From Dehalococcoidales bacterium (lineage in GTDB: Bacteria > Chloroflexota > Dehalococcoidia > Dehalococcoidales > BS750m-G39): 33,628 nucleotides of DNA. The notes under the pieces were generated by a model. The model was not told where the DNA came from. It saw only the letters and a program-made list of their open reading frames with translations, and searched no databases. Shown in pieces: positions 1 through 33,628 of the stretch. A program made the position numbers and the translations under genes. The DNA is taken from positions 1 through 33,628 of the forward strand of contig JALHSZ010000007.1 of the NCBI GenBank assembly GCA_022865485.1, written 5' to 3'. The first letter of the stretch is position 1. The number at the start of each line of letters is the position of its first letter.

Positions 1-1
1 C

Positions 2-43
2 AACCTCAGGGAAAACCGCTTTGTCGAGCTGATTGTGGGGTAG
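2..43 (+). CDS. C-terminal fragment of an upstream gene (...NLRENRFVELIVG*)
   Basis: Open frame from the window start to TAG at 41-43, 3 nt before the next ATG; product not identifiable. Confidence 0.4.
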   Translation, partial: NLRENRFVELIVG

Positions 44-46
44 CCT

Positions 47-1660
47 ATGGGCTGGGACGAAATAGAAAAAGCCAGGCGGCGCCTCTCCCGGGAGCAGGGC
101 ACCGTCATCAAGGACTGGGGGGGCCGAATCCCCGTCGCCCTGGTCTATCCCAACAGCTACTACCTGGGCATGTCCAACCTGGGCGTCCACGCCCTCTACC
201 GCCTGCTCAACGGCTACGATAACGTCGTTTGCGAGCGGGTCTTCTGGGAAGCGGGGAGTACCGCCAGCCAGTCTCCGCCGCTATCTTTAGAATCGCAGAG
301 GCCTCTTTCCGATTTTGCCGCCCTCTTCTTCTCCATCTCCTACGAGCTCGACTATTTCAATGTCGTCCGGATTCTCAAGGCCAGCGGCATACCCCTCTAT
401 GCCGCCGACCGCGACGAGAGGCACCCGCTGGTTATCGCCGGCGGGTCCTGCATCATGGCCAACCTTGTGCCGTTATCCCCCTTCTTCGACGGCCTGGCTA
501 TCGGCGAGGCCGAGCCGCTGGTGCCCGCCATGTTGCCCGTCATTACCGAAGGCATCGGTGGTAGGCGTAGCGAGCTGCTCAAATCGCTAAGCGTCCTACC
601 CGGCCTCTATATTCCCCGATACTATTCGGGCAAGGCGGTGGTGCGGCAGTGGGCGAAAGAGCTGGACGACTTTCCCGTTGCCTCGGTGGTGCTCACCCCG
701 GACACCGAGCTGGGCGACCTCTACCTCATCGAGGTGGAGCGGGGCTGCAACTGGGGCTGCCGCTTTTGCCTGGTCAGCCAGTGCTTTTCCCCGATGCGCC
801 TTCGCTCCCTGGACAGCATCTTAACCCAGGCGGAGGCGGGGTTAAAATACCGCAAGCGGCTGGGGCTGGTGGGGGCGGCTGTCTCCGCCCACCCCCAGCT
901 AGAAGAGCTTTTGCCCAGGCTGACTAAAATGGGGGCGGAGCTTTCCTTAAGCTCGCTTAGAATAGCCCCGCTATCCAGCGTGGTGTTGCGAGAGCTGGCC
1001 AGGGGCGGCGCCAAGACAATTACCCTTGCCCCCGAGGCGGGCTCCCCGCGCCTGCGACAGATGATAAAAAAGGGCATCAGCGAAGACGACATCCTGAGGG
1101 CGGTCAGCCAGGTCGCCGAGCAGGGGATAAAGCAGCTCAAGCTCTACTTTATCATCGGCTTGCCCTCGGAGACCGACGAAGATATAGAGGCAATCATAAA
1201 CCTTGCCTTGAGGTGCAAAGAGACTATCGACAGAAAGCGGGCCGGCTGCCGCCTGACCCTCAATATCTCCCCCTTCGTCCCCAAGGCGGGCACGCCCTTC
1301 CAGTGGCTGCCCATGGAGCAGCCCGCCGTCCTCAACCGCCGCCTGTCCCGGCTCAAGAACAGCCTTATGCCCAGGGGAATAAAAGTCAAGGGGGAAAGCC
1401 CGGCCTGGAGCCAGGTTCAAGGGGTGCTGGCGCGGGGGGACATAGAGCTGGCGGAGGTGCTGGCTGATGTAGAGGAGCTATCGCTAGCCGCCTGGCGCGA
1501 ATCAGCGGCGAAACACGACATAGATGTTGATTTCTACGCCCACCAGCGGTGGGACATCGGGCAAAAGCTGCCCTGGGCTATGATAGAGCTAGGCACCAAG
1601 GCGGGCTACCAGGAGTCAGAGCTGGGAAGAGCCTTGGACTCAAAGCCTGACTTTGCCTGA
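47..1660 (+). CDS. B12-binding-domain-type radical SAM protein
   Basis: 537 aa ORF; radical SAM motif CNWGCRFC; N-terminal segment typical of radical SAM proteins with B12-binding-like domains (YPNSYYLGMSNLGVHALYRLLN). Confidence 0.9.
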   Translation: MGWDEIEKARRRLSREQGTVIKDWGGRIPVALVYPNSYYLGMSNLGVHALYRLLNGYDNVVCERVFWEAGSTASQSPPLSLESQRPLSDFAALFFSISYELDYFNVVRILKASGIPLYAADRDERHPLVIAGGSCIMANLVPLSPFFDGLAIGEAEPLVPAMLPVITEGIGGRRSELLKSLSVLPGLYIPRYYSGKAVVRQWAKELDDFPVASVVLTPDTELGDLYLIEVERGCNWGCRFCLVSQCFSPMRLRSLDSILTQAEAGLKYRKRLGLVGAAVSAHPQLEELLPRLTKMGAELSLSSLRIAPLSSVVLRELARGGAKTITLAPEAGSPRLRQMIKKGISEDDILRAVSQVAEQGIKQLKLYFIIGLPSETDEDIEAIINLALRCKETIDRKRAGCRLTLNISPFVPKAGTPFQWLPMEQPAVLNRRLSRLKNSLMPRGIKVKGESPAWSQVQGVLARGDIELAEVLADVEELSLAAWRESAAKHDIDVDFYAHQRWDIGQKLPWAMIELGTKAGYQESELGRALDSKPDFA

Positions 1661-1672
1661 GGTCGAGAGACA

Positions 1673-1701
1673 TTGACAGCTTTGGCTATGTTGGCTATAA
1701 T
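1673..1701 (+). promoter_or_regulatory. Sigma-A type promoter TTGACA-N17-TATAAT
   Basis: TTGACA 1673-1678, 17-bp spacer, TATAAT 1696-1701; directly upstream of the RHH-like gene. Confidence 0.8.
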
Positions 1702-1716
1702 GGCTATATAGGCTAT
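1684..1716 (+). repeat. Four GGCTAT iterons at exact 9-bp period
   Basis: GGCTAT at 1684, 1693, 1702 and 1711, overlapping the -10 box. Confidence 0.8.
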
Positions 1717-1729
1717 GAGGGAGGCTCAA

Positions 1730-1975
1730 ATGGCCGACTCGGCAAAGCGCCCCAGATATTTTCTCGATATAGACCCCGAGCTTAGAAACCGCGTCAAGGC
1801 GGTGGCGGCGTTACGGGGTAAGACGATGAAGCAGTGGGTGGTTGAAGCCATTATCGAGAAGCTGGAAAACGATATTGATGCCAGGGAGAGTTTAGCCGGC
1901 CTCGGCGATGTTGAAAGCACGACATCTTTAAGAGGTTATCTGGCGCCGAAGAGGAGAGGGAGGAGAGGGTTGTAG
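1730..1975 (+). CDS. Small ribbon-helix-helix / antitoxin-like DNA-binding protein
   Basis: MADSAKRPRYFLDIDPELRNRVKAVAALRGKTMKQWVVEAIIEKLEND resembles RHH folds; start moved from 1715 to ATG 1730, which has gaggctca/gaggga upstream and frees the operator. Confidence 0.65.
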   Translation: MADSAKRPRYFLDIDPELRNRVKAVAALRGKTMKQWVVEAIIEKLENDIDARESLAGLGDVESTTSLRGYLAPKRRGRRGL

Positions 1976-2018
1976 CGGTTGTCCGCATCGGGCACTGCTG
2001 GGATATTTAGCGGGGTAT

Positions 2019-2477
2019 CTAACCGAGTAGCTCGGTGACGACCTCGTTTATCTCCCGCCCGTCGGCTTTGTCCTTGAGCTTGGCGATGAGCCTGGGCATA
2101 ACCTTGCCCTTGTCGCCCGGCCCCCCCGCCCCCACCTCTGCGATGACCTTGCGGGCTTCGGCGACAATCTCGTCACGGCTCATCTGTTTAGGTAAGTACT
2201 GCTCAAGAACAGCCATCTCCGCCTCTTCCTGAGCCACCAGGTCGGGGCGGTTTCCCTGCTTGAAGGCTTCGATGCTCTCCTTGCGCTGCCTGATTTCCTT
2301 GGCGATAACGCCCAGTATATCAGTGTCTTCCAGCGTTTTCTGGCGGGCTATTTCGGCGTTCTTGATGGCGGCCATCACCAGGCGGATGACCGAACGCTTC
2401 ACCGTATCCCCACCCCTCATCGCCTGCTTAAGGTCGTCCGTCAGCTTTTGTTGTAATGCGGATGGTTTCTCTTCCAT
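2019..2477 (-). CDS. yqeY: GatB/YqeY domain protein
   Basis: 152 aa, YqeY-like (LKQAMRGGDTVKRSVIRLVMAAIKNAEI...QYLPKQMSRDEI); follows rpsU. Confidence 0.92.
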   Translation of the reverse strand: MEEKPSALQQKLTDDLKQAMRGGDTVKRSVIRLVMAAIKNAEIARQKTLEDTDILGVIAKEIRQRKESIEAFKQGNRPDLVAQEEAEMAVLEQYLPKQMSRDEIVAEARKVIAEVGAGGPGDKGKVMPRLIAKLKDKADGREINEVVTELLG

Positions 2478-2482
2478 AAAAT

Positions 2483-2674
2483 TTACGCTCTTCTCGGCAA
2501 TCGGGCGCTCTTGCGTCTCTTGGCGGCTCCCTTGCGCTTGCGCTTGACGCTGGGTTTCTCGTAGTGTTCGTGCCGGCGCACCTCGGATAAGATGCCTTCT
2601 TGCTGTACCTTTTTGTTGAATCGCCGCAGCAAGCTCTCGAAGTTCTCGTTGTCCGTAGGCACTACATTAGCCAC
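2483..2674 (-). CDS. rpsU: 30S ribosomal protein S21
   Basis: 63 aa; FESLLRRFNKKVQQEGILSEVRRHEHYEKPSVKRKRK is characteristic of S21. Confidence 0.95.
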   Translation of the reverse strand: MANVVPTDNENFESLLRRFNKKVQQEGILSEVRRHEHYEKPSVKRKRKGAAKRRKSARLPRRA

Positions 2675-2754
2675 GCAGCATCCTCCTCCTTCTCAACCCC
2701 CCCATTCTTTTTACCCACCACATTTTAGTCAGCTTGAGCCACCCTGTCAACTGG

Positions 2755-4155
2755 CTATAACTTTTTCCGGCTCACTATCTCGCGGGCGGCGACCACACCC
2801 GAGACCGACGCCTGGATTAAGCCGCGGCTGACGCCGGCGCCGTCGCCGATGGCGAACATGTTGCCGATCTCGGTTTCCAGGCTGGGGCTGAGCTGGGGGC
2901 GGGAGGAATAAAACTTGACCTCGATGCCGTAGAGCAGGGTGTGGTGCGAAGCCACTCCCGGAACCAGCTTGTCCATCGCCTGGAGCATCTCCACCAGATC
3001 GGTGAGGTAGCGGTAGGGCAGGGCGAAGCTGAGGTCGCCGGGGGTGGCGTTCTTCAGGGTGGGCTTGGTCAAGCCCCGCTCGATGCGCTCCGGAGTGGAG
3101 CGCCGCCCCTCCATCAGGTCGCCCAGGCGCTGCAAGAGCACCCCGCCGCTGAGGATATTAGCCAGCCGCGCCAGGTATTTGCCGTAGGCGATGGGCTGGT
3201 TAAAGGGCTTGGTGAAGGCGGTGCTCACCAGCAGGGCGAAATTGGTGTTTTCAGTCTTGCGCTCGGCGTAGCTGTGGCCGTTGACGGTGATGACCGGGTC
3301 GCAGCCGCCAGTAGATTCCATAATGACCTCGCCGCCGGGGCACATGCAGAAGGTCCTCACCCGGTCGTCGAAGCTCTTGGAGAGGAATTCCAGTTTCGAT
3401 TCATAGAGCACATCGGTCAGCGGCGCCATTACCGCCGCTGGCACCTCCACCCTCACCCCCACGTCGACGGGGTTGCTGTGCATGGTCAGTTTCAGCCGCT
3501 CGGCTTCCTTGGCCAGCCAGTCGGCCCCCTCCCGGCCCGGAGCCAGAATCAGGTAGTCACACGCAAAGCTCTCCCCGGCCTCGGTGGTAACCCCCTTAAC
3601 CTTGCCTTTGGCAACATTGATGGCAGCCACCGCCGTCCGCAGCCGGGATTCCAGGCGCGGGTTGAGGTAGTCCCACATTCCCTTGAGCACCAGGCGGCAG
3701 TGGTCGGTGCCGAGGTGGCGGATGGGCACTGGCACCAGCTTCAGTCCCGCCATGTCGGCCTGCTGGCGCAGCGGGTCAACCTTTTTCCCGATGCCGTAGA
3801 GCTTATCGGGGGCGCCGAATCTGAGATAGAGCTCGTCAACGTATTTTATGAGGGCTTCGGTCTGGTCTTCCCCGAGGTAGCTGGGGAGCCTGCCGCCCAC
3901 CTTTGAGGTCAGCGTCAGCTTGCCGTCGCTGAAAGCCCCCGCCCCACCCAGCCCGCAGACCAGGTTGCAGGGCGTACAGGGAGGACAGGGCAAGCCGGTG
4001 TCCCGCGCCGGGCAATGGCGCTTGTCGATGTCCCTCCCCTCTTCGATGAGCAGAATCTTGAGGTCGTCGGGAGCCAGCTCTAAAGCGGCAAAGATACCCG
4101 CGGGCCCACCGCCGACGATGATAACATCGTATTTCTTGGTCATTTTGACAGCCAA
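2755..4155 (-). CDS. FAD-dependent dehydrogenase/oxidoreductase
   Basis: 466 aa, N-terminal dinucleotide motif VGGGPAGIFAALELA, C-terminal FAIGDGAGVSRGLIQASVSG. Confidence 0.9.
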   Translation of the reverse strand: MAVKMTKKYDVIIVGGGPAGIFAALELAPDDLKILLIEEGRDIDKRHCPARDTGLPCPPCTPCNLVCGLGGAGAFSDGKLTLTSKVGGRLPSYLGEDQTEALIKYVDELYLRFGAPDKLYGIGKKVDPLRQQADMAGLKLVPVPIRHLGTDHCRLVLKGMWDYLNPRLESRLRTAVAAINVAKGKVKGVTTEAGESFACDYLILAPGREGADWLAKEAERLKLTMHSNPVDVGVRVEVPAAVMAPLTDVLYESKLEFLSKSFDDRVRTFCMCPGGEVIMESTGGCDPVITVNGHSYAERKTENTNFALLVSTAFTKPFNQPIAYGKYLARLANILSGGVLLQRLGDLMEGRRSTPERIERGLTKPTLKNATPGDLSFALPYRYLTDLVEMLQAMDKLVPGVASHHTLLYGIEVKFYSSRPQLSPSLETEIGNMFAIGDGAGVSRGLIQASVSGVVAAREIVSRKKL

Positions 4156-4195
4156 GCCATTGTATCGCCTGCAGCTTTAGCCGTCAAGGAGGAAT

Positions 4196-4408
4196 CTAGC
4201 TATAAACCGCCGCTACCACGGCATCCCTGGCGTTGTGCTCGTCGAAGAAGATAACCGCCACCTTTCTGCCCAGCGCCATCTCGGCGGCGGGTATGTTGCG
4301 CGCCACGGCGATGCCCTGCAGGTAGACCTTATAGCTGCCGCTAAGCTGGATGGTGGCGGTGTAGTCGCCGGAATTAAAGCTCTTCAGAATTGCTTTCTTC
4401 AGCCTCAT
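4196..4408 (-). CDS. Small hypothetical protein at the 3' end of the phage-like operon
   Basis: ORF 4196..4432; ATG at 4408 (MRLKKAILKSFNSGDY...) more plausible as start; same strand as the structural genes. Confidence 0.5.
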   Translation of the reverse strand: MRLKKAILKSFNSGDYTATIQLSGSYKVYLQGIAVARNIPAAEMALGRKVAVIFFDEHNARDAVVAAVYS

Positions 4409-4502
4409 CGCTAGCCTCCTTCTGTGCCCCACCCCGTTTCCCCCTTTTGTAAAGAGCCTGCCCTGAGCCTGCTGAAGAGGGGACTAAAGGGGAATTTTCC
4501 CC

Positions 4503-6506
4503 CTATACCCCGCCCAGCAGTAAGCGCTGGCGGTAGTCTCCGCGCCGGGGGCTATAGACCAGGGTCAGCCCGTTGACTCTCCTCTTAGCGGCTTCCAGTC
4601 CAGCGCGGCTGTCGGTGATGTCAACCACGTCATACAGCTGCTGGCCGCAGTTGACCGGCACCAGAATAGCGCCGTTGACCGCTGCCATCTCCACCCCCCT
4701 CATATAGCTTTCTCCCCTTTCCTCGGCTCCAGCGACGCTGTCGATATTCTTATCCTCAAGCCGCCCCAGCCGGTCGTAGAGCCGCTCTATTTCCTCCCAG
4801 GCGAAGGCGTCCACCACTATGGGCTCGTCCTCCGTCGGGTCGTAGCCTTCAACCTGGAGGCGGTTAAGCCCCCGGGCTTTAGCCGTGTATTTGCCCTCGA
4901 ATACGGCGTGGGCTGAGCCGTAGGCGTAATCGGAGCTATCGTCGGCTGATGGGTTGACCACGCAGGCGGTATTGCCCTCGATAAAGAGAACATCGGGCAC
5001 GAAAGAAAGCAGCCTGCGGATGACCCCGCCGCCGCTGTTACCGGGGTTGATGGCGAAGTCGGGGTAGTCGCTGGTCAGCGCCGAAGACTGCGATTTCACC
5101 TCCAGCTTAAGCCCGATTCTAGCCAGCACAAAGGCGAGAATCTCCTTGACGCTCATCTCCTCGCTCTGCTTATTCCAGCGGAACTGGTGCCTGGCTCTCC
5201 AATTTTCGATAAGACTCCAGCCGTCGGAGGCGTGAAGGACCAGGCTGGCTTTGCCGCCGGCGCTGATATGCTCATAAGACTCAAGGATAAAAGCGGGCCC
5301 CGGGCTGGCCTCGTTGCCCTGGGCGGTAACGTAGCCGGGGCTGAAGTCCAGCTGGCAGCCAATATCGAGGACGGAAATATCTCCCTCTCCCGGTGCGCTG
5401 TATTTGCTGTCGTCGTTGCTCAGCTCCACGCTGAGGCTGCCCATCGTTGGGGCAAGCTCCTCTTTCAACGAGAGGACATCGGCGCTTAAATCCAGGCTCT
5501 CCGCCGCCAGCTTTGCCCGCCACACCCCGTAGGGGGCGGAAAGCCAGCCGTAATCGCCGTGGTGGGCGATAGCCAGCCCGTACTGGCTGGAAAGGTTGAA
5601 GGGCACCGGCTCGTGCCAGAGGTTATCGATGAACTTGCTTTCCGCCACCGAGTGCGACCAGAAGGGGCGGTTATAAGACTCATTGCCGTTGAACTTCTCG
5701 ATAAAGAAGCCGCGGTAGACATCGGGCTTGGCCATGAAGGCGGCGCGGTATTCGAAGTCGCCGTCGGAGGGAGCCGAGGCAAACTCCTTTAGCCCCGACC
5801 AGCTGCCCGCCGCCACCTCCCCCCCGTCCCCGTAGACCAGCGACCAGAGCTTATAGTCGCCGCCTGAGTCCCGGCCGGTGATGAAAAGGTTCCAGTCGCC
5901 GTCATAGACGGCGGCGACGCCGGAGAGGTCGCCCGTCGTCTTGTCCCAGGCGACCTTGCTCCCCCAGCTGTTACTGGTGCGCTTCATCACGTAGAGGGTC
6001 GCCTGGTCGGCGAAAAACAGGGCGATATCGCCGTTGGGCTTATAGGCGGCGGCGATGCCGTTGATGGCCGTGGTCGGCGTGTAGGTCAGCAGCTGGGGGC
6101 TGGCCCAGCTGGCGCCGTAGTCGCTGCTCTTCAAGTGGTAGAGCTCGCGGTTGGATTTTATCCAGAAGATAGAAACCTCGGCTCCCAGCGAGCAGCTTGC
6201 CACGATAACCGCGTTATACTGGCTGGTATAGACCCACTGGCTGAAATCGGACTGGGGGTTGGGAGCCGCCACCCGCTGGCGGTAGAGCTTCCTGGAATCG
6301 GATGGCGGCGTTACCCTCACCCTGACCAGCGAGCCGTCGCCGGGCATGGTGGCGGCGTGATAGTAGTCGTCCTCAGCGCCGCTATAGAGCCTCTCCCAGC
6401 GCAGCCTGACCACGCCGGCATGCTTGTTGGAGGCTTCCACCTTTACATAAGGAGTGCGGGAAGCCTCCTTCTGGGCGGCGAGCAGTGTCGAACTAAGCTG
6501 TCTCAC
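4503..6506 (-). CDS. Phage tail/fibre or hub-like protein with sialidase-like beta-propeller region
   Basis: 667 aa; repeated propeller-like blades (SSDYGASWASPQLLTY, AAYKPNGDIALFFADQ, AAVYDGDWNLFITGRDSGGD) then a hub-like C-terminal half; ATGA overlap with upstream gene. Confidence 0.6.
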   Translation of the reverse strand: MRQLSSTLLAAQKEASRTPYVKVEASNKHAGVVRLRWERLYSGAEDDYYHAATMPGDGSLVRVRVTPPSDSRKLYRQRVAAPNPQSDFSQWVYTSQYNAVIVASCSLGAEVSIFWIKSNRELYHLKSSDYGASWASPQLLTYTPTTAINGIAAAYKPNGDIALFFADQATLYVMKRTSNSWGSKVAWDKTTGDLSGVAAVYDGDWNLFITGRDSGGDYKLWSLVYGDGGEVAAGSWSGLKEFASAPSDGDFEYRAAFMAKPDVYRGFFIEKFNGNESYNRPFWSHSVAESKFIDNLWHEPVPFNLSSQYGLAIAHHGDYGWLSAPYGVWRAKLAAESLDLSADVLSLKEELAPTMGSLSVELSNDDSKYSAPGEGDISVLDIGCQLDFSPGYVTAQGNEASPGPAFILESYEHISAGGKASLVLHASDGWSLIENWRARHQFRWNKQSEEMSVKEILAFVLARIGLKLEVKSQSSALTSDYPDFAINPGNSGGGVIRRLLSFVPDVLFIEGNTACVVNPSADDSSDYAYGSAHAVFEGKYTAKARGLNRLQVEGYDPTEDEPIVVDAFAWEEIERLYDRLGRLEDKNIDSVAGAEERGESYMRGVEMAAVNGAILVPVNCGQQLYDVVDITDSRAGLEAAKRRVNGLTLVYSPRRGDYRQRLLLGGV

Positions 6507-6688
6507 GTTTCCTTAAGCCTTTTGATGGCCCTTTCGCCGAAGTATTCCACGATGACCGCCGTTACCAGCCCCACCAGCAGCGTCGGCGCTTCTGTGCCCG
6601 ACAAAATGCAGACACCGTAGACGGAAAACCCCCAGACGATGATAAAGGGCCTGATGACGGCTTTGATTAACTCTATCCAATCTTTCAT
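6503..6688 (-). CDS. Small holin-like membrane protein
   Basis: 61 aa with two hydrophobic stretches and a charged C-terminus; within structural operon. Confidence 0.5.
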   Translation of the reverse strand: MKDWIELIKAVIRPFIIVWGFSVYGVCILSGTEAPTLLVGLVTAVIVEYFGERAIKRLKET

Positions 6689-6694
6689 TTTCGT

Positions 6695-7039
6695 TTACCC
6701 CAGTGCCGCCAGCGTATCGGGCAGCGGTTTATTTGCCTTTCGGTAGTGGTCGGCGAGGTGGCGGGCGGCTTTGAGAATATCTTCGGGGCTGGCGGCTATC
6801 CTCCGCCCCCGGTAACCCATGGGGGAGAGGGCGGCCACCGCCGTCGGCATCCGCTCCCAGTCGACCGTTTTTTCTATATCCAGCGTCCTCTTCAATGCCC
6901 GGTAGATGCTCCTCTTGTGGTGAGGCAGCTTCCAGCTCTCGGGGTCGGTGGGGTCGCCCGTGATGGCAAAGGCCTCCCGCGGCAAACCCTCCTTAGCTTT
7001 AGCTGCTGTCTCTCTCGTTGTCATAACAGCCTCCTTCAC
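6695..7039 (-). CDS. Hypothetical phage-module protein
   Basis: 114 aa ORF, 4-nt overlap with upstream gene. Confidence 0.55.
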   Translation of the reverse strand: MKEAVMTTRETAAKAKEGLPREAFAITGDPTDPESWKLPHHKRSIYRALKRTLDIEKTVDWERMPTAVAALSPMGYRGRRIAASPEDILKAARHLADHYRKANKPLPDTLAALG

Positions 7040-7629
7040 ACCTGGTAGAGCTGGCGGATTCTGACCTTATTCCTCCGCCCCAGCCTTTTCAGCTCTTGCT
7101 TAAACTGCTTCAGCTTCTCGTTGCCCCAGGCGAGAAACTCCTTGGCGGTGGTGGCGCCACCCACGTTGACCCGGTTGATGGCGTAGCTGGCCCACTCCAC
7201 GGCGGCGTAGCCCTCGGCGCCCGTAGCCACCAGGTCCTCGTGCTTGGTGTCGATGGTCGAGCCCTCGGCGTTGAGGGTATGGAGCCTGCCGTAATAGATC
7301 TGGCAGTTTTCGCCGTCGGGGGCTTCATCGACGAAAAGGGTCAGGGCGTGCCCCCAGAGGGCGAATTTCGGGTAGCTGGGCGGGAACTGCTCCAGCGGGT
7401 ATTCCACCGCCTCCACCATCACCCGGTCGGTCAGGGCGGATATGTCAATCACCCTGGAGTCGGCGGTGGTGGGCAGGGTAGCCTTGGCTGGCAGGGGCAC
7501 CGCCTCGGAGAACTCCTTCAGGGCGTGGGCGATGTGCTGGTCCAGCTCGTCATCGCTCCAGCGGTAGTTCCCCGCGTCCTCGTCTTTCAGGTCGCGCCTG
7601 ACGATAGCTCTCATCGTGTTTAAGTCCAT
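7036..7629 (-). CDS. Putative head-tail connector/adaptor-like protein
   Basis: 197 aa; N-terminus (MDLNTMRAIVRRDLKDEDAGNYRWSDDELDQHIAHALKEFSEAVP) resembles phage adaptor proteins. Confidence 0.6.
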   Translation of the reverse strand: MDLNTMRAIVRRDLKDEDAGNYRWSDDELDQHIAHALKEFSEAVPLPAKATLPTTADSRVIDISALTDRVMVEAVEYPLEQFPPSYPKFALWGHALTLFVDEAPDGENCQIYYGRLHTLNAEGSTIDTKHEDLVATGAEGYAAVEWASYAINRVNVGGATTAKEFLAWGNEKLKQFKQELKRLGRRNKVRIRQLYQV

Positions 7630-8573
7630 AGTTTCATACCTCCCCCCTTAATCGGCATTTCAATCTTGGCGACGAGCTGGTCAGAACCCTCTCCCGCCTC
7701 GCCGGCGAAGAGGTCTTTGAGCAGCCCCTCCGTGTCAACATCAGCGGCTTCAACAGCGCCGCCGCTTTCTTCACCGCTTAATAATCGGGCGATAAGGGCT
7801 TCAAGCCCGGAGCCGCTTTCGCCGCCCGCCAGAATAGCGCTCTGGGTCGGCGTGCCCTCGGCACCGGAGCCGGCATCAGACGATGATTTGGCTTCGGGTG
7901 TCTGCAACGACGCAACGGCGTCAACCCCGGAGCCGACATCTGACTTTGCCAATTGGGCCAGTGGTGAGGTCGGACTGTCTACTCCGCTTCCGGTTTCGGT
8001 ATCAGTCAGGGTAGCTATCGGGTTATTTGAGGCTTTGGCGTCTACACCGGCACCGGTATCCGAGGACTCCTTTGAGGTTGTCGCTGTATAATCAACCTCA
8101 ACATAAACCTGGGTGCAGCGAGCTGGATTAGTCCCGTCACCCTTGAGACTGACGCCGATTTGCAGAGCATCTATGTCAGCCCAAGACCAAGCTGCACTAT
8201 CGGCTGGGTTGGTACTCCACTGTTCGGAATATGTAACCCAAGAGCTGGTTAATGTTACTTCTGTGCCGTCAGTTACCGTGCTGTCGCTTTTTAGGGAGGG
8301 CTTTGCTTTGCAGGAAGTGCCGGAGCCTGGTCTCTGACACCTGAAATAGATTTTGATAAAGTTGATTGTGCCTGAACCAACCGAATGAGAGGGAAGATTA
8401 TATAAATCCCTAGTATAGGAAGTGCCCGTCTTGTAAACACGGGTATCCAACTCATCGGGTGTCTCCTCATCAACATCTTCCCAGTTGGCTTCACCAGAGT
8501 TAGGATAGAGCGAAAGTGCAGTTTCATCCCCAGCAGCATTTGGTCTTAATATCTCGGTAGCCATCGGCGCCAC
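7620..8573 (-). CDS. Minor structural protein with beta-sandwich-like N-terminus and about 20-aa GSGVDA repeats
   Basis: 317 aa; repeated G[SA]G[VAL][DE] units in C-terminal half; ATG at 8564 is an alternative start. Confidence 0.65.
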   Translation of the reverse strand: MAPMATEILRPNAAGDETALSLYPNSGEANWEDVDEETPDELDTRVYKTGTSYTRDLYNLPSHSVGSGTINFIKIYFRCQRPGSGTSCKAKPSLKSDSTVTDGTEVTLTSSWVTYSEQWSTNPADSAAWSWADIDALQIGVSLKGDGTNPARCTQVYVEVDYTATTSKESSDTGAGVDAKASNNPIATLTDTETGSGVDSPTSPLAQLAKSDVGSGVDAVASLQTPEAKSSSDAGSGAEGTPTQSAILAGGESGSGLEALIARLLSGEESGGAVEAADVDTEGLLKDLFAGEAGEGSDQLVAKIEMPIKGGGMKLWT

Positions 8574-8592
8574 ATCCTCTCAAAGGCTTCTT

Positions 8593-9099
8593 TTAGCTCA
8601 GGGTGATGCTGACTTCCAGAGTCCAGGTGCCGCTTGACTTCGTCCCCAGAGAGTCAACCTTCCGGTTAAGGCACTTGGCACTGGTTGATTGCTTGACCAC
8701 CCACTCGTTCCAGGCGTAGTTGGCTTCCGCGTCCCCGAAGCTGGCTTTAAAGATTGCCTTCTGACTGGTGGAAGTGGGGTAGCCGCTCTCCATGCCCTTA
8801 TAGGTCTTGTTGGTGGCGGCCTGGAGGTCGGTCTGGGACGGGGTGGCCGCAGTAGAGCTGTCGCCGACGCCTATCTGGGCGGCGGCGTTATTAAAGTGGT
8901 TAGCCGAGTCGCCGACAATCAGGTCCCACATCTCGTTGATGCCGCTGTTGAGCAGGCAGTTGCCCTCGCCCTCGATTATCTCGTAGGGCTGGAACTTCTC
9001 ATGGAACTCCGCCTCTTTTCCCCGGTAAGCCCCGATATCCTCTCGGTACTTGCTCAGCCGGTAGCGGCAGAGCCACTTGGCTGTGTCTTGCTTTTCCAT
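8593..9099 (-). CDS. Minor phage structural protein (unknown)
   Basis: 168 aa ORF immediately 3' of the capsid gene. Confidence 0.6.
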   Translation of the reverse strand: MEKQDTAKWLCRYRLSKYREDIGAYRGKEAEFHEKFQPYEIIEGEGNCLLNSGINEMWDLIVGDSANHFNNAAAQIGVGDSSTAATPSQTDLQAATNKTYKGMESGYPTSTSQKAIFKASFGDAEANYAWNEWVVKQSTSAKCLNRKVDSLGTKSSGTWTLEVSITLS

Positions 9100-9113
9100 T
9101 TTTCTCTCCTCGG

Positions 9114-9141
9114 GGGGAGTCCTTCAGCTGAAGGACTCCCC
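9114..9141. repeat. Perfect 28-bp palindrome between capsid gene and next gene
   Basis: GGGGAGTCCTTCAG|CTGAAGGACTCCCC, self-complementary over its full length. Confidence 0.9.
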
Positions 9142-9157
9142 TAGAAATCGCTAAAAT

Positions 9158-10078
9158 TTAGTCTTGAATCCCGATCAGAGCGGCACTCTTTATCGAGCTG
9201 AACAGAGCCAGCGAGCAGTACCACTTAATACGGGTTCGCGATGCGTCCTTGGTCTCCAGCGAGCCGATGGGCTCCACGGTCAGGTGACCGGGGCCGGTCA
9301 GCCCGCAGAGAGCGCCTTCCCCCATCTGGAAGGCATAGATAGTAGAGCAGTCGCTGCCCGTGGTGGCCGTCTCTACCCCGCCGCTTAGGGTGTGGCTATC
9401 CAGTATCCAGTCGTTGACGCCGATGGGGATGCCGTCCCAGAGCTGAACGAAGCTGCCCCACTTGTCCCGGTCGCTATCAATCATGCCCCCCGCCGCCCTC
9501 ACCAGGGCGTTTATCTTGCGGCGCGAGCGCCGGCTCATGAGCAGTATGTCGGGCTTACCGCCCTTTACCGCGTCGATAAGCTCGTCCAGCTTGCCCAGGG
9601 TCAGGGTAGCCCCGGTATCGCCCATAGCGATGAGCTGGTCGCTGGCGGTGGTGGTGTCGATGAGCTTCCTCAGCCCGTCGAACTCCTTGCTGCCGCCCGA
9701 GGCGTCGCCGTAGATAAAGTTCTCCTCGAACTTGTCCTTCAGCGCTTTAGCCTTGAGCTCGACCACGGCCGTTTCCAGGTCCTGGATGTTGCTGCGGGTC
9801 GCCTTGAGGAAGTTATCCACGTCGGCGTCGCCGCCCATAATCTTTAGAGAAGCCGTTTTCTGCTCGAAGGTCGGCGTCGATTCAGTCCAGGGGTCGCCGA
9901 CATTGTAGAAATCGATGGTGGGCAGGGTCTTTTCCTGGTTATAGGTCAGGACGTTACCCACAATCTCGATAAAGGGCAGCTGCTTGAGAACGGGCGAGTC
10001 CTTGACGATGGTCTCGACCACCCCCTGAAGCAGCATATCGTTGGAAAGCTTGGATGCCTCTTCTAATGTTAAAGCCAT
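9158..10078 (-). CDS. Major capsid protein-like (HK97-type candidate)
   Basis: 306 aa; MALTLEEASKLSNDMLLQGVVETIVKDSPVLKQLPF... and (ILLMSRRSRRKINALVRAAGG) typical of capsid proteins; downstream of portal and scaffold-like genes. Confidence 0.75.
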   Translation of the reverse strand: MALTLEEASKLSNDMLLQGVVETIVKDSPVLKQLPFIEIVGNVLTYNQEKTLPTIDFYNVGDPWTESTPTFEQKTASLKIMGGDADVDNFLKATRSNIQDLETAVVELKAKALKDKFEENFIYGDASGGSKEFDGLRKLIDTTTASDQLIAMGDTGATLTLGKLDELIDAVKGGKPDILLMSRRSRRKINALVRAAGGMIDSDRDKWGSFVQLWDGIPIGVNDWILDSHTLSGGVETATTGSDCSTIYAFQMGEGALCGLTGPGHLTVEPIGSLETKDASRTRIKWYCSLALFSSIKSAALIGIQD

Positions 10079-10081
10079 GAT

Positions 10082-10549
10082 TTATCTCCTTTCGCCTATG
10101 GCGTATTGAATCTTGTCCCTCGGGGATAGGGCGGACAGGTCGGCGGGCGTCCTCTGCGGCGCCCCCGCCGGTATTCTGGCGGCGGCCATTTCCGCCTCCA
10201 GCTCCTGCCTGACCCGGTTGATAAGGGCTTGGGCGCTGGACAGGGAAGCGTTAACCTCCTCGATGCTGTCGCCGACTATCTGCTCCTCGGGCAGGCTGGG
10301 ATTGTATTTAACCGCCAGCGCCCGGTAGCTCGATATCGCCTGCGCCAGGCTCTCCACAAGTTCGGCCAGCCTTTGCTCAAGCTCCGCCGCCGACTGGGTC
10401 AGGGCGGCGACCTGCTCGTCCTTGCCGGCCAGAGCCTGCTCCAGCTCGGCGATGCGTTGGTCTTTGGCGGCCAGCGCCTCGTCCTTCTCGGCTATCAGCC
10501 CCTCCAGCTCCTCCCCGCCGGAATTTGGCTCCTGTTTGTTATCGGGCAA
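10082..10549 (-). CDS. Scaffold-like coiled-coil protein
   Basis: 155 aa with heptad-like repeats (AAKDQRIAELEQALAGKDEQVAALTQS); located between portal and capsid. Confidence 0.6.
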   Translation of the reverse strand: MPDNKQEPNSGGEELEGLIAEKDEALAAKDQRIAELEQALAGKDEQVAALTQSAAELEQRLAELVESLAQAISSYRALAVKYNPSLPEEQIVGDSIEEVNASLSSAQALINRVRQELEAEMAAARIPAGAPQRTPADLSALSPRDKIQYAIGERR

Positions 10550-10561
10550 TTTTCCACCTCC

Positions 10562-11956
10562 TTATGGAGATTCCTCAACGCCTGTGGTCTCCCCGGCTGA
10601 AGCTCTCTCTCCCTCTCTGCCTCTGGTCGACCTGGCGTTAAGCTGCTTATTCATTTTGAGGATGGCCTCTCTCTCCTCCAGCCACTGCTTGAACTCGCCC
10701 TCGGCGTCTTTAACGCCTATCTCGTCCATCGCCCGCCGCCTTGAGTGGATGCCATTCTGCACCAGCGTCTGCTCGTTAGCCACCAGTCGGCTCAGGTCCT
10801 GGGGCAGTATCGGCTTCCAGACCACCCGCAGGCGGTTTTCACCGAAGCTCTCCCCCTGGTACCTCTCCAGCAGCCTCAGAATCAGGCGGTTGCGCTGGTT
10901 GTAGGCGGCGGTGCGGATAATCCGCTTCCGTCTCACCTTCTGCAGCAGGGGGTTGAGCTCGATTTCGAGGGCTACTCCGGAGAGGTCCCGCTCGGTGCCG
11001 CCGAAGGCGGCCCGCGGCGATTCCGATACATCGTGCAGGATTCGATAGAGCAGGTTGATGTAATCGATATGCAGCCCCACCGCGCCCCCCTGCAACAGGT
11101 CGAGCAGGTAGGCTTTGGCGTCCTCGGGGATGTTCCAGACCGCCCCCGGTCTGACGGCGATATCCTCGGACTCTTCCACGTTCTCCAGCACGGCGATGGG
11201 GTTGCCCGAAAGCTCCAGTATGCGGGATAGCTGCGACATCGCCCGGTTAAGCTCCCGCTGCGACTCCATAATCTGGGTGAGGTCGGATATCCCCCAGAAC
11301 CTCTTCGGCTCTCTGAGGTTGGGGTAGATGATAAAGGGTATACAGCCGTAGGGGTTGGGCTTCTTCTCGATAAGGGCGTCGTCCAGGTAAAGCTCGAATT
11401 CCCCGTCCGTCCAGAGCTCGACGACGGTCGCCTGCTTGCCCCTGGGCTTTAGCCCGTAGAGAAACTCGCTTTCCTCGGCGGAAAGCTGGTATCGGGAGGC
11501 GATCCTCCAGACCCGGGAGATGTCGTCCCCCAGCCACCAGGCATAGATGCCCTGGACATCGGGGGAGGTAATCCTTACCTTCTTGGCTTCGCCGTCCCAG
11601 ATAACCTTGTAGCTGGCGTCGCCCATAATGGCGCAGTCAATCTCGGTCTCAAGGTCGAGCTGCTCCAGGTTGTTTTCCTCGTAGACCTGGTTCAGGGCGG
11701 TTTCGGCTCGGCGGGCTTTTGTCTTAGCCTCCGCCGAATCCTCCTCGGCTTCCACGACGAAGTTTATGCCCGACATCAAATAAGAAGTAATCTTGTCGAC
11801 AAAGACCTTGGTGTAGTTGAAGGTCAGCCGTTTCTCCCCCCGCCTATCTCGCCCCAGCCACTGCCGGCCGTGGTAAAAATCGAGCAACTCCCGGTAAGCC
11901 TTTAGGCGGTCGGTATCTTGGCGGTTCAACTGGGCAATAATAGAAGTCTTATTCAT
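10562..11956 (-). CDS. Phage portal protein
   Basis: 464 aa; YHGRQWLGRDRRGEKRLTFNYTKVFVDKITSYLMSG and SGVALEIELNPLLQKVRRKR are portal-like. Confidence 0.85.
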   Translation of the reverse strand: MNKTSIIAQLNRQDTDRLKAYRELLDFYHGRQWLGRDRRGEKRLTFNYTKVFVDKITSYLMSGINFVVEAEEDSAEAKTKARRAETALNQVYEENNLEQLDLETEIDCAIMGDASYKVIWDGEAKKVRITSPDVQGIYAWWLGDDISRVWRIASRYQLSAEESEFLYGLKPRGKQATVVELWTDGEFELYLDDALIEKKPNPYGCIPFIIYPNLREPKRFWGISDLTQIMESQRELNRAMSQLSRILELSGNPIAVLENVEESEDIAVRPGAVWNIPEDAKAYLLDLLQGGAVGLHIDYINLLYRILHDVSESPRAAFGGTERDLSGVALEIELNPLLQKVRRKRIIRTAAYNQRNRLILRLLERYQGESFGENRLRVVWKPILPQDLSRLVANEQTLVQNGIHSRRRAMDEIGVKDAEGEFKQWLEEREAILKMNKQLNARSTRGREGERASAGETTGVEESP

Positions 11957-12258
11957 TGGCGCCCCCGAAACTCTTGATTTTCAGAGTTATCCCTGTCTCT
12001 CTTCACTATCCTCTGGATGGTGCGCTGGCTAGTGCCGAACATCTCCGCCAGCTCTTTAACGCCCTTACCCTGGCTAGCGTGCAATTGCAGCACCTCTTTG
12101 TCTCTTAAGTTCTTCAGCCACTGCTGCCTGCCCCCGGGCTGGTCGTAGATACATTCGGGAAAGGGGCAGTTCAAGCAGGAATCGGCAAATTCGCACCCAT
12201 CGTCCTGGTATCGACAATACTCCGGCAACAAATCCAAATCGCTCTCATCCGAAACCAT
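11953..12258 (-). CDS. Cys-rich HTH protein, first gene of the structural operon
   Basis: C-x6-C-x5-C-x2-C-x4-C cluster plus HTH (GVKELAEMFGTSQRTIQRIVKR); the track start at 12294 is a GTG overlapping the -10 box, ATG at 12258 is preferred. Confidence 0.65.
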   Translation of the reverse strand: MVSDESDLDLLPEYCRYQDDGCEFADSCLNCPFPECIYDQPGGRQQWLKNLRDKEVLQLHASQGKGVKELAEMFGTSQRTIQRIVKRDRDNSENQEFRGRQ

Positions 12259-12284
12259 AACGTGCCTCTCGAACCGGCGCTGCC

Positions 12285-12314
12285 ATACTAGCACAATTGT
12301 TCTATTACCGTCAA
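12285..12314 (-). promoter_or_regulatory. Promoter/operator of structural operon
   Basis: Minus strand TTGACG (12309-12314), 18-bp spacer, TAGTAT (12285-12290), with TAGAACAATTGTGCTA inverted repeat in the spacer. Confidence 0.65.
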
Positions 12315-12342
12315 CGCTATTTTGTCGTTACGAAAGTAGGAA

Positions 12343-12371
12343 TTGACATAGCCTCCGCTCTGGCTTATTAT
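12343..12371 (+). promoter_or_regulatory. Promoter of first IPT/TIG-like gene
   Basis: TTGACA 12343-12348, 17-bp spacer, TATTAT 12366-12371. Confidence 0.65.
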
Positions 12372-12419
12372 TTAGATAGATTTTAAGCTAACTTAGGCAT
12401 AAGACGATGGAGGTAGAAG

Positions 12420-14090
12420 GTGAAGTACAATAGGTTTTTCCGCATTCTGGCCGTAGCCGTTGTTCTTTCCCTGCTGATGGTGGCTATACCCGCCATACCA
12501 GCCTCAGCGGCTCCAGTGATTTCCCTTAGTGTTGAAAAAGGTGGGGTCGGCGACAAAATTACCGTTGAAGGCAGCGGTTTCACCCCCAGCACCCCACCCG
12601 ACCATCTCTATGACGTTAATATCTATTTTTCCAGTGATGCCCTCGAAGTCGGCGAGGAGCTTGATTACTATAGCCATTACTACGAGCTGGTCAAACCATA
12701 CGTCTATACCGATGCCAAAGGTACTTTTTCTAAGGTTATCGAAATCCCCGCTGTGCTTGGCGATGGTGACGAAACTATCGCCGTGCAGGGCGGCAGCTAC
12801 TATTTCTATGTTACCGACGAAGGCGAGGAAAAGATAAAGGCTTACGCCGAGTTCACCGTACTCGGCATCAGCGAACTGAACCCGGATTCGGGTCCGGTGG
12901 GCACTGAGGTTGAGATTAACGGCGTTGGTTTTGATGGCAACGACTCTATTACCGTGAAGTATGATGGTAACGAAGTTTCTATCGTCAGTGGCGATAGAAA
13001 GGTTAAGACCAGTGGTATTTTCACCAGCCGAATTGACATCCCGCCAAGCGTTGCCGGCGCCCACACTATAACGGTTGAGGATGAAGCTCAGCCTCCGCAT
13101 AGCGGCCAAATCCAGTTCACTGTGGACCCCCAGATAACCCTCAACCCCGCTCCAGCCTCAGCGGGTGACGAGCTAACGGTTAGCGGCACCGGCTTCGGCG
13201 TCAGGGTTGGTATTTTCGTTTACTTTGCTGGCGACGAGATTTATATAATTGGCGATAATGAGACTGATGCCTCTGGCAGCTTTGAGTCCACCTTTCTTGT
13301 GCCTTCTGATATGTTACCGGGAAGCTACGATGTTGAGGTGGAGGACGATGATGGTAACGCCGCCGATATGGAGCTTGAGGTCGGTGCCGGTCTCACTGTC
13401 GAGCCGGTGACCACTACCTCCTCTCCCGGTCATGTCGGCGACACCGTTACCGTTAGCGGCAACGGCTTTGAAGCTGACCATGACATAACCATCACCTATA
13501 CCAGTACGCCCGTTGAGTTTTTCACTACCAGTCTGGCAGACGGCACTTTTAGCTATCCTATCACCATTCCTCCCAGCGCCGCTGGTGAGCACACTATAAG
13601 CGCCACTGACGGCACCAACACCAAGGAGGTCACCTTTATTATGGAGTCAATACCTCCCGAGGCACCGGCACCGCTGCTGCCCGAAATGGATACCAAGGCG
13701 AAGTCGAAGGCTGAATTTGACTGGGGAGATGTTAGCGATGATAGCCTTCCTATGACCTATGAGCTCCAGGTGGCCACCAACAGCCAGTTCACCGAGGACT
13801 CCATCGTCCTCTATAAGATTGGGGTAACCACCTCTAACTATACCCTTACCGACGAGGAGGAGCTGGAGTCCACCGGTGAAGACGCTCCTTACTACTGGCG
13901 GGTGAGGGCTAAAGACGCCGCCTCCAATGCCAGTGCCTGGACGAGCGGTAGCGCCTTCACCGTCGGTTCGAGCTTTCACATGCCGGGCTGGCTGCTCTAT
14001 ACCCTGATAGCCATCGGGGCAATTCTTATCTTCTTCCTCGGCGTGTGGATAGGCAGGAGGTCGGCGACCTCCGAAGACTATTACTACTAG
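12420..14090 (+). CDS. Secreted, C-terminally membrane-anchored IPT/TIG-like repeat surface protein
   Basis: GTG start; signal peptide, repeated Ig-like units (LNPDSGPVGTEVEINGVGFDG, GELTVSGTGF, GDTVTVSGNGF), fibronectin-like C-terminal domain, final TM then GVWIGRRS...YYY. Confidence 0.8.
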   Translation: MKYNRFFRILAVAVVLSLLMVAIPAIPASAAPVISLSVEKGGVGDKITVEGSGFTPSTPPDHLYDVNIYFSSDALEVGEELDYYSHYYELVKPYVYTDAKGTFSKVIEIPAVLGDGDETIAVQGGSYYFYVTDEGEEKIKAYAEFTVLGISELNPDSGPVGTEVEINGVGFDGNDSITVKYDGNEVSIVSGDRKVKTSGIFTSRIDIPPSVAGAHTITVEDEAQPPHSGQIQFTVDPQITLNPAPASAGDELTVSGTGFGVRVGIFVYFAGDEIYIIGDNETDASGSFESTFLVPSDMLPGSYDVEVEDDDGNAADMELEVGAGLTVEPVTTTSSPGHVGDTVTVSGNGFEADHDITITYTSTPVEFFTTSLADGTFSYPITIPPSAAGEHTISATDGTNTKEVTFIMESIPPEAPAPLLPEMDTKAKSKAEFDWGDVSDDSLPMTYELQVATNSQFTEDSIVLYKIGVTTSNYTLTDEEELESTGEDAPYYWRVRAKDAASNASAWTSGSAFTVGSSFHMPGWLLYTLIAIGAILIFFLGVWIGRRSATSEDYYY

Positions 14091-14116
14091 GCTTTTAGGG
14101 CGATCCCGGAGCTTAA

Positions 14117-14150
14117 CCCCCCTCCCCAATAAGGAGGGGGGTAGTTTTTA
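14117..14150 (+). terminator. Rho-independent-type terminator
   Basis: CCCCCCTCC-CCAATAA-GGAGGGGGG followed by tagttttta. Confidence 0.7.
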
Positions 14151-14252
14151 GCTAAAATTAGGGACTTTAACTCGCTTTATAGTACTTGACAGGAAACGAT
14201 TTCCGCTTAACAATATCTCCATGGGGCCGGAGGCAAGAGGAGGTAGTGCCCG

Positions 14253-16691
14253 ATGAAAAGAATAACCGAAGCGCTGGCGCGCTTTGTCTTACGCCGTTCC
14301 TGGTGGCTGCTGTTAATCGTTTTGCTGCTCAGCGGCGCCGCCATCCCCGGTGCTACCATGCTCACCCCCGATACCGGCTTCGATGCCCTGGTTTCCCCCA
14401 GCTCGGAAATATCCCGGGACAACGCGCGCTATGAAGAAAAGTTCGGCGGCGACCCCATCACCGTTCTGCTCGAAGGCGACCTCGACGCTATCTTCTCGAC
14501 GGCTAACCTGGCTGTCCTCGCCGAGTTCGAGCAGCAGGTTTCCGCCGACGGGCGCTACCGCTCCATTATCAGCCCGTTAACGGTGCTGGAGGCTGCCATT
14601 GAGGAAGCAAACCAGTCACGGCAGGAATTCCAGCAGTATATTGCCCTCGCTCAGGAAGCAGCCGCTACCCAGGCCAGGGAGACAGCGGCGGCGATGGGCT
14701 TAGGTGAGGCCGAGCAGGAGCAGGCCGCCCAGCAGGCAGCGGCGGAGGTGCTGGCGGGGTTCCAGCCCCAGATAGAGCAGATGCAGCTTATCGGCGAACC
14801 CGCGCTGGACAACCCCCTCTTTATCGCCGCCGTTCTCTACGACAGCCAGGGCGCGGTCAGCCCGGCAATGCAGTCCCTCATCCCCGATGATAACCATGCC
14901 CTGATTCTGGTCACGCCCCAGGGCAACCTGGAAGATAGCGAAGCCCTGCAGGCAGCTAAGGATATCGAGGACTTCTTTATCGTCCATCCCCTGAGCGGGG
15001 TGGGAACTACGGTAATCGCCGCCACCAAGCTGGTTGACGCCATCAGCAGCAGCATGAGCAACAACATGAAGATACTGCTGGCTCTGGCTATAGCCGTCAT
15101 GATTCTGGTCCTGATGGTTCTGTTTCGGGTGCGCTGGCGGCTGCTCTCCCTCTTTATGGTCGCCGTCGGCGCCCTCTGGACGTTCGGCATCATGGGCTAC
15201 GTCTCGATTCCCCTCACCATGGCGACCATGGCCGTGCTGCCGATACTTATCGGCCTGGGCATAGACTATTCCATCCAGTTCCACAACCGCTACCAGGAAG
15301 AGCTTATCCGGACCAGGACAGTCGGCGAGGCAATCGTCAGCTCTCTGTCGCATATGTTCTCCTCGGTGGGCATTGCCCTGCTGGCGACCATAATCGGCTT
15401 TATCACCCTCTACATATCCGAGGTGCCCATGATACGCGACTTCGGCGTGGCGCTCACCATCGGTATCGCGCTCAGCTACCTGGTGGCTATCTTCCTGCTG
15501 CACAGCATTATCTACCAGAGCGATAGGCGGGCGCCTATCGCCAAGCTGAGGAAAGAATCGACGGAGGCGAGCGGCCGTACCGAACGTATCCTGTTGCGGA
15601 TGGGCAAACTGGCCATTAATCATACGCTGTGGATTTTCATCGTGGCCGTTCTTTTCGCTGTTGTCGGCGGCGTGGTCGACCACTGGCTGCCCAAGAACAC
15701 CGACTATGAAGAGCTTATGCCCCAGAGCATAACCGAGCTCAGGGACGTCAGGGAGCTGCGCCAGATACTAAATAGCGGCGGTGAAATCCGCCTTATGGTG
15801 GAAGCCGATGACGTGACCAGCCCCGAGGTGCTGGGCTGGCTCGAAGATTATGAAGATAGGGCTCTGGTCTTTCACCCCGAGCTGATTGCGGTCAACAGCC
15901 CCGCGACGCTGGTAAGTGAAGCGGCGGGCGGGGTCATTCCCTCCCGGGAACAGATTGAAGCCATACTGGCCGCCACCCCGCCCCTCTACCTCGACCAGCT
16001 CCTCTCCGCCGACCGCACCATGGCCAGCGTCTCGTTCACTATCGAGGACATAACCTTGGACAAAGTCCACGACCTGTTTCAGGCAATGAAGGCGGAAGCC
16101 GAGCCGCCGTCCGGCGTGCAGATTTCGCCTGTCGGCAGCCTTGCCCTCGGCGCCAGCACCATCGACGCCGTGGTGAGCAAGAGGCTTACCATGAACCTCA
16201 TCTGCCTGGGGGCGGTATTTATCGTCCTTTTGCTGGTCTACCGCCGCCTGAGTCGGGCGGCATTCGCCATAATACCGGTGGGCGCCGTCATCGCCTGGTC
16301 CTCGCTGGATATGTACCTCATCGGTATCCCGCTTAACCCGCTGACCGCCGTTCTGGGGGTTATCATCATCGGCATCTGCACCGAATTCATGGTGCTGCTG
16401 ATGGTGCGCTATGACGAAGAGAGGCAGCAGGGGCTTTCGCCCCGGGAGGCTATGGTTACGGCGATTTCAAAGATAGGGCGGGCGATAGTGGTCTCCAGCG
16501 TGACCACGCTGGGCGGCTTCGGCGTCCTCATTGCCTCCAACTTCGTCATGATTCGTGACTTCGGCATCGCCACCGTCATCAGCGTCTTCCTCTGCTTGCT
16601 GATAACGATTGCGGTGATGCCCGGGGTCATTGTCTGGTTCGACAACTGGCGGGCTAAAAAGCGGCCCAAGAGGCGGCTGAAGAAGGCGTAA
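14253..16691 (+). CDS. MMPL/RND family transporter (HAE3-like)
   Basis: 812 aa, two six-pass-like halves; GLGIDYSIQFHNRYQEE and repeated GVALLATIIGF / SSVTTLGGFG motifs. Confidence 0.9.
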   Translation: MKRITEALARFVLRRSWWLLLIVLLLSGAAIPGATMLTPDTGFDALVSPSSEISRDNARYEEKFGGDPITVLLEGDLDAIFSTANLAVLAEFEQQVSADGRYRSIISPLTVLEAAIEEANQSRQEFQQYIALAQEAAATQARETAAAMGLGEAEQEQAAQQAAAEVLAGFQPQIEQMQLIGEPALDNPLFIAAVLYDSQGAVSPAMQSLIPDDNHALILVTPQGNLEDSEALQAAKDIEDFFIVHPLSGVGTTVIAATKLVDAISSSMSNNMKILLALAIAVMILVLMVLFRVRWRLLSLFMVAVGALWTFGIMGYVSIPLTMATMAVLPILIGLGIDYSIQFHNRYQEELIRTRTVGEAIVSSLSHMFSSVGIALLATIIGFITLYISEVPMIRDFGVALTIGIALSYLVAIFLLHSIIYQSDRRAPIAKLRKESTEASGRTERILLRMGKLAINHTLWIFIVAVLFAVVGGVVDHWLPKNTDYEELMPQSITELRDVRELRQILNSGGEIRLMVEADDVTSPEVLGWLEDYEDRALVFHPELIAVNSPATLVSEAAGGVIPSREQIEAILAATPPLYLDQLLSADRTMASVSFTIEDITLDKVHDLFQAMKAEAEPPSGVQISPVGSLALGASTIDAVVSKRLTMNLICLGAVFIVLLLVYRRLSRAAFAIIPVGAVIAWSSLDMYLIGIPLNPLTAVLGVIIIGICTEFMVLLMVRYDEERQQGLSPREAMVTAISKIGRAIVVSSVTTLGGFGVLIASNFVMIRDFGIATVISVFLCLLITIAVMPGVIVWFDNWRAKKRPKRRLKKA

Positions 16692-16705
16692 CGCTTTAGC
16701 TACTT

Positions 16706-16741
16706 ATCCCCCCTCCCCCCAATCGGGAGGGGGGATTTTTA
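16706..16741 (+). terminator. Rho-independent-type terminator
   Basis: ATCCCCCCTCCC-loop-GGGAGGGGGGAT followed by T-rich run. Confidence 0.75.
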
Positions 16742-16829
16742 TTTTACCCCCTTAAACTCTTTACTTTTTCTGCTATAATGTAGTTGGTTATGATAATCAC
16801 CGTGTTCGGCAATGTAACGGAGGTGACAG

Positions 16830-18647
16830 ATGAAACACAATAGGCTCTTCCGTATCCTGGTGGCGGCGGTTGTCCTTTCCCTGCTGATGGTAGCCATACC
16901 AGCCACGCCAGCCTTGGCGGCGGCGGTAACTATAACCTCTCCGGTCACGCCCAGCGGTCCCCCGGGGACGGTGGTAACGCTCAGTTGCTCGGGGTTCACT
17001 CCAAGCGTAACCTACACCGTTTCCTTCGGCGGGACGGCTATCACGACCGGTACCACCGGTACTAGCCCCTTCACCGCTAGCTTCACCGTTCCCACGAGCG
17101 TCAGAAACAACTATACGGTTACGGTAACAACAACTCCAGAAGGTGCTGTCCCGCTAACCGGCGGTTTTACCATAACGCCGGAGATAACCCTCACCTTTAC
17201 CACCCCGGCTCATGTCGGCGACACGGTTACCGTTGCCGGCACTGGCTTCGCCGCCACCGCTGGTATAACCGTCCTCTATGATGATGTCAGTAAAGGCACT
17301 ACTACTACCATTGCCAACGGCACCTTTACCGGTTTTACCTTCACCGTGCCAGATAGCGATAAAGGAAGCCACGCCGTAAAAGCCTGGGAAACCAGTGCCC
17401 ACTCTAATTATGACACCGAGAACATCACCATCTCGCCCAAGATAACCATCAACCCCACCTCGGGGTCTGTCGGCGATACGATTACCGTCACCGGTAATGG
17501 CTTTGACGACAGCTCGAGCATAACCATTTACTTCGACTCTGTCAGCCAGACCACTAGCAGCACCAATACCAACGGAACTTTCACCGCCGCCACCTTCGCC
17601 GTCCCCTCCACCTCACGGGGCACCCACACCGTAAAGGCCCAGGATGCCGGCAGTAATCAGGCCACGGCCACCTTCACCGTCTCCACCAAGATAACCATCA
17701 ACCCGACCAGCGGGCCTTCGGGCACCCCGGTCACCGTTACCGGCAGCGGCTTCGGCACCAGCCAGACCATAACCATCAAATATAACAACGCTCTCGTAAC
17801 TACCAATCCCCCGACGGTAACTACTGGCTCTACGGGCGGCTTCACCGCTACTTTTAGCGTGCCCGTCCTCGCCGCTGGGACCTACGAAGTGTCCGCGAGC
17901 GACGCCACCAGCACGGCGACGGCTAACTTCCAGTCCACCACCACCGCCACCATCAGCCAGACGACCACCACCTCCTCCCCCGGTTACGTCGGCATGGAGC
18001 TGACTATCACCGGCGTCGGCTTTACGCCCAGCCATGAGATAACCATCACCTTTGATGGTGGTGAGCTTGATATCAGTGGCGATAATAATACCGATGCCAG
18101 CGGCAACTTTGAGTGCAGCTTCATCGTTCCTGCTAAAGAAGGTGGAGAGGCTTACACCATAACCGTTACTGTTGGCACTATTACCAAGACCTTCGACTTC
18201 GTTATGGAGTCGAATCCTCCCCCGACCCCGGGGCTGACCCTGCCGCTGGCGGGTGAAAAGCTCAAGGATGGGACATTCACCTGGGAGGCTGTCGAGGATG
18301 CTGAGAACCCGGACATCCCGGTAACCTTTGACCTCCAGGTAGCCATTGACGCCGATTTCACCACCCCATTGGTGGATAAGACGGGGCTGACCACTTCGGC
18401 ATACACCCTCCTCGATGAAGAAAAGCTGGAGTCAACCGGCAAGGACGAGCCCTACTACTGGCATGTGAGAGCGGTGGATGCCGCCTCCAACGCCGGCGCT
18501 TGGTCTGAACCCAGCACTTTCACGGTCGGCTTCTCCTTCGAATTCACGGGCTGGGTGGTGTGGGTCATAATGGGGGCGATTGCCCTCGTGTTCTTTATCT
18601 TCGGGGTGTGGATCGGCAAGAGGAGCGGCGGCGGCGGATACTATTGA
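16830..18647 (+). CDS. Second IPT/TIG-like repeat surface protein, paralogue of 12420-14090
   Basis: 605 aa; near-identical N-terminus (MKHNRLFRIL..AVVLSLLMVAIPA.PA), repeated INPTSGSVGDTITVTGNGF units, same C-terminal fibronectin-like domain and TM tail (GVWIGKRSGGGGYY). Confidence 0.8.
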   Translation: MKHNRLFRILVAAVVLSLLMVAIPATPALAAAVTITSPVTPSGPPGTVVTLSCSGFTPSVTYTVSFGGTAITTGTTGTSPFTASFTVPTSVRNNYTVTVTTTPEGAVPLTGGFTITPEITLTFTTPAHVGDTVTVAGTGFAATAGITVLYDDVSKGTTTTIANGTFTGFTFTVPDSDKGSHAVKAWETSAHSNYDTENITISPKITINPTSGSVGDTITVTGNGFDDSSSITIYFDSVSQTTSSTNTNGTFTAATFAVPSTSRGTHTVKAQDAGSNQATATFTVSTKITINPTSGPSGTPVTVTGSGFGTSQTITIKYNNALVTTNPPTVTTGSTGGFTATFSVPVLAAGTYEVSASDATSTATANFQSTTTATISQTTTTSSPGYVGMELTITGVGFTPSHEITITFDGGELDISGDNNTDASGNFECSFIVPAKEGGEAYTITVTVGTITKTFDFVMESNPPPTPGLTLPLAGEKLKDGTFTWEAVEDAENPDIPVTFDLQVAIDADFTTPLVDKTGLTTSAYTLLDEEKLESTGKDEPYYWHVRAVDAASNAGAWSEPSTFTVGFSFEFTGWVVWVIMGAIALVFFIFGVWIGKRSGGGGYY

Positions 18648-18671
18648 TTTATAGCTAACCCTAAACCATAA

Positions 18672-18703
18672 AAAAGGGGGGGGTTAAGGCCCCCTTCTCT
18701 TTT
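18672..18703. terminator. G/C-stem hairpin between IPT and patatin genes
   Basis: A-tract, GGGGG..TTAAGG..CCCCC, TTCTCTTTT; bidirectional terminator candidate. Confidence 0.6.
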
Positions 18704-18710
18704 AGTGAGG

Positions 18711-19955
18711 CTATTCGGGGAAGGGCAAACGCCCCGGTTTGGCTCCCGGCTCCAGCACCCAGCGGCGCATGGCGGCGTCGGCGAGGGCGTAGCTCCAGTT
18801 GATTAACTGTTCCTGTTTCTCTTGGCTTAAGCCCATCAGGCGCGTGGATATCTTGCTCAGCTTCTCTGTCGTCTTGCTGTCCTTGAGCAGCGGGGGTGGG
18901 AGTTTTTCCTTCTCCTCCGTCGGTTCATAGTTCTTAATCTTGGTGTCTATGCCCCAGTAAGTGCCCCGCGCCTTCTTATCCTCGAAGTCGGCTATCGCCC
19001 ATCTCTTGCGCAGGCGGCGGGTCTGTTCGGTGATGGTGCTGTCAGCCCGCTTGAGGATTGAGAAGCGGTTCAGCCCCCGCCAGAACGTCCCTGCGTTCAC
19101 CGAAAACGGCGCCCCCGCGTCGCTCATCAGCACCGTGGAGTAGCGGTCCCAAATTCGCTCCAGCCCCAGGTTGTCGTAAACGCCCCCGTCGGTAAGGACC
19201 ATGGTCGAGAGGAGTTTCTTCTTCTGTGAACGGCTCAGAAGGTTGCCCTTTTTATCCTTTTTACTCTTTTTATCCCAGTCTTTCCACTCGGAGGGCTTGA
19301 ACCTGAGGATGACGGGCGCCATAAATATCGGGAAGGCGCTCGAGGCGGCGACGGCTTTGGCCAACTGAATATGTGGCGACTCAATCTTCTTATCCAGTTC
19401 ATAGTCAGCCAGGTAGGGGTGGGAGAACCGCACGCTGACGCCGGTCTGAAGGCTGGTGGCGTAAATGGTGAAGATGGGGTCCTTTCTACCATTGGGCAGG
19501 TCCTGGAGGGTGGCTTTGCCGAAGAGCTTTCGGCGGTAGGGCTGGGTCAGCCCGCAAAAAAAGCCTTCGCCCTCTATCCCGTGCGAGCAGAACTCCCGCA
19601 GCGGATTGACGACCTCCTCCACGAAATTGGTAGCGACCCCGTCCTCCCCAAACTTCAGCTTCTTCCATTGCAGCCCCAGCCAGCCCGCTGTAATCGAGCC
19701 CCCCGATACGCTGGTGACCTCGTCCAGCTTTTTAAGCCAGCCCAGCTCGTTAAGCCGCCAGAGGCTGCCCAGGTGGAAGACAGCCGCTCTGTAGCCGCCC
19801 CCCGACAGAGCTAGCCCCACGCCTTTAGTCCTCAACGGGGTTTCGCATTTGTGGCAACGTAGTTTGCCAAACGTTCTAACCGGGCTGGGATCAACCCTCT
19901 GGCACTTCACGCAGTAGTTTGTGCTGCGGTCTTCTTTGTAAAAGTCTTCTGCCAT
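18711..19955 (-). CDS. Patatin-like phospholipase with N-terminal zinc ribbon
   Basis: 414 aa; CVKC...CHKC, then GGGYRAA, SVSGGS (GxSxG) and DGG (TDGGVYDNLG). Confidence 0.85.
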   Translation of the reverse strand: MAEDFYKEDRSTNYCVKCQRVDPSPVRTFGKLRCHKCETPLRTKGVGLALSGGGYRAAVFHLGSLWRLNELGWLKKLDEVTSVSGGSITAGWLGLQWKKLKFGEDGVATNFVEEVVNPLREFCSHGIEGEGFFCGLTQPYRRKLFGKATLQDLPNGRKDPIFTIYATSLQTGVSVRFSHPYLADYELDKKIESPHIQLAKAVAASSAFPIFMAPVILRFKPSEWKDWDKKSKKDKKGNLLSRSQKKKLLSTMVLTDGGVYDNLGLERIWDRYSTVLMSDAGAPFSVNAGTFWRGLNRFSILKRADSTITEQTRRLRKRWAIADFEDKKARGTYWGIDTKIKNYEPTEEKEKLPPPLLKDSKTTEKLSKISTRLMGLSQEKQEQLINWSYALADAAMRRWVLEPGAKPGRLPFPE

Positions 19956-20174
19956 GGTTTGCTCCTTCGCGGGTTTGTCGGAGCTTTAGTGTAGTGCCCT
20001 ATTGAGGGAGTGTCAATACCATAAGATATAAAAGGGGAGGCTTTTTGCCCCCTCTTGTGGTTTCTTCTTTCCTCTCCCCTACCACCAGAGATTAAACGTT
20101 ACGTCAGATTGTTATTGCAAAGGGATGTATCCTTCCATAAAAATAACCTCTCTTACGAGAATGCTTGCACTAAT

Positions 20175-20203
20175 TTGCACAGTGCTTCCCTTTAGTGTAT
20201 ACT
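20175..20203 (+). promoter_or_regulatory. Promoter upstream of Zn-ribbon gene
   Basis: TTGCAC 20175-20180, 17-bp spacer, TATACT 20198-20203, overlapping palindrome TACTATATATAGTA. Confidence 0.5.
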
Positions 20204-20268
20204 ATATATAGTAGTTTCAGTTTAGGTTATTACAAACTTCTTTGAATCCCCAGAGATTTATTTTCGTA

Positions 20269-20318
20269 TTGGATGACCAGAGCTCTAACTAACATTCAGA
20301 AGAGAGGAGGTCATCCAA
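20269..20318 (+). promoter_or_regulatory. Leader hairpin sequestering SD/start of Zn-ribbon gene
   Basis: TTGGATGACC (20269-20278) and GGTCATCCAA (20309-20318) are perfect 10-bp complements; right arm covers end of GAGGAGG and A of ATG. Confidence 0.65.
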
Positions 20319-20506
20319 TGAGTTTTCAGGATAAGTCAATCCAATGTTCCGATTGTAGGACTACCTTTACTTTCAGCGCTGGAGAACAGGAGTTCTTCCA
20401 ATCTAAAGGCTTCACCAATGAGCCCAAGCGTTGTCCCTCATGCCGCCGCGCAAACAAAGCACAGCGTTCCGGCAGTGGCGACTACAGCTACAGTTCCAAG
20501 GAGTGA
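20318..20506 (+). CDS. Small zinc-ribbon domain protein
   Basis: MSFQDKSIQCSDCRTTFTFSAGEQEFFQSKGFTNEPKRCPSCRRANK: CxxC...CxxC; ATG at 20318 preceded by gaggagg. Confidence 0.85.
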   Translation: MSFQDKSIQCSDCRTTFTFSAGEQEFFQSKGFTNEPKRCPSCRRANKAQRSGSGDYSYSSKE

Positions 20507-20599
20507 ATGTTTTGTGCCTTCTACGCCCGGTGTAGGAAAAACACGTTCGACAAGAGTTCACATCTTTCGGAGAAATGTATAGCAAGAGGAGAATTCAAA

Positions 20600-20695
20600 G
20601 TGAGTATTCAAATGAAACTACGTACTCTATATAGCCTGTTAGCGATGGGCATTTTGGCACTAATTGCTGGTCTTACTCTCGTAGTTGTAATGTGA
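20600..20695 (+). CDS. Possible 31-aa single-pass membrane peptide
   Basis: GTG at 20600 with agaggaga 8 nt upstream; MSIQMKLRTLYSLLAMGILALIAGLTLVVVM. Confidence 0.35.
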   Translation: MSIQMKLRTLYSLLAMGILALIAGLTLVVVM

Positions 20696-20722
20696 AACCA
20701 TTCAATATGACCATTATACCCA

Positions 20723-20872
20723 CCCCATAAACATAAAAAAAAGAGGGGGCTAGCGCCCCCTCTTTGGTTTTGCTGATGCTATTTGGGGAAGGGCAGACGC
20801 CCCGGTTTACTCCTGCGCGGGTTTGTCGGAGCTTTGGTGTAGTTCGATATTGAGGGGGTGTCAATACCTATA
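20723..20872 (-). pseudogene. Remnant of a second patatin locus (3' end fused to 5' flank)
   Basis: Matches terminator and last codons (KPGRLPFP) of the 18711-19955 patatin gene fused directly to its upstream flank (gcgggtttgtcggagcttt.gtgtag). Confidence 0.75.
20743..20762. terminator. Hairpin terminator, core orientation A
   Basis: GAGGGGGC-TAGC-GCCCCCTC between A- and T-tracts. Confidence 0.7.
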
Positions 20873-20939
20873 ACTTTACGGGTTAGACCATTTGGTATTA
20901 ATATTGGGTTAAGGAAACGTTTTAGAGAAGGAGGGCTAA

Positions 20940-21704
20940 ATGGGTCGCGTCCAAGATAAAGTAGCCATCGTAACCGGCGCCGCCGGAGGTCTTGGTGGTG
21001 CCATATCACTGTTGTTGGCTAAGGAAGGGGCCAAAGTTGTCGTTACCGACATCAACGAGGCTGGCGGGAAGAAAACAGTCGAGGACATAAATCGTGAGGG
21101 GGGCAAGGCTGTCTTCATCAGGCACGATGTCGCCAGCGAAGGCGATTGGACCAAGGTAATCGAGAAGACCTTATCCGAGTTTGGCAAATTGGATATTCTG
21201 GTTAATAACGCTGGCATCATGTTTATCAAGGAGATTGAAAATACCTCGTTAGAAGAATGGCACCGGGTTATGAGCATCAATCTGGACGGCGTTTTCTTGG
21301 GTACGAAACACGCCATAGGGGCGATGAAAAAGAGCGGCGGCTGCATCGTTAATATGTCCTCCGCCGTCGGTATTGTAGGCAGACCTGATGATACGGCGGC
21401 TTATTGTACCAGCAAGGGCGCCGTAAGACTGTTTACCAAGGCAGCGGCTATGGAGTGCTCCAAAGCGGGCCATGACTATAAAATCCGGGTTAACTCCGTG
21501 CACCCCGGTGTTATCGAGACACCGATGACAGCGGGTATGGCTGAAGACCCTGAATTCCGGAAAATTCTGGAGGCTATGCACCCGATTGGTTTTCTGGGCA
21601 AACCGATAGATGTTGCTTATATTGTCCTTTACTTGGCTTCTGATGAGTCCCGGCTTGTCACCGGCGCTGAGTTTGTCGTCGATGGGGGCTGGACGGCGAG
21701 TTAG
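20940..21704 (+). CDS. SDR family NAD(P)-dependent oxidoreductase
   Basis: 254 aa; Rossmann motif TGAAGGLGGAI, NNAG, catalytic S..(Y)CTSK (AAYCTSKGAV), C-terminal GAEFVVDGGWTAS. Confidence 0.93.
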   Translation: MGRVQDKVAIVTGAAGGLGGAISLLLAKEGAKVVVTDINEAGGKKTVEDINREGGKAVFIRHDVASEGDWTKVIEKTLSEFGKLDILVNNAGIMFIKEIENTSLEEWHRVMSINLDGVFLGTKHAIGAMKKSGGCIVNMSSAVGIVGRPDDTAAYCTSKGAVRLFTKAAAMECSKAGHDYKIRVNSVHPGVIETPMTAGMAEDPEFRKILEAMHPIGFLGKPIDVAYIVLYLASDESRLVTGAEFVVDGGWTAS

Positions 21705-21751
21705 CTTTAGGGTAACCCCCCTTATCCCCCCACCCCATAAACATAAAAAGA

Positions 21752-21771
21752 GAGGGGGCGCTAGCCCCCTC
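21752..21771. terminator. Hairpin terminator, core orientation B
   Basis: GAGGGGGC-GCTA-GCCCCCTC; exact reverse complement of 20743-20762 within the same flanks. Confidence 0.75.
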
Positions 21772-21787
21772 TTTTGGTTTTACCCCC

Positions 21788-23212
21788 CTACTCCTCCCTC
21801 ACCCCACCCCGCGCCTCCCTCGCCTCGTACCTTTCGGCGGCTTCCACCAGCAGCGCCAGGCTCATGAGGAAGTCGTCGTGCCCCTCAGAGGGGCTGACAT
21901 AGAAATTAACGGTCAGTGACGGGCGGTAGTGGCACTTTGCCCTCTCCATCTCCTTCCAGAACTCCCTACACTCGTCTGAGCCGTCCCTGTCGTAAACCTT
22001 GAGCCGGCCCGAGTTGATTGCCGCCAGTAGCTTAAAGCCGAGCTCGGACTTGGCCTTAGCCGTGAAGGTAAAGGCGGACACCTTCGAGCCGAGCGCCTTC
22101 CTCAAAAACGAGCTTACCGGTTGGCCCAGACCGGTGGCGTCGACGACCACCCGACGGCATTTCCAGACACTTTTAAGGATATCCACCAGCCTGGGGTAAA
22201 GCTCGGCGTGCTTTCGGCCCGTCCAGCGGTAGTGCTCCACCACCCGTATTCGGGGCTGTTTCTGGATGTCGTCGCAGATAGAAAAATCGAGCTCGCCGAT
22301 GGTGACCACGGTGGAGTCCCGCTGCGGCTGGGGGTTGCTAAAATTGTCCCCCTCGGCTTCGCCGGCAAGGTCGATGCCGGCCAGGTAGATTTTACCCTTC
22401 TCGGCATGGCGTTTTCTCTCGTGCTCCCCGCTGAGCTGCGCCAGCTGCTGGCGGCTCAAGAAGCCCCCGCCCCCCTGTATGGGCAGCAGGCGGTACTGAG
22501 TCAAAAAGAGGGGGTGGTTTTCGCCCAATCGCTCCCTCTCCGCCTCGACATAGGCGCGGTAGTCGGGGTTATAGTCGGCTATCTCCTCCCAGTCGTATCT
22601 GAAGTGACGCTTTACCCCGTCCTGCCTCTCCAGCTCCAGGTTGGTCTGTTTGACCTCCTCCAGCAGGGTAGAGTCGTCCCAGGTGGTGCCGTAGTGGACG
22701 GTGGTGACGTTGGTCGTCGCCCCCATCGGCTTGAACTCCTTGCTGTACTTCTCCCGGCTCACGTCCTGCGCCTCGTCAATCTCGAGCAGGATATGGGCGG
22801 TGTTGCCCACCACGTTGGCCGACTTGTCGGCGGAGAGAAAGATGGCGCGGGCGTTGCCCAGCCGTATGATATAGCCCAGCTCCGCCGTCCAGATGCCGCT
22901 GAACCCCGCGTCGTTGAGCCGGTCCCTGAGCCGCATCATGGAGATGACCGTCTGCGGCTTAAAAGTAGGGGAGCACTTGACCAGGTTCTGGGGCTGGGTC
23001 ATGTGGAATGTTAAAAGCAGCAGCTCCAGCTGTGCCGATAGCTCGTTCTTGCCCCCCTGGCGGGCCATCTCCACCGAGAAGGTAAGCCCCTTCCTGCCTA
23101 GGACGCTATCCAGGATAGCCGAAGCCACCTCCCGCTGGTAGGGGCGCAATCTATTTAGTGACGATTTGTCCGATGCCCAGCCCCAGCGGGATGGCGATAT
23201 CCTTGAGGACAT
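21788..23212 (-). CDS. Phage terminase large subunit
   Basis: 474 aa; ATPase-like MARQGGKNE, Walker B HILLEIDEAQD, nuclease acidic motifs AGIDLAGE, VVDATGLGQPV, GHDDFLMSLAL; start may be downstream of 23212. Confidence 0.88.
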   Translation of the reverse strand: MSSRISPSRWGWASDKSSLNRLRPYQREVASAILDSVLGRKGLTFSVEMARQGGKNELSAQLELLLLTFHMTQPQNLVKCSPTFKPQTVISMMRLRDRLNDAGFSGIWTAELGYIIRLGNARAIFLSADKSANVVGNTAHILLEIDEAQDVSREKYSKEFKPMGATTNVTTVHYGTTWDDSTLLEEVKQTNLELERQDGVKRHFRYDWEEIADYNPDYRAYVEAERERLGENHPLFLTQYRLLPIQGGGGFLSRQQLAQLSGEHERKRHAEKGKIYLAGIDLAGEAEGDNFSNPQPQRDSTVVTIGELDFSICDDIQKQPRIRVVEHYRWTGRKHAELYPRLVDILKSVWKCRRVVVDATGLGQPVSSFLRKALGSKVSAFTFTAKAKSELGFKLLAAINSGRLKVYDRDGSDECREFWKEMERAKCHYRPSLTVNFYVSPSEGHDDFLMSLALLVEAAERYEAREARGGVREE

Positions 23213-23528
23213 TCTCGATTGCCTCCTTCAGTCCCTTCTTCTGCTCCTTGCTGATTTTGTACTTCGTCTTCACCAGGTTGGCCAGGGTGGTGGTGGCGTC
23301 CATAAGCAGCTTGATATTCTCGGGGTCGTTCTCCAGAAGGGACTTTATCTTAACCCTCAGCAGGGTAATCTCGTCGTCGAAGCCCTCGACGCCCGCCGCC
23401 AGCTCGAAATCGAGCAGCTCGGCTTCATCCAGCACCTTGGAATAGAAGCCATGGGTGCGGGCGTTCTGGTTACCCTTTGGGGCGCCTCTTTTTCGTTTGG
23501 CTCTTTCCGCCATCTGGTCTATCTCCAT
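23151..23528 (-). CDS. Terminase small subunit-like / phage-associated protein
   Basis: 125 aa; KRGAPKGNQNARTHGFYSKVLDEAE pattern typical of terminase-adjacent small proteins. Confidence 0.7.
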   Translation of the reverse strand: MEIDQMAERAKRKRGAPKGNQNARTHGFYSKVLDEAELLDFELAAGVEGFDDEITLLRVKIKSLLENDPENIKLLMDATTTLANLVKTKYKISKEQKKGLKEAIENVLKDIAIPLGLGIGQIVTK

Positions 23529-23616
23529 TCTTCAGTACTCTGGCGCTGGCCAGCACGATGGTATGGGCGGCCAGGTCCCACCTCTGAATCTCCACGGCTA
23601 ATCTCAGCAGCCTCAT
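23470..23616 (-). CDS. 48-aa ORF preceding and overlapping TerS-like gene
   Basis: ATG at 23616 preceded by AAAGGAGGGG; MRLLRLAVEIQRWDLAAHTIVLASARVLKNGDRPDGGKSQTKKRRPKG*; below ORF-track size cutoff. Confidence 0.55.
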   Translation of the reverse strand: MRLLRLAVEIQRWDLAAHTIVLASARVLKNGDRPDGGKSQTKKRRPKG

Positions 23617-23677
23617 AGCCCCTCCTTTACATAACTAGGAAAACAAATCCCCCCTCTACGCTTAACCCTCAGACAAA

Positions 23678-23700
23678 ATAGTAGCACATCTGTTCTAATA
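23678..23700 (-). promoter_or_regulatory. Operator/-10 element of packaging operon
   Basis: Minus-strand TATTAGAACAGATGTGCTACTAT; 19/23 identical to 12285-12307 element. Confidence 0.6.
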
Positions 23701-23763
23701 TAACCACAAGCTATTGTCATATATTGCTATCGGGGCTGCCGGCGTTATAGAATAGGCTGTCAA

Positions 23764-24459
23764 ATGACTGTCACTAAACAGCTCTATCGGCTCCAGGAGG
23801 TTGACCTGGAGATTGAGTCCGGCAAGCGGGCGCTGGAACAGGTTGCCAGCCAGCTTGGGGAAAGCCAGGCGGTCATTGAAACCCAGAAACAGCTTGAGCT
23901 GGAGCAAAAGCGCCTGGAGGAATCGAGCCGCCGACAGCGCTCGGCGGAATGGGAAATAGACGACATCGCCACCAAACTGGCGGTTGCCGAAGAGCAGCTC
24001 TTCAGCGGGCGGGTGAAGAACCCCAAGGAGCTGACCAATCTCCAGCACGAGGTCGAGGCGTTCCAAGCCCGGCGCGACCAGCTCGAAGAACAGGCCCTGG
24101 AGATAATAGACCAGGTGGAACAGTCCGAAGCCAGGGTGGCTGAGATAAACAGCGAGCTGGAGACACTCAAGGCCGACTGGCAGCGCCAGCAGAAGCAGCT
24201 GACCGACGAAATGGAAAGGCTCAGAGCCGCCCTCGCCGACCTGGGGAGTAAGCGCCAGCTACTAATCGGCGAGATCGACCCGCCCGCCTTCGAGTTCTAT
24301 CAAAGCCTGAGAAAAGGTAAGGGGATAGCGGTAGCCAAGGTGGAGCAGGGGATATGCCGCGGCTGCCGGATATCGCTGCCTACCACCGACCTGCAGCAGG
24401 CGAGGGGCGGCAAGCTGGTGCAGTGCAGCAGCTGCGGGCGTATCCTGTTCCTACCCTGA
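23764..24459 (+). CDS. Coiled-coil protein with C4-type zinc ribbon
   Basis: 231 aa; long coiled coil then CRGCRISLP...CSSCGRILF. Confidence 0.88.
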   Translation: MTVTKQLYRLQEVDLEIESGKRALEQVASQLGESQAVIETQKQLELEQKRLEESSRRQRSAEWEIDDIATKLAVAEEQLFSGRVKNPKELTNLQHEVEAFQARRDQLEEQALEIIDQVEQSEARVAEINSELETLKADWQRQQKQLTDEMERLRAALADLGSKRQLLIGEIDPPAFEFYQSLRKGKGIAVAKVEQGICRGCRISLPTTDLQQARGGKLVQCSSCGRILFLP

Positions 24460-24471
24460 AACGATAATATT

Positions 24472-24873
24472 ATGACGTCAAAAAAAGTGGTAATCTGTAC
24501 CGACGGCGCCTCGCTGGGCAATCCCGGGCTGGCGGCGGTGGGGGCTGTCGTCGAGGACGAGCAGGGAAGGCTGATTACCCTGGTCTCGCGGTGCATCGGG
24601 CAAGCCACCAATAACCAGGCGGAATATACGGCTATCATCGCCGCCCTGGAAGAAGCCATCAGGCTGGGCGCTGAAGAGGTTGACGTCAGGTCTGATTCCC
24701 AGCTCGTGGTAAGGCAAATCCAGGGCGAATACCGCGTCAAGAACGCCTCGCTCAAACCCCTCTATAAACGGATAAAGCGGCTGCAGGAGTCGCTTAAAGG
24801 CTTCACCATCACCCACATCCCCGGCCGTCAGAACAACGAGGCTCATAAACTGGCTCACCTGGCGTTAAGATGA
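24472..24873 (+). CDS. Ribonuclease HI family protein
   Basis: 133 aa; CTDGASLGNPGLAAVG, NNQAEYTAIIAALEEA, SDSQLVVRQ, GRQNNEAHKLA. Confidence 0.92.
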   Translation: MTSKKVVICTDGASLGNPGLAAVGAVVEDEQGRLITLVSRCIGQATNNQAEYTAIIAALEEAIRLGAEEVDVRSDSQLVVRQIQGEYRVKNASLKPLYKRIKRLQESLKGFTITHIPGRQNNEAHKLAHLALR

Positions 24874-24926
24874 GCTAGGGTTGTCATCTGTTGACTAATA
24901 CCCGTCCCCATACTACACTATAATCA

Positions 24927-25280
24927 GGTCAAGTAAACCGGGTGACCGCCCCCCTTCTTGGAAGGGGGGAGGAAAGTCCGAGCTCCACCGGGCAGGGTGC
25001 TGGCTAACGACCAGGAGGGGTGACCCTACGGAGAGTGCCACAGAAACATACCGCCTTTCGGGGCAAGGGTGAAATGGTGAGGTAAGAGCTCACCAGCGGC
25101 CGGGTGACCGGTCGGCTGGGTAAACCCCATCCGGAGCAAGACCAAATAGAGGGACATAAGGACGCCCGGCCTGTCCCCGGGTTGGTCGCTTGACCCTTCC
25201 GGTAACGGAAGGGCTAGATAGATGGTCATCGTCCTTTACAAGTGAAGGATACAGAACTCGGCTTACAGGTTTGCTTGACC
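24927..25280 (+). ncRNA. rnpB: RNase P RNA (bacterial type A)
   Basis: GGAGGAAAGTCCGAGCTCC, ACAGAAACATACCGCC, GGGTAAACCCCATCCGGAGCAAGACCAAATAGA; P1 formed by GGTCAAGTAAACC / GGTTTGCTTGACC. Confidence 0.95.
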
Positions 25281-25456
25281 TCTTTGCCGCAACTTTTTCT
25301 CTTCCCGCTTGGCGTTGAGAAAAGGGGAGTAAAACCTCGTTTTTAAGCGTAATCGGGGTTAAAAATGTAATGCCAGCCGCCCTCAATGGGCTTGTCAGTA
25401 GGGTCGGGTTGGCATATAGTTGAGTGTCAGAAGGGTGATTTTTTAAGAAAGCCGGT

Positions 25457-25678
25457 ATGCAGACAGTTGACCCGATAGTTCGCGATTTTATACTCTTCTG
25501 CCTTCGGCGCCAGGGGAAAGGCTGGCCCGCCCTATATGACGAGATGTGTCGGGTGGCGGGGCAACGGCTCTTTCGGGGGCTGGGCTATACCGATTTAAGA
25601 AAGCTGGGGCTATCATTCGGCCTGACCGACATTGACGATACCATCAGGATGGTGGATACCGTCGCCGCCTCCAATTAG
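25457..25678 (+). CDS. Hypothetical protein
   Basis: 73 aa ORF, intact; no recognised family. Confidence 0.6.
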   Translation: MQTVDPIVRDFILFCLRRQGKGWPALYDEMCRVAGQRLFRGLGYTDLRKLGLSFGLTDIDDTIRMVDTVAASN

Positions 25679-25756
25679 ACTTACTTCTTTTCCTTTCTTT
25701 TATTCTCCCTCTTTGATAAGATAGCCTTGTTTGATGGTTAAAAGCTTTAAGGGAGA

Positions 25757-26896
25757 GTGAGTCCGATGTCAAAGAAGATGAAGATAGCGCTAAGCCTGTT
25801 TCTGGCGGTAATTATTGCCTTGGCCTTCGCGGCGGGCTGTCTTATCGGTGGTGAGACATCGCCGCAGAATGACTTTGATATTGTGGAGCAGGCTTGGGAG
25901 ATAATACTCCGGGATTACGTGGAAAACGATCAGATCGACACCGAAGCCCTGGCCCAGGGAGCGGTCAGGGGCATGGTAGAGGCGCTGGGCGACCCTTATA
26001 CCTCCTATCTGGATGCCGAAGACTACCAGCTTGGTTTGAAGAGCCTGGAGGGGAGCTTCGAGGGCGTTGGAGCCTATGTAACTATTAAAGACGAGCAGCT
26101 GATGATTATCGCCCCCATTGCCGATTCCCCTGCGGATAAGGCGGGCATCAGGGCGGGCGATATAGTTCTGGAAATCGACGGCCAGTCCACTACGGGCATG
26201 AGCCTGGTCGAGGCGGTGCTCCTTGTCCAGGGTCCCGAGGGTACGCAGGTCGACCTCCTCGTCCTTCATGAGGGCGAGACCGAGCCCGAGCTGATTTCGA
26301 TAATACGGGCGGTGATTGAGGTGCCCAGCGTCGAATTCGAGATGAGGGAAGAATTCGCCTATATCGTTATCACCAATTTTTCTGAGCGCACGGCTGAAGA
26401 GCTATTGACGGTGATAGAGACTATAAACCAGCAGGGGGCTGAGGGCATTATACTCGACCTGCGCGGCAACCCCGGTGGCTTGCTGGAGACGGTGGTTGAT
26501 GTCGCCGGCTTCTTCCTGAGGGAGGGGGTGGTGGTTGACGTGGTCGATAGTAAGGGGAATCACGATGTTTACTCGGTCAGGCCTGGCGGGATAACCACCG
26601 ACCTGCCCATGGTGGTCCTGGTTGATGAGTACAGCGCCAGCGGCAGCGAGGTGCTGGCGGGCGCCCTGCAGGACTACGGGCGCGCCGTCATTGCCGGCAC
26701 CACGACCTTCGGCAAGGGCAGCGTCGATATCCTGCGTCGGCTCGGTGACGGCTCGGGACTGTATATCACCAACGCCCGCTGGCTCACCCCCAAGGGTCGG
26801 CTCATAGAGGGCGAAGGTATATACCCCGACTATGAACTTGAGCTTGAGGGCGAAGACGCCATCCAGTGGGCCATAGACTACCTGAGGAGTAATTAA
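25757..26896 (+). CDS. S41 family C-terminal processing peptidase, lipoprotein
   Basis: 379 aa; lipobox-like FAAGC, PDZ (GIRAGDIVLEIDG), catalytic region DEYSASGSEVLAGALQDYGRA..GTTTFGKGS. Confidence 0.93.
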   Translation: MSPMSKKMKIALSLFLAVIIALAFAAGCLIGGETSPQNDFDIVEQAWEIILRDYVENDQIDTEALAQGAVRGMVEALGDPYTSYLDAEDYQLGLKSLEGSFEGVGAYVTIKDEQLMIIAPIADSPADKAGIRAGDIVLEIDGQSTTGMSLVEAVLLVQGPEGTQVDLLVLHEGETEPELISIIRAVIEVPSVEFEMREEFAYIVITNFSERTAEELLTVIETINQQGAEGIILDLRGNPGGLLETVVDVAGFFLREGVVVDVVDSKGNHDVYSVRPGGITTDLPMVVLVDEYSASGSEVLAGALQDYGRAVIAGTTTFGKGSVDILRRLGDGSGLYITNARWLTPKGRLIEGEGIYPDYELELEGEDAIQWAIDYLRSN

Positions 26897-26900
26897 CGGA

Positions 26901-27311
26901 ATGAAAAGCCTGTATCTACGGATATGGGTAATAGTGGCTTTGACCCTGGCGCTGGGGGCGGCCATTACCCGCCTGGCCTGGGGAATTACCACTGCCAGCC
27001 AGGGGGGCAGCATAGCCATAATAATACTGCTCATGGTGGCTATTCTAGTTACCTACGCCCTGCTCTTATACCTGGCTATCAAGCCCAGCCTGGAAAAGCT
27101 CAAGAGCCTGGCGGTGGCAATATTAGCCACGGTAATAGCTGGCGGGGGTATCATCGGCAGCATCATCCACTTCATCCGCTTCGTTTCCTCGCCTAGGGTG
27201 TCTTCGCCATTGAGCCCGCTGATAGCCAGCCTGCTCATGGCCAGCGGCGTGGTTATCTGCGGACTGATTCTATGGGTCGTCTGGCGGGTACGTAAAGGCA
27301 AAAAGGTCTAG
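26901..27311 (+). CDS. Integral membrane protein
   Basis: 136 aa with four hydrophobic segments. Confidence 0.7.
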   Translation: MKSLYLRIWVIVALTLALGAAITRLAWGITTASQGGSIAIIILLMVAILVTYALLLYLAIKPSLEKLKSLAVAILATVIAGGGIIGSIIHFIRFVSSPRVSSPLSPLIASLLMASGVVICGLILWVVWRVRKGKKV

Positions 27312-27317
27312 GGGGCT

Positions 27318-27695
27318 ATGGACAGAGAAAGATTCGAACGGCTGGTGGAGAGGGCGGTGGAAAGCCTGCCCGAGGAGTTTCGCACCCGGCTGGAGAACAT
27401 CGATGTCGTCGTGGAAGACTGGCCGAATCAAAGTCATATGGCTAGATTGGGGTTGAGGCATCGGCACGAACTGCTCGGTCTTTACCAGGGCGTACCCCTG
27501 ACCGAGCGCGGCGAGCATTACGGGCTGGTGCCCCCCGATAAGGTAACCATCTTTCAGGGGCCGATTGAAGCTAAATGCCGTGACGATGCCAGCATTACAG
27601 CTGAGATAGGGAGGGTAGTCCGCCACGAAATAGCCCACCACTTCGGCATCGGGGACGGGCGCTTAAGAGAGCTGGAAGAAGACGAAGACCGCTAG
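27318..27695 (+). CDS. Metallopeptidase family (zincin-like) protein
   Basis: 125 aa; HEIAHHFGIGDGRL (HExxH...) and N-terminal FERLVERAVESLPEEF typical of the family. Confidence 0.85.
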   Translation: MDRERFERLVERAVESLPEEFRTRLENIDVVVEDWPNQSHMARLGLRHRHELLGLYQGVPLTERGEHYGLVPPDKVTIFQGPIEAKCRDDASITAEIGRVVRHEIAHHFGIGDGRLRELEEDEDR

Positions 27696-27697
27696 AC

Positions 27698-29071
27698 TTA
27701 CCCCCTGACCCCCAAATCCCTGACCATGTAGTCTCCCCGCGATTGGTAGCCGAACTCGGTGCGGTAGTATTCCCTGGCGCCGACGCCGCTCAAGATTGTC
27801 ATTTGCGGCGCCCCAAACTCCTCGGCGGCAATTCGCTCCGCCTCCCGGAGCAGGGCTTTGCCCAGACCCTTGTGCTGAGCCGCCTCCCTATTCTGCTCGG
27901 CGAGGGGGACCTCGGGCCCGTAAACATGCAGTTCCCGTATTAAAGCTGAATTTTCGCTGGTCTCAATCTTGGGCTGGATCCTCATCCGCAGCAGCCCGAA
28001 CAGGGTCTCGGTTTCGTCCTCAAAAGAGAGAAAGATTTCATTGCCCCCCGCCGCCCCATAGTCCATTCTCACCAGCCGGGGCTCGCCCGTTTGCCGGCCC
28101 TCTTGCGCCCGGTGGCCATACTCGCGGCAGCGGATGCACTTACACTCAATTCCCCTTTGCTTCATGCGCTGCTTAATTACCCCGCGCAGCGAGTCCTTGC
28201 AGCCGGCGGTGATGAACTTGGCGGGAATATCGCGCAGCACCCGCGATATCCGGACGTATTTGGGCACGATGGACTTGATGTCAGTCAGCAAATTGACCAT
28301 GGTCTTGACATCATAGGGCTGGTAGCGGTTTTCCTGATACCATCTCTCCAGTTCGGTGCCCTCGACCACCATGGTGGGGTAGAGCTTCAAGCCGTCGGGC
28401 TTAAAGCGCTCGTCGTCAAAGAGCTTTCTCGATAGCTCCAGGTCGTGCTCGGGCGTGGAACCGGGCAGCCCCGGCATCCAGTGGTAGTGCACCTTAAAGC
28501 CGTGCTGCCTGAGGAGGGCGGTAGCCCTGACCACATCCTCGACCTTGTGCCCCCGCCGCGTCAGGCGGTAGATTTCATCATCCAGCATCTGCACGCCCAG
28601 CTCCACCCGGGTGGCGCCGAAGCGGAGCATGCGCTCTATCTCCTCTTCTCCGCACCAGTCGGGGCGGGTCTCGAGGCAAAGCCCGGTGCAGCGGTGCTTT
28701 GCCGTCTGGTTGCGCTGCTTGGCTTCTTCCAGGTTCGCCGAATCCTGGCCGTTCAAGCCGTCAAGGCACTCCTTGATGAACTGGTACTGGTAATCCTTGG
28801 GGAAAGCCAGGAAGGTGCCCCCCATCACTATCAGCTCGACCTTGTCGGTGGGGTGCCCCATCTCCGTCAGCGCTTTCAGCCTTGAGCGGACCTGTTTCCC
28901 GGCGTCGTAGTCGCACCTTATCGCCCGTAGCACCGCCGGCGACTCCGGGGTATAGCTCTTGGGCGTGGCCTGGTAGGTGGGGCAATAGACGCACTGCCCC
29001 GGGCATTGCAGCGGCGCGGTCATCACCGCCACCGGCGTCACCCCCGATATCGTCCTTGCAAATTTCCTCAT
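27698..29071 (-). CDS. Elp3-type tRNA uridine(34) radical SAM/GNAT enzyme
   Basis: Radical SAM motif CPGQCVYC, GNAT C-terminus (HKGLGKALLREAERIAAEEFG..YYRTEFGY); start at ATG 29071 preferred over the 29137 track start. Confidence 0.92.
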   Translation of the reverse strand: MRKFARTISGVTPVAVMTAPLQCPGQCVYCPTYQATPKSYTPESPAVLRAIRCDYDAGKQVRSRLKALTEMGHPTDKVELIVMGGTFLAFPKDYQYQFIKECLDGLNGQDSANLEEAKQRNQTAKHRCTGLCLETRPDWCGEEEIERMLRFGATRVELGVQMLDDEIYRLTRRGHKVEDVVRATALLRQHGFKVHYHWMPGLPGSTPEHDLELSRKLFDDERFKPDGLKLYPTMVVEGTELERWYQENRYQPYDVKTMVNLLTDIKSIVPKYVRISRVLRDIPAKFITAGCKDSLRGVIKQRMKQRGIECKCIRCREYGHRAQEGRQTGEPRLVRMDYGAAGGNEIFLSFEDETETLFGLLRMRIQPKIETSENSALIRELHVYGPEVPLAEQNREAAQHKGLGKALLREAERIAAEEFGAPQMTILSGVGAREYYRTEFGYQSRGDYMVRDLGVRG

Positions 29072-29208
29072 CTTATGCCATAAACAGTGTAGCAAATTTA
29101 GCTGAGAAACAGAAACATCATATTGCGGGGAGTTCAAGAGGGGGCGAAGCCCCCCTTGAAAGACCTTTGTGGGTGGGTTAGGGTGGGAAATAAAACCTGG
29201 GGGGTGGG

Positions 29209-29859
29209 GTGAATAATAATAAAGAAATCTTCGACCAGATAGCCCCGAGCTGGTATAACTTCCGCCACTGGTCTATATTCCGCACCGAGCTGGAGGCGCT
29301 GGCTTGGCGCTGGCAAAAGGGCAGGCTGCTTAACGTCGGCTGCGCCCACGGCCCCGACTTTCTGCCCTTCAAGGACGGCTTTGAGCTCTACGGGGTGGAC
29401 TTCTCCGCCGAGATGCTCAAGCTCGCCGAGAAATACTCTCAAAAATTCGGCTTTGCTGTCCAACTGGCGCTGGCTGATGTCCGCCGCCTGCCTTATCCCG
29501 ACGAAAGCTTCGACTGGGCAATCTCGGTGGCGACCTACCACCACCTGGGGGGTGGGGAACATCAAGAGGCATTAAGGGAGCTGAAACGGGTATTAAAACC
29601 CGGTGGCGAAGCCTTTATCACGGTATGGAACCGCGGGCAGCCCCGCTTCTGGTTCAAGCCCAAAGAGGTGAAAGTCCCCTGGCGGCAGAGGGGCAAGACC
29701 CTCTATCGCCGCTACTACCTCTTTAGTTATGCCGAGCTGGAGAGGCTGGCCAAAGAGGCGGGCTTTGAGGTAATAAAGTCTTTCCCCGAAAGCGCCTACC
29801 GCTTCCCGCTGAAGGCTTTCTCCAGGAATATATGCCTACTGGTAAAGAAGAGAGATTAA
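29209..29859 (+). CDS. Class I SAM-dependent methyltransferase, Trm9/ALKBH8-MTase-like
   Basis: GTG start; FDQIAPSWYNFRHW, LLNVGCAHGPDF, FDWAISVATYHHL, ELKRVLKPGGEAFITVWN, PW. Confidence 0.8.
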   Translation: MNNNKEIFDQIAPSWYNFRHWSIFRTELEALAWRWQKGRLLNVGCAHGPDFLPFKDGFELYGVDFSAEMLKLAEKYSQKFGFAVQLALADVRRLPYPDESFDWAISVATYHHLGGGEHQEALRELKRVLKPGGEAFITVWNRGQPRFWFKPKEVKVPWRQRGKTLYRRYYLFSYAELERLAKEAGFEVIKSFPESAYRFPLKAFSRNICLLVKKRD

Positions 29860-30353
29860 TCTTTAGCGGTTCGGGTGTAGATGACCAGCTCGCTGCGGTG
29901 GAAGCCCAGCCCCTGGAAATAGTTCTGCAGCTCCCAGTGACGCTCGTCGACGACGGCGCGCACCGTCTCAACCCCTCTGGAGTGGCAGCGCTTGACCAGG
30001 GCGTCAACCAGTTTGCTGGCAATACCCTGCTTCTGGTAGTCGGGGTCAACAATCAACATGTGGATGATACCCACTTCGTCGACGGGTATGCCGGCGAAGG
30101 CTAACCGCCCCCAGATAAAGCCGACAACCTTGCCGTTGACTTCGGCGACACAGCTCAGGTCGAGCGGACCGCCGGGATTGGTCGAGGCTACCTCGTCAAA
30201 GGTCATGGCGCCCCGGTAGCTTAAGCGGCTCCGCTTGGTGCCGGGTATCTTTTCCTCCCTGATTTTGCTGTAAACGGCTAACATGGCGTCGATATCGCTG
30301 CGCTCCATGGGTCTTATCTTTATTTCTTTCTCGGTACTGGTCATCATAATCAC
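29856..30353 (-). CDS. GNAT family N-acetyltransferase
   Basis: 165 aa; IHMLIVDPDYQKQGIASKLVDALVKRC acetyl-CoA site. Confidence 0.88.
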   Translation of the reverse strand: MIMMTSTEKEIKIRPMERSDIDAMLAVYSKIREEKIPGTKRSRLSYRGAMTFDEVASTNPGGPLDLSCVAEVNGKVVGFIWGRLAFAGIPVDEVGIIHMLIVDPDYQKQGIASKLVDALVKRCHSRGVETVRAVVDERHWELQNYFQGLGFHRSELVIYTRTAKD

Positions 30354-30418
30354 CTCCCGCTTTGTGTTTGTCGGAAAACCCGGGCTGCTTCCGGTAATAA
30401 GCGGTATGTAGAAGTCTA

Positions 30419-30955
30419 TTAGCTTTTATTAGCTTTTGTCAACAGCTTCTTCATTTCTTCAGAATGCGCCCGCTTCAGCCTTTTCAGCTTTTTCTTGACT
30501 TGGGCTGATTTGACATCCTCTATGGTCATCAGCACCGCGTCCTCCCGGTTATCGGTATAGTAGCCGCGGCGCAATCCCACCCTGACGAAGCCGTACTTGG
30601 CGTAGAGCTTCTGGGCTTCGGTGTTGGAGGCGCGCACCTCCAGCGTAATAAGATTCGCCCCCAGCTCTATAGCCAGCTCGATAATGGCGATGAGCAAGGC
30701 CTCTCCTATCCCCTGGCGACGGTGCTTTTCCCGCACGGCGATGTTGGTTATGTGGGCTTCGTCCACCAGCATCCAGAGGCCGGCAAAACCAATAATATGG
30801 TGCCCCGCCCCCTCATCACCGGCGACGATATAGTGGGCCAGCCCGTTTTTCAGCTCACGCTCGTAGTTGGCTGGAGGCCACAGGGTAGGGAAGGCTTCAC
30901 GGTCAATTTCGGTGACCTGGGGGACGTCCTCCTGGCTCATCAAACGCAGATACAT
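30419..30955 (-). CDS. rimI: Ribosomal protein S18-alanine N-acetyltransferase
   Basis: 178 aa; ITNIAVREKHRRQGIGEALL, LEVRASNTEAQKLYAKYGF, GYYTDNREDAVLM. Confidence 0.9.
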   Translation of the reverse strand: MYLRLMSQEDVPQVTEIDREAFPTLWPPANYERELKNGLAHYIVAGDEGAGHHIIGFAGLWMLVDEAHITNIAVREKHRRQGIGEALLIAIIELAIELGANLITLEVRASNTEAQKLYAKYGFVRVGLRRGYYTDNREDAVLMTIEDVKSAQVKKKLKRLKRAHSEEMKKLLTKANKS

Positions 30956-31112
30956 CTAAATTCCATCCTCGGAGAGGTTATGGTGTCGGGATTATTTTAT
31001 CATATCCCCCCACTTTTTTGTGGCTCTCCAAACTATCTTTTCGCCCTTTGCTTCGTTATACTATATGCACAGGATAACGCCATAGTTTCCCTAATCTAGA
31101 GGGAGTTGTCAG

Positions 31113-31652
31113 GTGCAAGGTGAAGAGAGCCTGGTTCAGCGGGCGAAAAACAATGACCAGGAGGCGTTTGCCCAGCTGTACGAGGAGCATTTCGATAAGA
31201 TTTATCGCTATCTGGCTCTGAGGATAGGCAATGAGATGGAGGCGGAAGATATGACTCAGCAGGTCTTCTTAAACGCGCTCCAGTCAATCTCCTCCTTTCG
31301 GTGGAAGGGGGTGCCCTTCTCCGCCTGGCTCTACCGCATCGCCCACAACCAGGCGGTCGACCACCTGAGAAAAAATAAGAAGCGCAGTACTGTCCCCCTG
31401 GATGAGTCGCTGGCGAGTAGCGGGGATAGCCCCCCCTCCGCCGCCGAGCGCAAGATGGATATCGAGCAGCTGCTGGCGGCGACCAGGCGGCTGACCGAGG
31501 CGCAGCGCGAGGTAATCTCGCTGCGCTTTACCAGCGAGCTATCCATCGCTCAGGTAGCCGGGATTATGGGCAAGAGCGAGGGGGCGGTAAAGGCGCTGCA
31601 GCACAGTGCCATCGTCGCCCTGCGACGGACAATGTTGGTGACGGAACAATGA
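31113..31652 (+). CDS. ECF-type RNA polymerase sigma factor
   Basis: 179 aa, GTG start; FAQLYEEHFDKIYRYLALRIGN (region 2), SELSIAQVAGIMGKSEGAVKALQHSAI (region 4). Confidence 0.93.
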   Translation: MQGEESLVQRAKNNDQEAFAQLYEEHFDKIYRYLALRIGNEMEAEDMTQQVFLNALQSISSFRWKGVPFSAWLYRIAHNQAVDHLRKNKKRSTVPLDESLASSGDSPPSAAERKMDIEQLLAATRRLTEAQREVISLRFTSELSIAQVAGIMGKSEGAVKALQHSAIVALRRTMLVTEQ

Positions 31653-32545
31653 CAGATAAAGAATTCAATAATATCTTGGACGAATGCCTGGAGCGGATAG
31701 TGCTCGATGGCGAAACCATGGAGCAGTGCCTCAGGCGCTATCCGGAGCAGGCCGCCGAGCTCGAGCCTCTTCTGGAGACGGTGCTGTCGGTCAAGGGAGC
31801 GTCGGCAATTCAGCCGAGGCCCGAGTTTAAAGCCAGGGCAAGGTACCGGTTCCGCTCGGCACTGGGTGAGAAAGTCGCCCCCAAACACCGTTCCTTCTTC
31901 GGCTGGGTGCCGCGGTGGGCGACGGCGCTGGCTATCGTCCTCGTCGTGCTCATGGCGGGGGGAGGCACTGTAGCCGCCGCCAGCAATAGCATGCCCGATA
32001 GTATCCTCTACCCGGTCAAGCTGGCTACCGAGAATGTGCAGCTGGCGCTGACCACCTCTGAGCTGGGCAAGGCCAGGCTCTGCGCCAACTTTGCCGACAG
32101 GAGGGTGGCCGAGATAATCTATATGGCGGACAGGGGTGACGCCCATCAGGTGGAGCTAATCACCGAGCGCCTGGATGACCGCCTGGAAATGCTGGTTGTT
32201 CTGGCCTCGGAGCTGGAAGCGGGTGAGTCGCAAGAATTTTTGGCGGCGTCGGGTGGCGCAGAAGCCGCACCCGAGGAGCCGGCGGTGGATGGCGAAGACA
32301 CTGAACCCGTGGTGCCAGTGACGGAGGAGTCCAGGGGGTTGTGGGGGGGGTTGGGCAAGAATGGCCATGGACAGGCTCAAGATCGGGCTGGACTCCAAAC
32401 GACAGTGGCGGACGCGGCGGCTAACAACGGCGCGGTGATGAGGGCGATGCTGGATGAAGTGCCCGAATCGGTGAGAGCAGCCCTGCTGGAGGCGATTGCG
32501 GTATTGGAAGATGGCTACGAAAAGGTCCTCCAAGCCCTGGAATAA
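31649..32545 (+). CDS. DUF5667-type membrane protein, putative anti-sigma partner
   Basis: 298 aa, 4-nt overlap with sigma gene; single TM (WATALAIVLVVLMAGGGTVAAA) then SMPDSILYPVKLATENVQLALT. Confidence 0.8.
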   Translation: MTDKEFNNILDECLERIVLDGETMEQCLRRYPEQAAELEPLLETVLSVKGASAIQPRPEFKARARYRFRSALGEKVAPKHRSFFGWVPRWATALAIVLVVLMAGGGTVAAASNSMPDSILYPVKLATENVQLALTTSELGKARLCANFADRRVAEIIYMADRGDAHQVELITERLDDRLEMLVVLASELEAGESQEFLAASGGAEAAPEEPAVDGEDTEPVVPVTEESRGLWGGLGKNGHGQAQDRAGLQTTVADAAANNGAVMRAMLDEVPESVRAALLEAIAVLEDGYEKVLQALE

Positions 32546-32650
32546 CCCCATCTTTCCCCAAAATCGCCTAAGTCGCTACTAACCAAAAGGCGACTTTTTC
32601 GTTATATATAAGTGGAAGCAATAAAAGCAATTCTGAAAAGGAGGTGAATT

Positions 32651-33412
32651 ATGAAACGGAATTTGCTATTGGTGATAGGTATGGTGGTGATAAGTCTGGC
32701 ACTGGTGCTATCCCTGGTCGGTTTTTCCGCCTGCACGGCGGGCCCGACCGAGTTCGGCACGATAGACATAAGCAGCCAGCAGGAAGGGCTCTGGGTCAGC
32801 GGCGAAGGCAAGGTCACCGTCACCCCCGACCTGGCTACCCTGTACTTGGGCATTGAGGCTCAGGCTGACACTGTCGCCGAGGCTCAATCTCAGGCGGTTG
32901 GAGCTATGGATGCGGTGATGGCCGCACTGGCGGCTAGTGGCATCGCTGAGAAGGATATTCAGACCCAGTATTTCAGCATCGAGCAGGTAACCAGCTGGGA
33001 TAAGGACACGGGGGAGGAGATTGTGACTGGCTACCGGGTGACCAATATGGTGACGGCCAAGATAAGGGATATAGATAACGTTGGCTCTACTATTGATGCC
33101 GTCGCTGCTGCCGGTGGAGACTTAGTCCGCATCAGCAGCATCGCCTTCTCGGTCGATGACCCCTCGGCATACTATGAAGAGGCACGAGAAGAGGCAATGG
33201 CTGATGCCAAAGCCAAGGCCGAGCAGCTGGCTTACCTGGCTGGAATCGAGCTGGGCAAGCCGACCTATATCTCAGAGTGGTCATCATCTCCCGTTTCTTC
33301 CCGTGAGATATATTATGATGCAGCAGTCCCGGCACCAATGCCGACTCCAATCAGCCCCGGAGAGCTGGATATTACCCTTACCGTCCAGGTGGCTTATGCC
33401 ATCGAGGACTGA
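32651..33412 (+). CDS. SIMPL (DUF541) domain lipoprotein
   Basis: 253 aa; lipobox-like GFSAC, LWVSGEGKVTVTPDLATLYLGIEAQADTVAEAQ. Confidence 0.9.
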   Translation: MKRNLLLVIGMVVISLALVLSLVGFSACTAGPTEFGTIDISSQQEGLWVSGEGKVTVTPDLATLYLGIEAQADTVAEAQSQAVGAMDAVMAALAASGIAEKDIQTQYFSIEQVTSWDKDTGEEIVTGYRVTNMVTAKIRDIDNVGSTIDAVAAAGGDLVRISSIAFSVDDPSAYYEEAREEAMADAKAKAEQLAYLAGIELGKPTYISEWSSSPVSSREIYYDAAVPAPMPTPISPGELDITLTVQVAYAIED

Positions 33413-33474
33413 CGAGAGTTTTTGGTTATGAGGTTGGGGATGCCTTAGCCAGCCCGTATGGCTGATATTAGAGG

Positions 33475-33503
33475 GGGAGTCCTTCAGAGAAGGACTCCCT
33501 TTT
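33475..33503. terminator. Terminator hairpin
   Basis: GGGAGTCCTT-CAGAG-AAGGACTCCC followed by TTTT. Confidence 0.75.
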
Positions 33504-33628
33504 ATTTTATGGTTGTGTCGCCGTAGCGTTCCCACTCGCTGTAGACACAGCCGCAGTATTGCTGGCGGTGCAGATTCATCGGCTTGGTGATGTGGCGGCT
33601 GTCCGAGTAGCGTTTCCTCAAGTCGGCG
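33502..33628 (-). CDS. queH: C-terminal fragment of epoxyqueuosine reductase QueH
   Basis: Reverse-strand frame ...ADLRKRYSDSRHITKPMNLHRQQYCGCVYSEWERYGDTTIK*; RQQYCGCVYS is QueH-like. Confidence 0.8.
   Translation of the reverse strand, partial: ADLRKRYSDSRHITKPMNLHRQQYCGCVYSEWERYGDTTIK

Follow-up and report, generated by a model that had tools for sequence, protein, structure and literature searches.

Remnant of a second patatin-like phospholipase gene in a Dehalococcoidales genome, probably left by a deletion between short direct repeats

The window analyzed here is the whole of a 33,628-nucleotide stretch of Dehalococcoidales contig JALHSZ010000007.1. The region of interest lies between the gene of a TIG-domain protein, which ends at position 18647, and the gene of the terminase large subunit (TerL, 21788). 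It contains an intact patatin-like phospholipase gene, a small zinc-ribbon gene (20318–20506), and a short-chain dehydrogenase (SDR) gene, as well as a set of terminators. Between the zinc-ribbon gene and the dehydrogenase gene, there is a short segment that resembles the patatin locus and is referred to below as the remnant. The features are as follows:

18670–18706: T1, terminator at the 3′ side of the intact patatin gene
18711–19955, minus strand: intact patatin-like phospholipase gene, 414 amino acids (Pfam PF01734, E 3.9e-15), single copy in its own genome
18736–18746: GGTTTGGCTCC, the repeat close to the 3′ end of the intact patatin gene
19956–19965: GGTTTGCTCC, the repeat ahead of the start codon of the intact patatin gene
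19956–20020, minus strand: promoter and leader of the intact gene (TTGACA-N17-TACACT, AAGGAG), only two copies in its own genome
20027–20065: T2, terminator; from 20027 on, homologous to G003 L134:774-312, directly downstream of the TIG gene of that relative
20738–20767, minus strand: T3, strong intrinsic terminator at the 3′ side of the remnant, of a local terminator family and close to T4
20768–20805, minus strand: putative 3′ end of a second patatin copy, matching 18700–18735 at 31/36 positions, with PGRLPFPK codons and a stop at 20779–20805
20804–20813: single fused repeat at the putative deletion junction, GGTTTACTCC
20804–20868, minus strand: putative leader and promoter remnant (TTGACA-N17-TACACC, CAGGAG, no start codon), matching 19956–20020 at 58/65 positions
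21730–21781: T4, terminator between the SDR and TerL genes, near-identical to T3; its counterpart in G001 is 89% identical over 65 nt

The 5′ flank of the intact gene carries, in order, TTGACA, a 17-nt spacer, TACACT, AAGGAG, and ATG; its promoter scores 10/12 in a promoter scan, and the encoded protein ends in PGRLPFPE. No patatin homologue was present in any of 100 relatives, and the viral contigs searched contained neither a patatin relative nor a match to the leader. In the paper library searched, no paper paired Dehalococcoidia with patatin. An association with defence was rejected since PADLOC gave no match for the gene.

Both ungapped repeat comparison and long-gap alignment match positions 20768–20868 to the two ends of the patatin locus (18700–18740 and 19956–20020), which are kept in the same order and orientation with the middle missing. 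GGTTT follows the left-hand match (20768–20803 to 18700–18735) in both copies, the right-hand match is gapless, and 1220 bp of the intact locus is absent between the two. The right-hand homology stops a little upstream of the −35 box, at 20868. When searched against the whole genome, the 5′ part yielded an E-value of 6.9e-19 and the 3′ part, terminator included, 7.6e-12; judged by these alignments, chance similarity is excluded. The first-pass annotation, which had described the segment as a patatin locus with its inside missing, is borne out by this two-ended match. The remnant and the intact locus are the only copies of these sequences in the 1.19-Mb assembly, so a genome-wide repeat or mobile element was rejected as their source. 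Outside its own genome, the leader had no match in a sample of 400 genomes from the phylum; a search of the 100 relatives for the remnant yielded nothing beyond two weak matches (21 and 31 nt).

Two parts of the earlier description need adjustment. It had assigned the A-tract and terminator to patatin as well, but the terminator part of the remnant (20720–20767) is closer to T4 (50/53 positions of 21730–21781) than to the patatin terminator T1 (38/46). Because terminators of the same type recur in the neighborhood and in relatives, this match is weak evidence and does not indicate derivation from patatin. The rest of the match holds: the 5′ flank aligns well past the terminator, and terminator similarity alone was rejected as the source of the match given how closely the leader aligns. 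As for the last codons, the patatin C terminus is indeed present, but it ends in lysine in the remnant and in glutamate in the intact protein.

Near-identical 10- to 11-nt repeats flank the intact gene, and the remnant has one copy. On its own, this pattern is also compatible with an insertion, in which case the remnant would be the original empty site and patatin would have entered at GGTTTNCTCC with target-site duplication. Homologues decide between the two readings. Those with 40 to 53% identity can be aligned as far as the C-terminal end, where several have LPFP-like motifs; some of the class members with 39 to 53% identity end in similar motifs, e.g., GAKPPGGLPFP, and the alignment with an Acidobacteria homologue (40%) reaches residue 414. 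Since distant homologues share this family C terminus, the codons to the left of the repeat derive from a patatin gene, which makes the remnant a deletion. Its right part corresponds to patatin's own promoter and ribosome-binding site, and neither part is expected in an empty site. The empty-site reading was rejected, as the sequence of the remnant is not independent of patatin, and we assign it a negligible probability. As judged from the homologues, the segment is what is left of a deleted gene rather than an insertion site that stayed empty.

At the junction, the homology consists of an imperfect repeat (10/11 nt) that includes 6 exact nucleotides, an exact length reached by 0.2% of random junctions in this window. 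A short direct repeat is present at both breakpoints, with one copy left, and all three lie where the first-pass annotation had placed them. In the right-hand patatin copy, the deletion would have removed ~1.22 kb, from just before the ATG through residue 406, i.e., nearly all of the open reading frame (ORF). It would have occurred between the leader repeat (GGAGC-AAACC on the minus strand) and the repeat in the last codons (GGAGCCAAACC). The leader now runs directly into CCGGGGCGTCTGCCCTTCCCCAAATAG, which contains the PGRLPFPK codons and the stop. The earlier claim that the entire ORF was deleted between short repeats agrees with the 10/11 repeat at the join and its single copy in the remnant. 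Only the promoter, the leader, eight codons, and the stop are retained, and the remnant cannot encode patatin. Overall, it is very probable that a second patatin locus existed here and that its ORF was deleted between short repeats, leaving a nonfunctional remnant.

The deletion was most likely caused by replication slippage or another short-homology event; of these, slippage in particular may have been responsible. A survey of variable segments in bacteria ascribes such events to replication slippage or short-homology–dependent illegitimate recombination and found that 10 to 18% of variable segments have flanking repeats of 5 bp or longer (PMC2884548). As in the surveyed cases, both ends of the deletion fall within repeats that reach 5 bp but stay under the ~30 bp required for RecA, and one repeat copy stays at the join. 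Unlike in those cases, nearly a whole ORF was removed, and the event was recognized from a paralogue that this genome still carries and not by strain comparison.

The remnant keeps a TTGACA box, the 17-nt spacing, and a strong terminator, features that would be compatible with its retention as a short RNA (promoter, leader, 3′ end, and terminator) that, as a decoy, would divert regulators from the mRNA of the intact patatin gene. Its folding z-score is −3.6, apparently mainly due to the terminator hairpin. Against such a role, the −10 box (TACACC compared to TACACT in the intact copy) lacks the final T, and the remnant fails the promoter scan that the intact promoter passes. There is no Rfam match above threshold; the subthreshold match to sraA (E 0.26, 27 bits compared to a gathering score of 56) was taken as chance, and a known RNA family was rejected. 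The remnant is also not conserved in relatives. We therefore regard a retained RNA as highly improbable. With its −10 box damaged, no ATG, and CAGGAG where the intact copy has AAGGAG, the remnant is most likely nonfunctional.

The content of the TIG-TerL interval varies among relatives that share both of its sides. In G001, which belongs to the same genus, the interval contains several unrelated small genes; in the family member G006, it looks, from translations, as though a cyclase-like hydrolase and a leucine-rich repeat protein are encoded there. In G003, the TIG gene is closely followed by the counterpart of window positions 20027–20498 (T2 and the zinc-ribbon gene), while in the window, the patatin unit lies between T2 and the conserved TAGCTAACC that follows the TIG gene. 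Compared with the TIG-T2 adjacency of G003, the position of the intact copy is thus derived: as far as gene order tells, the intact patatin gene interrupts a conserved TIG-protein/terminator/zinc-ribbon junction. T2 is probably the ancestral terminator of the TIG protein, now cut off from its gene by the patatin unit. On the other side, the conservation that the leader of the short-chain dehydrogenase gene shows in G007 stops at about 20885. Throughout 18647–21788, units are separated by similar terminators, and the cargo is different in each relative. A tentative and rather doubtful generalization is that the interval works as a cassette-like hotspot: single genes, each with the same type of terminator at one end, would be gained, copied, and lost there via terminator similarity and short homologies, the remnant being one footprint.

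Relatives of the zinc-ribbon gene in G007 and G010 (90 to 92% identity) form tandem pairs. In G003, the corresponding gene is longer and has an additional zinc ribbon; the copy in the window may therefore be a truncated form.

Two patatin loci in the same orientation would once have flanked the zinc-ribbon gene in this gene-turnover hotspot. From the remnant, we infer that they arose by duplication in this lineage and not by a second acquisition. If two alleles had instead been acquired separately as xenologues, with one ORF then lost by the same short-homology deletion, the data would fit nearly as well. The interval's cargo differs in each relative, and patatin is missing from the 100 relatives, so it was either acquired from outside or widely lost. 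The divergence between the remnant and the intact copy (~11 to 14% over ~100 nt, too short for dating or dN/dS) is compatible with different donors. Against separate acquisition, the two copies share unit, right end, and orientation, no other sampled genome yielded the leader, and duplication requires fewer events. We consider separate acquisition unlikely. Among 393 genomes of the class, none had two intact patatin copies, and no genome with the remnant alone was found; the arrangement occurred in 0 of the 100 relatives, whereas its presence in outgroups that lack patatin was what the first-pass annotation had named as speaking against its reading.

Under duplication, the order of events can be proposed as follows. 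In an economical path, patatin would originally have adjoined the dehydrogenase gene, and the segment from T2 to the patatin promoter would have been tandemly duplicated via a few bases in common (ACC). Two losses would have followed: that of the first zinc-ribbon copy, between terminators that resemble each other, and that of the second patatin ORF, between the short repeats. It is just as possible that the patatin unit was copied directly into the TIG-T2 junction. A choice between the paths cannot be based on the terminators because T3 is closer to T4 than to T1.

Like a pseudogene of a duplicated gene, as generally understood, the locus has one intact copy and another reduced to its ends; unlike such a pseudogene, it has too little left, and protein-based pseudogene finders would miss it. 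The remnant reflects an ordinary, known process of gene loss whose footprint is unusually well preserved, and general understanding of that process is unchanged. It provides a very readable trace of how, in a small genome, an accessory gene is copied and a copy is then removed by a short-homology deletion. It also indicates that remnants with almost no coding sequence are detectable from a promoter and a tail.

At the end of the interval, the genes of the large and small terminase subunits (21788–23528, minus strand) adjoin CT398-like and RNase H genes, an order conserved in relatives of the same genus and the same order. TerL is 93% identical in G001, 61% in G018, and 82% in the same-family G006, whose contig ends there. 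No other phage genes were recognized near the terminase genes, and the cluster suggests a domesticated terminase or a gene-transfer-agent core rather than a prophage.
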